NCBI RefSeq assembly: GCF_016918035.1
Contig: NZ_JAERWK010000003.1
Span: 62,001 to 126,000 of the forward strand
DNA: 64,000 bases
Reading direction: 5' to 3'
Source of the DNA: Nakamurella leprariae
GTDB taxonomy: Bacteria > Actinomycetota > Actinomycetes > Mycobacteriales > Nakamurellaceae
This document shows, one piece after another, positions 1-64,000 of the stretch; within the stretch, counting starts at the first letter, position 1; each line of letters begins with the position of its first letter. The notes below the pieces were generated by a model that was given only the letters and a program-made list of their open reading frames with translations, was not told the DNA's origin and made no database searches. Both the position numbers and the translations under genes were made by a program.

Positions 1-1
1 G

Positions 2-400
2 CAGAGCCTGACCGCCGTCGGCCTGAACGAGACCGGAGCCCTGTTCTCCGGCGTACGCACCCGGGCCGCCAAGATCAGCGCCTTCGCCATCTCCGGCCTG
101 CTCGCCTCGATCGCCGGCATCATGATCATCGCTCAAGCCGGATCGGCGTCCAGCACAGGGTTGGGCAGCGACCTGCTGCTGCCCGGCATCACCGCGGCGA
201 TCGTCGGGGGCACCGCCATCACCGGCGGCATCACCAACCCGGTCAACATCGTCTTCGGAGCGCTCACCGTCACACTCATCCCGATCGGCGCCGCCGCTCT
301 CGGGATGCCCTCCGAGGCGCAGAGTCTCGTCTACGGCCTCGTCATCATCGTCGCCGTCGCGCTGACCATCAGCCGCAGACGCGTCGGCATCGTCAAGTAG
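2..400 (+). CDS. Sugar ABC transporter permease, C-terminal part (RbsC-like), cut by window edge
   Basis: This is the 3' end of a membrane permease of the ribose/xylose (RbsC) ABC family; the reading frame is open from base 2 and the start lies outside the window. What remains, about 132 residues, has the family's typical end: a cytoplasmic loop with GLNETGALFSGVRT, a hydrophobic helix, then GITAAIVGGTAITGG, which matches the conserved permease stretch before the last two helices. Such permeases work as dimers with an RbsA-type ATPase and a lipoprotein binding protein. The gene ends 68 bp before pepD on the same strand. The nearby SorC regulator and sugar-phosphate operon suggest the transporter feeds that pathway, but this is inference. 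Confidence 0.85.
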   Translation, partial: QSLTAVGLNETGALFSGVRTRAAKISAFAISGLLASIAGIMIIAQAGSASSTGLGSDLLLPGITAAIVGGTAITGGITNPVNIVFGALTVTLIPIGAAALGMPSEAQSLVYGLVIIVAVALTISRRRVGIVK

Positions 401-468
401 TTCCGGACTACCCCAGCACGTCCGCCCCGTTCCGCCCCGAACCGCCGACGCCCGCCGAGGAGCGCCCC

Positions 469-1932
469 ATGCCCGTCCTGGAGAAGCTGGAGCCGCAGGA
501 AGTGTTGCGGTTCTTCGAGATCCTGTCCGACATCCCGCGTGGCTCGGAGAACGAGCAGCAGGTCGCCGACTGGGTGGTTGCCTTCGCCCGGGAACGCGGG
601 CTGACGGCCTTCCAGGACGCCGCGCATTGCGTGGTGGTGCGCAAGCCCGGTCAGGGCGGGCTGGAGGACGCACCGACCCTGATCCTGCACGGGCATCTGG
701 ACATGGTCTGCGCCAAGGACGAGGGGGTCGAGATCGACTTCCTGACCGAGCCGATCCGGTTGGTCGTGGACGGCGACTTCATCCGGGCCGACGGCACCTC
801 ACTGGGCGCCGACAACGGCATCGGGGTGTCCTACATCCTGGCGCTGCTGGACACCACCGACCTGCCGCACCCTCCGCTGGAGGCGGTGCTCACCGCCATG
901 GAGGAGAAGGGCAAGGTGGGTGCCGGCCAGTTCGACACCTCGGTGCTGACCGGCACCCGGATGATCGACTTCAACTGGATCACCGACACCGAGATCCTGG
1001 CCGGTTGCAGCGGTGACGTCACCTTCCTGGTCGACATCCCCGGCGAGTTCCAGGCTGTCCCGTCGGAGCTGTCCGCGACCCGGTCAGTGCAGGTCCGCGG
1101 CCTGCTCGGCGGTCACTGCGAGTTCGACATCCACCTGGAGCGGGCCAACGCCATCCAGCTGGTGGCCCGCGTGCTCAACACCGTGTTGGCCCGGTACCCG
1201 GCCCGGATCAGCGGCCTGGTCGGCGGCACCCAGAACAGCGCCATCCCTGCGGACGCCGAGGTCGTGCTGTCGCTGCGCCCGCAGGACGTGACCGGGGTCG
1301 AGACGCTGATCACCGACCTGGCCGATGTCCTGCACGCCGAGTACGAGCGTGCCGGCGACGCCATCCGCATCGAGGTGGCCGAGACCGGGGCTCCGGCGAA
1401 GGCATTCGGTGCCGCGGCCACCGCGCGGTTCGCGCGGCTGACCGCACTGATCCCGAACGGCGTGCTGAGCTGGAGCCTCCTCACCCCCGGGGTGGTGGAG
1501 AGTTCCAACAACCTCGGGACACTGCGCCCGACCGAGGACGGGGTCCGGCTGGCGTCGACCATCACCGCCCAGGTCACCTCGCGCAAGCACGAGATCCTGC
1601 AGCGGGCCGAGGTGCTCGCCGCTCTGGCCGGTGGTGGGGTGACCGTGCAGCAGTTCGGCCTCGACGCGCCGGAGTTCCCGTACCAGCGGGACTCCGGCCT
1701 GCTGCGCACCGCGGCCGAGGCCTACCGCGACGTCATCGGCAGCGAGCCGGACATCCACGTCTCCCAGTGCAGCCTCGAACTGGGCATGTTCAGCCGGAAG
1801 ATCCCGGGCCTGGAGATCATCTCCATCGGCACGGAGCTGCACGCTCTGCACTCCCCGCTGGAGAAGGTCAACCACACATCGGTGGCCAGGGTCTGGCCAC
1901 TGGTCCGCGAGGTGGTCGGCCGGCTGCGCTGA
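469..1932 (+). CDS. pepD: Aminoacyl-histidine dipeptidase (PepD-like, M20 family)
   Basis: This is a cytoplasmic zinc peptidase that hydrolyses Xaa-His and related dipeptides. It has 487 residues, the usual PepD length. Metal-site motifs are visible in order: HGHLDM (residues 74-79, with His76 and Asp78), GADNG (113-117, the bridging Asp), and the catalytic EE pair at 145-146 in AMEEKGK. A lid/dimerisation segment fills the middle and the last ligand His lies in LHALHSPLEKV near the C-terminus. The ATG follows an AGGAG-like site in cgaggagcgcccc. It lies just after the ABC permease on the same strand and could share its transcript. Its role beside a sugar operon is unclear. Confidence 0.9.
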   Translation: MPVLEKLEPQEVLRFFEILSDIPRGSENEQQVADWVVAFARERGLTAFQDAAHCVVVRKPGQGGLEDAPTLILHGHLDMVCAKDEGVEIDFLTEPIRLVVDGDFIRADGTSLGADNGIGVSYILALLDTTDLPHPPLEAVLTAMEEKGKVGAGQFDTSVLTGTRMIDFNWITDTEILAGCSGDVTFLVDIPGEFQAVPSELSATRSVQVRGLLGGHCEFDIHLERANAIQLVARVLNTVLARYPARISGLVGGTQNSAIPADAEVVLSLRPQDVTGVETLITDLADVLHAEYERAGDAIRIEVAETGAPAKAFGAAATARFARLTALIPNGVLSWSLLTPGVVESSNNLGTLRPTEDGVRLASTITAQVTSRKHEILQRAEVLAALAGGGVTVQQFGLDAPEFPYQRDSGLLRTAAEAYRDVIGSEPDIHVSQCSLELGMFSRKIPGLEIISIGTELHALHSPLEKVNHTSVARVWPLVREVVGRLR

Positions 1933-2020
1933 CGTCACCGACACCTCGGAGCATCCGATGCCCCCGACCGGCCATCGCGCCACCCCAGAGTGCATCGCAC
2001 CCGAGACTCCCTGCCCGCGG

Positions 2021-2998
2021 TCAGCTGTCGCGGTGGTCCAGCAGCCACTGGGCGGTGACCGAATCGGTCACCAGCACGTTGATCCACCCGCCGCGCAGCG
2101 CGGCGCGGACGGAGCGGTACTTGGACGGCCCACCACCGACGCCCAGCCGGCGAGGCGCCCGGCGCAACTGCCGCAGGGTGGCGCCCACGACGAGTTCGTC
2201 GAGCTCGCTGGACACCGGGACGCCGTCCGCGTCGAGGTAGCGCAGGATGACCTCGCCGACCGCCCCGCGTTCCTTGACCTCGGCGACCTGGTCGTCGGTG
2301 AAGAAATTGTCACCGGCGCGCAGCGGCGGCACGATGTCACCCGACCCGAAACCGGTCAGCGCCAGGTCGATGTCGTCCAGCTTGGCCAGGGCCTGCCGGG
2401 CGTGTCCGTCGTGCGCCAGCAGCGTCTCCCGGACCTGCCGGCTGGGCAGCACCCCCGGCAGCCGCAGGAACATCGGCTCTGCGCCGGTGAGCGAGGCCAG
2501 CTGCTGGGTGTTCTGGGCGGCGGCGTGCTGCAGGGCCGGAGGGCCCAGGTCGCCCAGCATCTCGACCACGTACCGGGTCCCGCTGCTGCGCATCGGCTGC
2601 AGATGACGGACGGTCTCCTGCAGGGTGCGGCTCCACGAGGTGAAGCCGATGACCTCGGCGTCCAGCGGGGTCGACTGCAGTTGCAATGCGAGCAGCTGGC
2701 CCAGTTCCCGCACCAGCTGACTCTCGTCCGGCACGTCACCGATGTCGTGGACGTGCGCACTGCGCAGCTCGTACACCGACTCGAGTTCCCGTTCCAGCGC
2801 GGACTGCTCGCCGACTGGCAGGACCACCGTGGTGCGGACGATGCCGAGCTCGACGGCCTGGTCCAGCAACCGGGAGACACGCGACTGGGAGATGTTCATC
2901 CGCTCCGCGATCGCGCTCTGCCGCAGACCACGCGTGTGGTACAACCAGGCCACCGTGGCGATCGTCCGCTGCGCGCCGGGTGCCTGCGCTCTCACCAT
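2021..2998 (-). CDS. SorC/DeoR-type transcriptional regulator with sugar-phosphate-binding domain
   Basis: A 325-residue regulator of the SorC family. The N-terminus has a helix-turn-helix (RQSAIAERMNISQSRVSRLL), followed by a long effector domain resembling sugar-phosphate isomerase folds (LTGFGSGDI, VGGGPSKYRSVRAALRGG near the end). SorC proteins bind phosphorylated sugars or polyols and control adjacent catabolic operons. The start is placed at the ATG at 2998 (MVRAQAPG) because the in-frame upstream stretch is arginine/proline-rich and not family-like. It is divergent from the dehydrogenase/kinase/aldolase operon beginning at 3304, with about 300 bp between them, so it is the obvious candidate controller. 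The effector is unknown; an intermediate of the operon is the natural guess. Confidence 0.85.
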   Translation of the reverse strand: MVRAQAPGAQRTIATVAWLYHTRGLRQSAIAERMNISQSRVSRLLDQAVELGIVRTTVVLPVGEQSALERELESVYELRSAHVHDIGDVPDESQLVRELGQLLALQLQSTPLDAEVIGFTSWSRTLQETVRHLQPMRSSGTRYVVEMLGDLGPPALQHAAAQNTQQLASLTGAEPMFLRLPGVLPSRQVRETLLAHDGHARQALAKLDDIDLALTGFGSGDIVPPLRAGDNFFTDDQVAEVKERGAVGEVILRYLDADGVPVSSELDELVVGATLRQLRRAPRRLGVGGGPSKYRSVRAALRGGWINVLVTDSVTAQWLLDHRDS

Positions 2999-3074
2999 CG
3001 CGTCCGTCCCCTCGTCCGATGGTGGCGACGCCCGCCGGAGGACGGACGTCCAGGCACCTGGGCGGTGCCGGCCG

Positions 3075-3103
3075 TTGACACTGTAGATGCCGCTCACTAC
3101 CCT
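3075..3103 (+). promoter_or_regulatory. Putative sigma-70-type promoter for the dehydrogenase/kinase/aldolase operon
   Basis: A TTGACA hexamer (3075-3080), a 17-bp spacer and TACCCT (3098-3103, fitting TANNNT) form a near-ideal housekeeping promoter reading toward the E1 alpha gene. It would start transcription near 3110, leaving about 190 bp of leader. The segment just downstream (3110-3140, with aaagatgct and gaatattgac) is unusually AT-rich for this window and could hold the SorC operator. The rest of the 305-bp gap holds no supported gene. Confidence 0.5.
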
Positions 3104-3303
3104 CGTCGAGTAAAGATGCTACGGCCGAATATTGACTCGGCACGGCTCCGTCGGACTGCCGAGACGGCCGGTCACCCGCCCCGGGCATCGTGCGACGTCG
3201 TCCGCCACATCCGCACCGTCGCACCGCCATCCGCGGGTCCGGGGACCGGACGGGCGGATCCCCATCACGTTCCACCGATGCCCATCGACAGGAAGGCGCG
3301 ACG

Positions 3304-4350
3304 GTGACCGACCCAGCCCCTCGATCTTTGCCCCGGGACACCCAACTGGAGATGCAGCGCCGGATGCTGCGGATCCGGCGGTTCGACGAACGGGCCTCCA
3401 AGATGGTCAAGCGGGGCCAGATCCCCGGCACGGTGCACACCAGCATCGGCCAGGAGGCCCAGGTGGTCGGCGCCTGCATGGCGCTGGGCGACACCGACTT
3501 CATGACGGGCAACCACCGCAGTCACGGTCACCCCATCGGCAAGGGCGCTCCGCTCGGTCCACTGATGGCCGAACTGGTCGGCAAGTCCGGCGGCGTCTGC
3601 CAGGGCAAGGGCGGCTCGCTGCACCTGGCCGACTTCGCGGTCGGCAGTCTGGGCGAGTCCGGCATCGTCGGCGGTTCCATCCCGATCGCCGTCGGCGCCG
3701 GACTCTCGTCGAAGGTGCTGGCCAACGACCGGGTCTCGCTGGCGTTCTTCGGCGATGGGGCGGCCAACCAGGGGTGCCTGTACGAGGGCATGAACATGGC
3801 CGGGGTCTGGAAGTTGCCGGTCATCTTCCTGTGCGAGAACAACCAGTACGCGCTGTCCACCCCGGCGCACACGGTCACCTCCGGGGTGATCGCCGACCGC
3901 GGATCCGGCTTCGGCATGCCGGGCGTCCGCGTCGAGAACGGTCAGGACGTCCTCGCGGTGCACGAGGCCGTCTCCGCGGCCGTGCAGCGGGCCCGCGCCG
4001 GGGACGGACCGTCGCTCGTGGAGGTCATCACCTACCGCTACAACGAGCACTCCGAGGGGCTCCGGCTCGGCGTCGACTACCGCAACGCCCAGGAGAAGGC
4101 GCAGTGGCTGGCCCGGGATCCGATCGTGTTGTTCCGCGAGGACCTGATCCGGCGAGGCGTGGCCGCGGCCGAGGAACTCGACGCATTGGAGGCCGACGTG
4201 TTGCGCGAGGTCGACGATGCCGTCGCCTTCAGCGACCAGAGCCCGTACCCGGAGCTGTCGGTCGCCTTCGACGACCTCTACAGCGACTCGCGGTTCGCCG
4301 TGCACCGTTTCCGCGACAGCTCTTTCGGCACTCTGGAGGCCGTGCGATGA
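3304..4350 (+). CDS. Thiamine-PP-dependent dehydrogenase E1 component, alpha subunit
   Basis: The alpha subunit of a 2-oxoacid or acetoin-type dehydrogenase, 348 residues. It binds thiamine diphosphate: the GDG...NN motif is at residues 150-152 (FFGDGAANQG) and 179-180 (CENNQYA). The phosphorylation-loop region (YRYNEHSEG) and the HTSIGQEA stretch typical of AcoA/PdhA are present. The start is the GTG at 3304 behind aggaaggcg; upstream frame-open sequence is not family-like. It overlaps the beta subunit by ATGA, implying translational coupling and 1:1 synthesis. Sequence alone does not tell pyruvate, branched-chain or acetoin specificity. The kinase, oxidoreductase and aldolase in the same operon suggest a carbohydrate-derived keto compound. 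Confidence 0.9.
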   Translation: MTDPAPRSLPRDTQLEMQRRMLRIRRFDERASKMVKRGQIPGTVHTSIGQEAQVVGACMALGDTDFMTGNHRSHGHPIGKGAPLGPLMAELVGKSGGVCQGKGGSLHLADFAVGSLGESGIVGGSIPIAVGAGLSSKVLANDRVSLAFFGDGAANQGCLYEGMNMAGVWKLPVIFLCENNQYALSTPAHTVTSGVIADRGSGFGMPGVRVENGQDVLAVHEAVSAAVQRARAGDGPSLVEVITYRYNEHSEGLRLGVDYRNAQEKAQWLARDPIVLFREDLIRRGVAAAEELDALEADVLREVDDAVAFSDQSPYPELSVAFDDLYSDSRFAVHRFRDSSFGTLEAVR

Positions 4351-5456
4351 CCGTGATGAGCTACCTGGGCGCGATCGGCGCCGCCCAGAAGGAGGCCATG
4401 CTCGCCGACGAGCGGGTGGTCATCATCGGCGAGGACGTCGAGGCCAACGTCTACGGCACCACCGGTGGAGCCGGCAAGAGCCGGGCCTCCGAGGGTGACT
4501 TCCTGCAGCAGTTCGGACGCAACCGGATCCGCAACACGCCGATCTCCGAGGAGGTCATCGTCGGGGCCGCCATCGGGGCGGCGATGACCGGCCTGCGCCC
4601 GATCGTCGACCTGTCGTACTCGAGCTTCCTGTACATGGCGATGGACCAGTTCGTGAACCAGGCGGCCAAGAACCGGTACATGTTCGGCGGCCAGGCCAGC
4701 GTGCCGGTGGTGTTCCGGTCGGCGATGTTCTACGGCCTGAACACCGGCGCCCACCACTCCGACCGGCCGTACCCGATGTTCATGAACGTGCCGGGTCTGA
4801 AGATCGTGACTCCGGCGTTCCCCAGCGACGCCAAGGGACTGCTGCGCACCGCCGTCGACACCGACGACCCGGTGCTCGTCTTCGAGGCCTGCGTGCTGTG
4901 GGGCAGCAAGGAGGAGGTCGACGAGCGGGAGTACCGGATCCCGTTCGGGGTCGGCCGGTCGGTGCGCACCGGCACCGACGCCACCGTCATCGCGGTGTCG
5001 GGCGCGGTCCCCGAGGCCGTCGCCGCGGCCGACGCGCTCGCCCCCGAGGGCATCTCGGTCGAGGTGTTCGACCCGCGCACCCTCGTGCCGCTGGACGTCG
5101 AGGGCATCCTGGACGCCGCCGCGAGGACCGGGCGGGTGGTGGTGGCCGATCCGGCCCACCGCACCTGCGGCGCGGCCGCCGAGATCTCCGCACTGATCTC
5201 CGAGCACGTCTTCGACGCGCTGCGCGGCCCGGTGCGTCGGGTCACCACCCCGGACGTGCAGATTCCGTTCAGCCCGGCCCTGGAGAAGCAGCTCTACCCG
5301 AACCGGGTCGCCATCGCCGACGCCGTGCGCGCCTCGCTCGGTGTCGCCGCGCCGACCACCGGGCGGGACGGCGACGACAGCACCGGTCCGGACGGCAGTG
5401 GGGGCACGCCCCCGAGCGGCCAGGACGCGGCGGTCGCCACCGGCGCGGCCCGCTGA
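4347..5456 (+). CDS. Thiamine-PP-dependent dehydrogenase E1 component, beta subunit
   Basis: A 369-residue beta subunit (AcoB/PdhB family). It opens with MTVMSYLGAIGAAQKEAM and has IGEDVEANVYGTTGG, then NTPISEEV (residues 64-70, with the conserved Glu) and an active-site segment around YGLNTGAHHSDRPYPMF. The C-terminal transketolase domain includes GVGRSVRTGTDATVIA and VEVFDPRTLVPLD. The ATG at 4347 overlaps the alpha stop. The extreme C-terminus (about 30 residues) is a low-complexity Gly/Thr/Ala tail beyond the usual family end. With the alpha subunit it would form an alpha2-beta2 heterotetramer that decarboxylates or cleaves its substrate and acylates a lipoyl domain, here probably the small protein encoded next. 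Confidence 0.9.
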   Translation: MTVMSYLGAIGAAQKEAMLADERVVIIGEDVEANVYGTTGGAGKSRASEGDFLQQFGRNRIRNTPISEEVIVGAAIGAAMTGLRPIVDLSYSSFLYMAMDQFVNQAAKNRYMFGGQASVPVVFRSAMFYGLNTGAHHSDRPYPMFMNVPGLKIVTPAFPSDAKGLLRTAVDTDDPVLVFEACVLWGSKEEVDEREYRIPFGVGRSVRTGTDATVIAVSGAVPEAVAAADALAPEGISVEVFDPRTLVPLDVEGILDAAARTGRVVVADPAHRTCGAAAEISALISEHVFDALRGPVRRVTTPDVQIPFSPALEKQLYPNRVAIADAVRASLGVAAPTTGRDGDDSTGPDGSGGTPPSGQDAAVATGAAR

Positions 5457-5523
5457 TCGAGCGCGATTCCGACATCCCATCCGCAGCAGTGCGCCAGACC
5501 GCTCCAGACAACGGAGGACACCC

Positions 5524-5769
5524 ATGGCACGACTCGAGGTCCTGCTGCCCCAGTGGGGCATGGGCATGAGCGAGGGTTCGATCACCGCCTGGCTCAAGGC
5601 GGTCGGTGACCAGGTCGCCGAGGACGAGGCGTTGGCCGAGGTCGAGGCCGAGAAGGTCGAGGAGACGCTCGAGTCGCCAGCGGCGGGGACGCTGGTGGAG
5701 ATCCTGGTGGCCGAGGGCGACACCGTCGAGGTCCGCACCCCGGTCGCCGTCATCGAGACCGCCGACTGA
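5524..5769 (+). CDS. Free-standing lipoyl domain protein (E2 lipoyl domain only)
   Basis: An 81-residue protein that is only a lipoyl/biotinyl domain. It has the beta-sandwich pattern of E2 N-termini: MPQ-like start (LLPQWGMGMSEGSITAWL), the hairpin turn carrying the modified lysine in EVEAEKVEETL (Lys44), and the closing AGTLVEILVAEGD. No peripheral-subunit-binding or catalytic domain follows; translation stops right after the domain. A GGAGG site precedes the ATG at 5524. The missing E2 catalytic domain is encoded as a separate gene about 4 kb downstream in the same operon. It would serve as a diffusible swinging-arm carrier between E1, E2 and an E3 encoded elsewhere. A glycine-cleavage H protein is unlikely on sequence. 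Confidence 0.88.
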   Translation: MARLEVLLPQWGMGMSEGSITAWLKAVGDQVAEDEALAEVEAEKVEETLESPAAGTLVEILVAEGDTVEVRTPVAVIETAD

Positions 5770-5775
5770 CCCGCC

Positions 5776-7446
5776 ATGGTCAGGCCGGAACTCACCGGCG
5801 GACCGTTCGACCTCATCGTCGTCGGCGCCGGGATCAACGGGGTCGGGATCACCCAGGACGCCGCCCTGCGCGGCCTGCGGGTGGTCCTCGTCGAGCAGGA
5901 CGACCTGTGCAGCGGTGTCTCGGCGTGGTCCGGGCGATTGGTGCACGGCGGCCTGCGGTACCTGGAGCAGTACGACGTCGCCCTCGTTCACGAATCGCTC
6001 TCGGAGCGGGAGCGCCTGTTCAGGCTCGCCCCGCACCTGGTCAAGCCGGTCCCGCTGATGGTGCCCGTGTACCGCCACAACCGGCGCCCCGGCTGGATGG
6101 TCGAGCTGGGCATGGTCGCCTACGATGCACTGTCGCTGGTCAAGACCCCGCCGTTCCACCGCGCGCTGAGTCGTACCGCCACCGTGCGCCGGTTCCCCGG
6201 CGTCGGGACCGACGGCCTGACCGGCTCGGCCGTGTTCTACGACGGGCAGGTGGAGAACGCCGAGCGGCTCTGCGTCGAGCTGGCGGTGGACGCCGCCGCG
6301 GCCGGCGCGGTGATCGCGACGAAGACCCGGGTGGAGGCACCGCTCGTCGAGCAGGGACGCGTGGTCGGGGTGCGCGCGACCGACACCACGACCGGTGAGA
6401 CCTTCCAGATCCGCGGATCCGTGGTCGACAACGTGGCCGGTGCCGCCATCGACCGCCTCCTGACCGACCACGCCCTGCCGCCGCAACCGCGACTCAACGG
6501 TGGCACCAAAGGAAGTCACCTCATCGTCGGACCGTTCCCGGGGGCACCGCGCGACGTCGTCTACTACGAGTCCCGCCAGGACGGCCGTCTGGTCCTGATC
6601 ATCCCGTGGCGTGGGCGCTACATGATCGGCACCACGGACATCCGGTTCGACGGCGATCCGGACGACGCCCGGTGCGACATCGGCGAGGTCGACTATCTGC
6701 TCGGCGAGGTGAACACCCTCATCCCCGGCGCCGGGCTCACGCTGGACGACGTCCTCTACACCTTCAGCGGAGTGCGCCCCCTGCCGTACGTCCCGGACAT
6801 GGCCGAGTCCTCGGTGCCGCGCAGCCACGTGCTGCACGATCACACCGACACGGGACTGCCTGGACTGGTGACCGTGGTGGGCGGCAAGCTGACCACCTAC
6901 CGCAAGCTGGCCGAGGACGCCGTCGACGACGCCTTCCGCCGGCTGGACCGCCGGTCCCCCGGAGTGCCGACCAAGCGACGCCGCTTCCCCGGCGCCCAAT
7001 TCACCGACCTGGCCACGCTCACGGCCGCGGTCGGTGCCCGGACCGGGCTGCCCGAGGCGCAGGTCACCCGCCTGGTCGATCTGTACGGCAGCCGTACCTT
7101 CGGCGTCTGGCAGCTGGTCGAGCGGGACCCCACCCTGGCCCGTCCCGTGCACCCCAGCGGCCTCACCGCGGCTGAACTCGTCTTCGCCGTGGACGCCGAT
7201 CTGGCGCGGTCCCTGACCGATGTGCTGGCCCGTCGGGTGCTGCTCGCCTTCGAGCCGGACCACGGGCTGGGATCGATCGACGTGATCGCCGGGGTGCTGG
7301 CCGACCACCTCGGGTGGGACGCCGGGCGGGTGGCCGCCGAGATCGCCGACTACCGCGGCTGGCTCGACAAGCTCGCCGTCCCGGATCCGGCGGGTCCCCG
7401 TTCGGAGTCCTTCGGTGCCGGAATCCGGGTGGCGGTGTCGTCATGA
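5776..7446 (+). CDS. FAD-dependent glycerol-3-phosphate dehydrogenase-like oxidoreductase (GlpD family)
   Basis: A 556-residue flavoprotein of the GlpD/EryB family. The dinucleotide-binding GAGINGVG is near residues 17-24, followed by FAD-contact segments (VHGGLRYLEQYDVALVHE), TKGSHLIVG, and GRYMIGTTD in the substrate domain. GKLTTYRKLAEDA precedes the C-terminal helical cap. GlpD enzymes oxidise a phosphorylated polyol to a ketose phosphate (glycerol-3-P to DHAP) and pass electrons to quinone at the membrane. The adjacent SorC regulator, GlpK-like kinase and ketose-phosphate aldolase suggest the substrate may be a longer polyol phosphate rather than glycerol phosphate. It ends in an ATGA overlap with the kinase gene. 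Confidence 0.85.
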   Translation: MVRPELTGGPFDLIVVGAGINGVGITQDAALRGLRVVLVEQDDLCSGVSAWSGRLVHGGLRYLEQYDVALVHESLSERERLFRLAPHLVKPVPLMVPVYRHNRRPGWMVELGMVAYDALSLVKTPPFHRALSRTATVRRFPGVGTDGLTGSAVFYDGQVENAERLCVELAVDAAAAGAVIATKTRVEAPLVEQGRVVGVRATDTTTGETFQIRGSVVDNVAGAAIDRLLTDHALPPQPRLNGGTKGSHLIVGPFPGAPRDVVYYESRQDGRLVLIIPWRGRYMIGTTDIRFDGDPDDARCDIGEVDYLLGEVNTLIPGAGLTLDDVLYTFSGVRPLPYVPDMAESSVPRSHVLHDHTDTGLPGLVTVVGGKLTTYRKLAEDAVDDAFRRLDRRSPGVPTKRRRFPGAQFTDLATLTAAVGARTGLPEAQVTRLVDLYGSRTFGVWQLVERDPTLARPVHPSGLTAAELVFAVDADLARSLTDVLARRVLLAFEPDHGLGSIDVIAGVLADHLGWDAGRVAAEIADYRGWLDKLAVPDPAGPRSESFGAGIRVAVSS

Positions 7447-8945
7447 GCGGGTCGTTCGTGCTCGCGCTGGACGAGGGGTCCAGCAGCTGCCGTTCCATCC
7501 TGGTCGACGCGTCGGGCGGCATGCATGGGGAACAGCGGGCCGATGTGGTCTGGAACACCCCACGGCCGAGCTGGGTCGAACTGGACCCGGTCCGGCTGTG
7601 GCAGGACCAGCTCTGCACCGTCCGGCGGTCGATGACCCAGGTGGGCGCGACGGGTCGGGATCTCGCGGCCGTGGCCGTCACCACCCATCGGGAGACCTCG
7701 ATGCTGTGGGACCGCGCCACCGGCGAGCCCGTCCATCCGGCGGTGGTGTGGATCTCCAAGCAGTCCGACGAGATCGTCCGGCGCTGGTCCGCCGAGGGCT
7801 TGGACGAGCTGTTCCGGCAGCGGACCGGACTGTTCAACGACTCGTTCTTCTCCGCGGCCAAGGTGGCCTGGATGCTGGAGCACGTGCCCGGCGTGCGGCG
7901 GCGGGCCGAGGCCGGCGAGATCGCCTTCGGCACGCCGGACACCTGGTTGCTGTGGAACCTGACCGGTGGACGCTCCCACCTGACCGACCACACGTGCGCG
8001 TCCCGCACCGCGTTGTTCAACCTCGAGGCGCTGGCCTGGGACGAAGAGCTGTGCGCCATCCTCGGCATCCCGATGGAGATCTTCCCCGACGCCGTCGCGT
8101 CGGACAGCGACTTCGGGCTCAGCTCGGCCGACGTCCTCGGCGCGGAGGTGCCGGTGCGGGCCGTCATCGCCGACCAGCAGGCCGGGCTCTTCGGACAGGC
8201 CGGCTACGCCCCGGGGTCGGCGAAGAACACCTTCGGAACGGCCGGCGTACTGACCGTGAACGCCGGCGAGAAGCCGGTCTTGGTGGACGGTCTGACCTCC
8301 AGCGTGGGCTGGACCATCCGCGGCACCACCGACTACGAGTTGGAGGGCGTGGTCTTCCACTCCGGCCAGACGCTGTCCTGGATGAAGGACAACCTCAAGT
8401 TGTTCCGGACCAACGACGAGATCGAGGCGCTGTCCCGGGCGGTCCCCGACTCCGGCGGCGTCTACGTGGTCCCGGCCTTCGGCGGGATGTGCGCCCCGCA
8501 CTGGGACCGAGAGGCCAAGGCGGCCGTCGTCGGGCTCACCCTGGAATCCACCGCCGCCCACGTCGTCCGGGCCGGGATGGACAGCATGGCCTTCCAGACT
8601 GCCGACATCATCGACGCGCTCGAGGCCGGCGGCATGCCGGTCGACGTCCTCAAGGTCGACGGCGGTTCCGCCCGCAGCGACCTGCTCTGCCAGCTCACCG
8701 CCGACCTGTCCGGAAAGGTCATCCAGCGCCCGACCTCACTGGAGCGCACCGCGCTGGGCGCCGCGTTCGTGGCCGGCCTGGGGGTCGGCCTCTGGGACGG
8801 CATCGTCGACCTGGAACAGACCTGGACCTGCGAGCGCGAGTTCATCCCACTCATCGACGAGGCCACCCGCGAGGCCCGTCACGCCGGCTGGCGTGAGGCC
8901 CTCGACCGCACCCTGCCCCGCCGGTTCGCTGCCGCCAGGTCCTGA
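7443..8945 (+). CDS. FGGY-family carbohydrate/polyol kinase (glycerol kinase-like)
   Basis: A 500-residue sugar/polyol kinase of the actin-like FGGY fold. The N-terminal phosphate loop LALDEGSSSCRSILVD and the DQQAGLFGQAGY and AKNTFGTAG segments are close to glycerol kinase. The C-terminal domain has the FGGY-like VPAFGGMCAPHWD and the adenosine-binding KVDGGSARSDLLCQ. The ATG at 7443 overlaps the upstream dehydrogenase stop. Kinase then phosphate dehydrogenase is the usual order of chemistry for glycerol or erythritol. The exact polyol cannot be read from the sequence. The glycerol-kinase-type substrate region makes a C3-C4 polyol more likely than a pentulose. Confidence 0.85.
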   Translation: MSGSFVLALDEGSSSCRSILVDASGGMHGEQRADVVWNTPRPSWVELDPVRLWQDQLCTVRRSMTQVGATGRDLAAVAVTTHRETSMLWDRATGEPVHPAVVWISKQSDEIVRRWSAEGLDELFRQRTGLFNDSFFSAAKVAWMLEHVPGVRRRAEAGEIAFGTPDTWLLWNLTGGRSHLTDHTCASRTALFNLEALAWDEELCAILGIPMEIFPDAVASDSDFGLSSADVLGAEVPVRAVIADQQAGLFGQAGYAPGSAKNTFGTAGVLTVNAGEKPVLVDGLTSSVGWTIRGTTDYELEGVVFHSGQTLSWMKDNLKLFRTNDEIEALSRAVPDSGGVYVVPAFGGMCAPHWDREAKAAVVGLTLESTAAHVVRAGMDSMAFQTADIIDALEAGGMPVDVLKVDGGSARSDLLCQLTADLSGKVIQRPTSLERTALGAAFVAGLGVGLWDGIVDLEQTWTCEREFIPLIDEATREARHAGWREALDRTLPRRFAAARS

Positions 8946-8971
8946 CCACCCACTCCCCGAGAGGCACCAGG

Positions 8972-9838
8972 ATGCGAGACTTCGATCCGCTGCGCTGGGT
9001 GCACGACGCCCGCGCCGGAGGCTACGCCGTCGCCGGTTTCAACATGCACAACGACGAGACCACCCAGGCCCTGCTGCAGGCGGCCGAACAGGCCGAGGCG
9101 CCGGTGTTCCTGCAGGTCGGCCGGGCGGTCATCCCGCACATGGGGGTCCGGCGTGCCTACGAGATGACCGTGCGCAACGCCGCGGACTCCGGCGCCCGGT
9201 ACGCCATCCACCTCGACCACGGCAGCTGGGAAGAGGTGCTCGAGGCGGTCCGACTCGGCTTCGACTCGATCATGTTCGACGCCGCCCACCTGCCGCTGGC
9301 GGAGAACATCGCTGCTACCCGCCGCGCGGTCGAGCTGTGCCACCACTACGGGATCCCGGTTGAGGCCGAGCTGGGCAAGATTCCGGACGTGGGCGCGCCG
9401 GTCGAGTGGGCGTCGTACTACACCGACGTGCACGAGGCCGAGCGGTTCGTGGCCGAGACGGGCGTCGACCTGCTGGCCATCTCGGCCGGGGTCGTGCACG
9501 GGGTCATCCCCGGGCTGGAGCAGGAGCCGCTGGCCGTGAACCTGATTGCCAGGATCGCCGAGACCGTTCCGGTACCGCTGGTGCTGCACGGTATCTCGGG
9601 TGTCCCGGACAATGAGATCAAGGACGCGGTGGCACACGGTGTGCACAAGATGAACGGCGACACGGACCTTCGGCACGCGTTCCGCTCCGGTGTCCTGCAG
9701 GCGTGGGAATCCGGTGACCGGCAGCTCGAGGAAGCGCTCGACGCCGGGCGTCTGAAGATGATCGACGCGGCCGTCGCCAAGTTCCACGCCATGGGCAGTG
9801 CCGGGACCGCCGGCGCGCTGACGGGAGGACCCCGATGA
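8972..9838 (+). CDS. Class II (zinc) ketose-bisphosphate aldolase family protein
   Basis: A 288-residue TIM-barrel aldolase of the FbaA/GatY/KbaY type. Expected metal and catalytic residues are visible: HLDHGS (Asp82, His83), the EAE motif (130-132), VVHGVIPG (His176) and LVLHGISG (His206), with the phosphate-binding KMNGDTDLR near 217. HGISG replaces the commoner HGGSG. Family members cleave ketose mono- or bisphosphates to DHAP plus an aldehyde. It is shorter than fructose-bisphosphate aldolases and closer in size to tagatose-type enzymes. In this operon it probably follows the kinase and the GlpD-like enzyme. It overlaps the next gene by ATGA. The physiological ketose is unknown. Confidence 0.85.
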   Translation: MRDFDPLRWVHDARAGGYAVAGFNMHNDETTQALLQAAEQAEAPVFLQVGRAVIPHMGVRRAYEMTVRNAADSGARYAIHLDHGSWEEVLEAVRLGFDSIMFDAAHLPLAENIAATRRAVELCHHYGIPVEAELGKIPDVGAPVEWASYYTDVHEAERFVAETGVDLLAISAGVVHGVIPGLEQEPLAVNLIARIAETVPVPLVLHGISGVPDNEIKDAVAHGVHKMNGDTDLRHAFRSGVLQAWESGDRQLEEALDAGRLKMIDAAVAKFHAMGSAGTAGALTGGPR

Positions 9839-10530
9839 CCGACATCGCGCAGCGGCGTCCCGCCGCCGACGGCGCCCCGGACGGGGTGGCCACACCGTTG
9901 GCCGGCATCCGCAAGGTCGCCGCCCGACGGATGGTCCAGGCCTGGGCGGCGCCGGTGTTCCATCTCGGTGTGGACGTCGACATGGGGCGGGTGCTGGCGG
10001 CCGACCTGCGGTCCATCGGCGGCACCGTCACCGACGCCATCCTGCAGGCCTGCGCGACCGCGCTGGTCGCGACGCCAGCGCTCAACGCGCACTACGCCGA
10101 CGAGGTGATCACCACCTTTGCGAGGATCAACATCGGGCTGGCCGTGGCCACCGACAAGGGCTTGACCGTGCCGGTGCTGCACGACCTGCAGGGTGCGTCC
10201 ATCGGCGACATCGCCGTCAAACGCAGGAATGTCGTGGAGCGCGCCCGCGCCGGCAAGCTGACCAAGGCCGACATCACGGGTGGCACCTTCACGGTCTCCA
10301 ACCTGGGCATGCTCGGCATCGACCGGTTCGACGCGATCCTCAACCCGCCGCAGATCGCCATCCTGGCCGTCGGGGGCACCACCGCCACACCGGTAGTGCG
10401 CGATGGAGTGGTGACCGTCCGGTCGATCGCGGCGTTCACGCTGAGCTGTGACCACCGCGCGGTCGACGGGGCCGCGGGCGCCGGGCTGCTGGCCGGCATC
10501 CGGACGGTCCTGGAACAGGACGGCACCTGA
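9835..10530 (+). CDS. E2 acyltransferase catalytic domain, without lipoyl or subunit-binding domains
   Basis: A 231-residue protein made only of the 2-oxoacid dehydrogenase E2 catalytic core. The domain opens with PLAGIRKVAARRMVQAW at about residue 21. Conserved GTFTVSNLGMLGID lies near 150, and the catalytic DHRAVDG (206-212, His207 and Asp211) is intact. No lipoyl domain and no peripheral-subunit-binding domain precede it; only about 20 residues lie before the core. The lipoyl domain is a separate gene earlier in the operon. The protein should transfer an acyl group from the lipoyl carrier to CoA, probably as a trimer or 24-mer. How E1 and E3 dock without a binding domain is an open question. 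ATGA overlap with the aldolase gene. Confidence 0.88.
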   Translation: MTDIAQRRPAADGAPDGVATPLAGIRKVAARRMVQAWAAPVFHLGVDVDMGRVLAADLRSIGGTVTDAILQACATALVATPALNAHYADEVITTFARINIGLAVATDKGLTVPVLHDLQGASIGDIAVKRRNVVERARAGKLTKADITGGTFTVSNLGMLGIDRFDAILNPPQIAILAVGGTTATPVVRDGVVTVRSIAAFTLSCDHRAVDGAAGAGLLAGIRTVLEQDGT

Positions 10531-10550
10531 TCGTCCGCGGCATTCGGGGC

Positions 10551-10579
10551 TTGACGCAGGACTTGCAATTTGCAAGTGT
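10551..10579 (+). promoter_or_regulatory. Promoter with perfect 17-bp palindromic operator before the VOC/HxlR pair
   Basis: A TTGACG hexamer (10551-10556) is followed by the perfect palindrome ACTTGCAATTTGCAAGT (10561-10577, 8-bp arms around one T), which fills the spacer up to a weak -10 near 10574-10579. A dimeric winged-helix repressor bound here would block RNA polymerase. The HxlR-family regulator encoded two genes downstream is the likely ligand. Confidence 0.6.
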
Positions 10580-10619
10580 GAATGGCGTCCACCTCCCCGA
10601 CCTGACCTCGGAGTCGACG

Positions 10620-11054
10620 ATGACCGCGATGTTCGTCAACCTGCCGGTGACCGATCTCGAGCGCGCGACGGCGTTCTACACAGCACTGGGATTCCGCATC
10701 AACCCGCAGTTCTCGGACCACAACGCGGCCTGCGTGGTGGTCGAGGAGGACCACAGCTACTTCATGATCCTGGTCCGCGAGTACTTCCAGACCTTCACCG
10801 ACCTGCCGATCGGCGATCCGGCCGTGAGCCCGTCGGTGTCGGTGGCGATCTTCCGGGACAGCCGCGAGGAGGTCGACCGGACCGTCACCGACGGTCTGGC
10901 CGCGGGCGGCGCGGAACCGCGGCCGGCCGCCGACTACGGCTTCATGTACCAGCGCCAGCTCACCGACCCCGACGGCAACGTCCTGGAGTTCGGCTGGATG
11001 AACCCGGTCGCCGGCGAGCTGGGCCCCGAGGCGTTCGCGGCCCAGCAGGCCTGA
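10620..11054 (+). CDS. VOC (glyoxalase/bleomycin-resistance fold) family protein
   Basis: A 144-residue protein of the vicinal-oxygen-chelate superfamily. The start MTAMFVNLPVTDLERATAFY at 10620 is typical of the first beta-alpha-beta-beta-beta module. The C-terminal YQRQLTDPDGNVLEFGWM carries the usual DPDGNVLE turn with a metal-ligand Glu. Such proteins act on small molecules, often reactive carbonyls, or bind drugs; the substrate is not predictable. It lies 19 bp upstream of an HxlR regulator and downstream of a perfect palindromic operator, so the pair is probably an autoregulated stress or detoxification unit. Confidence 0.8.
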   Translation: MTAMFVNLPVTDLERATAFYTALGFRINPQFSDHNAACVVVEEDHSYFMILVREYFQTFTDLPIGDPAVSPSVSVAIFRDSREEVDRTVTDGLAAGGAEPRPAADYGFMYQRQLTDPDGNVLEFGWMNPVAGELGPEAFAAQQA

Positions 11055-11073
11055 CGACGACGAGGGCCGATCC

Positions 11074-11715
11074 ATGGTCGCCCGCGACTACGGTCAGTAC
11101 GACGGCATCACCCGCGGCCTGGAGCTGGTCGGCGAGCGCTGGGCGCTGCTCATCGTGCGCGATCTGCTGGTCGGGCCGCGCCGATACGGGGAACTCGCGG
11201 CGGGACTGCCCCGCATCCCGAGCAACATCCTGGCCGCACGACTCAAGGAGCTGCAGGCGGCCGACGTCATCCGCCGGCTGCCCCGGTCGCGGGTCGTCGT
11301 CTACGAGTTGACGCCGTACGGGCGGGAGCTCGAACCCGTGGTGCTGGCCCTCGGGGCGTGGGGCTTCAAGGCGCTGGGTGATCCGCGCGACGAACAGATC
11401 ATCACGCCCGACGCGATGACCATGTCGCTGCGGACCGCCTTCCGACCGTCGGTGGCGGCCGATCTGCCCGCGACGGCCTACGCGACTCGGGTCGACAGCA
11501 CCGAGCTGCTCATCCGGGTCGACGGTCCGGTCCTGGACGTCACCCGGGGGGAGGGCCCGGTGGACTTTGCCTTCGCCACGGATGCCGGCATCCGCCGGCT
11601 CATCTCCGGCGAGCTCGCCCCGGATCGCGCCATCGCCTGCGGTGTGGTACAGGTGCTGCATGGGCCTGGAGAACTGTTGCACCGCTTCGCGACCACCTTC
11701 CACCTGGCGGCATGA
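11074..11715 (+). CDS. HxlR-family winged-helix regulator with C-terminal sterol-carrier-like domain
   Basis: A 213-residue regulator. Residues 1-100 are a winged helix of HxlR type (LELVGERWALLIVRDLLVG, then RIPSNILAARLKELQAADVI). The C-terminal half (VDGPVLDVTRGEGPVDFAFATDAG) resembles the SCP2-like domain often fused to actinobacterial HxlR proteins, which may sense a hydrophobic ligand. It is the second gene of a two-gene unit with the VOC protein and probably represses it through the TTGCAA-type palindrome at 10561-10577. Confidence 0.8.
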   Translation: MVARDYGQYDGITRGLELVGERWALLIVRDLLVGPRRYGELAAGLPRIPSNILAARLKELQAADVIRRLPRSRVVVYELTPYGRELEPVVLALGAWGFKALGDPRDEQIITPDAMTMSLRTAFRPSVAADLPATAYATRVDSTELLIRVDGPVLDVTRGEGPVDFAFATDAGIRRLISGELAPDRAIACGVVQVLHGPGELLHRFATTFHLAA

Positions 11716-11962
11716 CCGGACGCAGCGCCGCGGATCACCGCCGCCCGAGCCGTCGGTGAGCCAGGAGGACGCCCTGGTCGCCCTGCGCGAGATCACCGAC
11801 CCCTGCGCGTGACTCGAGCGGGCGTCCGGCCCGCACCGACGGCAGGATCAGGTCAGCGGCGCTCCCAGCCGATCCCGGGCACCAGCGGGATGGTGGAGAG
11901 CTGGCTGGCGTTCTGCCGAGGATGCGGCGCGCCTGACCCCGCGTCTGGGTGCTCGATCTCTG

Positions 11963-12370
11963 ATGGCCGACACGTCGTCGCGCACCGTCGAGGACGTCGT
12001 CCGCGGCGGACTCTGCTCGGGATGCGGTCTGTGCGCGAGCCTGGCCCCGGAGTCGATCACCATGGGCCTGAACATCACCGGCCACATTCGCCCCCTGGTC
12101 CGCGGACCGATGCCGGAGCCGGCCACCCGCGACATCATGGCGACGGGCCCCGGCGTCCAGGTCATCGGGCCGGGACGTCCCGCCGGTGTCCCGACGCATC
12201 CCGTCGGGGGACCCGTCCGCGCGATGTACCGCTCGTGGTCGACCGAGCCCGCGGTCCGCAGTTCACCGGCACCCTCCGCCGGATCCGCCAGCGCGACAAC
12301 CGAGAACCGGCCATCTGAACCGCCCGCGACCCACCGGCGGGCGGGACACAGGACCGGGTGCGGCTCATGA
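11963..12370 (+). pseudogene. Truncated remnant of a coenzyme F420 hydrogenase/dehydrogenase beta-subunit (FrhB-like) gene
   Basis: The first half of the 135-codon frame reads like the N-terminus of actinobacterial FrhB-type proteins: an iron-sulfur-like cluster (CSGCGLCASL) and then PGVQVIGPGRPAGVPTHPVG and YRSWSTEPAVR. After about codon 95 it turns into Ala/Pro/Ser-rich sequence with no family resemblance. Intact members are over 300 residues, so at least two thirds is missing. The speG gene begins at its 3' end. The 247-bp gap before it (11716-11962) holds no convincing gene, only a short GTG-started stretch ending in REITDPCA near 11755-11812. Confidence 0.6.
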
Positions 12371-12918
12371 AAAATGGGCCGGTGGCGATCCGACTCCGCG
12401 CGCTCGAGCGCGACGACCTCCCGTTCGTGCACGGCCTCACCAACGACAGCAAGATCATGAGTTACTGGTTCGACGAGCCGTTCGAGGCGCTGGTCGAGCT
12501 GCAGGACATCTACGACCGCCACGTGCACGACGTGCGGGAGCGACGCTTCATCATCGAACGCGTCAACGACGACCAGACCCGGAGCCGCGTCGGCATCGTC
12601 GAACTCGTGGACATCGACCACATCCACCGCAACACGGAGTTCCAGATCATCGTCGACCCGGCCTGGCAGGGACGTGGGTTCGCCAAGCTCGCCACCGAAC
12701 TGGCGCTGGACTACGCGTTCGCCGTGCTGAACCTGCACAAGGTCTACCTGATCGTCGACGTCGCCAATCTGGGCGCGATCCACATCTACGAGCAGGCGGG
12801 GTTCTCGGTGGAGGGGACGTTGCGGGAGGAGTTCTTCGCCGACGGCCGGTACCGCGACGCGCTGCGGATGGGACTGCTGCAGGGCGACTACCTGGCGCGG
12901 CGCAACCCGGATCTCTGA
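12367..12918 (+). CDS. speG: Spermidine N1-acetyltransferase (SpeG-like GNAT)
   Basis: A 183-residue GNAT enzyme very close to SpeG. Diagnostic stretches include RLRALERDDLPFVHGL, YWFDEPFEALVELQDIYD, ERRFIIE, GIVELVDIDHIHRNTEFQII, the acetyl-CoA loop WQGRGFAK, and LNLHKVYLIVD with AIHIYEQAGFSVEGTLREE. SpeG acetylates spermidine or spermine with acetyl-CoA to prevent polyamine toxicity, usually as a dodecamer. I prefer the ATG at 12367; a GTG at 12358 would add three residues. No polyamine gene is adjacent, so it is probably a stand-alone unit. Confidence 0.9.
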   Translation: MKNGPVAIRLRALERDDLPFVHGLTNDSKIMSYWFDEPFEALVELQDIYDRHVHDVRERRFIIERVNDDQTRSRVGIVELVDIDHIHRNTEFQIIVDPAWQGRGFAKLATELALDYAFAVLNLHKVYLIVDVANLGAIHIYEQAGFSVEGTLREEFFADGRYRDALRMGLLQGDYLARRNPDL

Positions 12919-12954
12919 GCGCCGCGCGGACCCGGCTGCCGGCTGCGATCCCCG

Positions 12955-13617
12955 GTGGAGCAGACTGCCGCGGTGGCGATCATCCACCGCGCGACCATCT
13001 CCCCCACCAAACTCGAGCTGCTGGCGGCCTGGGTCCCGGCTCAGCCCTGGGCGGCGGGCACCGTCCCGGACCGGTTGGTCGGCGGCTTCCGCTTCGACGA
13101 TCCGGCCGGTGAGGTCGGCATCGAGGTGGTCGTCCTGGCGGACGCGGCCGACCGGTACCTGCAGGTGCCGGTGACCTACCGGGCGGCGCCACTGGACGAG
13201 GCACCGGCATCGGCGTTCATCGGCACCACCGAGCACTCGGTGCTCGGCACCCGCTGGGTGTACGACGGCCTGATCGACCCGGTGGCGGTCGCGGCCTACA
13301 CCGCGGGCGCGGTGGGCGCCGTGGCGCAGGCCCGCGAGTGGGTGCAGACCGGCGAGGGTGGTCAGCAGGAGCGCGAACCGCTCGTCCGGGCCACGACCCT
13401 GCATCCTTCGGCCGAGGCGCCGGCTCCCGTGTCGGCCGACCGGCGGCGAGCGGCCACCGACGCCGACCCGGCGCGCATCCCGGTGTCGAGCGGCGTGATC
13501 GCGGTGCACCGACTGCTCGACGCGGACCGGCCGGTCGGGGCGACGCCGACCCTGGTGGCCACCTGGGACGGTCAGATCTCCCCCGTCGTGCTCGCCGAGG
13601 TCCTCCCGGCTGACTGA
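12955..13617 (+). CDS. Maltokinase N-terminal-cap-like domain protein
   Basis: A 220-residue protein whose first half (AIIHRATISPTKLELLAAW, FDDPAGEVGIEVVV, EHSVLGTRWVYDGLIDPV) matches stand-alone actinobacterial proteins related to the N-terminal cap of maltokinase. The catalytic kinase part is absent, as is usual in these small relatives, so no enzyme activity is predicted. The start may be the GTG at 12955 or the GTG at 12973. It sits between speG and a convergent reductase gene and its role is unknown. Confidence 0.6.
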   Translation: MEQTAAVAIIHRATISPTKLELLAAWVPAQPWAAGTVPDRLVGGFRFDDPAGEVGIEVVVLADAADRYLQVPVTYRAAPLDEAPASAFIGTTEHSVLGTRWVYDGLIDPVAVAAYTAGAVGAVAQAREWVQTGEGGQQEREPLVRATTLHPSAEAPAPVSADRRRAATDADPARIPVSSGVIAVHRLLDADRPVGATPTLVATWDGQISPVVLAEVLPAD

Positions 13618-13630
13618 TCGAGCCGTTCGG

Positions 13631-13655
13631 ACCGGGTCGGCCGGGCCGGACCGGT
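13631..13655. terminator. Possible bidirectional GC-rich hairpin between convergent genes
   Basis: An imperfect inverted repeat with outer arms ACCGG/CCGGT and inner arms CGGCC/GGCCG lies between the maltokinase-cap-like gene and the convergent DHFR-like gene, reaching the latter's stop codon. There is no U-tract, as is common in this phylum. Weak evidence. Confidence 0.3.
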
Positions 13656-14293
13656 CAGCCGCCGACGCCGCGGTCCGGGGAGCTCATGTCCCCGGTCCCC
13701 GGTGTGCCCTCGGCCAGGCCGTACTGCAGATGGACGGTTCCCGCCCCGCCCGCCGCCGGTGGGGCCAGCAGCCGCAGGTTGGTGGGCACCTGCCCGCCGT
13801 CGAAGATCTTCTTACCCCTGCCGAGCAGGATCGGGTGCAGCCACAGGTCGACCCGGTCGAAGAGGTGTTCCCGCAGCAGGGTCTGGACGAGGTTGAGACT
13901 GCCGACCACTTTGATGTGCTCGTGCCGGTCCCGGATCTCCCGCACGGCACCGGCCAGGTCCGGACCGAGCTGGCTGGACCCGGCCCAGGACAGGTCGGGC
14001 CGGCCCCGGGACGCGACGTACTTCGGCACCCGGTTGAACAGCGTGGCGATGTCGCCGTCCTCACCACCCTCCTGGCGCGGCCAGAAGGCGGCGAAGATGT
14101 CGTAGGTGCGACGCCCCAGCAGCAGCGCGTCGGTGCCCTCGTAGGCGGCGCCGACCTGCGCCCCGGACACCTCGTCCATCAACGGCGCCTGCCAGCCGCC
14201 GAACGAGAACCCGATCGGGTCCTCGTCGGGACCGCCGGGCGCCTGGCCGACGAGGTCGAGGGTGGCGAACAGCTCGAGATGGATGAGGCCCAT
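13655..14293 (-). CDS. Dihydrofolate reductase-like (RibD C-terminal family) protein
   Basis: A 212-residue protein of the RibD_C/DHFR-like family, which are NADPH-binding reductases of mostly unknown substrate. Visible features: LHPILLGRGKKIFDGG at the end, IKVVGSLNLVQTLL (the GS nucleotide-binding turn), and LLLGRRTYDIFAAFW. The start at 14293 (MGLIHLELF) is supported by a cggagg site just upstream on the minus strand. A second, broken member of the same family is at 38602-39185. Function is not predictable beyond a probable pyridine-nucleotide reductase. Confidence 0.8.
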   Translation of the reverse strand: MGLIHLELFATLDLVGQAPGGPDEDPIGFSFGGWQAPLMDEVSGAQVGAAYEGTDALLLGRRTYDIFAAFWPRQEGGEDGDIATLFNRVPKYVASRGRPDLSWAGSSQLGPDLAGAVREIRDRHEHIKVVGSLNLVQTLLREHLFDRVDLWLHPILLGRGKKIFDGGQVPTNLRLLAPPAAGGAGTVHLQYGLAEGTPGTGDMSSPDRGVGG

Positions 14294-14682
14294 GTCGTCC
14301 TCCGGGAGAAGGGGCGGGTTCGGCATCGGAACGGTCGCGGGATGGACCGGGTGTCCGCCGCGAACTCATCGGCGCACCGCACATACCCTCCGGCCGGAGA
14401 GAGTCCGGTGATCAGGCAGCGAGGAGATCACGCACTCGACGCCGGCGAAGACCCGCCGCTTGCATCGGTGGACGCACCACTCGATGACCGGTCCGGTGAC
14501 CTCGAAGAACAGGGCGTTCCAGCGCGCCCGCAGCGCATGGTCGGGGGCATGCGGCGTCGGCCCCTGCCGCTGGTCGGGTCCCGGTCACGGACACCTCCGC
14601 TCGTCGGGTGCCGGCCGCTGCCGCCGAGCCCGTCTCCGGCGGGTTCCGCCGCGCGACCGGCCGGGCCATCCGACCGGCAGCG
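14294..14682. other. 389-bp gap with a possible minus-strand methyltransferase remnant
   Basis: No complete gene is supported here. On the minus strand, roughly 14545 down to 14405, one frame reads ALRARWNALFFEVTGPVI followed by RRVFAG. This resembles the N-terminal helices of some class I methyltransferases, but it lacks the SAM-binding motif and runs into unrelated sequence. I treat it as a possible decayed fragment only. Confidence 0.25.
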
Positions 14683-15378
14683 TCACAGCGTCAGCACCAG
14701 GTCCCGGATCGCGTCCGGCCGGGAGAGGAACGGGTGATGCCCGGCGTCGAGCTCGACGATCCGTCCGGCAGGCCGAGCGAACTCGCGCTGTCGCGCGACC
14801 GGGGTGCCGCGGTCCTCGGTGCACACGAGAGCGGTCGTGGTCACCGATCGCCAGGCGGCGGCCGAGACCGGCTGCCGGATCACCCGCACACTCTGCCGGG
14901 CCAGCCGTGCCGCCGCCTGCGCTCGGACATCGGCCTCGCAGTCCTGCAGGAAGGTCTCGTCGAGCAGCTCAGGCCGCACGCCGAACGTCCCGGAGTCCTG
15001 GTCGAGTTCCAGGAACGGCGCCGGGGTGTCCCCGCCGAAATCGCCGAGACACTGCCCGATCTCGGGCAGGTAGCTGGACACCAGCAGCAGATGCCGGACC
15101 CCGGCGAGCCCGGCCGCCGCCTCGGCGAGCACGATGCCGCCGTAGCTGTGCCCGACCGCAACGGTCGGCTCGTCGCCGTCGGCCAGCGCGGCGCGAACCG
15201 CCGCGACGTCCTCGGCCAGGCCCGGTCCGTCGGTGCCGGCAGCCGCCCCGCTCTCGCCGCAGCTGGGCAGGGCCGCCGCCACGCTGGCCACGCCGCGGTC
15301 GGCCAGCAGCGCCGCCGTCCGGTGCCACCACCACGCCCCGTCCCGCACGCACGCCCCGTGCACGAACACGACCCTCAT
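14683..15378 (-). CDS. Alpha/beta-fold hydrolase
   Basis: A 231-residue alpha/beta hydrolase. The strand and oxyanion segment is VVFVHGACVRDGAWWW, the nucleophile elbow is VAVGHSYGGIVL (Ser in GHSYGG), and the catalytic His is in DAGHHPFLSRPDAI near the C-terminus. The architecture resembles EstC/salicylate-esterase-like (MES) family members, which hydrolyse small esters. The ATG at 15378 is used because upstream sequence is unlike the family. It is divergent from a TetR regulator with a shared 73-bp control region that includes a candidate operator, so it is probably repressed by that protein and induced by an ester or aromatic ligand. Confidence 0.85.
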   Translation of the reverse strand: MRVVFVHGACVRDGAWWWHRTAALLADRGVASVAAALPSCGESGAAAGTDGPGLAEDVAAVRAALADGDEPTVAVGHSYGGIVLAEAAAGLAGVRHLLLVSSYLPEIGQCLGDFGGDTPAPFLELDQDSGTFGVRPELLDETFLQDCEADVRAQAAARLARQSVRVIRQPVSAAAWRSVTTTALVCTEDRGTPVARQREFARPAGRIVELDAGHHPFLSRPDAIRDLVLTL

Positions 15379-15412
15379 CGCGACCTCCGCGTCTGCTCGA
15401 CCGACCGGGTCC

Positions 15413-15443
15413 AGGGTAGACGTATCGCCAGTTACGCGAAACG
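15413..15443. promoter_or_regulatory. Hydrolase promoter overlapping a candidate TetR operator
   Basis: An imperfect palindrome CGTATCGC-N7-GCGAAACG (15421-15443; arms match at 7 of 8 positions) lies 8 bp upstream of the TetR ATG. On the minus strand a TTTCGC (-35) and TACCCT (-10, at 15418-15413) with a 17-bp spacer read toward the hydrolase, so the operator covers its -35 and spacer. The size and place fit a TetR dimer site controlling both genes. Confidence 0.5.
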
Positions 15444-15451
15444 ATGACGGC

Positions 15452-15991
15452 ATGGGTCGACGTGCGCAGCCGGAGATCAAGGACCGGATCCTGGACGCCT
15501 GCACCGACCACGCCCTGACGCATGGGGTGCCCGACCGGCTCGAGCCGTTCGTGACGGCCACCGGCACCTCGGCGCGGATGTTGATCTACCACTTCGGCAG
15601 CCGCGACGCACTGCTGCAGGCCGTGCTCGCGCAAGCCCGGCGCCGCCACCTCGATGCCTGGGGCGACCTGCTGCGGCCCCGGCCGGACGAGCCGTACCCG
15701 GCCACGCTGGCCCGGGCCTGGACATCCATGACCGGACCCGACGGCCGACCGTTCCTGCGGATGTTCAACCGGCTGCGTGAGAGCGCCGAGCAGCAGCTCT
15801 GGCCGGACTTCCGACGCCAGGCCACCACCGACTGGCTGCCACCGCTCGAGGAGGGTCTGCGCACCATCGGCCGTCCTGAACTGGCCACCCTGGTCCTGGC
15901 CGTGATCCGCGGGCTGCTGCTGGACCTGGACGCCACCGGGGATGCGACCAGGACCCACGCCGCACTCGAGCACTTCCTGGCGACGCTCTGA
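15452..15991 (+). CDS. TetR-family transcriptional regulator
   Basis: A 179-residue TetR-type repressor. The N-terminal helix-turn-helix is recognisable (EIKDRILDACTDHALTHG, then TATGTSARMLIYHFGSRDALL), followed by a helical ligand-binding domain. The ATG at 15452 is supported by the palindrome ending 8 bp upstream, which suggests autoregulation. It is divergent from the alpha/beta hydrolase gene, and the two are probably a repressor-enzyme pair. Confidence 0.85.
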   Translation: MGRRAQPEIKDRILDACTDHALTHGVPDRLEPFVTATGTSARMLIYHFGSRDALLQAVLAQARRRHLDAWGDLLRPRPDEPYPATLARAWTSMTGPDGRPFLRMFNRLRESAEQQLWPDFRRQATTDWLPPLEEGLRTIGRPELATLVLAVIRGLLLDLDATGDATRTHAALEHFLATL

Positions 15992-16044
15992 CGACCCCGG
16001 ACCCAGGGGTGTGAGCACCGACGGGTGGACGGAGCACCGGTGGA

Positions 16045-17115
16045 TCAGCCGAGCACCGGGCTCTGCCGGGCGAGCAACTGCCAGGCCACCGCGGGTGCGG
16101 TCTCCGGCGCCCACTCCAGCCGAGCGGTGAGCAGCGCCCCGTCCACCGCCACGTCACCGGCCGTCGCCGGGCCGTCCTGCCGGCCGTCGAGCGCGGCGGC
16201 GGCCTGCTCGGCCTCGCCGGCATCGGCGTACTGGTGCGCCACCACCGGCACCGACCGTCCGTCCTCGACCACCAGACCGATGCCCACGACGGTGTCGTCC
16301 GCCGCCCGCCACAGCTGCGCGGCGTACACCCCGCGTGCATCGAGGGCCTCGGCCACGGGCAGCACGTCCGACCAGCTCCCGAGATCGCCGTCCCGGTAGG
16401 CCTGGGCCGCCTTGGTCTGCAGGGTGACCAGCAGCTGCGCCTCGTCCCCGGTCACCCGGACCGGGCGGCCCAGTTCGTCCGGTGCGAGCCGGTGCTGCAG
16501 GTCCGTGGTCAGGTCCTCGCCGGGCTGCGACCAGATGCCGTCGTCCGGCTCGCCGATCGCCGCGGTGACCGCGTCCGGGTCGAACCGCCCGTCCAGCACC
16601 GCGACCCGGGCCGGAGGTGCGCTGACGGCCAGGAAGCCGTCGACCTGAGGGATGCCGAAACCCACCGAAGCGGCGAAGGTGTCGTGCTGGGCGGCGTACT
16701 GGATCCCAAGGCTGTCCGGCCATGGGATCGAGATCACGGAGCCCTGTTCGACGCCGGCGGTGTCCGAGAGCCAGGTCAGGAACGCGTCGCCGGTGCCCTC
16801 GGGCCGGATCAGACCGGCGTCCTCGATCGCGGTCTCGACGTCCGCGGCGCTGATCAGCGCCGGTCCGGCGATCACCGGGGTGTCCGCCAGCAGGCCGGTG
16901 ATCGAGAAGCCGTCAGCGGCCGGCACCCCCGTCGACGTCGTTGCCCTGGTCGACGACGCGGTGGTCGACGACGCGGTGGTCGACGACGCGGTGGTCGAGA
17001 TGGTCGTGGCCGGCGTCGCAGTCCCGGCGGTGCCGGAGGCACACCCGGTCATGGCGGCCACGGCCAGCACGGCGATGGACAGGACGACGGCGCTGGCGCC
17101 CGATGATCGTTGCAC
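16045..17115 (-). CDS. Secreted lipoprotein of unknown function with Ser/Thr-rich linker
   Basis: A lipoprotein of about 356 residues. The signal peptide ends in a lipobox (AVAAMTGC), followed by a Ser/Thr/Ala linker made of a 15-bp DNA repeat and a mature domain of about 300 residues with no family I recognise. The mature part has two similar-length halves and ends LARQSPVLG. The start is uncertain: GTG codons at 17142, 17124 and 17115 are in frame. I chose 17115, with ggatagg nine bases upstream and a standard signal length. It is divergent from a small zinc-ribbon gene. It should be anchored on the outer face of the membrane. Confidence 0.65.
   Translation of the reverse strand: MQRSSGASAVVLSIAVLAVAAMTGCASGTAGTATPATTISTTASSTTASSTTASSTRATTSTGVPAADGFSITGLLADTPVIAGPALISAADVETAIEDAGLIRPEGTGDAFLTWLSDTAGVEQGSVISIPWPDSLGIQYAAQHDTFAASVGFGIPQVDGFLAVSAPPARVAVLDGRFDPDAVTAAIGEPDDGIWSQPGEDLTTDLQHRLAPDELGRPVRVTGDEAQLLVTLQTKAAQAYRDGDLGSWSDVLPVAEALDARGVYAAQLWRAADDTVVGIGLVVEDGRSVPVVAHQYADAGEAEQAAAALDGRQDGPATAGDVAVDGALLTARLEWAPETAPAVAWQLLARQSPVLG
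16951..16995. repeat. 15-bp tandem repeat (three exact copies) inside the lipoprotein linker
   Basis: The unit cgacgacgcggtggt occurs three times exactly and encodes, on the minus strand, the TTASS repeats of the lipoprotein linker. In-frame copy-number change would alter linker length without breaking the protein. Confidence 0.85.
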
Positions 17116-17196
17116 CCGGCGCACCCTATCCAGATCGATCACCGGCGCCGACGTCGGCGTCCGCCCCAGGACGGGTCGATCCGTAGGGTGGTCGGG

Positions 17197-17400
17197 ATGT
17201 TCTTCCTGTTCGGCTTCGGCACGCGGACCCAGGACCTGGGGCCGGGCGACGTCCGCACCTGCCCCCGGTGCGGCAACACCACCCGATGGACGCGGGTGCG
17301 GGAGTTCAAGCAGGTCACCGTGTTCTTCGTACCGGTCGCCCGCTGGGGCCGCCGGCACCTCGAGGTCTGCTCCATCTGCGCCACCGCCGTCGCCGCCTGA
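17197..17400 (+). CDS. Small zinc-ribbon protein
   Basis: A 67-residue protein starting MFFLFGFGTRTQDL. It carries two CxxC pairs, CPRCGN at about residue 25 and CSICAT near the end, which would form a zinc ribbon. An intervening hydrophobic/basic strand contains VTVFFVPVARWGRRH. Similar short zinc-ribbon proteins are common in actinobacteria and have no assigned function. It is divergent from the lipoprotein gene. A TAGGGT-like -10 (17184-17189) lies just upstream, so transcription may be nearly leaderless. Confidence 0.7.
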   Translation: MFFLFGFGTRTQDLGPGDVRTCPRCGNTTRWTRVREFKQVTVFFVPVARWGRRHLEVCSICATAVAA

Positions 17401-17432
17401 CCGGCCCGCCTGGCCCGCCGGTCAGCGCCGCC

Positions 17433-17828
17433 TCAGGCGCGCACGTCCGCCGGTCCGTCCGTCATGGGCAGCCCCGCCGCGATCCAGGCCTGCACACCCC
17501 CGGCCAGGTCGGTCGCCCGGGGCAGGCCCACGGCCCGCAACGAGGCCGCGGCCAGGCTCGAGCTGTAGCCGTGCCGGCAGATCACCACGACCTCGAGGTC
17601 GGAGCCGGTGGCCTCCGGGATGCGGAACGGGCTGGTCGGGTCGAGCCGCCACTCCAGCACGGTGCGGTCGATGACCACGGCGCCGGGGAACTCGCCCTGC
17701 TCGCGGCGGTGCGCCTCGGTGCGGGTGTCCACCACCAGGGCGCCCCGCTCACGGGCCGCGATCAGTTCGCTCGGCGACACCCGCCGCACCCCGACCCGGG
17801 TCGCGGCCAGCACCTCGTCGATCCCCAC
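17433..17828 (-). CDS. Rhodanese-like domain protein
   Basis: A 131-residue single-domain rhodanese. The N-terminal strand ALVVDTRTEAHR, the active-site loop VVICRHGYSSSLAA with the catalytic Cys, and the C-terminal DLAGGVQAWIAAGLP are all present. Single rhodanese domains carry sulfane sulfur on the Cys and act in thiosulfate detoxification or sulfur relay in the cytoplasm. The loop CRHGYSSS is the actinobacterial form. It lies downstream of a small membrane protein gene on the same strand (28-bp gap). Confidence 0.85.
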   Translation of the reverse strand: MGIDEVLAATRVGVRRVSPSELIAARERGALVVDTRTEAHRREQGEFPGAVVIDRTVLEWRLDPTSPFRIPEATGSDLEVVVICRHGYSSSLAAASLRAVGLPRATDLAGGVQAWIAAGLPMTDGPADVRA

Positions 17829-17856
17829 CCGACCAGCGTGGCAGACATCCGACGGG

Positions 17857-18237
17857 TCAGTCGCTCAACCGCACCCACAGGAAGCCGTAGATCAACAGGG
17901 CCACGAAGACCGGCGTCACCGCGATCCAGAACCACGGGATGTCGATGTCGGCCACCAGCTTCAGCAGCAGTCCGGCGACCAGGATGAAGACGAAGACGCC
18001 GCTGCCGAAGCCGATGACCAGTTTCCGGTGGCGCGGCGGGATGGCGCCGGGAGTGCGGCCTCGTGGCGCGTTCCCGATCCCGGCGGCCGACCGCCGCGCC
18101 GGTGTGGTCGCCGGTGACGGCGTTGGTCGAGTGGTCGGCCGGGTCGCGCGGCCCGGCTGGCCGACCGTCCGCGGCGTCGGCTGCACGATGCGCCGGGCGG
18201 ACGGATCGGGCGGGTCGGTGGGACCGGACCGGGTCAC
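17857..18237 (-). CDS. Small two-helix membrane protein, function unknown
   Basis: A 126-residue protein with a long Pro/Arg/Thr-rich, probably cytoplasmic N-terminus of about 70 residues. Two hydrophobic helices follow (LVIGFGSGVFVFILVAGLLL and WFWIAVTPVFVALLIYGFLW) and a very short tail ends RLSD. The start at the GTG at 18237 is tentative because the N-terminal region is low complexity. No family is recognised. It may be cotranscribed with the rhodanese gene. Confidence 0.5.
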   Translation of the reverse strand: MTRSGPTDPPDPSARRIVQPTPRTVGQPGRATRPTTRPTPSPATTPARRSAAGIGNAPRGRTPGAIPPRHRKLVIGFGSGVFVFILVAGLLLKLVADIDIPWFWIAVTPVFVALLIYGFLWVRLSD

Positions 18238-18399
18238 AGCGGCGTCCTCTCGCTGGGCCCGTCCCGGTGTCAGGACGGGCGGACGTGCGGCCGACCGTCG
18301 GCCCGCGGCACGGGTCCATCATCCGCCCACCGGCCGCTGTCAGTGCCCCGGCCACCATCGCGTCATGGTCCGCGTCATGGTCCGCGTCACCGTCGAGGT

Positions 18400-18808
18400 C
18401 ATGGGGCAGCCGCTGTCGACGAGTTCCTGGCCCAGGTTCGCACCGAACGCCGACGCACCGATGCGCGCGAGGTCGTCGACCTGATGGCCGAGGTCTCCGG
18501 TGCCGCGCCGGACCTGTGGAGCGGCGGGATCATCGGCTTCGGGACGTCCCATGACCGGGATCCGACCGGTCGCGAGGTGGACGAGCCGGTGCTCGGACTG
18601 TCCCCCCGTGCGCAGGCGCTGACGATCTACGGCCTGTTCAACACCGACGACCAGGATCCGGCGGTGCACGCCCGGTCGGCTCGGCTCGGCCCCGCACACC
18701 ATCGGCAAGGTCTGTCTGTGCATCCGGGACCTGCACACGGTCGACCGGACCGTCCTGCGGGAGATGGTCGAGGCCGGCTGGGCGGCGTACCAGCCCGTGG
18801 CGGACTGA
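18400..18808 (+). pseudogene. DUF1801-family gene with frameshift
   Basis: The first part (VDEFLAQVRTERRR, DAREVVDLMAEVSG, GIIGFGTSHDRD, SPRAQALTIYGL) is clearly DUF1801. The frame is lost at a run of four C at 18690-18693; deleting one C restores LGPHTIGKVCLCIRDLHTVD and the normal ending with stop at 18806-18808. The 5' end is also unclear, since no good start exists in the correct frame and a short direct repeat (catggtccgcgt) precedes it. It could be a genuine mutation or a base-calling error in the C run. Confidence 0.65.
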
Positions 18809-18935
18809 CCTGGCGATCAGCCGGCCATCCGACCACGGTGTGGACGATCCGGCGGAGCCACGCCGGGCCACGGGACCGCTTCCCCTCCTAGGGTGGTGCG
18901 GTCGCGGACGACCGCGCGCCCGACGAGGAGGGCTC

Positions 18936-19739
18936 ATGGCGAACGACGAACGAGCGACCCGGACCGTCCTCGACGGCTTCGACCTGACCGGTCGGGTCGC
19001 GGCGGTGACCGGTGGCGGGCGCGGACTGGGCCGGGCGATCGCCCTGGCCCTGGCCGAGGCCGGCGCGGACGTGGCCGTACTCGGGCAGGCCGCGGACGCA
19101 GCGGCCGACGCAGCGCGGGAGCTGGCCGGGCGGACCGGTCGCCGCACCGCGTCCACCGCTGTGGAGGTGGCGGACCCGACGTCGGCAGAGGCGGCGGTCG
19201 ACCGGGTCGAGGCCGACCTGGGGCCGATCGACATCTGGGTGAACAACGCCGGTGTCACCGCCTGGGGGCCGTCGTTGGCAGCTGACCAGGACACCGACTG
19301 GCGTCGCGTCCTGGCCGTCAACGTGGACGGGGTCTGGAACTGCTCGCGAGCGGTGGGCCGCCGGATGGTGCAGCGGCGGTCCGGCGCCGTGCTCAACATC
19401 GGGTCGATCAGCGGCTTCACGGTGAACCGTCCGCAGTGGCAGGCCGCGTACAACGCGAGCAAGGCGGCGGTACACCAGCTCACCCGGTCGTTGGCCGCCG
19501 AATGGGCCCCGTTCGGCGTCCGGGTCAACGCCCTGGCGCCCGGCTACGTGCGCACCGACATGGTCGCGCCGCGGCTGGAGGACCCGGAGTACCGGCCATG
19601 GTGGACGGAGTTCGCGCCGCAGCAGCGGGCCGCCGATCCGTCCGAGATCGGCGGCCCGGCCGTGTTCCTGGTCAGCGACGCGTCCAGCTTCATGACCGGC
19701 GCGGTCGTCGTGGTCGACGGCGGATACTCCCTGTTCTGA
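18936..19739 (+). CDS. SDR-family oxidoreductase
   Basis: A 267-residue short-chain dehydrogenase/reductase. The NAD(P)-binding motif TGGGRGLG is near residue 25, IDIWVNNAGVTAWG near 95, the catalytic Ser in LNIGSISGFT, and the YNASK active-site Tyr/Lys pair near 165. The C-terminal APGYVRTDM and SSFMTGAVVVVDGGYSLF are typical of classical SDRs that reduce or oxidise sugar or polyol carbonyls. The ATG at 18936 follows a gaggaggg site. No neighbour points to a substrate. Confidence 0.9.
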   Translation: MANDERATRTVLDGFDLTGRVAAVTGGGRGLGRAIALALAEAGADVAVLGQAADAAADAARELAGRTGRRTASTAVEVADPTSAEAAVDRVEADLGPIDIWVNNAGVTAWGPSLAADQDTDWRRVLAVNVDGVWNCSRAVGRRMVQRRSGAVLNIGSISGFTVNRPQWQAAYNASKAAVHQLTRSLAAEWAPFGVRVNALAPGYVRTDMVAPRLEDPEYRPWWTEFAPQQRAADPSEIGGPAVFLVSDASSFMTGAVVVVDGGYSLF

Positions 19740-19758
19740 CGCGCCGCGGTCGGACGGA

Positions 19759-20355
19759 TCAGCCCCAGGCGACCGCGGTCTCGACGGGGACCCGGGGCAG
19801 CCGGTCGTACCAGGCGTCCGGCCCGGGATGACCGATGTTGACCACCATGAGCGTGGTCCAGTTCCGGTCACCGAAGAACTCCCGGTCGATGGCCGGCCCG
19901 TCGAACCCGCCCATCGGCCCGGCGGCCAGGCCGGCCGCCCGGACGGCCAGGATGAACGCTCCGGCCTGCAGCCCGGCCGAGAACCGACCGGCTCCGTGGC
20001 GGGCCTCCAGGTTGTCGTCGAAGGCGGCCTTCATCTCCGGACGGAACGGCAGCACGGTCGGGATCTGCTCGTGCCACTCGGTGTCGTACGCGACGATCGC
20101 CACCACCGGGGCCGAGGCCGCCTTGGCCCGGTTGCCCTCGGCCAGCAGCGGGATGAGCCGGTCCTTCCCCTCCTGGGTCCGGACGAACTCCACCCGCAGC
20201 GGCTGCGTGTTGGCCATCGTCGGCATCCAGCGCGTGAGATCCCAGATGTCTTGCAGTTCCTGGTCGTTCACCGGATTGGCGGCGAAGGTGTTCGACGTCC
20301 GGGCACCGGTGAAGACCACCTCCCGGCCGTGGCGGTCCAGCTTCTCCAGTATCAC
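19759..20355 (-). CDS. Nitroreductase-family protein resembling malonic semialdehyde reductase RutE
   Basis: A 198-residue FMN-type nitroreductase fold enzyme. The segments FTGARTSNTF, WMPTMANTQPLRVEFVRT, EGNRAKAASAPVVAIVAYDTE, and AGLAAGPMGGFDGPAIDREFF follow the RutE/HadB pattern closely, including the final NIGHPG and YDRLPR. RutE reduces malonic semialdehyde to 3-hydroxypropionate. No other Rut gene is present, so a general aldehyde or quinone reductase is equally possible. The GTG at 20355 is taken as start. It is divergent from a MarR regulator with a shared promoter region. Confidence 0.8.
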   Translation of the reverse strand: MILEKLDRHGREVVFTGARTSNTFAANPVNDQELQDIWDLTRWMPTMANTQPLRVEFVRTQEGKDRLIPLLAEGNRAKAASAPVVAIVAYDTEWHEQIPTVLPFRPEMKAAFDDNLEARHGAGRFSAGLQAGAFILAVRAAGLAAGPMGGFDGPAIDREFFGDRNWTTLMVVNIGHPGPDAWYDRLPRVPVETAVAWG

Positions 20356-20404
20356 CGTGCACTCCTGCTCGTCCGCGGGGCCGGAGCTGTGCGCCCGACC
20401 AATC

Positions 20405-20451
20405 ACTTGCCGCAGAAACCAACATCCTCCGCGTCAGTTTCCGCGTCAAGT
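20405..20451. promoter_or_regulatory. Divergent control region with a long imperfect inverted repeat (MarR/nitroreductase)
   Basis: Arms acttgccgcagaaac (20405-20419) and gtttccgcgtcaagt (20437-20451) match as inverted repeats at 13 of 15 positions, with a 17-bp spacer. On the minus strand TTGACG and GATGTT, 17 bp apart, form a promoter toward the nitroreductase inside the repeat. On the plus strand a TAAGTA -10 lies just upstream of the MarR GTG, which suggests a leaderless message. Confidence 0.45.
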
Positions 20452-20466
20452 AAGTAGGCTGCCGGT

Positions 20467-20940
20467 GTGACGAACGACAAGTCGCCGCGATGGTTGAGCC
20501 GCGAGCAGCAGGACGCCTGGGTCGCGCTCATCACGATGATGACCACGTTGCCCACCGCGCTCGAGGCGCAATTGCGCCGGGACGCCGGGCTGAGCCGCGT
20601 CGAGTACAACGTGCTGTCCTGGCTGTCCATGCGGCCGGAGCACACCGGCCGGATGAGCGAGGTGGCCGAGCTCGCCAACGTGACGCTGTCCCATCTCTCC
20701 CGAGTCGCCTCCCGGCTCGAGGATCGCGGCTGGATCCAGCGGTGCCCGCATCCGGTCGACGGCCGGGCAACGCTCGCCCGGCTCACAGCGACGGGCTGGG
20801 AGAAGGTCGTCGCCTCGGCACCGGGACACGCCGAGGAGGTGCAACGGCTGGTGTTCGACCGACTCGACCCCGCCCAGGTCGACCAGCTCCGGACGATCGC
20901 CAGCTGCATCGTGGACGGCCTGCCGCCGCGGCGGCCGTGA
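20467..20940 (+). CDS. MarR-family transcriptional regulator
   Basis: A 157-residue winged-helix regulator. The DNA-binding region is clear: RVEYNVLSWLSM, RMSEVAELANVTLSHLSRVASRLEDRGWI, and the wing PHPVDGRATLARLT. MarR dimers bind palindromes and release on binding phenolic or oxidised ligands. The GTG at 20467 is only about 10 bp after a TAAGTA element. Divergence from the RutE-like nitroreductase over an inverted repeat suggests it represses that gene and itself. Confidence 0.85.
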   Translation: MTNDKSPRWLSREQQDAWVALITMMTTLPTALEAQLRRDAGLSRVEYNVLSWLSMRPEHTGRMSEVAELANVTLSHLSRVASRLEDRGWIQRCPHPVDGRATLARLTATGWEKVVASAPGHAEEVQRLVFDRLDPAQVDQLRTIASCIVDGLPPRRP

Positions 20941-20961
20941 GGATCCGTACCGCGGCAAGCG

Positions 20962-21159
20962 TCAGCGGGACAGGGAGCGCACCACGGCGAGCACCCGTCG
21001 GTGATCGGTGTCGTTGGTGGGCAGGTCCAGCTGCTGGTGGATGTTCGAGATGTGGTGCACCACCGACTTCTCGGTGATGGTGAGCCACTCGGTGATGGCG
21101 ACGTTGCTCCGCCCCTCGGCCATCAACGACAACACCTCGTGCTGCCGCCGGGTCAGCAC
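20962..21159 (-). pseudogene. LuxR-type DNA-binding domain fragment (remnant of a NarL-type response regulator)
   Basis: A 65-codon fragment that is only the GerE/LuxR helix-turn-helix: LTRRQHEVLSLMAEGRSNVAI, then ITEKSVVHHISNIHQQLDL. The frame stays open to about 21213 and adds a linker-like stretch (HSVSEGTVRV), then meets a stop. The usual receiver or sensor domain of about 130 residues is missing. It abuts the 3' end of the cyclase gene, so the N-terminal part was probably lost by deletion. A small functional DNA-binding protein cannot be excluded. Confidence 0.6.
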
Positions 21160-21216
21160 GCGGACCGTCCCTTCACTGACGCTGTGGCCGGGCCGGTCGC
21201 ACAGCGGGTCAATGGG

Positions 21217-21849
21217 TCAGCGACTGAGCACGGCCCTCGCCGGGGCGCCGTCGGCCCCCGGGATGCGCAACGGCAGACAGGTCAGCGTCCACCAGCCCGG
21301 CTCGACCGCGCGCAGGTCGAGTGTCTCCAGGACGGTGACGCCCGCCCGGAGCAGCACCTGGTGGGTCGGCGCCGGGTCCCGGTACGACGCGACCGACAGC
21401 CAGTCGATGCCGATCAGCCGCACACCGCGCCCGGCGAGCACGGCGGCCGCCGTGGGAGTGAGCGCCACGAAGTCCTCGCTGAACCGCCGGGTGTCCCAGA
21501 GCGCCGAGTTCGACGTCCTGAACAGCACCCGGGTGGCCTCCGGCGGGATGCCCAGGATGGCGAGCGCGGCCTCGTCCAGGTCGCCGTCCACCCCGGTGGC
21601 GTCCGCGACCCACGCCGGCCCGATCAAGGTGTCGATCGGGACGGCGTCGACCCCCGGGTGCCCGTCGAGGAAGTGCACCGGGGCGTCCACGTGCGTGCCG
21701 CAGTGCAGCGAGCAGGTCATCGACGAGACGTTCGCGGCATCGCCGTCGACCAGGCGCTGGTCGCGGCGGATCTCCAGGTCGGTGTCGCCCGGGTACAGCG
21801 GCACCTCGCCGGGGACGAGCGGGACGGTGACGTCGACGTACTCGGTCAT
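21217..21849 (-). CDS. Cyclase-family metal hydrolase (kynurenine formamidase-like)
   Basis: A 210-residue protein of the cyclase/KynB family. The metal-binding motif HCGTHVDAPVHF (HxGTHxD...H) is intact near residue 50, and LIGIDWLSV and a late catalytic region are present. KynB hydrolyses N-formylkynurenine; other members act on cyclic amides or imides, or as isatin hydrolase. It is the last gene of the minus-strand molybdate cluster, 34 bp after the Mop-like gene, but its link to molybdenum is not obvious and no kynurenine gene is nearby. Confidence 0.8.
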   Translation of the reverse strand: MTEYVDVTVPLVPGEVPLYPGDTDLEIRRDQRLVDGDAANVSSMTCSLHCGTHVDAPVHFLDGHPGVDAVPIDTLIGPAWVADATGVDGDLDEAALAILGIPPEATRVLFRTSNSALWDTRRFSEDFVALTPTAAAVLAGRGVRLIGIDWLSVASYRDPAPTHQVLLRAGVTVLETLDLRAVEPGWWTLTCLPLRIPGADGAPARAVLSR

Positions 21850-21882
21850 GGCGGAGTCGTACCAGGTGGTCCGCCCGACGCG

Positions 21883-22095
21883 TCACTCGACGCCGAGCAT
21901 GACCTCGGTCGACTTGACCAGCACGGTGGCCGGGGTTCCCTCGGCCAGGCCGAGTTCCGCCACGGCCTCCTTGGTGATCGATGCGGTGACGACCTGCTCA
22001 CCGCCGTCGAGGCGGACCTTCACGGTGGCCATGACGGAGCCGAGGGTGACCTCGACGACGGTGCCGGTGAGCTGGTTGCGGGTGGACAGGCGCAT
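21883..22095 (-). CDS. Molbindin-like TOBE-domain molybdate-binding protein (Mop)
   Basis: A 70-residue protein that is a single TOBE/Mop domain: STRNQLTGTVVEVTLGSVMATVKV, then VTASITKEAVAELGL and TPATVLVKSTEVML. Mop proteins form hexamers that store or shuttle molybdate in the cytoplasm. It lies between modC and the cyclase gene and has its own gaggag site, supporting expression with the molybdate uptake genes. The ModC C-terminus and the HTH-TOBE regulator carry the same domain type. Confidence 0.88.
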   Translation of the reverse strand: MRLSTRNQLTGTVVEVTLGSVMATVKVRLDGGEQVVTASITKEAVAELGLAEGTPATVLVKSTEVMLGVE

Positions 22096-22173
22096 GGGGA
22101 TCTCCTCGGGTGGTTGGTGCGGTCGGACGAGTGGGACGGTCTCCAGGTGCGTCCTCGGGGTCGGTCGGACGGT

Positions 22174-23274
22174 TCAGGTCGCCGGATGCACGGCGACACC
22201 GGTCGCCTTGACGGTCAGCAGCACCGGATCACCGGGCTCCAGCCCCAGGTCGGCCGCGGCGGCGACCGTGATGTCGGCCAGCAGCGGGTCCGGGCCGCCG
22301 GGCATGGCGGCGTGCACCCGCACCACGTCGCCGCGCGGTTCGAGATCGGTGACCACCACGCGGAGATGGTTGCGCGGGCTGCCGACCGGCTCCTCGCGCG
22401 AGACCGCCACCGCGTTGGGCGGGAACACGGCGACCGCCGGCTCCCCGGCGCGGCAGTCGGGCGCGAGCAGCCCGGCGATGAGCAGACCGCCCGGCGTGCG
22501 GAGGTGGTGCTCGTCGGCGGTCCCGGCGATGAGGTTGACCCCGGCGATGCGGGCCGCGAACACCGACCGGGGTGCACTCAACACCTCCCGCGTCGGACCG
22601 CTCTCGACCACCCGGCCGGCTTCCAGCACCACCACCCGGTCGGCCAGCGACAGCGCGTCGATCAGGTCGTGGGTGACGAGCACCGTGGTGCGACCCGAGT
22701 CGCGCAGCACCCGCCGCAGCAATTGCCGGATCGCCGGGGCGACGGCCACGTCCAGCGCGGCCATCGGCTCGTCGAGCAACAGGACCGCCGGGTCCGCGGC
22801 CAACGCCCGGGCGATGGCGACCCGCTGGGCCTGGCCACCGGAGAGCTGACCCGGCTTGCGGTCGGCGAACTCGGTCGCATCCACCGCAGCGAGCCACCGA
22901 TCGGCCAGCGCCCGGGCCTCCCGACGTCCCACGCCCTGGGCCCGCGGGCCGAACGCGACGTTGGCCGCCACGCTCAGGTGCGGCAACAGCAGCGCCTGCT
23001 GGGCCAGCAGGGTCACCCGACGCCGGTGCGGTGGGACCCAGACGCCGCGATCGGTGTCGACCAGCACCCGCTGATCCAGGGTGATGGTCCCGGTGTCCGG
23101 CCGGAGCAGACCCGACAGCAGCGCCAGCAGCGTGGACTTGCCGGCGCCGTTGGCGCCCAGCACCGCGACGACCTCGCCTGGTTCCACCTGCAGGGTCAGC
23201 TCGACGTCCCGGGCGGCGACGCCGGCGGCCAGGTCGAGGGCGCCGATCGGGGCGCCGCCGTCGGCCGTGGTCAT
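22174..23274 (-). CDS. modC: Molybdate ABC transporter ATP-binding protein ModC
   Basis: A 366-residue ABC ATPase. Walker A is GANGAGKST, the signature is LSGGQAQRVAIARAL, and Walker B is VLLLDEPMAALD with the switch His in LVTHDLIDAL. A C-terminal TOBE domain (LRVVVTDLEPRGDVVRVHA...VLLTVKATGVAV) matches molybdate importers. The ATG at 23274 (MTTADGG) follows the permease stop by 19 bp. It powers uptake with ModB and ModA, and the TOBE part probably binds oxyanion for trans-inhibition. The N-terminal strands before Walker A are slightly shortened relative to E. coli ModC. Confidence 0.92.
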   Translation of the reverse strand: MTTADGGAPIGALDLAAGVAARDVELTLQVEPGEVVAVLGANGAGKSTLLALLSGLLRPDTGTITLDQRVLVDTDRGVWVPPHRRRVTLLAQQALLLPHLSVAANVAFGPRAQGVGRREARALADRWLAAVDATEFADRKPGQLSGGQAQRVAIARALAADPAVLLLDEPMAALDVAVAPAIRQLLRRVLRDSGRTTVLVTHDLIDALSLADRVVVLEAGRVVESGPTREVLSAPRSVFAARIAGVNLIAGTADEHHLRTPGGLLIAGLLAPDCRAGEPAVAVFPPNAVAVSREEPVGSPRNHLRVVVTDLEPRGDVVRVHAAMPGGPDPLLADITVAAAADLGLEPGDPVLLTVKATGVAVHPAT

Positions 23275-23293
23275 CACCGTCGGGTCCACCACG

Positions 23294-24127
23294 TCAGACC
23301 ACGCCTTCGCTGCCGCGCCGGCGGGTGACCAGCACGATGAGAACGGCGACCACCACCAGCACCAGGGACAGCGCGACCGCGGCATCGGCGTCGGTCTCCC
23401 GCTGCAGGTAGATCTCCAGCGGCAGGGTCCGGGTCACCCCCTGCAGACTGCCCGCGAAGGTGAGCGTGGCTCCGAACTCGCCCAGCGCCCGGGCGAAGGC
23501 CAGCACCGCGCCCGAGGTCAGCCCGGGCAGCACCAGCGGCAGGGTGACGCGGCGCAGCACCGTGGTCGGGTTCGCACCGAGGGTGGCCGCCACCGCCTCG
23601 TATCGCCGCCCCGCCGTGCGCAGCGACCCCTCCAGACTCAGCACCAGGAACGGCAGGGCGACGAAGGTCTGCGCGATCACCACCGCGGCCGTGGTGAAGG
23701 CGATCCGGATGCCCAGCACCTCCAGCGTGCCACCCAGCAGCCCCTGCCGGCCGAAGGTGTAGATGAGCGCGATGCCGCCGACGACCGGCGGCAGCACCAG
23801 CGGGAGCAGCACCAGTGACCGGGCCAGCCGCAGGCCCGGGAACCGGGATCGGGCCAGCACCAACGCCATCGGCGTCCCCAGCATCACGCACAGCAGCGTG
23901 CTGGCCGTGGCCGTCTTCAGACTCAGCCACAGCGCGGCGACCGACGACTCCGACGTCACCAGGATCCAGAACTGGCCCCAGTTCACCCGCGCGACCATCG
24001 CCACCAACGGCAACACGATGAAGATGCCGCCGATGAGCGCCGGCAGGTACACCCAGCCGGGCAGCCCGGCGTCGGTCCGGGCGGCGGATGCCCGCCGACC
24101 TGACCGACGCTCCTGCTGGGTCGTCAC
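23294..24127 (-). CDS. modB: Molybdate ABC transporter permease ModB
   Basis: A 277-residue permease with about six membrane helices. It begins [20 protein letters not shown] and contains [40 protein letters not shown] and the cytoplasmic EAA loop ([21 protein letters not shown]), which contacts ModC. The family tail [19 protein letters not shown] is typical of ModB/CysU-type permeases. It lies 13 bp after modA and just before modC, in the canonical modABC order. The N-terminal 20 residues are Arg-rich and cytoplasmic. Confidence 0.92.
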
Positions 24128-24140
24128 CGCAGGCGTCGGC

Positions 24141-25016
24141 TCACGGGGCCGGCTGGAAGCCGGCGCCCTCGAGCACCTGTTGCCCGTCGGGTCCGGTGAT
24201 CAGCTCGATGAATTCCCGTGCCAGCTCGGGCTGGCTGGCATCGGTGAGCGCGGCGATCGGGTAGACGTTGACCACCGCGGTCGACTCGGGGAACGCCACC
24301 GCGCTCACCTTGTCACCGGCGCCCGAGGCGTCGGTGACGTAGACGAGACCGGCGTCGGCCTGGCCGGTCTCGACCTTGTTCAGCACGTCGGTGACCGAGG
24401 ATTCCTCGCTCACCGGGGCCAGCGTGACACCGGTGTTCTGCTCGACCTTCTCCGTCGCCGAGCCACAGGGCACCTGCGGCGCGCACACCACGACCTGCAG
24501 GTCCGACTTCGTCAGGTCGGCGAACCCGGTGATCCCCTTCGGGTTCCCGGGCTGGGTGACGATGGTCAGCGTGTTGCTGGCGAAGTCGACCGGCTCGCCG
24601 GCGACCACGTCGGCGTCGGTCGCCTTGGTCATGTTGTTCACGTCGGCGGAGGCGAAGACATCGGCCGGGGCACCCGCGGTGATCTGGGTGACCAGGTCGG
24701 AGGAGCCGGCGAAGTTGAAGGTCACCGTGGTGCCCGGGTGCTGGTCCTCGAACGTCTCCCCCAGCTCGGTGAAGGTCGCCTTGAGCGAGGCCGCCGCGAA
24801 CACGGTGAGCGTGCTCGACTCGGCGGCGGTCGAGCTCGACGCGGTGCTGGAGCCGCTGGTCGAAGCGGACGACGATCCGCTCGAAGCCGACGTGGAACCG
24901 GCGGTCGTCGTCCCCGAGCCGCTGCCGCTCGATCCGCAGCCGGTCAGCAGCAGGCCCAGCGCGGCGGTCGCCGCCACCGACAGCCGCGCCGAGCTGAACA
25001 GACGGTCCCGACTCAC
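24141..25016 (-). CDS. modA: Molybdate-binding lipoprotein ModA
   Basis: A 291-residue periplasm-facing binding protein. The signal peptide ends in a lipobox (LGLLLTGC), followed by a long Ser/Thr/Gly-rich linker and the ModA domain: [42 protein letters not shown], and [15 protein letters not shown]. It captures molybdate or tungstate for ModB/ModC. The GTG at 25016 overlaps the upstream regulator stop (GTGA), so the regulator and transporter are cotranslated. The roughly 40-residue low-complexity linker is longer than usual. Confidence 0.92.
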
Positions 25017-25420
25017 CACGAACCTCCAGGGGTCTCCACGATCACCGTCGTCGCCTTGACCACGGCCACAGCCAATCGACCCGGCTCGAGCTGCAGGTCC
25101 CGGACGGCCTCGCTGCTCATCAGCGACACCACCGTGTGCGGACCGCACTGCAGCTCGACCTGGGCCATGACGCCGTCCATCACCACCCGGGTGACCAGGC
25201 CGACGAAGCGGTTCCGGGCCGATCGGCCGATCCCCGACGGATCCGGCGCCGGGGCAGCCGCGTGGGACCGCGCGAACTCGGCCAGCGCCACGCCGTCCAC
25301 GACCTTGCGGCCGGCGTCGTCCCGGGCCGCCGGCAACGAACCGGAGTCGATCCAGCGACGCACGGTGTCGTCGCTCACGCTGAGGAGCTCGGCGACCTCA
25401 CGGATCCGGAATTGCGGCAC
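25013..25420 (-). CDS. Molybdate-responsive regulator: excisionase-type HTH fused to a TOBE domain
   Basis: A 135-residue protein. Residues 1-55 are a MerR/excisionase-like helix-turn-helix (FRIREVAELLSVSDDTVRRWIDSG), and the C-terminal 70 residues are a TOBE molybdate-binding domain (NRFVGLVTRVVMDGVMAQVEL, VVSLMSSEAVRDLQL). It is a compact analogue of ModE and is the first gene of the mod operon, overlapping modA by GTGA. The GTG at 25420 lies 4 bases after a CATACT -10 (25430-25425), so the mRNA may be leaderless. It probably represses the operon when molybdate is bound, by analogy with ModE. Confidence 0.82.
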   Translation of the reverse strand: MPQFRIREVAELLSVSDDTVRRWIDSGSLPAARDDAGRKVVDGVALAEFARSHAAAPAPDPSGIGRSARNRFVGLVTRVVMDGVMAQVELQCGPHTVVSLMSSEAVRDLQLEPGRLAVAVVKATTVIVETPGGSW

Positions 25421-25541
25421 GAACAGTATGCTAGCTGCCGCACACGCGGACTCAGGCGCCGCCTGACGCCGCAGGTCCAGAAACGGGCATGACAGCCGCC
25501 CGGATCGGGTGCCCGGCCCACGCGGTGACACACTCGGCGAC

Positions 25542-26609
25542 ATGGCGACCACCGGACGTCCCCGCCTGTCCGCCACCGGCGTCCTCGCCGGTCTCGGCGT
25601 GGGTGTCCCGCTGCTGGCCGCCCCGATGGCCGGCGGCGCCTCCACCCCGGACCTGGTGGCGGCCGCCGCGGCGGCCGGAGGACTGGGCTTCCTGGCTGCG
25701 GGATATCTCAGCACCGCGGCGCTCGCCGCTCAGATCGGCGAGACGCGCTCGCGAGCCGACCGTTTCGGTGTGAACCTGTTCGTGCCCAACCCGGTGCCGG
25801 TGAGCCGCGAGGTGTACGACCGGTACGCCGCCACGCTGCGGCCGGTCGCCGCCGCCCACGGCGTCGAGCTCCCGACGGGACCACCACGGGAGGACGAGGA
25901 CGAGTGGGTCGAGAAGGTGGCCCTGCTGTGCGCCGACCCTGTGCCAGTGGTCAGCTTCACCTTCGGCGTCCCCGAGGCCGCGGTGGTGCGGGCGGTGCGG
26001 GCGGCCGGGTCGATCACCGCCCAGACCGTGACGACGACCGACGAGGCGCGTGCTGCGGCGGCCGCCGGGGTGGACGTGCTGATCGCCCAGGCCGCCGGTG
26101 CCGGTGGACACTCGGCCACCACCACGCCGACCATTCCGCCCACCGTCCCGCCGGCCGATGTCCCGCTGCCGCACCTGATCCGGCGCATCGCGGCCGCCTC
26201 CCGGCTACCGGTGTGGGCGACCGGCGGCCTGTCCCGGCCCGAGCACGTCCGAGCCGCACTCGACGCCGGAGCGGAGGCGGTCGCCGTCGGCACCGTGCTG
26301 CTGCGGTCGCCGGAGAGCGGAGCGTCCGCCGTGCACCGAGCGGCGTTGGCCGACCCGGACCGGACAGCGACCGTGCTGACGACGGCGTTCTCCGGCCGAC
26401 CGGCCCGCGCGCTGCGCAACGAGTTCACCGACCGGTTCACCGAGGGTGCACCGCTCGGTTATCCGGCGATCCACCACCTGACCGGCCCGCTGCGGCGGGC
26501 GGCCACGGCGGCGGGCGACCCGGAGGCGGTGCACCTCTGGGCAGGCCTCGGATGGCGCGACGCCACCGACCGACCCGCCGCCGAGATCCTGCAGCGCCTG
26601 GTGTCCTGA
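25542..26609 (+). CDS. Nitronate monooxygenase / FMN-dependent 2-nitropropane dioxygenase-like enzyme
   Basis: A 355-residue TIM-barrel flavoenzyme of the NPD/NMO family. It begins with VPLLAAPMAGGASTPDLVAA, and has GLGFLAAGYLS, VSFTFGVP, an FMN-binding AQAAGAGGHSATTT (with the active-site His-Ser region), VWATGGLSRPEHV and AVAVGTVLLRSPESG. Such enzymes oxidise alkyl nitronates, and relatives act as FabK enoyl reductases or quinone reductases. A substrate cannot be assigned. It stands alone, divergent from the mod operon, and the start is the ATG at 25542 (MATTGRPRL). Confidence 0.85.
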   Translation: MATTGRPRLSATGVLAGLGVGVPLLAAPMAGGASTPDLVAAAAAAGGLGFLAAGYLSTAALAAQIGETRSRADRFGVNLFVPNPVPVSREVYDRYAATLRPVAAAHGVELPTGPPREDEDEWVEKVALLCADPVPVVSFTFGVPEAAVVRAVRAAGSITAQTVTTTDEARAAAAAGVDVLIAQAAGAGGHSATTTPTIPPTVPPADVPLPHLIRRIAAASRLPVWATGGLSRPEHVRAALDAGAEAVAVGTVLLRSPESGASAVHRAALADPDRTATVLTTAFSGRPARALRNEFTDRFTEGAPLGYPAIHHLTGPLRRAATAAGDPEAVHLWAGLGWRDATDRPAAEILQRLVS

Positions 26610-26651
26610 TCCCCGACCGAACGGGCCCTGCTCCCGGCCATGGTGTCGACA

Positions 26652-26699
26652 GTGGTCATCGCTGTGGTCACCGCAGCGGTCACGGCGGTGGTCACCGCA
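26652..26699. repeat. Four imperfect 12-bp tandem repeats upstream of an MFS gene
   Basis: Units gtggtcatcgct, gtggtcaccgca, gcggtcacggcg and gtggtcaccgca follow each other without gaps, and a fifth partial unit (gtggtccgagta) continues to 26711, close to a TAGCAT element. The array lies in the 166-bp space before the MFS transporter gene. Such an array could be a set of operators on one DNA face or simple slippage sequence. Confidence 0.6.
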
Positions 26700-26775
26700 G
26701 TGGTCCGAGTAGCATCCGCACAGCACAGGGCCACGTCAGGACGCCGGGGGTGGGGCGGCGTCCGTTCGCCTCGAC

Positions 26776-27990
26776 GTGCCCGGAGTCGCTGTGACCGCCC
26801 TGTTCGCCACGTACCGCCGACTGCCCCGGTTGGCCGGACCATGGTTCCTGCCCATCGCCTTCCTGGCCAGGTTGCCGTTCTCGATGACCCAGATCGGCAC
26901 GGTCGTGCTGGTCACCGCCGAGACCGGCTCGGTCGCCGCCGGCGGTCTGGCGGCCGGCCTGCTCTCGGCCGGGCTGGCCATCGGCGGACCGACGCTGGGC
27001 TGGCTGACCGGTCGATGGGGGCAGCGGATCGTCATGGGCGCCGCCTCCCTGCTGGCCGCGACGTTGAGCATCACGCTGGTCGTCCTGGTCACCACCGGCG
27101 CGCCACTGGTGCTCGTCGGCGCGGCCGCGTTCTTCGGCGGCGCCATGACACCGCCCATCGGTCCGCTCATCCGCGTCCGCTGGGTGGGCCTCACAGCGAG
27201 GGACGGCGGGTTGCCCACCGCCATGTCCTACGAGGGTGCCGCCGACGAAGTCGCCTACGTGCTCGGGCCGGCCCTGGTCTCGGTGCTGGCGGCCCTCGTC
27301 CATCCGGTCGCGGCCGTGCTCACCGCCGCCGTGCTCATCGGGGTCTTCGGCACACTCGTGGCCCTGCACCCCACCGCGGACGCCGCCCCGGCCCGCTCGG
27401 CCCGCCCCGCCGGGCGGCGGTTCAGGATCGACGCGACCGTGATCGGCGTGGTGGTCGGCGGGCTGGCCATGGGTGCCTTCTTCGGCTCGATGCAGACCGG
27501 GGTCACCGGCGTGGCCCGAGCCGCCGGCGACGAGTCCGCCGCTGGGCTGATCTACGCGTGCATGGCCATCGGCAGCGCGGTCACCGCCCTGGCCATGGCG
27601 GTGGCTCCATCCCGCTGGTCGTTGGCTGACCGACTGCTCGCCTTCACCGCGGCCCTCACGCTGCTGATCGTGCCACTGTTCACGGTGAGCCACCCCGCGG
27701 TGCTGGCCGTCTGGCTGGTGCCGCTGGGCTGTGCGTCCGGACCACTGCTCATCACGCTGTTCTCGCTGGCCGAGCGCTCTGCGGATCCCAGCCGCGTGGC
27801 GGTCGCGATGACCACCCTGTCCAGTTCCGTCGTCGTCGGGTACGCCGTCGGCTCGGCCCTCGGTGGCCGGATGGTGGAGGACGTCGCTCCCTCGGCCGCC
27901 TTCGGGGTCGCCGTCGCCGTGGCCGCGCTCGGCACCGCCAACGCGCTGCTGCTGCGCCGCACCGCGACCCGCACCGCCGGGCCGTCCTGA
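26776..27990 (+). CDS. MFS transporter (12 membrane helices)
   Basis: A 404-residue major facilitator protein. Hydrophobic segments include FLPIAFLARLPFSMTQIG, GGLAAGLLSAGLAIGGPTLG and VLIGVFGTLVALH in the first half and AGLIYACMAIGSAVTALAM and LIVPLFTVSHPAVLAVWLVP in the second, with a central loop rich in Ala/Pro/Arg. The MFS A-like motif GWLTGRWGQRIV follows helix 2. The start is a GTG, either 26776 or 26791. The substrate is unknown; sequence style resembles actinobacterial efflux MFS proteins. It converges on the DHA2-type gene with a hairpin between them. Confidence 0.82.
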   Translation: MPGVAVTALFATYRRLPRLAGPWFLPIAFLARLPFSMTQIGTVVLVTAETGSVAAGGLAAGLLSAGLAIGGPTLGWLTGRWGQRIVMGAASLLAATLSITLVVLVTTGAPLVLVGAAAFFGGAMTPPIGPLIRVRWVGLTARDGGLPTAMSYEGAADEVAYVLGPALVSVLAALVHPVAAVLTAAVLIGVFGTLVALHPTADAAPARSARPAGRRFRIDATVIGVVVGGLAMGAFFGSMQTGVTGVARAAGDESAAGLIYACMAIGSAVTALAMAVAPSRWSLADRLLAFTAALTLLIVPLFTVSHPAVLAVWLVPLGCASGPLLITLFSLAERSADPSRVAVAMTTLSSSVVVGYAVGSALGGRMVEDVAPSAAFGVAVAVAALGTANALLLRRTATRTAGPS

Positions 27991-27993
27991 GCA

Positions 27994-28014
27994 CCGGCCG
28001 GCGTCAGCGGCCGG
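27994..28014. terminator. GC-rich hairpin between two convergent MFS genes
   Basis: A perfect 7-bp inverted repeat, CCGGCCG and CGGCCGG with a 7-base loop, lies 4 bp after one stop and 5 bp from the other. It fits a bidirectional terminator, without a U-tract. Confidence 0.5.
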
Positions 28015-28018
28015 GCCG

Positions 28019-29431
28019 TCACCTCACGTCGGTGACGTGCCGGGCCGCCGACGCCGGCAGCCGCAGGGCCTCGACGGTCGGGACGACCAGCAGCACCGCC
28101 ATGACCCCGAACGCGGTGGCGAAGGCGACCGTCGACGACGGGCTGCCGGCGATGGTGTCGCCCAGCCGCAGGGCCAGCGCGCCGATGGCGATGCCCAGGC
28201 CGGTGCCGAGTTCCTGCAGCGTCGCGTTCAGCGTGTTCGCCGACCGCAGCTCGTCCGGAGCGACGTCGGCGAAGGCGGCGGTGTTGTACCCGCTGAACCC
28301 GATCGACCGGAACGCCCCGGAGCAGACCAGCAGCAGTGCAATCACCCAGAGCGGGGTGTCCCGGGGCAGGAAGGCCATGGCCACCAGGCAGACGGCCCCA
28401 CCGATGCAGGCGCCGACCACCACGGTGCGGATGCCGAAGCGGCGCATGAGCGGGGTGGTGACCGGCTTGATGCCGATGTTGCCGACGAAGACCGCGATCA
28501 CCATCAGCCCGGCCTGCGCCGGCGACCAGCCGAAGGCGAGCTGGAACAGCAACGGCAGCAGGAACGGGATGGCCTGGACGACGGCCCGGTAGACGGTCCC
28601 ACCGGCCGCGGTGAACCGGAACGTGGCGATCCGGAGGATCCGCAACCGCAGCAGCGGCTCGGCGGCCCGGCGCAGATGCCGCACCGCGGCGCCCAGCAGC
28701 ACGGCCGCGCCGGCGAGGGACGCCCAGGCGGCGGGGTTGTCGAGCGACCCGGCCCCGAGCGTCTCCAGCCCGAGCACCAGCGCGGCGACTCCTGCAGCCA
28801 GCAGCACGAAGCCCAGCCAGTCCAGGCGCAGTCCCCGCACCGCCGGCAGGCCTGGGATCACCCGCCAGCCGACGGCCAGGGCGATCATCCCGAGCGGCAC
28901 GTTGATCAGGAAGATCCACTCCCAGCCCACCGACTGGGCCAGCAAGCCGCCCACGGCCGGGGCGACGACCGGCGCCACCAGCGCCGGCCAGGTCAGGAAC
29001 GCGATCGCCCGCACCAGGTCGGTCTTGCTGGTGCTGCGCAGCACGACCAGCCGGCCGACGGGCACCATCATCGCGCCACCGACGCCCTGCAGGACCCGGG
29101 CCGCGGTCAGCGTGGCCAGGTCACCGGCGAGCGCGCAGCCGACTGAGGCGAGCACGAAGACCACGACCGCGGTCAGGAACACCCGCCGGGCGCCGAGCCG
29201 ATCGGCCAGGTACCCGCTGAGCGGGATGAGCACGGCCACCGACAGCGAGTACGCGGTGATCAGGACGTTCAGGTCCACGGCGGCCACGCCGAGGTCGCCG
29301 GCGATGACCGGGATCGCCGGCGTCACGATGGTCGCGTCCAGCAGCTCCATGAACAGGCACCCGGCGACCAGCAGCGCCAGCGCGCGGGAGAACCGTTGCG
29401 GGGGTGCCGGCGGGGCGGGTGTTGCGGCCAT
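28019..29431 (-). CDS. DHA2-type MFS multidrug transporter (14 membrane helices)
   Basis: A 470-residue drug:proton antiporter. It opens with LALLVAGCLFMELLDATIVTPAIP, the antiporter-type helix 1 containing the LDATIV motif. The GYLADRLGARRVF loop, the ARVLQGVGGAMMVPVGR motif C-like region and WEWIFLINVPLGM are diagnostic. The start is the ATG at 29431 (MAATPAPPA), with ggagg 11 bases upstream. An XRE-type regulator gene lies upstream on the same strand (29583-29885), but a 151-bp gap separates them, so control is possible rather than shown. Substrate unknown. Confidence 0.88.
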   Translation of the reverse strand: MAATPAPPAPPQRFSRALALLVAGCLFMELLDATIVTPAIPVIAGDLGVAAVDLNVLITAYSLSVAVLIPLSGYLADRLGARRVFLTAVVVFVLASVGCALAGDLATLTAARVLQGVGGAMMVPVGRLVVLRSTSKTDLVRAIAFLTWPALVAPVVAPAVGGLLAQSVGWEWIFLINVPLGMIALAVGWRVIPGLPAVRGLRLDWLGFVLLAAGVAALVLGLETLGAGSLDNPAAWASLAGAAVLLGAAVRHLRRAAEPLLRLRILRIATFRFTAAGGTVYRAVVQAIPFLLPLLFQLAFGWSPAQAGLMVIAVFVGNIGIKPVTTPLMRRFGIRTVVVGACIGGAVCLVAMAFLPRDTPLWVIALLLVCSGAFRSIGFSGYNTAAFADVAPDELRSANTLNATLQELGTGLGIAIGALALRLGDTIAGSPSSTVAFATAFGVMAVLLVVPTVEALRLPASAARHVTDVR

Positions 29432-29582
29432 CGAGGTGCCGTCCTCCAGGTTCATCAGCATCATCGTCAGCGACGCGCGGCTGCGGGGACCGCGGCGCTG
29501 GTCGCGACGACGAGCCTGCACCAGTGCGAACGGCGCAGTCGGACCGGGAGCGCCGTTCGCGCGCAGGCGCCGGATCCCGGCG

Positions 29583-29885
29583 TCAGGAGACCAGCCGGTC
29601 CGACGTCGCCCGGGCGTCCTGGACCGGCTCGACGCCAGGCTGCGGACGGTTGATCTCGGCCCAGACCGCGTCCAGGGACAGCCCCACCACGTCGGCGATG
29701 GCCGCGATGGTGGAGAAGGCGGGCGTGGCCACCCGACCGGTCTCGATCTTGCGCAGCGTCTCCGGTGAGACGCCGGCGTCGAGAGCGGTCTCGAGCATCG
29801 AGCGACTCCCCCGCGCCCGGCGGAGCAGCGCACCGAGGCGCTGCCCGCGTTCGACGTCTTCAGGGGTGAGTGGCAGCCGGACCAT
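29583..29885 (-). CDS. XRE-family helix-turn-helix regulator
   Basis: A 100-residue protein: a single XRE/Cro-type HTH (RLGALLRRARGSRSMLETALDAGVSPETLRKIETG, shown in two parts by RLGALLRRARG and SPETLRKIETGR) and a short C-terminal tail. The segment AFSTIAAIADVVGLSLDAVW completes the five-helix fold. The ATG is only 6 bases after a TAGGAT -10, which suggests a leaderless mRNA. Two tandem 14-bp repeats in the 65-bp region shared with the divergent map gene are the likely binding sites. Confidence 0.8.
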   Translation of the reverse strand: MVRLPLTPEDVERGQRLGALLRRARGSRSMLETALDAGVSPETLRKIETGRVATPAFSTIAAIADVVGLSLDAVWAEINRPQPGVEPVQDARATSDRLVS

Positions 29886-29891
29886 GGGACG

Positions 29892-29921
29892 ATCCTAGCG
29901 GGATAGTCTTACCGGGATAGT
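29892..29921. promoter_or_regulatory. Two tandem 14-bp repeats in the XRE/map divergent promoter
   Basis: CCTAGCGGGATAGT (29894-29907) is followed directly by CTTACCGGGATAGT (29908-29921), matching at 11 of 14 positions. The minus-strand -10 TAGGAT (29897-29892) overlaps the first copy. The arrangement suggests a double site for the XRE regulator, about one and a third helical turns apart, controlling itself and perhaps map. Confidence 0.5.
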
Positions 29922-29950
29922 TATTGGTCAACCCGAGGAAGGCACCGCCT

Positions 29951-30733
29951 GTGATCGAGATCCTGAGCCCGACCGCCCTGCCCCGCGCCCGGGAGACCGG
30001 GCGAGTCGTCGCCGACATCCTGCAGGCGGTCCGGGTGCGCACCACGGTCGGCACCAACCTGCTCGAGATCGACCGCTGGGCCTGGGACCTGATCCTTGCG
30101 GCGGGCGCGGAGTCCTGTTACGTCGACTACGCACCGTCCTTCGGCAGTGGGCCCTTCGGGCACTGGATCTGCACCTCGGTGAACGACGCGGTGCTGCACG
30201 GGCGGCCGCACAACTACGCCCTCGTGGACGGCGATCTGCTGACCCTCGACCTCGCCGTGGCCAAGGCCGGCGTCGTCGCCGATTCGGCGATCAGCTTCGT
30301 CGTCGGCGACGCACGCCCGGCAGAGAGCCTGGCCCTCATCGACGCCACCGAACGGGCGCTGCGCGCCGGTATCGCGGCGGCCGGGCCGGGCGCCCGGATC
30401 GGCGACCTCTCGCACGCCATCGGCTCGGTGCTGAGCTCGGCCGGGTACTCGATCAACACCGAGTTCGGCGGCCACGGCGTCGGCTCGACGATGCACCAGG
30501 ACCCGCACGTCTCGAACACCGGCCGCCCCGGGCGCGGGTACAGGCTCCGGCCCGGGCTGTTGCTCGCCCTCGAGCCGTGGGTCATGGCCGACACCGACCG
30601 GCTGGTCACCGACGCCGACGGCTGGACCCTGCGCAGCGCCACCGGCTGCCGGACCGCACACAGCGAGCACACCATCGCGATCACCGACGACGGCGCCGAG
30701 ATCCTCACGGTGCCGGGCGGTTCCGCCGTCTGA
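29951..30733 (+). CDS. map: Methionine aminopeptidase, type I
   Basis: A 260-residue M24 peptidase that removes initiator Met from nascent proteins. The metal ligands are visible in the usual order: Asp in LTLDLAV, Asp in VVADSAISF, His in FGGHGVGSTMHQD, Glu in LALEPWVMAD, and Glu in HSEHTIAITDDG. The substrate-binding HGRPHNYALVDGD loop is typical. The start is GTG at 29951 behind gaggaagg. Most actinobacteria carry more than one map gene; this copy is away from ribosomal genes and shares a promoter region with an XRE regulator. It ends exactly at the stop of the convergent copper ATPase, with no gap. Confidence 0.9.
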   Translation: MIEILSPTALPRARETGRVVADILQAVRVRTTVGTNLLEIDRWAWDLILAAGAESCYVDYAPSFGSGPFGHWICTSVNDAVLHGRPHNYALVDGDLLTLDLAVAKAGVVADSAISFVVGDARPAESLALIDATERALRAGIAAAGPGARIGDLSHAIGSVLSSAGYSINTEFGGHGVGSTMHQDPHVSNTGRPGRGYRLRPGLLLALEPWVMADTDRLVTDADGWTLRSATGCRTAHSEHTIAITDDGAEILTVPGGSAV

Positions 30734-32821
30734 TCAGGGCATCCGTGGCCCGATCATGGTCTCGGCCCGGAGGTCGACACGGCGCAGCAGCTGGGCGTTG
30801 AGGGCCACCATCACCGTCGAGGCCGACATCAGGATCGCACCGACGGACATCGGCAGAACGACGCCGACCGGGGCCAGCACGCCGGCCGCCAGGGGCACCG
30901 CGATGAGGTTGTATCCGGCAGCCCACCACAGGTTCTGCCGCATCTTGCGGTAGGCGGCCCGCGACAGCGTGATGACGGACAGCACGGCACGCGGGTCGTC
31001 GCCGGCCAGGATGACGCCGGCGGAGGCGATGGCCACGTCGGTCCCGGCGCCGATAGCGATACCGACATCGGCCTGGGCCAGTGCCGGTGCGTCGTTGACG
31101 CCGTCGCCGACCATGGCCACGGACCGGCCCTCATCCTGCAGTGAGCGCACGGCGGCGGCCTTGTCGTGGGGGCGGACACCAGCGAAGAACCGGTCGATGC
31201 CCAGCTCGTGAGCGACCGCGGCGGCGACCGGCTCCGCGTCTCCGGTGATCATCACGACCTCGATGCCGCGCTCCCGCAGGGCCCGTACCGCCTGCCGGGA
31301 TTCGGGGCGCACCTCGTCGGCCACGGCCAAGGCGCCGACGACCCGGCCGTCGGCCAGGACGTGCAGCACGGTCGCGCCACGGTCGTGCCACTGGCTCGCC
31401 CGGGTCAGCTCGTCGAGGTGCTGCTCGGCGAGCAGGTGCGGGCCGCCGACGGTGATGACGCGGCCGTCGACGGTGGCGGTGACGCCGACGGCGGGCGTGG
31501 ACGTGAAGTCGCGAACCGGCGGGACCGTGAGGTGCCGGTCCTCGGCGGCGGTGACGACGGCCCGCGCCAGCGGGTGTTCGGAGTCCTGTTCGGCGGCCGC
31601 AGCCCAGGTCAGGACCTGCTCGACCATGCTGCCGTCGACCGCGACGACGTCGAGGACGGCGGGCGCACCCCTGGTCAGGGTGCCGGTCTTGTCGAACAGC
31701 ACCGCGTCGACCGTGCGCATCCGTTCCAGGGCGAGCCGGTCCTTGACCAGCACGCCGGCGCGGGCGGCGCGTTCGGTGGCGATGGAGACGACCAGCGGGA
31801 TGGCCAGCCCGAGCGCGTGCGGGCACGCGATGACCAGCACCGTGATCGTGCGGACCACGGCGTCGTCCGGCAGCCCGATCGCGGTCCACACCACAGCGGT
31901 GACCGCCGCCGCACCCAGGGCGAACCAGAACAACAGGCCGGCGGCGGTGTCGGCCAGCCGCTGCGCGCGCGAGCTGGAGTTCTGCGCATCGGTGACCAGG
32001 CGGCGGATGCCGGCCAGGGCGGTGTCCTCGCCGATGGCGGTGACCCGGACCCGGATGCCGGAGTCGGTGGCGACCGTGCCCGCGACGACCGGGTCACCGA
32101 CGTCTCGGCGCACCGGCACGGATTCGCCGGTGATCATCGACTCGTCCACACTGGCCGACCCCTGGGTGATGCGACCGTCGGCCGGGACCCGCCCGCCCGG
32201 GCGGATCACCACCAGGTCGCCCACCCCCAGCTGATCCGGCGGCACCTGCTCGAGCTGATCACCCCGGATGCGCTCGGCGACATCGGGCAGCAAGGCGGCC
32301 AACGAGTCCAGCGCCGAGGTGGTCCGGGCCAGCGACCGCATCTCGATCCAGTGGCCCAGCAGCATGATCACGATCAGCAGCGCCAGTTCCCACCAGAAGT
32401 CCAGCTCGTGGTCCAGCACTTCGAGCGAGGCGCCCCACGACGCGACGAACGCGACGGTGATGGCCAGGGAGATCAACAGCATCATCCCGGGCCGCCGCGA
32501 GCGGATCTCCGAGACGGCTCCGGTCAGGAACGGGCGGCCACCCCAGGCGAACATCACCGTGCCGAAGACCGGTGACGCCCACCCCACCCACGCCGCCGAC
32601 GGCAGCTGATAGCCCAGCAGCATCGCGAACATCGGGGAGCAGACGACTACCGGGACCGCCAGCGCGAGAGACCACCAGAACAGGCGCCGGAACTGGCCCA
32701 CGTGATCGCCGTGACCGGAATGGCCGGCCATCGAGCCGTCCGGGTGACCGGCGTGCGGGCCGGAGGCAGCGGCGCGATCGAGCTGGGCGTCGTGCTGGTG
32801 CTGGTGGATGTCCGGCGTCAT
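30734..32821 (-). CDS. Copper-type P-type ATPase (CPH motif, CopB-like)
   Basis: A 695-residue P1B-type ATPase. The His-rich N-terminus (HQHQHD, HAGHPDGSMAGHSGHGDH) replaces the CxxC metal-binding domain. TGES is at about 231, the membrane metal site is CPH (about 333-335) rather than CPC, the phosphorylation motif DKTGT is at about 377, and the hinge is MVGDGVNDAPALAQADVGIA. CPH plus a His-rich N-terminus is the CopB subgroup, which exports copper or silver. The ATG at 32821 has a strong gaggag site. A CsoR-type box lies over its promoter. It is the distal gene of the copper module. Confidence 0.9.
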   Translation of the reverse strand: MTPDIHQHQHDAQLDRAAASGPHAGHPDGSMAGHSGHGDHVGQFRRLFWWSLALAVPVVVCSPMFAMLLGYQLPSAAWVGWASPVFGTVMFAWGGRPFLTGAVSEIRSRRPGMMLLISLAITVAFVASWGASLEVLDHELDFWWELALLIVIMLLGHWIEMRSLARTTSALDSLAALLPDVAERIRGDQLEQVPPDQLGVGDLVVIRPGGRVPADGRITQGSASVDESMITGESVPVRRDVGDPVVAGTVATDSGIRVRVTAIGEDTALAGIRRLVTDAQNSSSRAQRLADTAAGLLFWFALGAAAVTAVVWTAIGLPDDAVVRTITVLVIACPHALGLAIPLVVSIATERAARAGVLVKDRLALERMRTVDAVLFDKTGTLTRGAPAVLDVVAVDGSMVEQVLTWAAAAEQDSEHPLARAVVTAAEDRHLTVPPVRDFTSTPAVGVTATVDGRVITVGGPHLLAEQHLDELTRASQWHDRGATVLHVLADGRVVGALAVADEVRPESRQAVRALRERGIEVVMITGDAEPVAAAVAHELGIDRFFAGVRPHDKAAAVRSLQDEGRSVAMVGDGVNDAPALAQADVGIAIGAGTDVAIASAGVILAGDDPRAVLSVITLSRAAYRKMRQNLWWAAGYNLIAVPLAAGVLAPVGVVLPMSVGAILMSASTVMVALNAQLLRRVDLRAETMIGPRMP

Positions 32822-32844
32822 GACTCTCCTCGAAGTGCCTCCGC

Positions 32845-32864
32845 AATATACCCCCCAGGGGTAT
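32845..32864 (-). promoter_or_regulatory. CsoR-type operator overlapping the -10 of the copper ATPase gene
   Basis: ATACCCC-CCA-GGGGTAT (32848-32864) is a perfect 7-3-7 palindrome of the CsoR copper-sensor type. On the minus strand a TATATT -10 (32850-32845) overlaps its edge, about 24 bp upstream of the ATPase start. Copper release of CsoR would expose the -10. Confidence 0.75.
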
Positions 32865-32920
32865 CGGACGACCAGGGGTCGGCGGTGGTCGTGTGCCGGA
32901 TCCCCGGCGCACTGACCCCA

Positions 32921-32943
32921 GGCCCGGGGCGTTCCCCCGGGCC
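32921..32943. terminator. Perfect 9-bp GC hairpin downstream of the DUF305 gene
   Basis: GGCCCGGGG and CCCCGGGCC flank a 5-base loop, 24 bp after the stop of the DUF305 gene (minus strand) and upstream of the ATPase promoter. It fits a terminator or attenuator separating the two genes, with no U-tract. Confidence 0.5.
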
Positions 32944-32966
32944 CGGGGCGGATCACCTGCGGCGGA

Positions 32967-33779
32967 TCACGGTCTCTGCAGCAGGCTCCGCATCTCGGCG
33001 ATCTCGGCGGTCTGATCGACGACGATGCGGTCGGCCAGGGTCAGCGCCTCGGCGTTGAGCCCGTCCGCCAATTCGGTGCGGGCCATGTCGACGGCGCCTT
33101 GGTGGTGCTCGAGCATCAGGGTGAGGAACAGCTCGTCGAACGCCGGTCCGGACGCTGCCTCCAGTACGCCCATCTGCGCGTCGGACATCATCCCGGGCAT
33201 CGCCGACCCGTCGTCCATGCCGCCGTGGTCCATGCCGCCGTGGTCCATGCCGCCGTGGTCCATGCCGCCGTGGTCCATGCCGCTGTGGTCCATGCCGCCG
33301 TGGTCCATGCCGCCCATGTCGTCGGCGTCATCCGCCGTCGACCCGGTCGCCGGCACCGGCGTCGCGGCCGGGGCGGTCCACGCGGTGACCCACTCGGCCA
33401 TCAGCGCGATCTCCGGGCCCTGAGCCGCCGCAATGTCGGCGGCCAACGACTTCACCTCGTCGCTGGCCGCTCGCGCCGGGGCGAGGTCGGCCATGTCGAT
33501 CGCCCCTTCGTGATGCACGATCATCATCTGCGCGAACCGCAGGTCCGCTGCGTTGAACGACCCGGTCGGTACCGATGTCGCTCCGGGCGTGGTCGAGGGC
33601 GACGCGGGACCGCCCGTGGTCGGGGACATGCCCATGCCGGACGGCATGCTCATGTCGGACATCGAGTGGCGCGCGCGGTCGGCGGCGGGATCAGCATTCG
33701 ATGCGCAGCCGGACACCATCAACAGGACAGCTGCGCCGGCGGCAAGGCTCGGCGCGACGCGGAAACGAATGTGGAACAC
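32967..33779 (-). CDS. DUF305 lipoprotein with Met/His-rich repeat, probable copper binding
   Basis: A 270-residue lipoprotein (lipobox MVSGC) with two DUF305-type helical halves. The first has FAQMMIVHHEGAIDMADL and the second LTLMLEHHQGAVDMARTEL; both carry the HHxGAxDMA signature. Between them is GGMDHGGMDHSGMDHGGMD and more, seven near-identical MDHGG/MDHSG units, with Met-rich SMSDMSMPSGMGMSP after the lipobox. Such Met/His segments bind copper(I) in periplasm-facing chaperones. The GTG at 33779 follows aggag. It lies between the DUF6153-like gene and the copper ATPase and probably hands over or buffers copper. Confidence 0.88.
   Translation of the reverse strand: MFHIRFRVAPSLAAGAAVLLMVSGCASNADPAADRARHSMSDMSMPSGMGMSPTTGGPASPSTTPGATSVPTGSFNAADLRFAQMMIVHHEGAIDMADLAPARAASDEVKSLAADIAAAQGPEIALMAEWVTAWTAPAATPVPATGSTADDADDMGGMDHGGMDHSGMDHGGMDHGGMDHGGMDHGGMDDGSAMPGMMSDAQMGVLEAASGPAFDELFLTLMLEHHQGAVDMARTELADGLNAEALTLADRIVVDQTAEIAEMRSLLQRP
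33216..33305. repeat. 15-bp tandem repeat (six copies) encoding the Met/His repeat
   Basis: The unit catgccgccgtggtc is repeated six times (one copy with a single change, ccgctg at 33283) and continues partly to 33320. On the minus strand it encodes DHGGM units in the DUF305 protein. It is an in-frame coding repeat, not a CRISPR. Confidence 0.9.
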
Positions 33780-33868
33780 GGGGAATCTCCTGGCAACGTC
33801 CAAGGGATCGTGGGCATGCGGGCGACGCCGGCGGCAACTGATCGCTGCTGACCGGCGTGCATCGCGGC

Positions 33869-34375
33869 CTACACCCGCAGGACGCACAGCCTGGAGAGAT
33901 TGGGTCTGCGTTCCGGCGGACCGCGCCGCCGAGCCAGGCGGGACCACACCACGGCTCCTGCCGACCGGGACCGGATGAGACGCGAGAGCACGACCAAGAG
34001 CGCCGCCAGCGCGGTTCCCGCGGCGGCCAGGAACAGCAGGCACGCCGCCACCGTCATCCCGCCCGAAGCCGGCGCCGGTCCCACCGACGCCGTGGGATCG
34101 TCCGCTGCCGCGGCGGGGTCGGTGGCGTCATGGGCCGACATCGGGGTGCGCAGCTCGTGAGGCGATACCGGATGGGCCGCCGCTGGAGGGACCGCCGCTG
34201 GAGTGATCATCGCGCCGTGCCCGGCGCCGCCGTCGTGCTCGGAGAGCACGTGCATCGCCACCAGCCCGATCGTCACGCCGGCGAGCAGGAGTGCCCACGC
34301 CAGTGACACCGTCGTAACCCGACGTCCCCGGCGGCCGGTGAGCCGGGCGGAGTCGTTCGCGATCCCGGACTGCAT
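33869..34375 (-). CDS. DUF6153-like small membrane protein of the copper module
   Basis: A 168-residue protein with an N-terminal helix (VSLAWALLLAGVTIGLVAMHVL), a His/Met-containing stretch (SEHDGGAGHGAMI), a Pro/Ala-rich middle, a second helix (MTVAACLLFLAAAGTALAALL) and an Arg-rich tail ending LCVLRV. The pattern fits the actinobacterial DUF6153 family often near DUF305 and copper genes. The ATG lies 7 bases after a TATCGT -10 inside a CsoR-type box, so the message should be leaderless and copper-controlled. It is 89 bp upstream of the DUF305 gene. Confidence 0.65.
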   Translation of the reverse strand: MQSGIANDSARLTGRRGRRVTTVSLAWALLLAGVTIGLVAMHVLSEHDGGAGHGAMITPAAVPPAAAHPVSPHELRTPMSAHDATDPAAAADDPTASVGPAPASGGMTVAACLLFLAAAGTALAALLVVLSRLIRSRSAGAVVWSRLARRRGPPERRPNLSRLCVLRV

Positions 34376-34385
34376 CCACGCCACG

Positions 34386-34402
34386 ATACCCCCAAGGGGT
34401 AC
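34386..34402 (-). promoter_or_regulatory. Second CsoR-type box, over the promoter of the DUF6153-like gene
   Basis: ATACCCC-CAA-GGGGTAC resembles the box at 32848-32864 with one changed end base. On the minus strand the TATCGT -10 at 34388-34383 overlaps it and the ATG follows 7 bases later. Confidence 0.65.
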
Positions 34403-34425
34403 GGTCGGGCGGCCCAGGCCGGAAT

Positions 34426-34640
34426 TCAGCCGGCGCCCAGCCACCGGTCGGCGAGGTGGCCACCCAGTCCGGCGCCGCGCCCGGATCGGCCGGCGGGCCC
34501 TCCACCACCACGAACTCGTCGACGCCGAGATCGGCCAGCCGCCGGGCGTCCCCGTCCTGCGGGTCGCGCAGCGCGACGGCCACCGAGAGTGCGGCGCGGT
34601 CCCGCCCGGCCGCGCGACACAGGTTGTCCAGCACGCTGAG
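34426..34640 (-). pseudogene. C-terminal fragment of an LLM-class (luciferase-like, F420-type) oxidoreductase
   Basis: About 70 codons resemble the C-terminal end of LLM oxidoreductases: LCRAAGRDRAALSVAVALRD, ARRLADLGVDEFVVVEG, then a frameshift near 34460 after which the other frame reads LADRWLGAG and a stop. Intact proteins are around 280-300 residues, so three quarters is missing. The broken end abuts a broken LysE gene on the other strand. Confidence 0.6.
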
Positions 34641-34648
34641 TCGATCGA

Positions 34649-34668
34649 CGACGGCGTCGACGCCGTCG
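34649..34668. repeat. Perfect 20-bp palindrome at the junction of two gene fragments
   Basis: CGACGGCGTCGACGCCGTCG is its own reverse complement. It lies between the 5'-truncated LLM fragment (minus) and the 5'-truncated LysE fragment (plus), the position of the inferred deletion junction. Confidence 0.8.
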
Positions 34669-34689
34669 AGATCGAGCGGGTCCCGGACT

Positions 34690-35092
34690 GCTGGACGTGG
34701 TCCGCTGGGTCGGAGCCGCCTTCCTGGCCGGCTACGGCCTGCTGGCCCTGCGTCGGGCGCTGCGGCCCCGGGCGTTGGACGCCGGTGGCACGGCCAGACC
34801 GTCGACGCTCGCGGCGACCCTGCTCACCGCCCTGGCGCTGACCTGGCTGAACCTGCACGTCTACCCGGACACCGTGGTGCCGCTCGGCTCGATCGCCCAG
34901 AGCCAGCCCGGCCAACTGACCTGGTTCGCGGTCGGCGCGGCCACCGGCAGCGTGCTGTGGTTCAGCGCGCTGGGCCGGGGTGATGCCCTGCTGCGGCCGC
35001 TGTTCGCCCGGCGCGCCGCCTGGTGCGTCCGCGACGCCGGCATGGCGGTGGTGAGGCTCACCCTGGCGGTGTCCCTCATGCTCGGCGATTGA
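34690..35092 (+). pseudogene. 5'-truncated LysE/ArgO-type exporter gene
   Basis: About 132 codons match the C-terminal two thirds of LysE-family exporters: WVGAAFLAGYGLLALRRAL, LAATLLTALALTWLN, then LGSIAQSQPGQLTW and SVLWFSALG. The usual first membrane helix and loop are absent and no start codon is suitably placed. The signature normally reading LNPHVYLD is LNLHVYPD here, with Pro and Leu changed. Loss of the 5' end plus altered signature residues indicates a nonfunctional gene. Confidence 0.65.
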
Positions 35093-35145
35093 CGACCGTC
35101 GCACGGCGGGTCACGGCGATGTCCATCTCCGCGCGACGGAGGGCA

Positions 35146-37074
35146 ATGAGTGACGTGGAGATCACGCTCAGTCATGATGATCGCATGGCGAACAAGACGG
35201 CACCGGTCGGTGCCGCGGCGGCGATCGGCGCCCTGGGCGTGGTCTTCGGCGACATCGGCACCAGTGGGCTGTACACGTACCAGACGGTGGTCACGACACC
35301 GGACGGCCGGATCGACCGGACCATGGTCCTCGGCACCACCTCGATGATCATCTGGGCCATGACGCTGGTCGTCACCGTTCTGTACGTCCGGCTGCTGATG
35401 CGGACGGACAACGCCGGCGAGGGCGGGCTGCTCGCCTTGTTCGGGTTGCTGCGGCTGCGAGGGGCGGGTCGCCGCACGACGGCGGTGTGTGCCGTGCTCG
35501 CCATGATCGGTGCGGCGATGTTCCTGGGCGACTCGGTGATCACGCCCGCGGTCTCGGTGCTGTCGGCCGTCGAAGGCATCGAGACCTTCGACACGGATCT
35601 GGCCGGCGCCGTGGTGCCCATTGCGATGGTCATCCTGGCCGGGTTGTTCCTGCTGCAACGGTTCGGCACCGAGCGCATCGGCCGGCTGTTCGGCCCGATC
35701 ATGCTGGTCTGGTTCGCGATCATCGGCGTCATCGGTCTCATCTCGGTCGTGCAGAGTCCCGAGGTGCTGCTGGCCCTGTCGCCGCACTGGATCGTGCTGC
35801 TGGTCGCCGAGCAGCCCTGGGTCGCCTTCGTCGCCCTCGGTGGCGTGGTCCTGGCCATCACCGGCGCCGAGGCGCTGTACGCCGACATGGGTCACTTCGG
35901 GCGCAAGCCGATCGTGATCGCCTGGCTGTGCGCGGTGTTCCCGGCCCTGGTGGTCAACTACCTGGGGCAGAGCGCCGAGGTGCTGCGGACCCCCGAGACG
36001 ATCGCCAATCCGTTCTGGGACCTGGTGCCGCGCTGGGCATCCATCCCGGTGGTGGTGATCGCCACGGTGGCCACGATCATCGCCTCCCAGGCGGTCATCT
36101 CCGGCAGCTTCAGCGTCGTGCACCAGGCGTCCCGGCTCGGCCTGATGCCGCGGCTGCGGGTGACGCACACGTCCGACGAGAACTCCCGGCAGATCTACCT
36201 GCCGTCGGTCAACCTGCTGCTCGCTGTCGCGGTGCTCGCTCTGGTGCTGACGTTCCGCAGCTCGGACCGGCTGACCGACGCGTACGGCCTGGCGGTGACG
36301 ATGACGATCGTCATCACGACCACGATCTACCTGGTGCTGCAGCACCACACGGACCCGTGGCGCTGGCAGAGTTTCGTGGCCGGATTCATCCTGCTGGTGA
36401 TGCTGTGCTTCCTGGCGTCGAACTTCCTGAAGATCCCCACCGGTGGCTGGCTGCCGCTGACCCTCGGCGCCGTCCTGGCCTCGCAGATGGCGATCTGGTC
36501 ATGGGGCATCCGGCGCACCCGCCGCCAGTTGCAGCGTGAGGCGAACACGGCCGACTACAGCATCGACACGGAGATCGGTCAGCACCCGTCGGCGTCCCGG
36601 GTGCCCGGGACCGCCGTCTACCTGGCCCGGTCCGCAGACATCGCTCCGCTGGCGTTGCGCTCGATGCTCGACTTCACCCAGGTGCTGCACGAGTACGTGC
36701 TCATCCTGCACACCCGAGTGTCCGACCTGGCGGTGGTGCCGGCCGACCAGCGCATCGTGGTCTCCGACCACGGCGCGGGCGTCTTCCAGATCACGTGCGA
36801 GATCGGATACTCCGAACGGATCACGATGCCCGAACTGATCCGGTCGGCGCAGCAACGGTGCCCGACCATGGCCGGCGCCGACGTCGAGCGGGCCATCTAC
36901 TTCCTGTCCGATGTGACCCCGCAGTACCACTCGCCGGACCAGACCCGTCCGGTGCTCACCACCTGGCGCCAGCGGCTGTACATCGGTCTCGAACGCCTGG
37001 CCCCGGAGCGGGTCGACGTCCTCGGACTGCCGGCCGACCGCACGGTGTCGGTCGGGCGGGACGTCGTGCTCTGA
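35146..37074 (+). CDS. kup: Low-affinity potassium transporter Kup
   Basis: A 642-residue K+ uptake protein. The N-terminal GALGVVFGDIGTSGLYTYQ is the family signature, followed by about 12 helices, the NAGEGGLLALFGLL loop, GDSVITPAVSVLSAVEG, ALYADMGHFGRKPI and SDRLTDAYGLAV. A long cytoplasmic C-terminal domain (about 180 residues) follows. Kup imports K+ with H+. The ATG at 35146 lies close to ggaggg; an ATG at 35185 is a less supported alternative. The gene has the full family length, slightly over E. coli Kup. It converges on a small SnoaL-like gene with only 7 bp between. Confidence 0.92.
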   Translation: MSDVEITLSHDDRMANKTAPVGAAAAIGALGVVFGDIGTSGLYTYQTVVTTPDGRIDRTMVLGTTSMIIWAMTLVVTVLYVRLLMRTDNAGEGGLLALFGLLRLRGAGRRTTAVCAVLAMIGAAMFLGDSVITPAVSVLSAVEGIETFDTDLAGAVVPIAMVILAGLFLLQRFGTERIGRLFGPIMLVWFAIIGVIGLISVVQSPEVLLALSPHWIVLLVAEQPWVAFVALGGVVLAITGAEALYADMGHFGRKPIVIAWLCAVFPALVVNYLGQSAEVLRTPETIANPFWDLVPRWASIPVVVIATVATIIASQAVISGSFSVVHQASRLGLMPRLRVTHTSDENSRQIYLPSVNLLLAVAVLALVLTFRSSDRLTDAYGLAVTMTIVITTTIYLVLQHHTDPWRWQSFVAGFILLVMLCFLASNFLKIPTGGWLPLTLGAVLASQMAIWSWGIRRTRRQLQREANTADYSIDTEIGQHPSASRVPGTAVYLARSADIAPLALRSMLDFTQVLHEYVLILHTRVSDLAVVPADQRIVVSDHGAGVFQITCEIGYSERITMPELIRSAQQRCPTMAGADVERAIYFLSDVTPQYHSPDQTRPVLTTWRQRLYIGLERLAPERVDVLGLPADRTVSVGRDVVL

Positions 37075-37081
37075 CCGGCGT

Positions 37082-37438
37082 TCACTCCGTCAGCAGCATG
37101 GTCCACAGGCGGGCGATCAGGCCGTCCTCGACCAGGGCGATGTCGATGCCGCGGGCCACCGGCGGCGCCCCCGGCGGTCCGAACTCCCACGCCAGGTGCC
37201 CCAGATCCTGGGCCACCGAGACCGGCCCGGCTGGGCTGAACACGAAGCCGGGGGCGTCGTCGAGCAGCTGCTGGGCCTTGGCCAGCACGGCGTCCCGGCC
37301 GACCACCGACGCCTCCGGGTCGCAGAACCGGACATCGGCCGCGAGCACCCGCTCGGCGGCCGCCGCCCGGCGGTCGGCGTCCCGTTCGCCGAAGACCTCC
37401 AGCAGGTTCGCGCGCACCAGTTCCTCGATCGTGGCCAT
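37082..37438 (-). CDS. SnoaL-like (NTF2-fold) polyketide cyclase-related protein
   Basis: A 118-residue NTF2-fold protein. It opens with MATIEELVRANLLEVFGERD and has FCDPEASVVGRDAVLAKAQQL and FGPPGAPPVARGIDIALVEDGLIARLWTML, typical of SnoaL-like domains that bind or convert small hydrophobic molecules. The ATG at 37438 is preferred over an upstream extension. Function is unassigned. It converges on kup and has no functional neighbour. Confidence 0.75.
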   Translation of the reverse strand: MATIEELVRANLLEVFGERDADRRAAAAERVLAADVRFCDPEASVVGRDAVLAKAQQLLDDAPGFVFSPAGPVSVAQDLGHLAWEFGPPGAPPVARGIDIALVEDGLIARLWTMLLTE

Positions 37439-37569
37439 GGATGTCACCGCTTCCGTGTGTGGCCGGGATCTCCGGCCGGTGTCGATCAGCATGCCCCTGG
37501 CCGCTGGTCGCCCGCGGATCGCCCACGTCGCCCGTGGTGTCGGGGGCGTCACGGTGCTGCACTGGCGTC

Positions 37570-38217
37570 ATGCGAGAAGTCAGGAGCGGTGACGAGCCGC
37601 CGGAGGACTTCGCCCGCCGGATGCGTCGACGACGGGTCCCCACCAACGAGTTCGGCGGGCCGGCCTTGATGGAGCCGGAGCTGTTCCGGTCCGGTGACCG
37701 TGCCGTCCAGCTGTGTTCGGTCCGCGTGTACAGCGTCGGCGTGCGGTTCGACCTGCAGACGGTGGTGCGTGACCCCGGGACGGACCCCTGGAGCCTCCAC
37801 CGCAGAGGTCCGGGCCGGGATCCCGACGACCATCTGTGGATCGGCGTGAAGCTGCCGGACGGGCGGACGGCCACCAACGCCGGCTTCCGGTTCCCCGAGG
37901 ACGCCGACGACGACACGCCGGTGCTCACCCGGCTCGGCGGGAGCGGCGACGGCACCACCATGTCGCTGTCCTACCTGCTGACGCCGATGCCGCCGCCGGG
38001 GCCGATCGAGCTCGTCCTGGCCTGGCCGGCCGGGGACATCGCCGAGCGCTGGATCACGCTGGACGGTCAGGCCCTGGCCGACGCGGCCGCGCGGCTGGTC
38101 GTGCTGTGGCCGCCGCAGCCGGACCCGTCGTTCCCGGGGCCGCCCCGAGCTCCCACCCCGCCGCCGGGGTGGTTCGAGCGCAATCCCCCACCCGCGGACC
38201 CGCCCCGGCCGGGCTGA
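37570..38217 (+). CDS. Hypothetical protein, 215 aa
   Basis: An unrecognised 215-residue soluble protein. It has an Arg-rich N-terminus (FARRMRRRRVPTNEFGG), a central region of beta-strand-like character (VRVYSVGVRFDLQTVV, HLWIGVKLPDGRTATN, TTMSLSYLLTPMPPPGPIEL) and a Pro-rich tail (PPPGWFERNPPPADPP). The pattern is seen in several actinobacterial hypothetical proteins of similar size. Upstream it shares the space with the SnoaL-like gene, and the start is the ATG at 37570. No function is suggested. Confidence 0.55.
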   Translation: MREVRSGDEPPEDFARRMRRRRVPTNEFGGPALMEPELFRSGDRAVQLCSVRVYSVGVRFDLQTVVRDPGTDPWSLHRRGPGRDPDDHLWIGVKLPDGRTATNAGFRFPEDADDDTPVLTRLGGSGDGTTMSLSYLLTPMPPPGPIELVLAWPAGDIAERWITLDGQALADAAARLVVLWPPQPDPSFPGPPRAPTPPPGWFERNPPPADPPRPG

Positions 38218-38257
38218 CCTGGACCGGCCCCGCCGTCGGCGCCGCGCATCGTCGTCC

Positions 38258-38623
38258 GTGCCCACGGACGACGATCTGGAAGGCTCGTGCCGTGGATGCC
38301 AGCGACCCGACAGCTCCCGTGTCCGCCGCGGACGAGGCCGTCATCGCCCGCGGCCGGCCTTGCTCTGGGACCCGCCCGCGCCATCGGCCGTCGGCCGCAC
38401 GGCCCGCCTGAGTCTGGAGGCCGTGGTCACCGCGGCCATCCAACTGGCCCAGGAGTCCGACCTGGATGCGCTGTCCATGCGCGCGGGTCCGCGGGCCCGG
38501 TCGGGCGTCGGGGTGATGTCGCTCTCCACCGAAGTCCCTGGGCGGGCCGAGCTCATCGAACTGATGATCGACCGGGCGTACGGCTCGTTCGAGCTGCCGA
38601 CTCAGGACCGATCCACCCGGTAG
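38258..38623 (+). pseudogene. Truncated and degenerate TetR-family regulator gene
   Basis: The segment LSLEAVVTAAIQLAQESDLDALSMR and VGVMSLSTEVPGRAELIELMIDRAY is the TetR DNA-binding region, with the usual SLYTYVPG recognition loop altered and part of helix 2 replaced by AGPRARSG. The protein stops about 120 codons in; the ligand-binding domain is absent and the gene runs into the 3' end of a broken DHFR-like gene on the other strand. Confidence 0.6.
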
Positions 38624-39185
38624 GTCATGTGGGTGCACACCGGCGAAACCTCGACGGCGACCTGGGTGAGCCGGTGCCGGCCGACACCGGTGAACAGCGG
38701 CGTGCCCGCGCCGAGCGTCTCAGGCGCCACGTGCAGTCGCAGCTCCTCGAGCAGCCCGTCCCGCAGGCAGGATCCGATGAGCGCTCCGCCCCCCATGATG
38801 AAGACGTCCCGGTCACCCGCAGCCGCGCGAGCCCGGTCCAGGGCCGCGGCCGGTCCGTCGGTCACGAAGGTGAAGTCGTGGGAGGCGGCGAGCCGGTGGC
38901 TGGCCGGCGGTTGCCGGGTGACCACGAAGAACGGCGGCCGACCGTCCTCGGCCGCGCCGTAGCCCAGGCCGTATCGACGATGTCGAACGTGTTCCGGCCC
39001 ATGACGACGGCGCCGGACGCCGCGTTGTGCCGGCGCAGCACCCCGCGGTCGACGGCGTCGTCGCTCTCCAGCGCCCAGGCGTGCAGGCGGTCGCCGTCCT
39101 CTCCCAGGCCCTGCTCGGGATCGGGATCGGGGCCGGTGACGAACCCGTCCAGCGAGATGGTGATGTCAGCGATGACGAGGGTCAT
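38602..39185 (-). pseudogene. DHFR-like (RibD C-terminal family) gene broken by a frameshift
   Basis: The N-terminal part (MTLVIADITISLDGFVTG, ASGAVVMGRNTFDIVD) and C-terminal part (GYGAAEDGRPPFFVVTRQPP, VFIMGGGALIGSC, LGAGTPLF) lie in different frames, with the switch near 38965. About seven residues that family members have there are missing, so a small deletion as well as a frameshift is likely. It resembles the intact DHFR-like gene at 13655-14293 only at family level. Confidence 0.7.
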
Positions 39186-39238
39186 GCCAGGACCGACCGG
39201 CCCAGGCGCCGGCGCTCATCGCTGCCGGGCACACCGGT

Positions 39239-39590
39239 TCACAGATCGCGTCGACCGAAGGACAGCGCGGCCAGGGCCAGCACCAGGGCCAGCCACACTG
39301 CCGACCAGAGCAGGTAGCACCCACTGAGCGACGACTGGCTCAGGAACGGGAACCCCTTCGAACGCCGCACCCAGCTGACCGAGCGCCGTCGGATCCTGCA
39401 GGGCGTCCGTGGCGCCGCGCCAGAGTCCGTCGGTCGACACCACCATCCGGGACATCGCACCCTCCGCGGCCACACTCTCGTTGTCCAGCGCCGCGCCGAC
39501 CCCGCCGACCACGCCCGCGATCCAGGTCGCGCCGAACAGCCCGAGGGCCACCACGCCGGACGCCATCGGCCCCTGCTCCGGAGCGCGGGG
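39239..39590 (-). pseudogene. ABC-2 type transporter permease fragment with frameshift
   Basis: The C-terminal half of an ABC-2 permease: ASGVVALGLFGATWIAGVVG, MVVSTDGLWRGATDAL, then FPFLSQSSLSGCYLLW and LALVLALAALSFGRRDL. The frame changes at a run of four G at about 39352-39355; removing one G joins the two parts. The N-terminal half and any ATPase gene are absent. Confidence 0.65.
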
Positions 39591-39677
39591 CCGGGGAGCG
39601 GTCGCGGTCTCGGGCCGCAGGGCCCGACGACCAGTTGCACTCGGCCGCACCGCGTCGAGGTCTGCTCCATCACGGTC

Positions 39678-39920
39678 ATGCCATCGACCGTCGCCGACGA
39701 TGAGCTCCGACGGACCTGCCGCGATCTCGTCGCCTCGGAGACCGCCATGACCGACCCGACCCGCGGCGGGGCCCTGTCCGTCACGGCCACCACCACCCGC
39801 ATCGCCCGGGACGCCGACCTCGGCGTGCTGACCCAGTGCACCGTCACACTCATCGATCCCGACCGCGCGCTGACCGCGACGTTGCGCCATCTCGGAACCG
39901 GGCCGCTCCCGCTGGACTGA
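39678..39920 (+). CDS. Small hypothetical ORF, doubtful
   Basis: An 80-residue frame (MPSTVADDELRRTCRDLVAS..., TQCTVTLIDPDRALTATLRH) with no recognisable family. It lies in the 380-bp stretch between the ABC-2 remnant and the GH76 gene, which otherwise shows nothing supported. Codon pattern is GC-rich like a real gene, but it could equally be the remains of something larger. Confidence 0.25.
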   Translation: MPSTVADDELRRTCRDLVASETAMTDPTRGGALSVTATTTRIARDADLGVLTQCTVTLIDPDRALTATLRHLGTGPLPLD

Positions 39921-39971
39921 TCGGGCCGCGTCCGTCGCCGTCCGTCGCCGTCCGCCGCCGTCCGGTGCCGG

Positions 39972-41066
39972 TCAGGGCGACGGCTCGGGACTGCTCTCCT
40001 CGGGCTCGTCCACCGGCTGGGCGGCCACGAGCAGGTCGACGGCGCTCTGCTGGGTGGCCGCGCTGACGAAGGCGACCGGGCCGCCCCAGTGCAGGCCGTA
40101 CTGGTTGTCGTCGGTGCGGTCGTGCTCGTAGGCGGTGGTGGCCTGATCGACGAGGTAGTCGCTGTACGGGTGGTCCTCCAGCGCCCGGTTCAACTCGCCG
40201 AGGTTGCGGACGTAGATGCCCTTGAAGCTCGGCGCGTCGATGCCGCAACCCGAGTCCTCGCACGGTTCGGTGAGCACGTCGTCGACGTGCAGCGCCTCGG
40301 CGTCGGTCGATGCATCGGCCAGTTCCCGCGCCCGCTCCAGGTACTCCTCGCGGCCGGTGGCCTGCTCCAGCGCGACGAGCGCCCCCAGGACCACGCCCTG
40401 GTTGTACGTCCAGGTCGTCTGGCCGTTGTTGCGGCACGTCCCGGCGTTGAGCCCGTCGTTGATCAGCAGGTCGTCGTTGATCATCCCGGACGCCTCGAAC
40501 CAGTCCCACACCTGCACGGCGCGGTCCACGTACGACGCCCCGGCCTCACCGCTCAGACGTCGGCCAAGCTCCGCGGCCGCCTTGACGAAGAGCTGATTGG
40601 TGATGGCGTTCTTGTACGTCCGGTTCACCGTCCACCAGAGTCCGCCCCCACACGTGTCATCTGCGTGCTGCCACATGAAATCGATGCCGGTGCGGGCGGT
40701 GTCGAGGTAGCGGCTCTCCCCGGTCAGGTCATAGGCGCGGATCCAGGCCAGCGCCCACCAGCCGGTGTCATCGATGAGCTCGTTGATGAAGTTGCCCTGG
40801 GCGGCGTTGCGCTTCTGCGTCCAGGTGTTCTCCACCACCCACTGGTACCGGCGGTCCCCCGAGGTCAGCATGAAGTCGGTGACCGCCGTCAGCGCGTTCG
40901 CGCTGTTCCACCAGCCCGTCGTCGGCCACACGCCGCTGCGCTGGTCGTAGAACCCGACCAGGGCGTCCACCGCGGGGACCTCGGACGGGGCTTCCGACCC
41001 GCAGCCGGCCAGCAGCGTCCCGGCAACCAGGAACCCCAGCAGGCGCATGGGTCGGCGAACGCGCAT
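39972..41066 (-). CDS. Secreted GH76-family glycosidase (alpha-1,6-mannanase-like) lipoprotein
   Basis: A 364-residue lipoprotein (lipobox LLAGC) with a glycoside hydrolase family 76 domain. The catalytic Asp-Asp pair is in LIDDTGWWALAWIRAYDLTG, and the alpha/alpha-barrel repeats are visible in WWNSANALTAVTDFM, GLWWTVNRTYKNAITNQLF and WTYNQGVVLGALVALEQATG. GH76 enzymes cleave alpha-1,6-mannan backbones. The protein may act on mannan or on lipomannan-like glycans of the cell envelope. It is divergent from a sugar ABC pair, to which it could supply substrate. ATGs at 41066 and 41048 are both possible. Confidence 0.88.
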   Translation of the reverse strand: MRVRRPMRLLGFLVAGTLLAGCGSEAPSEVPAVDALVGFYDQRSGVWPTTGWWNSANALTAVTDFMLTSGDRRYQWVVENTWTQKRNAAQGNFINELIDDTGWWALAWIRAYDLTGESRYLDTARTGIDFMWQHADDTCGGGLWWTVNRTYKNAITNQLFVKAAAELGRRLSGEAGASYVDRAVQVWDWFEASGMINDDLLINDGLNAGTCRNNGQTTWTYNQGVVLGALVALEQATGREEYLERARELADASTDAEALHVDDVLTEPCEDSGCGIDAPSFKGIYVRNLGELNRALEDHPYSDYLVDQATTAYEHDRTDDNQYGLHWGGPVAFVSAATQQSAVDLLVAAQPVDEPEESSPEPSP

Positions 41067-41140
41067 ACCGTCCACTGTGTCAGAGCGACCGCGCCGACTG
41101 CCTCGCTCACCGCTCCCCGACCGCCCAGGAGGACCGCCGC

Positions 41141-42319
41141 ATGCCGTTCCCGCGAGTCGGCCCACGCCGGCCCGACCCCACCCGGCCCCGCATCTCGAAC
41201 CCGGCGCCGATCCTCGCCGGGCTGCTGGCCGTGGCCGTGCTGCTGGTCGGCTGCTCGACCGCAGGCCCGGACGTCCCGACCACCTCGGCAGCGCCGCCGG
41301 AGACCACCACGAGCAGCTCCGACTCCACGACGATCGCGCCGTCGACGACGCCGACGCCGCTGTCGCCCACCACTCTGCCCACCACGACCGAGACCGGGGC
41401 GACCGTGCCGTTCCGCACCGTGGTTCCGGGCAGCGGCGACGGGCTCCGCATCGGCCTGGTCGCGCCCACCACCGCGGACGCGTTCGGCCGGGCCGTCACC
41501 GACTCGGTGGTCGCGCAGGCGGAGATCGCCGGGGCGGACCTCGTCCGGTGCGACCCGGGCGACGACGCCGCCCTGTTGCTGGAGTGTGCGCAGCGCATGG
41601 CCACCCAGCAGGTCGACGGCTGGATCGCCATCCCGCCGCCCGACCTGGGCGACGCCTTCTGCACCGCCGGCCCGCAGGACGTGCCGCTCATCGCCATCGC
41701 CCCACGGGCGGTGCGCTGCCAGACCGCGCGGATCGGCACCGACGAGCTGCAGGCCGGATTCCTGGCCGGGAGCGCACTGGGCCGTTCGGCCCGACTGACG
41801 GCCGACTGCTCGTACGACGCGCTGGTCCTGATCACCAACTCGGCCACTGGGTCGACCGCCACCCGGCGCCTGGCCGGCATCCGCACCGGGTTCGCCTCGG
41901 AGTGCCCCGGGCCGCTGGACGACGCCGTGCAGGTGGACGCGGCCACCCAGGACATCGCCTACCGCGGGTTCACGGCAGCCCTGACCGGGGTACCCGCCGA
42001 CGGTCGGGTGCTGGTCGCGGCGGTCGACGACGTCGGCGCCCTGGGCGTCGCCGCCGCGCTCGACGACACCGACACCCGGACGGTCACGCTGGCCGCGGTG
42101 GGCGCCGACCAGCAGGCCCGCTGCCGGATCCTGGACACCCCGCAGTGGCTCGGCGACACCGCCCTGTTCCCGGACCGCTACGGGGAGGTCGCGGTCCCCG
42201 CGCTGCTGGACGCCCTGGCCGGGAAGGCGCTGCCGCGGATCATCTCGCTGGAGACGACGTTCGTGACGGCCGAGACCGTCGGCGACGTGTACGACCTCGA
42301 CGATTGTCCGGCGCAGTGA
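41141..42319 (+). CDS. Sugar ABC transporter substrate-binding lipoprotein (periplasmic-binding-protein-type)
   Basis: A 392-residue lipoprotein. The signal ends in LLVGC, a Ser/Thr/Pro linker of about 50 residues follows, and the mature domain (GDGLRIGLVAPTTADAFGRAV, LIAIAPRAVRC, RIGTDELQAGFLAG, LITNSATGSTATRRLAGI) has the Rossmann-like RbsB/LacI effector fold. Numerous Cys residues are unusual for this family and may form disulfides. It overlaps the permease gene by GTGA, so the two are coupled. The sugar is unknown. Confidence 0.82.
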   Translation: MPFPRVGPRRPDPTRPRISNPAPILAGLLAVAVLLVGCSTAGPDVPTTSAAPPETTTSSSDSTTIAPSTTPTPLSPTTLPTTTETGATVPFRTVVPGSGDGLRIGLVAPTTADAFGRAVTDSVVAQAEIAGADLVRCDPGDDAALLLECAQRMATQQVDGWIAIPPPDLGDAFCTAGPQDVPLIAIAPRAVRCQTARIGTDELQAGFLAGSALGRSARLTADCSYDALVLITNSATGSTATRRLAGIRTGFASECPGPLDDAVQVDAATQDIAYRGFTAALTGVPADGRVLVAAVDDVGALGVAAALDDTDTRTVTLAAVGADQQARCRILDTPQWLGDTALFPDRYGEVAVPALLDALAGKALPRIISLETTFVTAETVGDVYDLDDCPAQ

Positions 42320-43434
42320 CGGCCACACAGCCGGCCCGGCCGGACGGGTCGGACGGGTCGGCGCGACGCGTGCGGCGGATCACCGTCGCCCGCATCACGC
42401 TCGCCCTCGGTGCGGTGCTGGCCTTCGTGGTGTGTGCCCTGGCCAGCCCGTTCTTCCTGACCGTGGACAACCTGGCCAACCTGCTCGACGACCTCGCCCT
42501 CACCGGCATCGTGGCCGTCCCGGCCACGTTCCTGATCATGAGCGGCCACGTGGACCTGTCGGTCGGCGCGGCGGCGGCCTTCAGCGGGGTGGTGATGGCC
42601 GATCTGGCCGGCGATGTCGGGCTGCTACCCGCGGTGGCCCTGGCCGTCGGCACCGGCCTGGTCATCGGGCTCATCAACGGTCTGGTCGTCACCGGGGCGC
42701 GGATCGACAGCGTGCTGACCACGTTCGCGGCCATGGCGCTGCTGCGCGCGCTGGCGTACCTGGTGCCCAGCGGGCTGGGCATCGCGGTCGCCGGCTTCCG
42801 CACCCTGGGGCACACGTCGCTGCCCTTCGACCTGTCGCTGCCGATCATCATCTTCGGCGTGCTGGCGGTGGTCGGGGCGCTGCTGTCGAGGTTCTCAATC
42901 GGCCGGCGGACCCGGCAGATCGGATCGCTGCCCGTCGCGGCCCGCTACGACGCCGGGCCGGACCGCCGCTGGATCATCGGCCTGTTCGCGGTGTCGGGGC
43001 TGGCCGCTGCGCTGGTCGGGCTGATCCGGACCTCGCAGCTGGGCACCGGGCTGCCGACCGCCTCCACCGGCCTCGAGCTCACCGTGGTGGCGGCGGTGCT
43101 GCTCGGCGGCGAGCGGGTGGCCGGCGGCCGCGGATCGGTGATCGGCACCGTGCTGGCCCTGGTCTTCATGGCCATCGTCGACAACGGCCTGTCCCTGGCC
43201 AACGTGACGGCCTACGCGACCCAGGTGTTCCACGCGGCGCTGCTGGTCGTGGCGCTCATCCTGGCCCGGCCACGCCGCCGGTTCCGTCGGCGGGACCCGG
43301 ACCACGACGGCGGTCGGCGGGGCGTCACCGGAGCGCCGGAGCCCGCCGACGGCCGGGCCGATGACCGGACAGCACGCGGGGCCGACCACCGAGCGGCGCT
43401 CCGACCGGCCGAGGATGGTCCACCCCGTCCCTGA
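42316..43434 (+). CDS. Sugar ABC transporter permease (RbsC-like)
   Basis: A 372-residue permease with about 8-10 helices. It starts (GTG, overlapping the previous stop) with a short cytoplasmic N-terminus and ITLALGAVLAFVVCALASPFF, followed by GIVAVPATFLIMSGHVDLSVGAAAAFSGV and TGLVIGLINGLVVTGARID, the RbsC signature. The late AAVLLGGERVAGGRGSVIG matches the fragment at the left window edge. The C-terminal 60 residues are a polar, low-complexity tail. No ATPase gene is adjacent; it would need a shared RbsA-type partner. Confidence 0.85.
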   Translation: MTATQPARPDGSDGSARRVRRITVARITLALGAVLAFVVCALASPFFLTVDNLANLLDDLALTGIVAVPATFLIMSGHVDLSVGAAAAFSGVVMADLAGDVGLLPAVALAVGTGLVIGLINGLVVTGARIDSVLTTFAAMALLRALAYLVPSGLGIAVAGFRTLGHTSLPFDLSLPIIIFGVLAVVGALLSRFSIGRRTRQIGSLPVAARYDAGPDRRWIIGLFAVSGLAAALVGLIRTSQLGTGLPTASTGLELTVVAAVLLGGERVAGGRGSVIGTVLALVFMAIVDNGLSLANVTAYATQVFHAALLVVALILARPRRRFRRRDPDHDGGRRGVTGAPEPADGRADDRTARGADHRAALRPAEDGPPRP

Positions 43435-43653
43435 CCGGGAAAACACCCGCCGTCGTCGCCCGGACGGGCGAACGGCGGCCGTCGCAGCGACCGCAGCTCC
43501 GGACCCGGCGATGCAGCACATCATCCGTCCGCGGGACCGCGTCGACGATCACCGTCGCTGACGTGATCAGCGGGTCGTTGCAGACCGCACCGGGAGTGGG
43601 TCGCCGCGGGACGCGGTGATCATCGCCACGTCCCGCGCTGGCACACTGCCCCG

Positions 43654-45426
43654 ATGTCAGCTCCGACGGAGAAGCCCGGCTACGCCGGTCCCGGCGACCC
43701 GTCCGCGTCGGCGGACGACGACCAGGTCGTCATCACGCCCGCCTCCACGGCCGACCTGCCGGCCATCTTCCGGCTCCGTCACGAGGTCTACGCGCTCGAA
43801 CTCGGGCAGCACCCGCCGAACGATGACGGCACGCTCAGCGACGGACTCGACGGCCGCAACCAATACCTGATGGCCCGGTCCGGAACCACGCTCGAAGGGT
43901 TCGTCAGCATCACGCCACCCGAGGCGGGACGGTGGTCGTTGGACAAGTACCTGGACCGCGCGCAGTTGCCGTTCGCGACCGACGACACCGTGTTCGAGGT
44001 CCGACTGCTCACCGTCCGCCCCGGCCGTCGCGGCCGCCGGGTCGCCCACCGGCTCATGGCCGCGGCGCTGCGTGAGGTCCGGCGGGCGGGCGGCACCCGG
44101 ATCGTCGGGATGGGACGCGACGACCTGATGGACCTGTACCGCAGTGTGGGACTGGGCCCGCTCGGCATCCCGATCACCAGCGGCGCGGTCCGGTTCGAGG
44201 CGATGACCGCCACGGTCGCCGAGTTGGTGGCACACGCGCAGATGGTCGGCATCCCGGAGTTCGACGACGGGGCGAGCGATGCCGCCACGGACCCGTCCCG
44301 GACCGACGACAGCTGCCTGCACGGCGGCGCCTTCTTCGGTGCCATCGGCGAGGACTTCGCCGACCTGGACCGGCGGCGCGAGGTGATCAACGCCGATGTG
44401 CTCGACGCCTGGTTCCCGCCGGCGCCGGGCGTCGTCACGGCGTTGACCGACCACCTGCCGTGGCTGCTGTCCACGTCGCCGCCCACGGACGGCCGCGGGC
44501 TGGTCGACGCGATCGCCGCCGTCCGCGGGCTCGACCCGGCGGCCGTGCTCGTCGGCGCCGGATCCTCGGCGTTGATCTACCTGGCGTTCGGACGCTGGTT
44601 GTCGCCGTCGTCGCGGGTGCTGCTGCCCGACCCGACCTACGGCGAGTACGCGCACGTGCTCGAGCACGTCATCGGCTGCCGGGTCGACCGGTTCCCGCTG
44701 CACCGCGGCGACGGGTACCGGCTCGATCCGCACCGTCTGGTGGCCGCAGCCGCGGATCACGACCTGCTGGTGCTGGTCAACCCGAACAGCCCCACCGGGC
44801 AGTACGTCCCGGGCGACGAACTGGCCGACGCACTCGGGCGGCTAGCGCCGACCACCCGGGTCTGGATCGACGAGACGTACGTCGACCATCCGGCCGGCAG
44901 CCGCTCGCTGGAGCGGTTCGCCGCCGCGTCCGACTCGGTGACGGTCGTCAAGTCGATGTCCAAGGCCTACGCGCTCTCCGGCGCCCGGGTCGCCTACCTG
45001 GCCGGGCCGCCGGCCCAGCTCGCCGCCCTGCGCCGGTGGACGCCGCCGTGGGCGGTCAGCCTGCCCGCTCAGGTGGCTGCGGTCCGCGCCCTGGCCGATC
45101 CCGGGTACTACCAGGCCCGGTGGCACGAGACATCAACTCTCCGAGTCGATCTGGAACGGCGCCTGCGCCTGCTCGGCCTCGCGGTGGTGCCCGGAACGGC
45201 GAACTTCGTGCTGGCCCACCTGCCCGACGACGGTCCCGACGCCGCGACGGTCGTGCGCCGCTGCGCCGCGGCCGGCGTGTTCCTCCGGGACGTCGGGGCC
45301 ATGGGCACCGCGCTCGGCGACCGCGCGCTGCGGGTCGCCGTCAAGGACGGGCCCAGCGCCGATCGGATGCTGTCCGTCCTCAGCCGGGCGCTGGCTCCGA
45401 CCGGGGGGACGTCGTCCGCCCGCTGA
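43654..45426 (+). CDS. Two-domain fusion: N-terminal GNAT acyltransferase and C-terminal PLP aminotransferase
   Basis: A 590-residue bifunctional protein. Residues about 20-200 are a GNAT-like domain (TADLPAIFRLRHEVYALELG, GRNQYLMARSG, FEVRLLTVRPGRRGRRVAHRLM) similar to N-acyl amino acid synthase or autoinducer-synthase-type GNATs. Residues about 230-585 are a class I/II aminotransferase of the histidinol-phosphate aminotransferase type (VGAGSSALIYLAFGR, LPDPTYGEY, LVNPNSPTGQYVPG), with the PLP lysine at about 437 in VVKSMSKAYALSGAR. The ATG at 43654 fits, with no clear upstream partner. The two activities would act on the same amine or amino acid, but the substrate is unknown. Confidence 0.85.
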   Translation: MSAPTEKPGYAGPGDPSASADDDQVVITPASTADLPAIFRLRHEVYALELGQHPPNDDGTLSDGLDGRNQYLMARSGTTLEGFVSITPPEAGRWSLDKYLDRAQLPFATDDTVFEVRLLTVRPGRRGRRVAHRLMAAALREVRRAGGTRIVGMGRDDLMDLYRSVGLGPLGIPITSGAVRFEAMTATVAELVAHAQMVGIPEFDDGASDAATDPSRTDDSCLHGGAFFGAIGEDFADLDRRREVINADVLDAWFPPAPGVVTALTDHLPWLLSTSPPTDGRGLVDAIAAVRGLDPAAVLVGAGSSALIYLAFGRWLSPSSRVLLPDPTYGEYAHVLEHVIGCRVDRFPLHRGDGYRLDPHRLVAAAADHDLLVLVNPNSPTGQYVPGDELADALGRLAPTTRVWIDETYVDHPAGSRSLERFAAASDSVTVVKSMSKAYALSGARVAYLAGPPAQLAALRRWTPPWAVSLPAQVAAVRALADPGYYQARWHETSTLRVDLERRLRLLGLAVVPGTANFVLAHLPDDGPDAATVVRRCAAAGVFLRDVGAMGTALGDRALRVAVKDGPSADRMLSVLSRALAPTGGTSSAR

Positions 45427-46015
45427 GCCACCAGGCCAGCAGCGTGAACACCGGCGCGGCCAGGACGTCCACCGTCCAGTGCACGTGCTGGGCCAGCAGC
45501 ATGCCGGCCACCGCGACCGCGGCGCCGATGAGCGGCCACCGCATCCACCGCGGCCGGGCCAGCAGCACCAGCAGCGTCATCACCGCCGTGTGCCCGGAGA
45601 AGAACAGGTCCCGGGTCAGCGGCTCCGCGCCCGGGTAGAGCAGCTGGTTGACCGGATCGACCAACAGCACCAGGTCCGGTGGTGGGTCCAACGGGACCAG
45701 CCCGATCGTCGTCATCCGCAGAGCGACCATGAACACCGCGGCGTGCAGCCCGCGGACCACCAGCCGGGGTCGCCGGCGCAGGCCCAGCAGCACCACGGCG
45801 AGCGCCGTGTACTGCAGCGCGAAGATCGGCCCGGACAGTTGCGCGGGTCCCAGCCAGGCCAGCACCGCGTCCCCCGGCACCGCGCCGGGCCGGTGCTCGA
45901 CGGCCCGGAAGACCTGCGGCACCACCACGGTCAGCAGCGCCGCGGCCGCCAGGCCGACGGCGAGTTCACGACGCCACGACGTCGAGCGCCAGGCGCGACG
46001 CCACACCTGCAGCAC
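45380..46015 (-). CDS. PAP2-type phosphatase-like membrane protein
   Basis: A 211-residue membrane protein with several helices. The C-terminal part carries the PAP2 signature in RDLFFSGHTAVMTLLVLLARP (with SGHT) and LAQHVHWTVDVLAAPVF (HxxxD). Typical members dephosphorylate lipid phosphates or transfer head groups at the outer membrane face. The GTG at 46015 is the start, 14 bp after the GntR-type stop. Its 3' end overlaps the convergent fusion gene by 47 bp. Confidence 0.75.
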   Translation of the reverse strand: MLQVWRRAWRSTSWRRELAVGLAAAALLTVVVPQVFRAVEHRPGAVPGDAVLAWLGPAQLSGPIFALQYTALAVVLLGLRRRPRLVVRGLHAAVFMVALRMTTIGLVPLDPPPDLVLLVDPVNQLLYPGAEPLTRDLFFSGHTAVMTLLVLLARPRWMRWPLIGAAVAVAGMLLAQHVHWTVDVLAAPVFTLLAWWLSGRTTSPRSEPAPG

Positions 46016-46029
46016 GGTGGTCGCGCCGC

Positions 46030-46776
46030 TCAGCCGGATCCCAGACTCTCGGCCAACCGCAGGTCGGCGGCGTCCATCAGTGCCTGCATCGACCGCTCGG
46101 CCCGATCGGGATCGCCGTCGCGGATCGCCTCGTGGACCGCCTCGTGCTCCCGCAACGTGGCCGCCATGGTGCCCTCGACCCGCAGCGTCCGGTCGAACCA
46201 GGCCAGCAGCAGCGAGCGCACCCCGCGCAGCAGATCGGCCAGCACGGTGTTGCCGGCCAGTGCGGCCACCTCCAGGTGGAAGTCGAGGTCGGCCTGGACG
46301 AACGTCTCGACCGATCCCGCGGTACGCATGCGGGCGACGATCGCGCCGAGCCGGTCCAGGCCGGCGGCATCGGCCCGGTCCGCGGCCAGCCGCGCGGCCA
46401 GCACCTCCAGGTGCTCCCGGATCTCGACCAGGTCCTGGGTGCCGGGCTCGCCGAGCATCAAACCCCACTGCAGCGCCTGGGAGAGCAGTTCCGTGCTCGG
46501 CTGTCGCAGGTAGGACCCGGAGCCGGGGCGGATCTCGATGATGCCGAGCAGGTCGAGCGCGGCCATCGCCTCGCGCAACGTCGACCGGCTCACCTGCAAC
46601 GTGGCGGCGAGTTCGCGCTCGGCCGGCAACCGGGTCCCGGACGCGAACCCACCCGAGGTCAGTTCCGCGAGCAGTCGGCGGGCGACCGCGCTGACCGCCG
46701 ACGTGCGCTGGAACGGCGAGGTGTCACCCGCCGGGAACGGCATCCGCACGCCATCTCCGGTCTGCTGTGCCGACAT
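46030..46776 (-). CDS. FadR/GntR-family transcriptional regulator
   Basis: A 248-residue regulator. The winged helix is clear (LLAELTSGGFASGTRLPAERE, LQVSRSTLREAMAALDLLGIIEIRPGSGSYL), followed by a FadR-type (FCD) all-helical effector domain with the metal-binding DLDFHLEVAALAGN and HEAVHEAIRDGDPDRAERSM. The ligand is often an organic acid. It lies divergent from an ACS-family MFS transporter, with an 18-bp perfect palindrome between them (46853-46870), and so probably controls uptake of an organic anion. Confidence 0.88.
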   Translation of the reverse strand: MSAQQTGDGVRMPFPAGDTSPFQRTSAVSAVARRLLAELTSGGFASGTRLPAERELAATLQVSRSTLREAMAALDLLGIIEIRPGSGSYLRQPSTELLSQALQWGLMLGEPGTQDLVEIREHLEVLAARLAADRADAAGLDRLGAIVARMRTAGSVETFVQADLDFHLEVAALAGNTVLADLLRGVRSLLLAWFDRTLRVEGTMAATLREHEAVHEAIRDGDPDRAERSMQALMDAADLRLAESLGSG

Positions 46777-46839
46777 CGCCGTCTCCTGTCGCGAGCTCGG
46801 CCTCGAGGTCGTCCATGATCACCCGGCCGATCGCGACGC

Positions 46840-46870
46840 AGGGTAGCGGAACTGGTGGACCGGTCCACCA
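46840..46870. promoter_or_regulatory. GntR-type perfect palindromic operator (18 bp) and regulator promoter
   Basis: TGGTGGACCGGTCCACCA (46853-46870) is a perfect 18-bp palindrome with the TGGT...ACCA ends typical of FadR-type sites. A minus-strand TACCCT -10 (46845-46840) lies next to it, and the -35 region falls inside the palindrome, which fits autorepression of the regulator. The 316-bp intergenic region otherwise holds only the MFS promoter. Confidence 0.7.
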
Positions 46871-46916
46871 CCCCCGCCGGGCTTCCGGTCGAGTGGAACG
46901 ACCGATCCTGAATTGG

Positions 46917-46945
46917 TTGACCAGTTGACCGCACTGACCTACCGT
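46917..46945 (+). promoter_or_regulatory. Promoter of the ACS-family MFS gene with repeated TTGACC
   Basis: TTGACC (46917-46922), a 17-bp spacer and TACCGT (46940-46945) read toward the MFS gene. A second TTGACC lies at 46925-46930, so GTTGACC is directly repeated with an 8-bp period. A TGGT-TG-ACCA element overlaps it and could be a second, weaker regulator site. Confidence 0.5.
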
Positions 46946-47092
46946 TGCCCGGTCATGCCGGCCGGTGATGGCGAAGCAACCCGCCCGCGGCCGGCCTTCT
47001 CAGCCGGAGCGACGTGGCGGTCGCGCGCAGTCGTGACCCCGGGGCGTCGTCGTGCCCCCGACCGCCGTCGGCGCCAGACACAGGAGTGGGCG

Positions 47093-48463
47093 ATGGACGC
47101 ATCAAGCCGGAGCACGGGCGCGCTCGAGCGCTCGGCGATCAGGAAGGTCTCGCTGCGGCTGGTGCCGTTCGTCGCGTTGATGTTCTTCATCAACTACCTG
47201 GACCGGACCGCGATCTCGTTCGCCGGACCGAACGGGATGAACGAGGACCTCACCCTCTCGGCGGCCCAGTTCGGCTTCGCCTCGGGCGTCTTCTTCATCG
47301 GGTACATCATCCTCGAGGTGCCCAGCAACCTGGCGCTGCACAAGTTCGGCGCCCGGCGCTGGCTGGCCCGGATCATGGTCAGCTGGGGCATCGTGGCCGC
47401 CCTGTTCGCCTGGGTGAGCAGCGCCGAGGGCCTGTACGTGCTGCGCTTCCTGCTCGGCGTGGCCGAGGCCGGGTTCTTCCCGGGCGCCATCCTGTTCCTG
47501 TCGACCTGGGTGCCGGCCGCACACCGGGCCAAGATCCTGGCGCTGTTCTACCTGGCCCAGCCGTTGACCACCGTGCTCGGCGCCCCGCTCGCCGGCTGGC
47601 TGATGACGCACGACGGCTTCCTCGGCCTGGCCGGCTGGCGGTTCATGTTCCTGGCCGTCGCCGTCCCGGCCATCGTCGTCGGCGTCATCGCCTGGTTCTA
47701 CCTGCCCGACCGGCCGAACAGGGCCAGGTGGCTGTCCCAGCCCGAGCAGGAATGGCTCGAGGGCGCGCTGGCCACCGAGCGGGAGACCAAGGACTCCGGC
47801 GGCTCGCACAGCTTCCGATCCGTGCTCGACAACGGCCGGGTCTGGGCCCTGTGCTTCGTCTACTTCGGCTTCATCTACGGCCTGTACGCCCTGGCGTTCT
47901 TCCTGCCCACGATCATCACCGGGTTCCAGGAGCAGTTCGGCGTCTCGTTCGGCCTGGTCGAACGCGGCCTGATCACCGCGATCCCGTACCTGCCCGCGGC
48001 GATCGTCATGCTGCTCTGGTCGCGGGACGCCACCAGGCGCGGCGTCCGCACCTTTCACATCGCCGTCCCCGCACTCATCGGCGGGATCAGCATCCCGCTG
48101 GCCCTGTACATGGGCTCGCCGACGGCCACCATCGCCGTCATCACCGTCACCGCCTGCGCGATCTTCGCGGCCCTGCCGAACTTCTGGACGATCCCCTCCC
48201 GGTTCCTCACCGGCGCGGCGGCGGCGGCGGGCATCGCGCTCATCAACACCTTCGGCAACATCGCCGGCTTCGCGGCCGGCTATGCGACCGGCGGGCTGCG
48301 CAACCTGTCCGGCTCGTACACGCTGCCGATGTTCGTGGTCGGCGGCTTCATGCTGCTGTCGGCGATCCTGATGGTCGGCCTGGACCGGCGGGCCAAGTCG
48401 ACCGGGGGCCGGCCGGGCGAGCACGGTCCCGACGTCGACGCCCACACCAAGGCCGTCGGCTGA
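47093..48463 (+). CDS. ACS-family MFS transporter (organic anion uptake)
   Basis: A 456-residue MFS permease of the anion:cation symporter type. Helix 1 is [22 protein letters not shown], with the NYLDR motif typical of GudP/ExuT-like carriers. [44 protein letters not shown] and [19 protein letters not shown] are family hallmarks. Known members take up hexarates, tartrate, phthalate or pantothenate. The ATG at 47093 follows caggag. Control by the adjacent FadR-type regulator is likely. The 3' end is followed by a giant GC hairpin. Confidence 0.88.
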
Positions 48464-48492
48464 GCTCCGGCGCCACCGCATCGCGAGACGGG

Positions 48493-48541
48493 CGCCGCCC
48501 CCCCCCCCCCCGCGGGGGGGGGCGGCGGCGTGGCGGGGGGG
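48493..48541. terminator. Homopolymer C14/G9 hairpin (14-bp all-GC stem) after the MFS gene
   Basis: A run of 14 C (48498-48511), GC, then 9 G (48514-48522) and flanking CGCCG/CGGCG lets bases 48493-48506 pair perfectly with 48514-48527 around a 7-base loop. A second G run follows at 48535-48541. It lies 30 bp after the MFS stop and 20-60 bp before the selO start, with no U-tract. It could act as a terminator, but homopolymer runs this long are also prone to length errors and slippage. Confidence 0.5.
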
Positions 48542-48557
48542 CGGGCCCCACCGTACA

Positions 48558-50045
48558 GTGGTGGAGGTGAGCATCGCGCCGGCCCAGACCGCGACGTCGA
48601 CCGTGTCGTTGCAGCACCGCTTCGCCACCGAGCTGCCCGAACTGGCCCTGTCGTGGCAGGCGGTCGAGACGCCGCAGCCACGGCTGCTGGCCCTGAACGG
48701 GCCGGTCGCGGCCGCGGTCGGGCTGGACGTCGACTGGCTGCGGACACCCGAGGGCGTCGGCCTGCTCACCGGAACCCGGGTGCCGGACGGGGCCGCCCCC
48801 GTCGCCCAGGCCTACGCCGGCCACCAGTTCGGCGGCTACAGCCCCCGGCTCGGCGACGGGCGGGCCCTGTTGCTCGGGGAACTCACCGACGGCGCCGGCC
48901 GGCTGCGCGACCTGCACCTCAAGGGCTCCGGTCGCACGCCGTTCTCCCGCGGCGGCGACGGCCTGGCCGCGGTCGGTCCGATGCTGCGGGAGTACGTCAT
49001 CAGTGAGGCCATGCACGCCCTCGGTGTGCCCACCACGCGGTCGTTGGCCGTGGTCTCGACCGGCCGCCCCGTGCAGCGGGAGACCCTGCTGCCCGGCGCC
49101 GTCCTCGCTCGGGTGGCGGCCAGCCACCTGCGCGTCGGGTCGTTCCAGTACGCCCGCGCCACCGGGGATCCCGAGCTGCTGCGGCGGCTGACCGATCACG
49201 CGATCGCCCGGCACCATCCCGCCGCCGCGGACGCCGAGATCCCGGCGCTGGCCCTGTTCGAGGCGGTGGTCGCGGCGCAGGCGACGCTGGTCGCGCGGTG
49301 GATGCTGCTCGGCTTCATCCACGGCGTGATGAACACCGACAACATGACCATCTCCGGCGAGACCATCGACTACGGCCCGTGCGCCTTCCTGGACGCCTTC
49401 GACCCGACGACGGTCTACAGCTCCATCGACGAGGGCGGGCGCTACCAGTACCGCAACCAGCCGGTCGTGGCCGAGTGGAACCTGGCCAGGTTCGCCGAGA
49501 CGCTGCTCCCGCTCATCGACGCCGATCAGGAGGCCGCCGTCCCGCGCGCCGTCGCGGTGCTGGAGACCTTCCGCCCGCGGTACAGCGACGCCTGGTCGGC
49601 CGGCATGCAGGCCAAGCTCGGTCTGCCGGACGGTCTCGACGAGGCGGTGGCCGCCGCGCTCATCGACGATCTGCTGGTGCAGATGCAGCGCAGCCACGTC
49701 GACCACACCTCGCTGTTCCGGCGACTGGCCCTGGCCGCCCGGGATGATCGCGAGCCCGCACGTGGTGAGTTCCTCGACCTGGCCGCCATCGACGCCTGGC
49801 TGGACCGCTGGCTCGCGCTCGGCCCCGACGCGGACGCCATGGACCGGGTCAACCCCGTGGTCATCCCCCGCAACCACCTGGTGGAGGAGGCGCTGGCGGC
49901 GGGCACCGACGGCGATCTCGCGCCGTTCGAGCAGCTGCTGGACGCGGTCTCCGCGCCGTTCGACGTCCGGCCCGGCCTCGAGCGGTACGCCGAACCGGCA
50001 CCCCGCGACTTCGCCAGCAGTTACCGCACCTTCTGCGGCACCTGA
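48558..50045 (+). CDS. selO: SelO-type protein adenylyltransferase (UPF0061/YdiU)
   Basis: A 495-residue pseudokinase-fold AMP transferase. Key features: [36 protein letters not shown] with the ATP-contacting Lys, [21 protein letters not shown] with the Glu, and [20 protein letters not shown] with the catalytic Asp and metal ligands. The C-terminus ends YRTFCGT with the redox Cys that replaces Sec in many bacteria. SelO AMPylates proteins on Ser/Thr/Tyr during oxidative stress. The start is uncertain: GTG 48558 or GTG 48567, the latter only 7 bases after a TACAGT element. Confidence 0.9.
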
Positions 50046-50066
50046 GCCCGGCTCGGGAGCCGTTGC

Positions 50067-50320
50067 TCAGCCCAGCTTCTCGGCCAGCCAGTCGGCGGTC
50101 GCCCGCAGTGTGGACCGGAACTCGGCGCGGTCCGGGGCGTCGGCCTGCAGTTCGTGGCTGGCCCCGTCCACCGTGATGAGCGTGGTGTCGGTGCTGGCCA
50201 CCGCTGCAGGAAGGCGTCGGCCGCCGACGGTGGGACCACCGGGTCGTCGGAGCCGACCATGGTGCGCAGCACCGGTCCGGCGCCGGCCGTCACCCCGGGG
50301 CGAAGTTGCCGCCCGGACGG
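50067..50320 (-). pseudogene. C-terminal fragment of an alpha/beta hydrolase, frameshifted
   Basis: GSDDPVVPPSAADAFLQ in one frame continues in another as TLITVDGASHELQADAPDRA and RATADWLAEKLG before the stop, with a switch near 50207. This is the catalytic Asp/His end of a lipase-like alpha/beta hydrolase; the nucleophile part and start are missing. Confidence 0.6.
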
Positions 50321-50367
50321 GTGATCACCGCAGTCCTGACCTCGCGAGTGTGGGTCGACCGGGCGAT

Positions 50368-51723
50368 TCACCCGGTCGGTGCCACGATGCCGGTGGCCCG
50401 CGCTGCGCGCAGCCATTCCGGGTACTCACCGAGCAGGCGACGGTAGAGCTCGGCGTCGTCCACCCGGTCGATGTCGTCCACCGCGAAGAAGTCGACGTTG
50501 TCGACCGTCCGGCCGCCCATGTCGTCCAGCTTGGTCAGCAGCCCGTAGTCGTTCGCGCCGAGCCCGACGAACACCCAGAAGATCGGCAGGTCGGCGGCCC
50601 GCTTCATCAGCGCGGTGATCTCCCGCCGCTTGTGGAAGCCGCCGTCGGTGAAGAACAGCACCAGAGTCGGGCTGCGGTCCGGTGACGCCTCGCCCATCAC
50701 CTCGGTGATGATCGGGATCTCGTCGTTGATCCCGCCGATCTTCTTGTAGTCGATGCCGCCGTGCTTGCCGGAGATGTGCAGGTACTCGTCCGGCCAGGTC
50801 TCCAGGTCGGCGACCGTCAGGTCGGGCAGCCGGGCGAAGGACTTGGCGTACAGGTAGACCTCGAACGAGCCGTCGTCGTCGAGCTGGGTGGCCACCGGCA
50901 CCATCCGCTCGACCACCCGGTGCACGAGGCGGCTGGCGTACTCGTCGTACATCGACCCGGTCTTGTCGATGACGAGGATGGTGCGGGCCCGCTCGCCGGC
51001 CACGCCCTTGGTCAGCAGCACCCGGTGCACCTCGCGCTTGCGCAGGTCCAGGGCCTGCCGTTTGACCAGCGACAGCCGCTCCTCCCCCGGCACCGAGCGC
51101 GGACCGTCCTCGACGGGCGGCGCCGGGGGCGCGGCCGGTGCCGGCACAGCCGGTGCCGGCGCGGCCGATGCGGTCGGCGTGACCGGAGCCGGTTCGTCGT
51201 CCACGGTCACGCCGTGCTCGCGGACCAGGGCGGCCAGCCCCTCGGCCCACCCGGCCGAGACGCACCGCACCTTCCACGCGTCGGCACGGCGGTAGATCTC
51301 GACCAGGACCGCGGCCCGCTCCGTGGTGAGCCCGGCCGCCGGGGCCAGTAGCGCGCCGGAGCCGTCGGTCGGCACGATGGTGACGCCGAGCGCGGGGATG
51401 TCCGCCAGCGCGCCGGAACGGCTCGCGTCCAGCGCGACGGTCACCGCGATGGTCTCGATCGCGGCGGGCACCGCGGTCAGGTCGATCGCCAGTTCGGCAC
51501 CGCCGCGCACCTCGAGCGCGCCCTCCGGTGAGCGCGGCTGGTTGAAGAAGACGAAGTCCGCGTCGCTGCGGACCGTCCGGTCGCCCCCCAGCTGGAACGC
51601 CATGAGATCGACGGCGCCGGGTTCGGCGCCGCCGACCAGCACGGTGATCGCGCTCGCGGTCAGGGTGGTGTTGGCCCCACGGCCCAGTTCGGTGGCGGGT
51701 CGCTCCGAGTCGTCGATGGTCAT
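50368..51723 (-). CDS. TerD-domain/VWA-domain protein (TerF-like)
   Basis: A 451-residue two-domain protein. Residues 1-175 are a TerD domain (LTASAITVLVGGAEPGAVDLMAF, ADFVFFNQPRSPEGALEVRG, VLVEIYRRADAWKVRCVSAGW), a calcium-binding fold of tellurite/stress-resistance systems. A Pro/Ala-rich linker runs to about 215. A von Willebrand A domain follows (TILVIDKTGSMYDEYASRL with the metal-site D at 253, LVLFFTDGGFHKRREITAL, IFWVFVGLGAND). This is the TerF arrangement. No other ter gene is present, so its partners, if any, are elsewhere. It overlaps nothing and starts at the ATG at 51723. Confidence 0.88.
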   Translation of the reverse strand: MTIDDSERPATELGRGANTTLTASAITVLVGGAEPGAVDLMAFQLGGDRTVRSDADFVFFNQPRSPEGALEVRGGAELAIDLTAVPAAIETIAVTVALDASRSGALADIPALGVTIVPTDGSGALLAPAAGLTTERAAVLVEIYRRADAWKVRCVSAGWAEGLAALVREHGVTVDDEPAPVTPTASAAPAPAVPAPAAPPAPPVEDGPRSVPGEERLSLVKRQALDLRKREVHRVLLTKGVAGERARTILVIDKTGSMYDEYASRLVHRVVERMVPVATQLDDDGSFEVYLYAKSFARLPDLTVADLETWPDEYLHISGKHGGIDYKKIGGINDEIPIITEVMGEASPDRSPTLVLFFTDGGFHKRREITALMKRAADLPIFWVFVGLGANDYGLLTKLDDMGGRTVDNVDFFAVDDIDRVDDAELYRRLLGEYPEWLRAARATGIVAPTG

Positions 51724-51782
51724 GCGCCCATCTCACCGCACGTCGGCGTTCGTCCTGCGTCAGGGCGATCCGGGCAACTCGG

Positions 51783-52400
51783 TCACGAGCCGGATCCGCC
51801 CGCCGACACGGATCCGCCGGGACCGGTGGTCAGGTGTGCTCGCTCCCCCTCGCGGCCGAAGAGCACCACCAGCTCGGCGGGCTGCCCGCCCGGACCGTCG
51901 TCGGCGTTGCCGAGCCAGTGCCCCTCACGGGTGTCGAACTCGGCCGCCTCCCCGGGCCCCAGTTCCAGGTCGAGGTCGCCGAGCAGCAGCCGCACCCGGC
52001 CGCTGAGGACGTACAGCCACTCGTAGCCGGGATGCCGCTTGAGCGAGGCCCGGGCCGGGCGGCTGGGCGGCATGACGATCTTGTATGCCTGGATGCCTCC
52101 GGGCCGCACGGACAACGGGATGTAGATCATCCCGCCGCGGCGCACCGGTCGCAGGTGCACCCGGGGATCGCCGGTGGGCTGGGCGCCGACCAGGTCGTCC
52201 AGCGGGACCGCGTAGAACCGGGCCAGCGGGAGCAACTGCTCGAGCGTCGGACGCAGCCGACCGTTCTCCAGCCGGGACAGCGTGCTGGACGAGACCTTCG
52301 TGGCCGCGGCCACTTCCGCCAGCGTGGCGCCGGTGGCCCGGCGCGCCGCCTGCAGGCGGGCGCCCACTCCGTCCAGGACTGCGTCCACGTCGTCGGTCAT
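51783..52400 (-). CDS. XRE-family regulator with cupin domain
   Basis: A 205-residue regulator: an N-terminal XRE helix-turn-helix (RLQAARRATGATLAEVAAAT, VSSSTLSRLENGRLRPTLEQ) and a C-terminal cupin beta-barrel (GYEWLYVLSGRVRLLLGDLDLELGPGEAAEFDT) that probably binds a small effector. It is divergent from a thioredoxin-reductase-like and methyltransferase pair, a frequent actinobacterial trio, and is likely to control it. The ATG at 52400 is the start. Confidence 0.85.
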   Translation of the reverse strand: MTDDVDAVLDGVGARLQAARRATGATLAEVAAATKVSSSTLSRLENGRLRPTLEQLLPLARFYAVPLDDLVGAQPTGDPRVHLRPVRRGGMIYIPLSVRPGGIQAYKIVMPPSRPARASLKRHPGYEWLYVLSGRVRLLLGDLDLELGPGEAAEFDTREGHWLGNADDGPGGQPAELVVLFGREGERAHLTTGPGGSVSAGGSGS

Positions 52401-52407
52401 CCCCCGA

Positions 52408-52437
52408 GTTTGCAGATCGGGAAGATTCCTTGCAACC
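52408..52437. promoter_or_regulatory. Inverted-repeat control region between the XRE-cupin gene and its target
   Basis: GTTTGCA (52408-52414) and TGCAACC (52431-52437) are inverted repeats matching at 6 of 7 positions, with a 16-bp spacer containing ggaagattcc. A TTGCAA -35 (52430-52435) overlaps one arm and a CACTGT -10 follows 18 bases later toward the plus-strand gene. Candidate operator of the XRE-cupin regulator. Confidence 0.35.
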
Positions 52438-52493
52438 AGCGCGGCGGTGACCGCACTGTGAGCGGGCACGGACGATGAGATGAGGAACTCGAC

Positions 52494-53507
52494 ATGAGCA
52501 GCGACGGAACCAGCGGCCCGGACCGGGACGGCACCGATGTGGATGTGGTGGTGGTCGGCGGTGGCGCCGCCGGGTTGGCGGCGGCCGTCGCCCTCGGACG
52601 GTCCCGCCGCTCGGTGGTGGTGATCGACGCCGGGTCACCGCGCAACGCCCCGGCCGAGGGCGTGCACAACCTGCTGACCCGGGACGGCATCCCGCCGGCC
52701 GAGCTGGTCCGCCTGGGCACCGCCGAGGTCGAGCAGTACGGCGGCTCGGTCCGCCGGGGTCACGCGGTGGCGGCCCGCGCGCTGGAGCCCGGATTCGCGG
52801 TGGAGCTGGCCGATGGCAGCACCCTCACCTGCCGACGGCTCCTCGTGGCCGCCGGCGCCCGGGACCAGCTGCCCACGGTGCCCGGTCTGGCCGAGCGTTG
52901 GGGTCGGGACGTCGTGCACTGCCCGTACTGCCACGGTTGGGAAGTGCGCGACCAGCCGATCGGCGTGCTGGGCACCAGCCCCATGGCCATGCACCAGCTG
53001 CTGCTGTTCCGTCAGCTGTCCGACGACGTCGTGTACCTCCCGCACACCGCGCCCGACCTGACCGACGAGCAGACCGCCCAACTGGACGCGCTCGGCATCG
53101 CGGTGGCACCGGCGCCGGCCGCTCGCATCGTCGTCGAGGACGACCGGATCGTGGGGGTGACGCTGACCGACGGCACCACCGTGCCACGCTCGGTCATCGC
53201 GGTGGCCAGCACCATGGACCCGACCTCGCCGGTGCTGGACAGCCTCGGCCTGCGCCCGGAACCCATTCCGGGGGCGCCGTTCGCCGGCTCGTCCTACCCG
53301 AGCGGGCAGGGCGGGTCGACCTCGGTGCCGGGCCTGTACCTGGCCGGCAACATCACCGAGCCGATGGCTCAGGTGGTCACGGCGGCCGGACAGGGCCTGA
53401 TGGCCGGGGCGGTGGCCAACGCCGACATGGCCGCGGAGGACGCCGGTCTGGCCGTGGCCCGGCTCCGCGCCGGCGCCACTCCCACCGCCGCGGCGGTGGC
53501 CCGATGA
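52494..53507 (+). CDS. NAD(P)/FAD-dependent oxidoreductase of the thioredoxin reductase family
   Basis: A 337-residue flavoprotein. FAD binding is in VDVVVVGGGAAGLAAAVALG near residue 17, and the redox-active CPYC is at about 143-146 (VVHCPYCHGWEVR). GQGGSTSVPGLYLAGNIT with AAGQGLMAGAVANADM is the C-terminal FAD contact. A second nucleotide-binding loop reads GVLGTSPMAMHQLLL rather than the canonical GxGxxA, so NADPH use is uncertain. It overlaps the methyltransferase gene by ATGA. It probably reduces a small thiol or dithiol substrate; true thioredoxin partner genes are absent nearby. Confidence 0.82.
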   Translation: MSSDGTSGPDRDGTDVDVVVVGGGAAGLAAAVALGRSRRSVVVIDAGSPRNAPAEGVHNLLTRDGIPPAELVRLGTAEVEQYGGSVRRGHAVAARALEPGFAVELADGSTLTCRRLLVAAGARDQLPTVPGLAERWGRDVVHCPYCHGWEVRDQPIGVLGTSPMAMHQLLLFRQLSDDVVYLPHTAPDLTDEQTAQLDALGIAVAPAPAARIVVEDDRIVGVTLTDGTTVPRSVIAVASTMDPTSPVLDSLGLRPEPIPGAPFAGSSYPSGQGGSTSVPGLYLAGNITEPMAQVVTAAGQGLMAGAVANADMAAEDAGLAVARLRAGATPTAAAVAR

Positions 53508-54175
53508 GCCACACCGAGCGGACCGGGGACCACCCGTCCGAGGCCGACACTCCCGCCACGGCGGTGGAGTTCTGGGAGGACCGGTACGCCGGGGCGGAGC
53601 AGATCTGGACCGGCCGTCCCAACGCGGCCCTGGTCGACGAGGTCACCGACCTGCCGGCGGGGCACGCGCTGGACCTGGGCTGCGGCGAGGGGGGTGACGC
53701 GGTCTGGCTGGCCGCCCGCGGATGGACGGTGACGGCCGTCGACATCTCGCGGAACGCGCTGGCCCGCACCGAGGCGGCGGCCGCCCGCGCCGGGGTGGCC
53801 GAGCGTGTCACCACCGAGCGGCACGATCTGGCCGAGAGCACGCCGGCCGGCCGGTTCGATCTGGTCAGCGCCTGCTTCCTGCAGACGCCGTACGCGTTCG
53901 ACCGGGCCGGTGCGCTGCGCCGGCTGGCCGCCCAGGTGACCGCGGGCGGCACCGTGCTGATCATCGACCACGCGGCAGCACCGTCCGGCTCCACGCACCA
54001 CGACGTGGTCTTCCCCACCCCGCAGGAGACGCTCGTCGAGCTGCAGCTGGACCCGGCGCAGTGGACCACGGTCGCGGTGGAGCAACGGACACGCACCGGG
54101 ACCCGCGCCGACGGCACCACCAGCGAGTTCCTCGACGGGGTGCTGGTGCTGCGCCGGAACGACCCGGCCGGCTGA
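53504..54175 (+). CDS. SAM-dependent methyltransferase (TehB/UbiE-like)
   Basis: A 223-residue class I methyltransferase. FWEDRYAGAEQIWTGRPNAAL is typical of this group, and the SAM motif I is LDLGCGEGGDAVWLAARGW at about residue 55, followed by TAVDISRNAL. Its start (ATG at 53504) overlaps the previous stop. Together with the thioredoxin-reductase-like protein and the XRE-cupin regulator it forms a conserved trio, possibly for reduction and methylation of a metalloid or electrophile, which is inference. Confidence 0.85.
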   Translation: MSHTERTGDHPSEADTPATAVEFWEDRYAGAEQIWTGRPNAALVDEVTDLPAGHALDLGCGEGGDAVWLAARGWTVTAVDISRNALARTEAAAARAGVAERVTTERHDLAESTPAGRFDLVSACFLQTPYAFDRAGALRRLAAQVTAGGTVLIIDHAAAPSGSTHHDVVFPTPQETLVELQLDPAQWTTVAVEQRTRTGTRADGTTSEFLDGVLVLRRNDPAG

Positions 54176-54229
54176 TCCCGAGCTCCCGGTCACCCGGACG
54201 GGTGGAGTCCGGGCGCACCGCCGATCCGC

Positions 54230-54256
54230 TGTCACATCCAGCGGACCGGCGGTGTC
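54230..54256 (+). promoter_or_regulatory. Putative ECF41-type promoter before the CMD-like/sigma operon
   Basis: TGTCACA (54230-54236) followed exactly 16 bases later by TGTC (54253-54256) resembles the published ECF41 consensus TGTCACA-N16-CGTC with one mismatch in the -10. It would start transcription about 75 bp upstream of the CMD-like gene, so the sigma factor would control its own operon. Confidence 0.6.
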
Positions 54257-54339
54257 CTGTGCTGGACGGGCCACCGGCCCGTCCCGGCCGCGGGCGTCCC
54301 ACCCGTCGGACCGGACCGCTCGTCCCGCTGGAGTGCGTC

Positions 54340-54957
54340 ATGTCGACCGTCCTGTCCGTGCCCGCTGCGCCCGTCGCCCCGGAGGTCCGCGCCTCCCGGG
54401 CCCGCGTCCCCCTGCGCCGACCGTCCGGGTGGTTCGGCCGCCTGATGAACGCCGCCGGGGGATGGATGTACGGCCAGCCCATGGACACCGCCACGGCGAT
54501 GAGCGGCAACCGCGCGATGCTGCTGAGCTGGGGCGTGTTCGAGCTGGGCGTCGCCCGCTGGCGTGCCCTGGATCCCCAGCTCAAGCTGCTGGCCGAGCTG
54601 GCGGTGGCGGTCCGCATCGAGTGCGGATGGTGCCTGGACTTCGGCTACTTCGAGGGGCACCGGCGCGGCGTCGACCTGGCCAAGCTGCGCGCGGTGCCGC
54701 AGTGGCGGACTGCGACGCTGTTCACCCCGCTCGAGCGGCTGGTGCTGGAGTACGCGGAGGCGGCCACCGCCACCCCGCCCGAGGTCACCGACGACATGAC
54801 CGAGTCGCTCCGGGCCGAGCTCGGAGATGCGGCCGTGGTGGAGCTGACCATGATGGTGGCCGTGGAGAACCTGCGCTCGCGCTTCAACGCCGCGCTCGGC
54901 CTGCAGTCCCAGGGCTTCGCCGAGGCGTGCCGCGTGCCCGGAGAGGCCTCGCCGTGA
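54340..54957 (+). CDS. Carboxymuconolactone decarboxylase-like (AhpD-fold) protein
   Basis: A 205-residue protein of the CMD/AhpD family. The redox pair is in RIECGWCLDFGYFEGHRRGVDLAKL (CxxC and downstream His), and the helical core runs LERLVLEYAEAATATPPEVTDD to LTMMVAVENLRSRFNAALG. AhpD-like proteins reduce hydroperoxides through CxxC. ECF41 sigma factor genes are typically next to CMD-, oxidoreductase- or epimerase-type genes, which fits here: the sigma gene overlaps this one by GTGA. Confidence 0.85.
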   Translation: MSTVLSVPAAPVAPEVRASRARVPLRRPSGWFGRLMNAAGGWMYGQPMDTATAMSGNRAMLLSWGVFELGVARWRALDPQLKLLAELAVAVRIECGWCLDFGYFEGHRRGVDLAKLRAVPQWRTATLFTPLERLVLEYAEAATATPPEVTDDMTESLRAELGDAAVVELTMMVAVENLRSRFNAALGLQSQGFAEACRVPGEASP

Positions 54958-55838
54958 CCGCCACGGATCCGCTCGGCGCCTTCACCGCGCACCGGGATCT
55001 GCTGTTCACGGTCGCGTACGAGATCACCGGCTCCGCCGCGGACGCCGAAGACGTCATGCAGGAGACCTGGCTGCGCTGGTCGGGGGTCGACCACGCCCGG
55101 ATCGACCAGCCGCGGGCCTACCTGGCTCGCATCGCGACTCGGCAGTCGCTCAACCGACTGCGCACCCGGCAGCGCCGCCGCGAGGACTACGTCGGCTCAT
55201 GGCTGCCTGAACCACTGCTCACCGCACCGGATGTCGCCTCCGACGTCGAACTCACCGACTCGGTGTCGATCGCCATGATGCTCGTCCTGGAGACGTTGTC
55301 CCCCGACGAGCGGGTGGTGTTCGTGATGCGCGAGGTGTTCGCGTTCGACCACGAGGAGATCGCCCGGGCACTGGACCGCACCCCCGCCGCGGTCCGGCAG
55401 ATCGCGCACCGCGCCCGCGGTCACGTCCAGGCCCGCCGCCCCCGGTTCGCGGGCTCACCCGAGACGGTCACCGCCGCGACCCAGCGGTTCATGGCCGCGG
55501 TCGGCACCGGGCGGCTGCAACCGTTGCTGGACGTGCTGGCCCCGGACGTGGCCCTGATCGGTGACGGCGGCGGCCGGCGCAAGCTCAACCTGCGGACCAT
55601 CGTCGGGTCGGACAAGGTGGCGCGGTTCCTGCTCGCCGTGGCCGCCGAGGTCGGCGAGGTCGCCGTCGAACCGGTGCTGATCAACGGGCAGGTCGGCGCC
55701 GTGGTGCGGATCGACGGTGAGCTCGACCAGGCCGCCGTCATGGACGTCCACCCCGACGGGCGGATCGCCGCCATCTACCTGATGCGCAACCCGGACAAGC
55801 ACGCGGGGCTGCAGCGTGCGCACACCCTGACCCGGTGA
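54954..55838 (+). CDS. ECF41-group RNA polymerase sigma factor (SigJ-like) with C-terminal SnoaL-like domain
   Basis: A 294-residue sigma factor. Region 2 (LFTVAYEITGSAADAEDVMQETWLRW) and region 4 (LSPDERVVFVMREVFAFDHEEIARALDRTPAAVRQIAHRAR) are intact. A C-terminal extension with a SnoaL-like fold follows; its conserved GDGGGRRK and YLMRNPDKHAGL correspond to the DGGGR and NPDKL motifs of ECF41. The extension tunes activity in place of an anti-sigma factor. The GTG at 54954 overlaps the CMD-like stop. The promoter 54230-54256 carries a near-consensus ECF41 site. Confidence 0.88.
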   Translation: MTATDPLGAFTAHRDLLFTVAYEITGSAADAEDVMQETWLRWSGVDHARIDQPRAYLARIATRQSLNRLRTRQRRREDYVGSWLPEPLLTAPDVASDVELTDSVSIAMMLVLETLSPDERVVFVMREVFAFDHEEIARALDRTPAAVRQIAHRARGHVQARRPRFAGSPETVTAATQRFMAAVGTGRLQPLLDVLAPDVALIGDGGGRRKLNLRTIVGSDKVARFLLAVAAEVGEVAVEPVLINGQVGAVVRIDGELDQAAVMDVHPDGRIAAIYLMRNPDKHAGLQRAHTLTR

Positions 55839-55913
55839 TCGACAGGTCCCCACCCGCGGCACTGCAGACGCTGCACCGGATCCGGCGCAGCTGGGACATC
55901 AGCGGAGCACGCA

Positions 55914-56648
55914 GTGGTCGACTGGGACGGCGCCGGGTACGAGCAGATCAGCGCACTGCAGCGGTCGATGGCCCGGCGCGCCCTGGCCGTCCTGACGTTG
56001 CGCGGCGACGAGCGCGCGCTCGACGTCGGATGCGGTGACGGGTTCATCAGCCGACTGGTGGCCGCGGCGCTGCCGCACGGTGCCGTGCTGGGCATCGACC
56101 CGTCACCGTGGATGATCCAGGCCGCCCGGTCGGCCCCGGCACCGGCGGTGCCGAGAGCCGGTTCGCCGAGGGCGACATGTTCAACCTGGTGTTCTCGTTC
56201 GAGCTCTGCACCGGGTCGGCGACCAGGGAACCGCGCTGCGCGGTCTGGCGGCGGCTCCTGCTCCGGTTCGTCTGCGGCGGTCCCCGGCCCAGCCTGGAGC
56301 GCACCGCCACGGAGACCTGCACGTCGCCGCGGGCGCGCGGCGCCGTCGCCGACTTCACCGCTCCCTTCGTGCATCCCGATCTCGAACGGTTCCAGGATCG
56401 GGTCCGGACCAGGGGTCTCGAGGTGTCGACCGCGGAGGTGACCGACGAGCACTGGGATTTCGGCAGCCGTGAGGACTTCGCCCGGTGGTGCACCCTCGGG
56501 CTCGCCGATCGGACGGCCCGGTTGCACGAGTCGGACGCGGCCGGCTGGGTGGACGTGGTGACCGCGTGCGAACGCATCGTGCCGCAGCTCGGGGTCGTTC
56601 CGGTTCCTGCAACTGACCGTGGAGGCGGTGCCCGTGCTCGATCGGTGA
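55914..56648 (+). pseudogene. SAM-dependent methyltransferase gene with several frameshifts
   Basis: Pieces of one methyltransferase lie in three frames: MVDWDGAGYEQISALQRSMA and LDVGCGDGFISRLVAAAL (SAM motif) in the first, APFVHPDLERFQDRV, HWDFGSREDFARWCTLGLAD and PESD-like segments in the second, and RFLQLTVEAVPVLDR with the stop (56646-56648) in the third. The middle, where motifs II-III should be, is also unlike the family. At least two frameshifts make it nonfunctional. Confidence 0.7.
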
Positions 56649-56741
56649 CGCGCGGGGCAGCACCGGGCAACCGCACGTGCAACCCGGTGGGCGAGGAATT
56701 CCGTCTGACCCGTGACCACGTCATGGACCCGGGAGGACGAG

Positions 56742-57695
56742 ATGAGCACCCAGCCGTGGACCGACCACCCCCGCACCACCACCGCCGGACACCGGCGCAT
56801 CCTGCCCCGGACGCTCGCCGCGGGGGTCGCGGTCGTCGCCCTGGTGCTGACCGCCAGCTGTTCGTCCGGTGGTGACGCGGCGTCGCCCAGCTCGGCGGCG
56901 TCGACCAGCGCCGCCGCAGCCGAACTCGAGGCCGGCGCACCCGGCGCCGGATCAGGGTCCGGTTCCAGCGGTGTCGCAGGCGATGTCGCGATCGGTCCGC
57001 CGCCGGAGGCGGACCGGCCGGCCGCGATGGTCGCCGCCGAACCGACCAGCGAGCCCGCCCCGGCGCCCGCGGCGACCGCGAGCGGTGGACTCATCACCGC
57101 CGTGGCCACGGGCACGGCGTCCGGCACCCCGGACATCGCCACCGTCTCCCTCGGGGTGCAGACCACAGCCGCGTCCGCCCAGGCCGCGCTGGACGACAAC
57201 AACCAGCGCGCCACCGACCTGCTCGCGGTACTGCGGGACCAGGGTGTGGCTCCGGCGGACGTGCAGACCTCGCAGGTGTCGGTGAGCCCGACCTACGACC
57301 AGAACGGCGACGCCATCACCGGCTACCAGGTGACCAACATGGTCACCGCGACCGTCCGGCCGCTGTCATCGACCGGCGCCCTGCTGGACGCCGTGACCCG
57401 TTCGGCCGGTGACGCGGTCCGCGTCCACGGCATCGGCCTGTCCATCGACGACGACACCCAGCTCCGCGCCCAGGCCCGGGCCGACGCCGTGGCGCAGGCC
57501 CGCACCCAGGCCGAGCAGCTCGCCGAGGCGGCGGGCGTCACCCTGGGTGCCGTGCATGCGGTCACCGAGGGTGCCACCGGTGGTTCCTGGCCGCGGGAGG
57601 TCGCCATGGCGGCCTCGGCCGAAGCCGCGATGCCGATCGTGCCGGGCTCGGCGCAGGTGGCGGTCCAGGTGCAGGTCTCCTTCGAGATCGGCTGA
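56742..57695 (+). CDS. SIMPL/DUF541-domain lipoprotein
   Basis: A 317-residue exported lipoprotein (signal with lipobox LTASC) with a Ser/Gly/Ala/Pro linker of about 90 residues and a SIMPL (DUF541) domain: ITAVATGTASGTPDIATVSLGVQ, LAVLRDQGVAPADVQTSQVSVSPTY, TVRPLSSTGALLDAVTRSAG, and RADAVAQARTQAEQLAEAAGV. DUF541 proteins have an oligomeric ring-like fold and are found in the periplasm or envelope; their role is unclear. The ATG at 56742 has a strong ggagga site. Confidence 0.85.
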   Translation: MSTQPWTDHPRTTTAGHRRILPRTLAAGVAVVALVLTASCSSGGDAASPSSAASTSAAAAELEAGAPGAGSGSGSSGVAGDVAIGPPPEADRPAAMVAAEPTSEPAPAPAATASGGLITAVATGTASGTPDIATVSLGVQTTAASAQAALDDNNQRATDLLAVLRDQGVAPADVQTSQVSVSPTYDQNGDAITGYQVTNMVTATVRPLSSTGALLDAVTRSAGDAVRVHGIGLSIDDDTQLRAQARADAVAQARTQAEQLAEAAGVTLGAVHAVTEGATGGSWPREVAMAASAEAAMPIVPGSAQVAVQVQVSFEIG

Positions 57696-58021
57696 CCGGA
57701 GTGGGGCGCCGAGCCCGTTCGGCCGCCGGTGTGACGGGGAACTGATCCGAGACCAGGCGTCCACGACCCGTGGTGACCGTCTGGCTGGTCTCCGGGCATA
57801 CGCGGTCGGTCGTGGCGCCGGTGGCGCGAGACGTCGTCTCGGCCGCGGAGCACATCACCGACGAGGTGGCCGCGGTGTCGCGGTTCGCCGACCCCAGCTC
57901 CTGACCCCAGCTCCTGACCCCAGCTCCTGACCTCAGCGTCGGGTCCGACGACGAGACATCGACCCGACGCATCGGCCGGGTCGGGACGGCCTCCGGTCCG
58001 TTCCGACCCGGCCGACCGCGT
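57696..58021. other. 326-bp gap with a decayed short reading frame and repeats
   Basis: A frame from a GTG near 57770 to 57903 reads VTVWLVSGHTRSVVAPVAR and then SAAEHITDEVAAVSRFADPSS before its stop. It has coding-like composition, but I recognise no family. The tandem 13-bp repeats at 57891-57929 overlap its 3' end. Nothing else is supported. Confidence 0.3.
57891..57929. repeat. 13-bp tandem repeat, three exact copies
   Basis: Unit accccagctcctg, three times with no mismatches, followed by a diverged fragment (acctcagcg). It is in the intergenic gap before the Gly-rich small membrane protein and has no obvious coding reason, since the 13-bp period is not a multiple of three. Confidence 0.85.
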
Positions 58022-58261
58022 TCAGTCCCCGCCGCCGCCCCCGTCCGACCCACCGCCGTCGGACCCACCACCGTCGGCCCCGCCGCAGCCGTCTCCGCCG
58101 ATGCCGAACCCGTCGAAGGAGCCCGAGGAGTCCGCGCCGCCCGACCGGGTGCGGACGGCGCCGGTCCGCGGAGCTCGGCGGTCCTGCGCCATCACCGCGA
58201 AGACCACCACGCCGATCAGGGCCAGGACCAGCACCACGATCGCTGCCACCACCGGAACCAC
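58022..58261 (-). CDS. Small membrane protein with Gly/Ser/Asp-rich tail
   Basis: A 79-residue frame with one membrane helix (VVAAIVVLVLALIGVVVFAVMA) at the N-terminus, then a polar stretch and a repetitive tail ending GSDGGGSDGGGGGD. It resembles small actinobacterial one-helix proteins with acidic/Gly tails. The start is GTG at 58261. It may be real, but no function can be assigned. Confidence 0.45.
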   Translation of the reverse strand: MVPVVAAIVVLVLALIGVVVFAVMAQDRRAPRTGAVRTRSGGADSSGSFDGFGIGGDGCGGADGGGSDGGGSDGGGGGD

Positions 58262-58481
58262 CTCCGGGACGAGCCGTCGTCGGACCTGCCGTCAGGGTGC
58301 GACGGTGATGATCACCGGGTCAAGGGCCACCGCGGCGTTGCCGGACCGATCCGACCACGCGTGCACAGCGACGGCACAGCCGGCGAACAGCGCATCGCCG
58401 GGTCCCTTGCGCAGGCTGGTCACGACCGACCACCCCCGGTCGACCGGCACACCGCCAGATCCGCCGCCCGCGAGGAGCACC

Positions 58482-59531
58482 ATGACGCACCGCACCCGAC
58501 CCAGCTACCAGGGTCGCCCACTGCCCCGACCGGACGACGAGATCGTCGACCAGGGACTCGGTTTCGACGTGAGCACGCTGATCACCCGGCGCCGGATGCT
58601 GCGCGCGCTGGGGCTCGGCGCGGCGACCGTCGGGCTGGCCGCGTGCGGGAGCTCGACGATCGACGCTCACGGCACCGCCGCGACCGGCAGCAGCTCGACG
58701 GCGGCGGCGTCCGCGACCGCGGAGATCCCCGAGGAGACCGCCGGGCCGTACCCGGGCGACGGGTCCAACGGGCCGGACGTCCTGGAGCAGAGCGGGATCG
58801 TGCGCAGCGACCTGCGCACCAGCTTCGGTGGTGCGACGGGCACGGCCGAGGGCGTCCCGATGACCCTGGAGCTGACCGTCACCGATCTGGCGAACGGCGG
58901 CGCGCCCTTCGCCGGGGTGGCGGTCTACGTCTGGCACTGCACCCGCGAGGGCGGCTACTCGATGTACTCCGAGGGGGTCGAGGACGAGAACTTCCTGCGG
59001 GGCGTCCAGATCACCGACGCCGCCGGAGTCGTGCGGTACACCAGCATCTTCCCGGCCTGCTACGACGGCCGGTGGCCGCACATCCACTTCGAGGTCTACC
59101 CCGACGAGGCCAGCATCACCGACTCGACCACCGCGATCGCCACCTCCCAGGTCGCGCTGCCGCAGGACGTGTGCGAGGTCGTCTACGCCGAGGCCGGCTA
59201 CGAAGCGTCGGTCTCCAACCTGTCCCGGGTCACCCTGGAGGGGGACAACGTCTTCGGGGACGACGGTGGGGCCAGCCAACTGGGCACCGTGACCGGCAGC
59301 GTGGCAGCGGGCTATGCAGTGTCGCTGACCGTGCCGGTCGACACCACGACCACGCCGGGCGGCGCGACCATGGGCGGCGGCGCCCCGGGCGGGTCCGGGG
59401 GCCCAGGCGGTCCCGGAGGCTCCGGTCCTGGCAGCTCAGGCGGCCGGGCGCCGGGTGGCACCCCGCCCACCGGCACCCCGCCCACCGGCACCCCGCCGAG
59501 CGGTGGCACCGGTCAGGACGCCGACGCCTGA
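58482..59531 (+). CDS. Tat-exported intradiol-dioxygenase-like lipoprotein
   Basis: A 349-residue protein. The N-terminus carries a twin-arginine-like motif and lipobox (TRRRMLRALGLGAATVGLAAC). The mature domain follows the intradiol dioxygenase/PcaH-like pattern: EETAGPYPGD, VAVYVWHCTREGGYSMY, RYTSIFPACYDGRWPHIHFEVY with a Tyr/His/His iron site. A low-complexity tail follows, GGSGGPGGPGGSGPGSSGG and then three PPTGTP/PPSG units from a 15-bp repeat (ggcaccccgcccacc). Extracellular members of this group have been seen in actinobacteria. The substrate is unknown. Confidence 0.8.
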   Translation: MTHRTRPSYQGRPLPRPDDEIVDQGLGFDVSTLITRRRMLRALGLGAATVGLAACGSSTIDAHGTAATGSSSTAAASATAEIPEETAGPYPGDGSNGPDVLEQSGIVRSDLRTSFGGATGTAEGVPMTLELTVTDLANGGAPFAGVAVYVWHCTREGGYSMYSEGVEDENFLRGVQITDAAGVVRYTSIFPACYDGRWPHIHFEVYPDEASITDSTTAIATSQVALPQDVCEVVYAEAGYEASVSNLSRVTLEGDNVFGDDGGASQLGTVTGSVAAGYAVSLTVPVDTTTTPGGATMGGGAPGGSGGPGGPGGSGPGSSGGRAPGGTPPTGTPPTGTPPSGGTGQDADA

Positions 59532-59640
59532 CCGGGTCCCGTCGACGCCCGGCGCCTCCCGTGTGGCTCGGCGGACCCACTGCCCCGGCCGACCGCCGCT
59601 GGGCGGCGGCGGTCGGGTCACCGAGATCGGCTGGGGGTCG

Positions 59641-60120
59641 ATGACCGGAACAGACGGACCGCCGCCGCTGGTGCCGCCGTGGCAGGCGACCGTCGGGACC
59701 GCCGTCCGGTTGCTCGTCGGCATCGCCGCGCTGCTGGCCGGGTACTGGCTGGTCCCGGTCCGGCACCCTCGCTCGGGCGATCTGCCGTGGCTGCTGCCGG
59801 CGCTGGGCATCTTCGTGGTCGTCGTCGGCGCGCTGTACTTCAGCGTCACCGTCTTCGCCACCGTGGGCTTCGGCGACATGACCCCGGAGTCGGGCGCCAT
59901 ACGGCTGCTGGTCAGCGTGCAGATGCTGCTGAACCTGGTGGTGCTCGGGGTGGTGTTCCGCGTGGTGGCGGGGCGCACCGGGCCATCCAGTCCCGCCGGA
60001 CGTGTCCCAGGTCGGAGCCGTCCTGACGAGCCGAGTTGTCCACACCGTGGCACCGACGGATGCGCCCACCGCAGACGACGAGTTCTGATCCTCACCGCGG
60101 CGCCCGCCGCAGGTCCGTGA
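59641..60120 (+). CDS. Two-helix potassium-channel-like protein (short ion channel)
   Basis: A 159-residue membrane protein. An N-terminal helix (VRLLVGIAALLAGYWLV) is followed directly by a hydrophobic helix (LLPALGIFVVVVGALYFS), the selectivity filter TVFATVGFGDMTPESG (TVGFGD), and a third helix (LLVSVQMLLNLVVLGVVFRVV). Related actinobacterial channels are usually longer, with an extra helix-loop before the filter, so an internal deletion is possible. The ATG at 59641 is the start. It should form a tetramer in the membrane if functional. Confidence 0.65.
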   Translation: MTGTDGPPPLVPPWQATVGTAVRLLVGIAALLAGYWLVPVRHPRSGDLPWLLPALGIFVVVVGALYFSVTVFATVGFGDMTPESGAIRLLVSVQMLLNLVVLGVVFRVVAGRTGPSSPAGRVPGRSRPDEPSCPHRGTDGCAHRRRRVLILTAAPAAGP

Positions 60121-60129
60121 GGAGCAGTC

Positions 60130-60471
60130 ATGCCGCCATCGTCCGATCCTTCGCAGCGACCTGCCGAGAATCGGGCCCTTCCGCCGATCGTGTCCGGCAT
60201 CGTGCTGCTGGTGCTGCTGCCGCCGGTGGGGATCGTCCTGATGATGATGGCGGCCGGCGGGGCCGACACCGACGACCCGGTGCTGTCTCTGACTGCCGTC
60301 GCCTGCCTGCTGGGCGGTGGGCTCGGGTCCATCGTTCTGTGGGCGTTGAGCATGGACTCGATCACGACGACCCGCCGGTGGCAGTTCGCCTGGGCCGCGA
60401 TCATCCTGGTCGGGTCACTGCTGCCGGTGGCCGGACTGGTCAACGGGTGGCTGCGCCCGCTGGACCGGTGA
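60130..60471 (+). CDS. Small two- or three-helix membrane protein, unknown
   Basis: A 113-residue protein with a Pro-rich N-terminus and hydrophobic segments IVSGIVLLVLLPPVGIVLMMM, VACLLGGGLGSIVLWALSMD and WAAIILVGSLLPVAGLV. No family is recognised. It starts 9 bp after the channel gene with a gaggagc site, and may be cotranscribed with it. Confidence 0.55.
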   Translation: MPPSSDPSQRPAENRALPPIVSGIVLLVLLPPVGIVLMMMAAGGADTDDPVLSLTAVACLLGGGLGSIVLWALSMDSITTTRRWQFAWAAIILVGSLLPVAGLVNGWLRPLDR

Positions 60472-60491
60472 CTTCGCATGCGACCGCGGAC

Positions 60492-60935
60492 TCAGGCCGC
60501 GGCGCCCTCCGGGACGATCCAGATCAGCGTCCGACCCTGCTCGGTGCGGCGGGACAAGCGCTCCACCGCCATGAACAGGCGATACTCCAGGCCGTACTTC
60601 GCCCGGAACCGGTCCACCAGCGCGGGATGCTGCCCGTCGTCCCCGACGATGACGGCCTCGCCGACCACCGTCCGGGCACCCGGCGGGATGCGGCCGAACC
60701 GCGTGCACGGCCGCAGCACCACGCCCGCGCCGTGCCGGATCCGACGCAGTTTCGCCGTGCCGGACGGCGTGGTGACGACCAGGGCATGGCCACCGGTCGC
60801 CCCGCGGCCGGCTCGCACCACCCAGACCGGCGTGGTCACCGGGGTGCCATCGGCGCGGAAGGTGGTCAGGGCGATGAACCGTTGACCGGCCAGCGCCGAG
60901 AGGTCGGAACCGCCCGCGGCGGCAGGGACGGTCAT
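60492..60935 (-). CDS. PPOX-class flavin/F420-dependent oxidoreductase family protein
   Basis: A 147-residue split-barrel protein. FIALTTFRADGTPVTTPVWVV opens the fold, and TTPSGTAKLRRIRHGAGVVLRPCTRFGRI is the typical nucleotide/F420-contact region. This family reduces F420- or FMN-linked substrates. The start overlaps the end of the AEC transporter gene (ATGA), so the two are coupled. Specificity is unknown. Confidence 0.82.
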   Translation of the reverse strand: MTVPAAAGGSDLSALAGQRFIALTTFRADGTPVTTPVWVVRAGRGATGGHALVVTTPSGTAKLRRIRHGAGVVLRPCTRFGRIPPGARTVVGEAVIVGDDGQHPALVDRFRAKYGLEYRLFMAVERLSRRTEQGRTLIWIVPEGAAA

Positions 60936-61882
60936 GGACCCAGCAGGGCCAGGATCAGCAGGAACACCGGCACACAGCCCACCGTACTGAGGGCGACGGC
61001 GGCGCGGGCCAACGGTACCGCCGCGCGGTACTGCATGGCGAAGACGAACACGTTCTGCGCGGTCGGCAGCGCAGCGCACACCGTCACGGCCAGCAGGTCG
61101 GCGCCGGTCAGTCCGAAGCCGAACTGCGCGACCACCCAGGTCACCACCGGCAGCAGGGCCAACTTGCCCGTCAGGGTCAGCGCGACGTCGGCCGGCCGGG
61201 CCGACCGCTCCCCGGGCACACCGCCGACCAGCGACATGCCGAAGGCCAGCAGCGCGCCCGGCACAGCCAGGCCGCCGATCAGCGCGAGCGGTTCGTCGAT
61301 CACCGATGGGAGGCGCCAGTCCAGCAGCGACAGCACCAACCCCAGCGCCGTCGCGATGAGCAGCGGATTGCGTGCGGTGCGGGCCACCACCCGTCCGGCC
61401 GCCCGGAGTGCGGCGACCCGGCCGTCTCCGCCGATCCCGGACCGCGCCGTGTCCAGCAGGACGAACGTGATCGGCGCCAGCACCACGATCTGCCAGAAGA
61501 GCACCGGCACCACGTGTTCCGCGGTCCCGAACACCTGGACGGTGAGGGGCACGCCCAGGTTCACCGCGTTCACGTAGCAGGAGGCGACGCCGGCGATCGT
61601 GCTCTCGGCCGTCGAGCGACGCAGAGCGAGCCGCGCGATCAGCCCACAGGTCAGCCCGGTGACCGACGTCGAGACACCTGTGACCGCCAGCGGCGTCGAC
61701 AGGACGGTGGCCACGTCGGTGCCGGCCAGGGTGCGCACCAGCAGCACCGGGGTGGCCACCAGGAACACCAGGCGGGACAGCACCTCCGGGGTCCGCTCCG
61801 GCATCACCCGGAACCGGGCCAGCAGGAACCCGATCGCGATCACGATCGCCAGGGACGCGATGCCGGCGAGGACGGAGAGCAC
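60932..61882 (-). CDS. AEC-family membrane transporter
   Basis: A 316-residue protein of the auxin efflux carrier family, with about ten helices: LAIVIAIGFLLARFRVMPERTP, LVFLVATPVLLVRTLAG, YVNAVNLGVPLTVQVFG, and GGLAVPGALLAFGMSLVGG. The conserved NxG of helix 5 (NAVNLGVP) is typical. Bacterial members export or import malate- or indole-like acids. The downstream PPOX gene overlaps it. Substrate unknown. Confidence 0.85.
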   Translation of the reverse strand: MLSVLAGIASLAIVIAIGFLLARFRVMPERTPEVLSRLVFLVATPVLLVRTLAGTDVATVLSTPLAVTGVSTSVTGLTCGLIARLALRRSTAESTIAGVASCYVNAVNLGVPLTVQVFGTAEHVVPVLFWQIVVLAPITFVLLDTARSGIGGDGRVAALRAAGRVVARTARNPLLIATALGLVLSLLDWRLPSVIDEPLALIGGLAVPGALLAFGMSLVGGVPGERSARPADVALTLTGKLALLPVVTWVVAQFGFGLTGADLLAVTVCAALPTAQNVFVFAMQYRAAVPLARAAVALSTVGCVPVFLLILALLGP

Positions 61883-61989
61883 GGATCAGCTTCGCAGCGA
61901 TCGGCCGCCGACCGGTCCCGCCGACACGCCCGGATGGTTCCGGCGACGGTGAGTCGCTCGACACCGACAGGGAGGGAACGATCGGCCGG

Positions 61990-62973
61990 TCAACGCTTGG
62001 GCACCGCGATGCCCACCACCGGGTGCGGCTGGTACGGCTGTTCCAGACGCTCGACCTCGTCCGCCGTCAACTCGATCGACAGCGCGGCCACCGCGTCGTC
62101 GATGTGCGACTCGGCGGTCGCCCCGACGATCGGTGCGCTGACGCCGGGCCGGGAGGCGACCCAGGCCAACGCGATCTGCGCCCGGGGCACGTCGCGCTCG
62201 TCGGCGATCGCGGCGACGGCGTCGACGATCACCCGGTCCTCGTCCAGGTAGAGCGTCGACCCGAACTCGTCGGTCTCCTGCCGGCGGCTGCCCTGCTCCC
62301 AGTCCCGGGTCAGCCGGCCGCGGGCCATCGGGCTCCACGGGATCAGCCCGACTCCCTGGTCGAGGCACAGCGGGATCATCTCCCGCTCCTCCTCGCGGTA
62401 GAGCAGGTTGTAGTGGTTCTGCATCGAGATGAACCGCGTCCAGCCGTTCGCCGCGGCCACGTACTGGGCCTTGGCGAACTCCCACGCCCACATCGAGGAG
62501 GCGCCGATGTAGCGGACCTTGCCCGCCTTGACCACGTCGTGCAGCGCCTCCATCGTCTCCTCGATGGGGGTCTCGTGGTCCCAACGGTGGATCTGGTACA
62601 GGTCGATGTAGTCGGTGCCCAACCGACGCAGGCTGTGATCCACCTCGGTCATGATGGCCTTGCGGGACTGCCCGGCACCGTTGGGACCCGGCCGCATCCG
62701 GCCGTTGAGCTTGGTCGCGATCACCACGTCGTCCCGGGAGGCGAAGTCCCGCAGCGCGCGGCCCAGGTACTCCTCGCTGGTGCCATCGGAGTAGACGTTC
62801 GCGGTGTCGAAGAAGTTGATGCCGGCGTCCAGCGCCCGCCGCAGGAACGGACGGCTGGTCTCCTCGTCGAGGCTCCACGGGTGGGGTCCGCGATCGGGTG
62901 CGCCGTAGCTCATGCACCCCAGACAGATTCTGGACACCTGCAGACCGGACGATCCGAGCCGGACGTACTCCAC
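61990..62973 (-). CDS. Aldo/keto reductase
   Basis: A 327-residue TIM-barrel NADPH reductase. Catalytic residues are visible: Asp and Tyr in FFDTANVYSDGTSEEY, Lys in VVIATKLNGRM, and His in DLYQIHRWDHETP. The C-terminal ALAWVASRPGVSAPIVGATAESH binds the cofactor. The order resembles the YajO/Tas-like group, which act on aromatic or long aldehydes. The GTG at 62973 has gggag upstream. It stands alone between an AEC gene and a VOC gene. Confidence 0.88.
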   Translation of the reverse strand: MEYVRLGSSGLQVSRICLGCMSYGAPDRGPHPWSLDEETSRPFLRRALDAGINFFDTANVYSDGTSEEYLGRALRDFASRDDVVIATKLNGRMRPGPNGAGQSRKAIMTEVDHSLRRLGTDYIDLYQIHRWDHETPIEETMEALHDVVKAGKVRYIGASSMWAWEFAKAQYVAAANGWTRFISMQNHYNLLYREEEREMIPLCLDQGVGLIPWSPMARGRLTRDWEQGSRRQETDEFGSTLYLDEDRVIVDAVAAIADERDVPRAQIALAWVASRPGVSAPIVGATAESHIDDAVAALSIELTADEVERLEQPYQPHPVVGIAVPKR

Positions 62974-63285
62974 GGCGATCTCCCTCGTTGGACGGACCTG
63001 CGCGCGGCGCGCGGCCGCCATCATCGTGCACCTGACCGTCCGGGCGGTCGTGCACCGGGGTGACCCGGACCGCACCCACGCCCAGGCGTCGGTCACCCGG
63101 GCGACAGCACGGTCGGCACCCGATCCGATGACTTCCGCAGGTCGCCCCGGTCGACCGATCGTCCGTGTCGTGCGAGGGGCACGCACGACATCCGCCCGCG
63201 CCACCGAGCGCCGGCTCCGGAGCACTGCCAGGCTTGCGTGACCGGCGATCCGCAGCTGTCCGACTGACCCGAGGAGCAGATCCCC
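62974..63285. other. 312-bp intergenic region, nothing supported
   Basis: No gene is supported. The region between the divergent aldo/keto reductase and VOC genes contains a GC-rich palindromic stretch (cgcgcggcgcgcgg near 63001-63014), but no clear operator or promoter hexamers. Confidence 0.5.
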
Positions 63286-63717
63286 ATGGCCGTGACCCTG
63301 AACCCCTACCTCAACTTCCGCGACAACGCCGCTGAGGCGCTCGCCTTCTACGCGAGTGTGTTCGGCGGGGAGCCGACCACCAGCAGCTTCGGTGACTACG
63401 GGATGGCCCAGGACCCCTCCGAGGCGAACAAGACCATGCACGGACAGCTGATCACGCCGAGGGGGCTCACCCTGATGGCGGCGGACACGCCGTCGACGAT
63501 GCCCTTCACCCCAGGCACCAACATCTCGGTGTCCCTCAGCGGCGGATCGGAGGACGACGCCGAGCTGCGCGGGTACTGGGACACGCTCACCGGCGAGGGC
63601 GGATCGGTCACCGTGCCGCTCGAGGTGGCACCGTGGGGCGACAGTTTCGGGATGTGCACCGACCGGTTCGGCATCGCGTGGCTGGTCAACATCGGCGGCG
63701 CCGGCCAGCCGCAGTGA
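63286..63717 (+). CDS. VOC/PhnB-like (glyoxalase-fold) protein
   Basis: A 143-residue protein of the PhnB/3-demethylubiquinone-methyltransferase-like VOC subgroup. NPYLNFRDNAAEALAFYASVFGGE opens the fold and GDYGMAQDPSEANKTMHGQL carries the usual ligand residues. DSFGMCTDRFGIAWLVNIGG is the C-terminal turn. It has a gaggag site, and acts on an unknown small substrate or has a binding role. Confidence 0.85.
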   Translation: MAVTLNPYLNFRDNAAEALAFYASVFGGEPTTSSFGDYGMAQDPSEANKTMHGQLITPRGLTLMAADTPSTMPFTPGTNISVSLSGGSEDDAELRGYWDTLTGEGGSVTVPLEVAPWGDSFGMCTDRFGIAWLVNIGGAGQPQ

Positions 63718-63761
63718 GGTGTTCCGGGGCGGCCGAGCACCCGCGCCCCGGCTGCCCCGGA

Positions 63762-64000
63762 TCAGGCCGTGCGGATGGCCAGCAGGACCGCGTCCCGGAT
63801 GGTCAGCGCCGTACCGTGCGGGTCGGCGACCGTCTGCGCAGGGGCGTCGGCGACCTCGACGCGCCACTGCCCGTCGGTGGTGCACGGCAGCGACTCGGCC
63901 ATCTGCTCGGCCGTCGGGTACCAGCGCGCCGGGTCGAACCGACGGGCGGCAGGCACCTCGTCCGGGTGGTGGCCGACCACCAGCAGGCGACCGCCCACGC
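63762..64000 (-). CDS. SAM-dependent methyltransferase, C-terminal end (cut by window edge)
   Basis: The 3' end of a gene on the minus strand. RLLVVGHHPDEVP, FDPARWYPTAEQMAESL and VTVHD-like ALTIRDAVLLAIR match the C-terminus of actinobacterial class I methyltransferases, near TehB-like proteins. The start and SAM motif lie beyond the window. Confidence 0.65.
   Translation of the reverse strand, partial: VGGRLLVVGHHPDEVPAARRFDPARWYPTAEQMAESLPCTTDGQWRVEVADAPAQTVADPHGTALTIRDAVLLAIRTA

Follow-up and report, generated by a model that had tools for sequence, protein, structure and literature searches.

In lipoate-dependent dehydrogenase complexes the lipoyl domain usually resides on the E2 chain. 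The locus described here raises the question of how such a complex could work, and on which substrate, when its E2 is distributed over separate genes that stand among genes of polyol-phosphate metabolism. It lies in a 64,000-nucleotide stretch of the Nakamurella leprariae genome (contig NZ_JAERWK010000003.1), hereafter called the window. The initial annotation had listed seven genes (E1 alpha, E1 beta, an 81-aa lipoyl protein, a GlpD-like dehydrogenase, an FGGY kinase, an aldolase and a 231-aa E2), all of which have been recovered in place and in agreement with Pfam (Table 1). The tight spacing that it described is likewise seen in the coordinates, with 4-base overlaps at three joints (E1 alpha/E1 beta, GlpD-like/kinase, aldolase/E2), gaps of 6 and 26 bases, and 67 bases between E1 beta and the lipoyl gene, but its count of four has to be corrected, as five of the six joints overlap or span less than 30 bp. 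Consensus scans for promoters and terminators in 2900-3400 and 10450-10750 have given no match. The regulator, whose frame possibly starts further upstream, up to 3097, stays below NCBIfam cut-offs (DeoR, 156.3 vs. 420 bits; LsrR, 90 vs. 486). Erythritol-type polyol operons (Brucella eryABCD) comprise a GlpK-like kinase, a GlpD-like dehydrogenase, a SorC-family regulator and sugar-phosphate isomerases. The first three are also present in the window, which differs in its class II aldolase and E1/lipoyl/E2 genes and has no sugar-phosphate isomerase among the seven genes. Judged from its genes, the operon may be catabolic and carry a dispersed complex of the 2-oxoacid- or acetoin-dehydrogenase type, a reading to which we attach slightly less than even confidence.

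Table 1. Features of the locus in the window, with positions, strand and supporting matches.
Feature	Position	Strand	Match or remark
ABC permease, 3' end of gene	2..421	+	remainder of sugar ABC transporter directly before window
M20 dipeptidase, PepD type, upstream neighbour	469..1932	+	TIGR01893 above cut-off
SorC-family regulator, sugar-binding domain	2021..2992	-	PF04198, E=3.6e-42; divergent from operon
E1 alpha, ThDP-dependent dehydrogenase subunit, 348 aa, GTG start	3304..4350	+	PF00676, 264.6 bits
E1 beta, 369 aa	4347..5456	+	PF02779 + PF02780
Lone lipoyl carrier protein, 81 aa	5524..5769	+	PF00364, E=5.6e-20
GlpD-like FAD polyol-phosphate dehydrogenase, 556 aa	5776..7446	+	PF01266 + PF16901
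Glycerol-kinase-type FGGY kinase, 500 aa	7443..8945	+	PF00370 + PF02782
Class II aldolase, 288 aa	8972..9838	+	PF01116
E2 acyltransferase catalytic core alone, 231 aa, HRAVDG motif	9835..10530	+	PF00198 only

A search for the gene order in relatives, as suggested at the outset, has shown that the parts recur in other actinobacteria, in two Rhodobacterales and on a Shinella plasmid. Since the set recurs in other genera with an E1 alpha identity of 73-86% across those type A/C loci that have E2 (three alphaproteobacterial loci, 73-75%; type C, 73-81%), its occurrence goes beyond chance, and the gene order of the cluster is conserved across two phyla. Types A and C are distinguished partly by the aldolase itself, and the three loci without it are type C. 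The type A/C loci with the E2 core number 21, 18 of type A and three of type C (L027, L033, L036), the latter combining E1, lipoyl and E2 genes with SDR and kinase genes and having neither aldolase nor GlpD-like gene.

The split anatomy of E2 stands, and it recurs beyond the window and is not a local decay. As had been claimed, the 231-aa piece is encoded apart and lacks lipoyl and binding domains. Within its clade, a match to the catalytic domain only has been found in 25 of 25 loci (the annotated CDS of L103 and 24 frames that are complete from stop to stop); lipoyl, E3-binding and catalytic domains are combined in 54 of 54 E2s outside the clade, counted after seven of 61 loci had been set aside whose frame extends past the contig end. 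No lipoyl or E3-binding domain is hidden further upstream, as scanning of the 24 whole open frames and the annotated CDS has shown; the window frame opens just 39 codons before the ATG and is therefore too short for a lipoyl domain. H, D and G of the HxxxDG motif are invariant in all 25 clade members, and a structural model of the core (pLDDT 83) matches E2 cores in the PDB (best E=2e-22, TM 0.77, rmsd 7.7). In midpoint-rooted FastTree phylogenies the split cores form one group with weak root support (0.461, rising to 0.909 once the three alphaproteobacteria are left out). If the E2 pieces were what remains of a fused gene after decay, domains usually found on one chain would likewise be separate. 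We consider this scarcely credible, and pseudogene formation or local decay is rejected, since motifs and open frames are kept across the clade loci, the parts recur elsewhere, and the order is shared by two phyla.

The lone lipoyl gene is present in all 21 type A/C loci with an E2 core; its entire open frame measures at most 145 aa in 15 of them, and in none of the 21 do more than two residues lie beyond the lipoyl match. The lipoyl lysine, which sits in EAEKVEE in the 81-aa protein, is conserved in 31/31 aligned lipoyl proteins. In NCBIfam the protein comes closest to an acetoin dehydrogenase E2 model, NF011457, which it matches in the lipoyl part (74.5 against a cut-off of 307), and it does not belong to the GCV_H family (PF01597, 20.1 bits vs. 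a cut-off of 22.2). Being encoded as a separate piece, this carrier probably shuttles freely between the enzymes. It is a single-domain lipoyl protein like the H protein of glycine cleavage and LbpA of sulfur oxidisers, the latter with an LplA-like attachment gene of its own nearby (PMC6067878), as in many loci of the present set. It differs from both in its partners, which in the window are E1 and E2 instead of glycine cleavage or Hdr-like proteins; a scan of the seven operon genes together with three neighbours has found no glycine cleavage P or T protein. With pyruvate (PDH), branched-chain (BCKDH) and acetoin dehydrogenases the window shares E1 alpha and beta, the lipoyl lysine and an E2 catalytic core with HxxxDG, but it encodes the lipoyl protein and the E2 core apart and without an E3-binding domain, and its E1 lies below all equivalog cut-offs.

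The E1 alpha chains of the clade contain GNHRSHGH, GDGAANQG and EHSEG with the ThDP motif kept, while E1 beta aligns with PDH/BCKDH beta chains and carries a loop, FYGLNTGAHHSDRPYPMF, that is nearly invariant across type A/C loci. Both subunits find their best matches in PDH-type models and in PDH or other 2-oxoacid dehydrogenase chains, as would be expected of an ordinary complex for an unrelated 2-oxoacid that is simply co-regulated with the polyol genes. Such a complex appears rather improbable to us, because E1 alpha remains below the equivalog cut-offs of TIGR03182/TIGR03181, E1 lies below every PDH equivalog cut-off, and a similar parts list is found in variant B despite a clearly different E1 and aldolase. 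No acetoin dehydrogenase model is among the listed NCBIfam matches of the window E1 or E2. Variant B is represented in the window genome by a second operon on contig C27, with no E2 nearby or on that contig. Its E1 is placed away from the type A/C E1 (FastTree, midpoint root), and this separate grouping leaves a shared origin of the two E1 types unsupported; the variant B E2 is nested within the type A/C E2 clade (enclosing nodes 0.858 and 0.953).

The accompanying genes would connect the complex with polyol phosphates. The GlpD-like dehydrogenase scores 334.9 where the GlpD equivalog model requires 360. The kinase does belong to the FGGY family, as first assigned, and can be specified further as glycerol-kinase type, with NF000756 above its cut-off (536.8 vs. 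498 bits), TIGR01311 below (522 vs. 590) and glycerol kinases as the closest solved chains. The aldolase possesses HLDHG, EAELG, VHG, LHG and NxDTDLR; its closest solved chains, 8q57/8q58, are labelled tagatose-1,6-bisphosphate and ketose-bisphosphate aldolase, and we take them to be sulfofructose-1-phosphate aldolase structures. It shares with them the catalytic and metal motifs and a similar GxxVIxxMG stretch, and falls below all cut-offs of the NCBIfam aldolase models. The link to polyol-phosphate cleavage, drawn in the initial annotation, is backed by conservation, with the aldolase in 18/21 and the GlpD-like gene in 16/21 type A/C loci with an E2 core, although type A is defined partly via the aldolase, whose presence throughout that type is thus no independent support. 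Among the 18 type A loci with E2, two lack the GlpD-like gene, and in five the visible stretch contains another FGGY kinase but no GlpK-like one. The window's own contig (locus L109) encodes relatives of an ABC binding protein, permease, ATPase and permease; the closest solved chains of the ABC binding proteins are ribose- and other sugar-binding proteins, which does not decide the substrate. A G1P-dehydrogenase-like gene has given no match in the window genome in a search that had no positive control.

In the pathway that we propose, a polyol would be phosphorylated by the glycerol-kinase-type enzyme; the GlpD-like enzyme would oxidise the position adjacent to the phosphate, giving a ketose 1-phosphate, which the class II aldolase would split into DHAP and a short aldehyde. 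From this aldehyde (or from an alpha-ketol) E1 would form hydroxyalkyl-ThDP and load it, as an acyl group, onto the lipoyl lysine of the 81-aa carrier, which, being untethered, would diffuse to the free E2 core in the manner of the H protein; E2 would transfer the acyl group to CoA, and a shared E3 would reoxidise the lipoyl group with NAD+. The parts, their motifs and conserved order are read from the genomes, as are the lack in E2 of any tether or E3-binding domain and the genes for lipoyl attachment or synthesis that relatives carry in the same stretch; reaction order, substrate and free diffusion of the carrier are what we infer. The scheme as a whole has, in our estimate, not quite an even chance of being right, and acetyl- or glycolyl-CoA as its product is a guess. 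In its favour, variant B keeps similar parts although its E1 sits elsewhere in the tree; against it count the kinase and GlpD-like gaps in some type A loci, the variant B aldolase-like protein without HLDH, and the position of E1 below the PDH equivalog cut-offs.

The type C loci bear on the source of the E1 substrate. As they hold the same E1/lipoyl/E2 without an aldolase, an aldolase-derived aldehyde cannot be the sole route to it. Their E1 active-site loops are nearly the same as in type A, which would fit an E1 that itself cleaves a C-C bond, acting much as acetoin dehydrogenase or transketolase does and splitting an alpha-ketol such as a ketose phosphate into acyl-CoA and a sugar aldehyde, with the aldolase on another branch. 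A Rhizobium E1, 47% identical, has a DXR-like oxidoreductase, a fused E2, an E3 and an aldolase as neighbours and would fit 1-deoxyxylulose 5-phosphate (DXP) as the ketol. This cleavage by E1 seems to us unlikely on balance, though worth serious consideration, given the aldolase in 18 of the 21 loci and the position of the Rhizobium E1 outside the type A/C clade; because of that position and the 47% identity, DXP is retained as a lead only. A term search of the DXR-II paper, as far as its text was covered, has yielded nothing on gene context (PMC3847144).

The statement that E3 and a binding domain are missing applies to all seven operon genes, but the lack of an E3 is no property of the system, since E3 genes lie inside the cluster in two of the 21 type A/C loci with an E2 core (L039, L040) and in the variant B cluster of L103. 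The window's contig shows no match to the E3-family (PF02852) or E3-binding (PF02817) domain; elsewhere the genome has five PF02852 matches, not necessarily all E3, as well as other E2s and three E3-binding domains. A LipM/LplA-like gene occurs in 13 of the 21 loci and LipA in three more (16/21 in total), with a Pfam check covering the ligase-like protein of L025 only. The window locus has no LipM/LplA-like, LipA or E3 gene, which speaks against the proposed pathway, as do the Rubrobacter clusters, in which E1, lipoyl protein, GlpD-like gene, kinase and aldolase are present without a split E2 core; in the Rubrobacter genomes G069 and G092 the best E2 match is 40%, in long frames. Such E1-lipoyl units without adjoining E2, which also occur in sphingomonads, together with the E2s and E3-binding domains elsewhere in the window genome and the variant B operon on a contig without E2, would suit an E1 and lipoyl protein that mainly use housekeeping E2/E3, the free E2 core being an auxiliary component that assembles together with an ordinary core. 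We judge this unlikely, in view of the common grouping of the split cores and the presence of the E2 core in the same cluster as E1 in 21 type A/C loci.

Taken overall, the interpretation given in the initial annotation is partly supported. We propose, with clear reservation and as possible more than probable, a previously undescribed lipoate-dependent ThDP aldehyde (or ketol):CoA oxidoreductase with free carrier and free E2, in which one E2 core could serve both the type A and the variant B (contig C27) E1/carrier pairs, within a pathway from polyol to DHAP and acyl-CoA. Characterised lipoate-dependent complexes number five in the LbpA eLife paper (PMC6067878). Among open-licence PMC papers, by their titles and abstract openings, no description of a polyol operon that combines a split E2 with a lone lipoyl protein, or of an acyl-CoA-forming exit from polyol catabolism such as this complex would give, has been recognised, which does not prove absence. 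The extent to which tethering is required at all could be probed with a dehydrogenase-type complex whose carrier is untethered and whose E2 has no E3-binding domain, and its small size, five or six proteins, would allow rebuilding in vitro. The neighbours of loci L138 and L123 have offered no useful clue on inspection. Several clusters are adjoined by PepD, epoxide-hydrolase-like and beta-keto acid cleavage genes, which the proposed pathway does not explain and which count against it; a relative of the PepD-type dipeptidase is present in seven of the 21 type A/C loci with an E2 core, the window included.

The anatomy of the split-E2 operon is solid. The seven genes that the initial annotation had read as a polyol operon interleaved with a 2-oxoacid dehydrogenase are all present, in the same direction and tightly spaced, with three 4-base overlaps and gaps of 6, 26 and 67 bases according to the gene coordinates. 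A SorC-family regulator diverges from them on the opposite strand, and a sugar ABC transporter lies upstream, immediately beyond the window edge. The FGGY kinase has been found to score above the GlpK subfamily cut-off and below the GlpK equivalog cut-off of NCBIfam, and E1 alpha, E1 beta, the GlpD-like protein and the aldolase each stay under the NCBIfam cut-offs of the listed models. A PepD-type dipeptidase gene adjoins the cluster also in L031, L035, L037, L038, L041, L105, L112 and L136, which belong to several genera.

Coordinates of the operon and of the related loci discussed in the text
Feature	Location	Basis or remark
E1 alpha, E1 beta, single Biotin_lipoyl domain protein	window, in 3304-10530	Pfam
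DAO/DAO_C (GlpD-like), FGGY kinase, F_bP_aldolase	window, in 3304-10530	Pfam
2-oxoacid_dh catalytic domain, sole domain of the E2 chain	window, in 3304-10530	Pfam
PepD-type dipeptidase	window, 469-1932	upstream of operon
Variant B operon: beta-keto acid cleavage enzyme, SorC-family regulator, class II aldolase-like, fused E1 alpha-beta, lipoyl, kinase, GlpD-like	L134:5993-14872	window genome, contig C27
Cluster with more distant E1	L125:6615-13916	Rhizobium sophoriradicis plasmid
E1 alpha/beta pair	L123:8995-11017	Mesorhizobium amorphae plasmid

The distribution of E2 over separate genes has been borne out by relatives collected in a contig scan, of which the best 80 of 498 were used, so that the split-E2 loci counted are a lower bound: at least 25 exist (the window; L023-L041; L103 and L104; L110-L112). 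When each E2 frame was scanned over its whole length between stop codons, L103 being represented by its annotated CDS, PF00198 has been the only E2 match in 25/25 of these loci, whereas lipoyl, E3-binding and catalytic domains all lie on E2 in the 54/54 control frames (L042-L102 of the same best 80) that remained after 7 of 61 running off their contig were excluded, in both sets among the matches listed. The H, D and G of the HxxxDG motif are invariant in all 25, and the structure predicted for the window E2 (pLDDT 83) resembles experimentally determined E2 cores, the best match having E=2e-22, TM 0.77 and rmsd 7.7. The lipoyl lysine is conserved in 31/31 aligned lipoyl proteins, variants included. 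The whole lipoyl open frame measures at most 145 aa in 15 of the 21 type A/C loci with an E2 core (among the matches listed); the other six frames, of 190-609 aa, are open upstream and extend no more than 2 residues beyond the match.

In its predicted way of working the window system resembles a 2-oxoacid/acetoin dehydrogenase complex, but its E2 chain does not have the composition of such complexes, and none of the curated NCBIfam cut-offs is reached by its E1, lipoyl or E2 proteins. The carrier is a single lipoyl domain as in H protein, although it is not a GCV_H; LbpA is likewise a single-lipoyl-domain carrier (PMC6067878). Titles and starts of abstracts in the open-licence literature have yielded no description of the system.

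A LipM/LplA-like gene accompanies 13 of the 21 type A/C loci with E2, and LipA three others (among the matches listed); the L025 protein, the only ligase-like one scanned, exceeds the LplA-B_cat cut-off and stays below the NCBIfam equivalog cut-offs. Neither gene has been found near the window locus, and a relative of 39% lies on contig C37 of the same genome. The initial reading is partly supported: the split-E2 anatomy stands, and the missing E3 holds for the window locus but not for the system, since E3 genes lie inside the clusters L039, L040 and L103 and PF02852 occurs elsewhere in the window genome (five hits, some perhaps not E3, together with three E3-binding domains; neither domain was found on the window's own contig).

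The relatives fall into several arrangements. Type A1 (six loci: N. endophytica, Geodermatophilus, two MAGs and two same-genus genomes) keeps a single order of binding protein, ATPase, permease, E1 alpha, E1 beta, lipoyl protein, GlpD-like protein, kinase, aldolase and E2, followed by LipM/LplA-like, G1P-dehydrogenase-like, a second FGGY kinase and HAD phosphatase. Type A2, to which the window and L112 belong among others, includes a different transporter and PepD, and some of its loci encode an epoxide-hydrolase-like protein or a BKACE (beta-keto acid cleavage enzyme). The alphaproteobacterial type (L039, L040, Shinella L104) includes LipA, and type C (L027, L033, L036) carries SDR and kinase genes but neither an aldolase nor a GlpD-like gene. 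Variant B (L029, L030, L034; L103, known in part) combines a fused E1 alpha-beta and its own lipoyl protein with kinase, aldolase-like and GlpD-like proteins and an E2 core that nests in the tree among type A/C cores; its aldolase-like protein (L029, L030, L034, L134) reads LFNE at the position of the HLDH motif of class II aldolases, and may therefore differ from them in metal site or chemistry. BKACE genes near type A and variant B clusters (L031, L038, L112, L122, L134, L136; 75-84% identical to that of L038) suggest a beta-keto acid step.

The distribution of the system is patchy: an E2 match of at least 60% identity occurs in 5 of 17 genomes of the genus, window genome counted, and in the window genome alone among 396 genomes drawn from the phylum; E1 alpha is matched at E <= 1e-110 in four of these 396, the window genome again among them. 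In a midpoint-rooted FastTree of E1 from 69 loci, a clade with support 0.908 unites 20 type-A loci with 3 of type C; L138 and then three sphingomonad loci join it with support 1.0 at both steps, and the lipoyl gene is separate in 27/27 loci of this widened clade. As no E2 core has been found adjoining the sphingomonad and Rubrobacter clusters, and E2 matches reach at most 40% identity in the Rubrobacter genomes G069 and G092 and at most 35% in genome G199, the combination of E1 and a lone lipoyl protein may predate its pairing with a free E2 core.

Enzymes of the GlpK and GlpD types together would phosphorylate a terminal hydroxyl and oxidise the neighbouring position. A polyol, the presumed substrate, would accordingly yield a ketose 1-phosphate, which the class II aldolase, whose catalytic motifs are in place, would cleave to DHAP and an aldehyde; this aldehyde or a related ketol would be converted to acyl-CoA by E1, lipoyl protein, E2 core and E3. 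Having neither binding domain nor linker, the lipoyl protein would depend on diffusion to reach its three partners, like H protein. Against the simple aldehyde route, the aldolase is absent from 3 of the 21 type A/C loci with E2 (type C) and the GlpD-like gene from 5 (both among the matches listed), and PepD, epoxide-hydrolase-like and BKACE genes are left unaccounted for. E1 itself may instead cut a ketol, because the loci lacking aldolase or GlpD-like gene keep nearly the same E1 loops. In L125, the more distant E1 is accompanied by a DXR-like (DRL) oxidoreductase (PDB 3upl match, E=1.5e-206), a fused E2, an E3 and an aldolase, and a SorC-family regulator lies directly upstream; this cluster provides a lead towards deoxyxylulose-type ketols, and methylerythritol phosphate catabolism through DXP is a possible role for it.

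No E2 has been found near the variant B operon of the window genome or elsewhere on contig C27, and the window's E2 core may therefore serve both operons. In genome G000, contig C28 ends with lipoyl and E3-binding domains (L139) and contig C29 begins with an E2 catalytic domain (L135); the break between them may run through a canonical E2.

Several relatives are plasmid-borne. Within the L123 stretch, nothing that matches the window's lipoyl or E2 protein has been found beside the E1 pair. In the sphingomonad plasmid loci L108, L124 and L126, the E1 alpha and E1 beta genes are accompanied by a lone lipoyl gene but by no E2, and in the two with annotated genes, L108 and L126, this unit adjoins SDRs, a cupin and an M24 peptidase.
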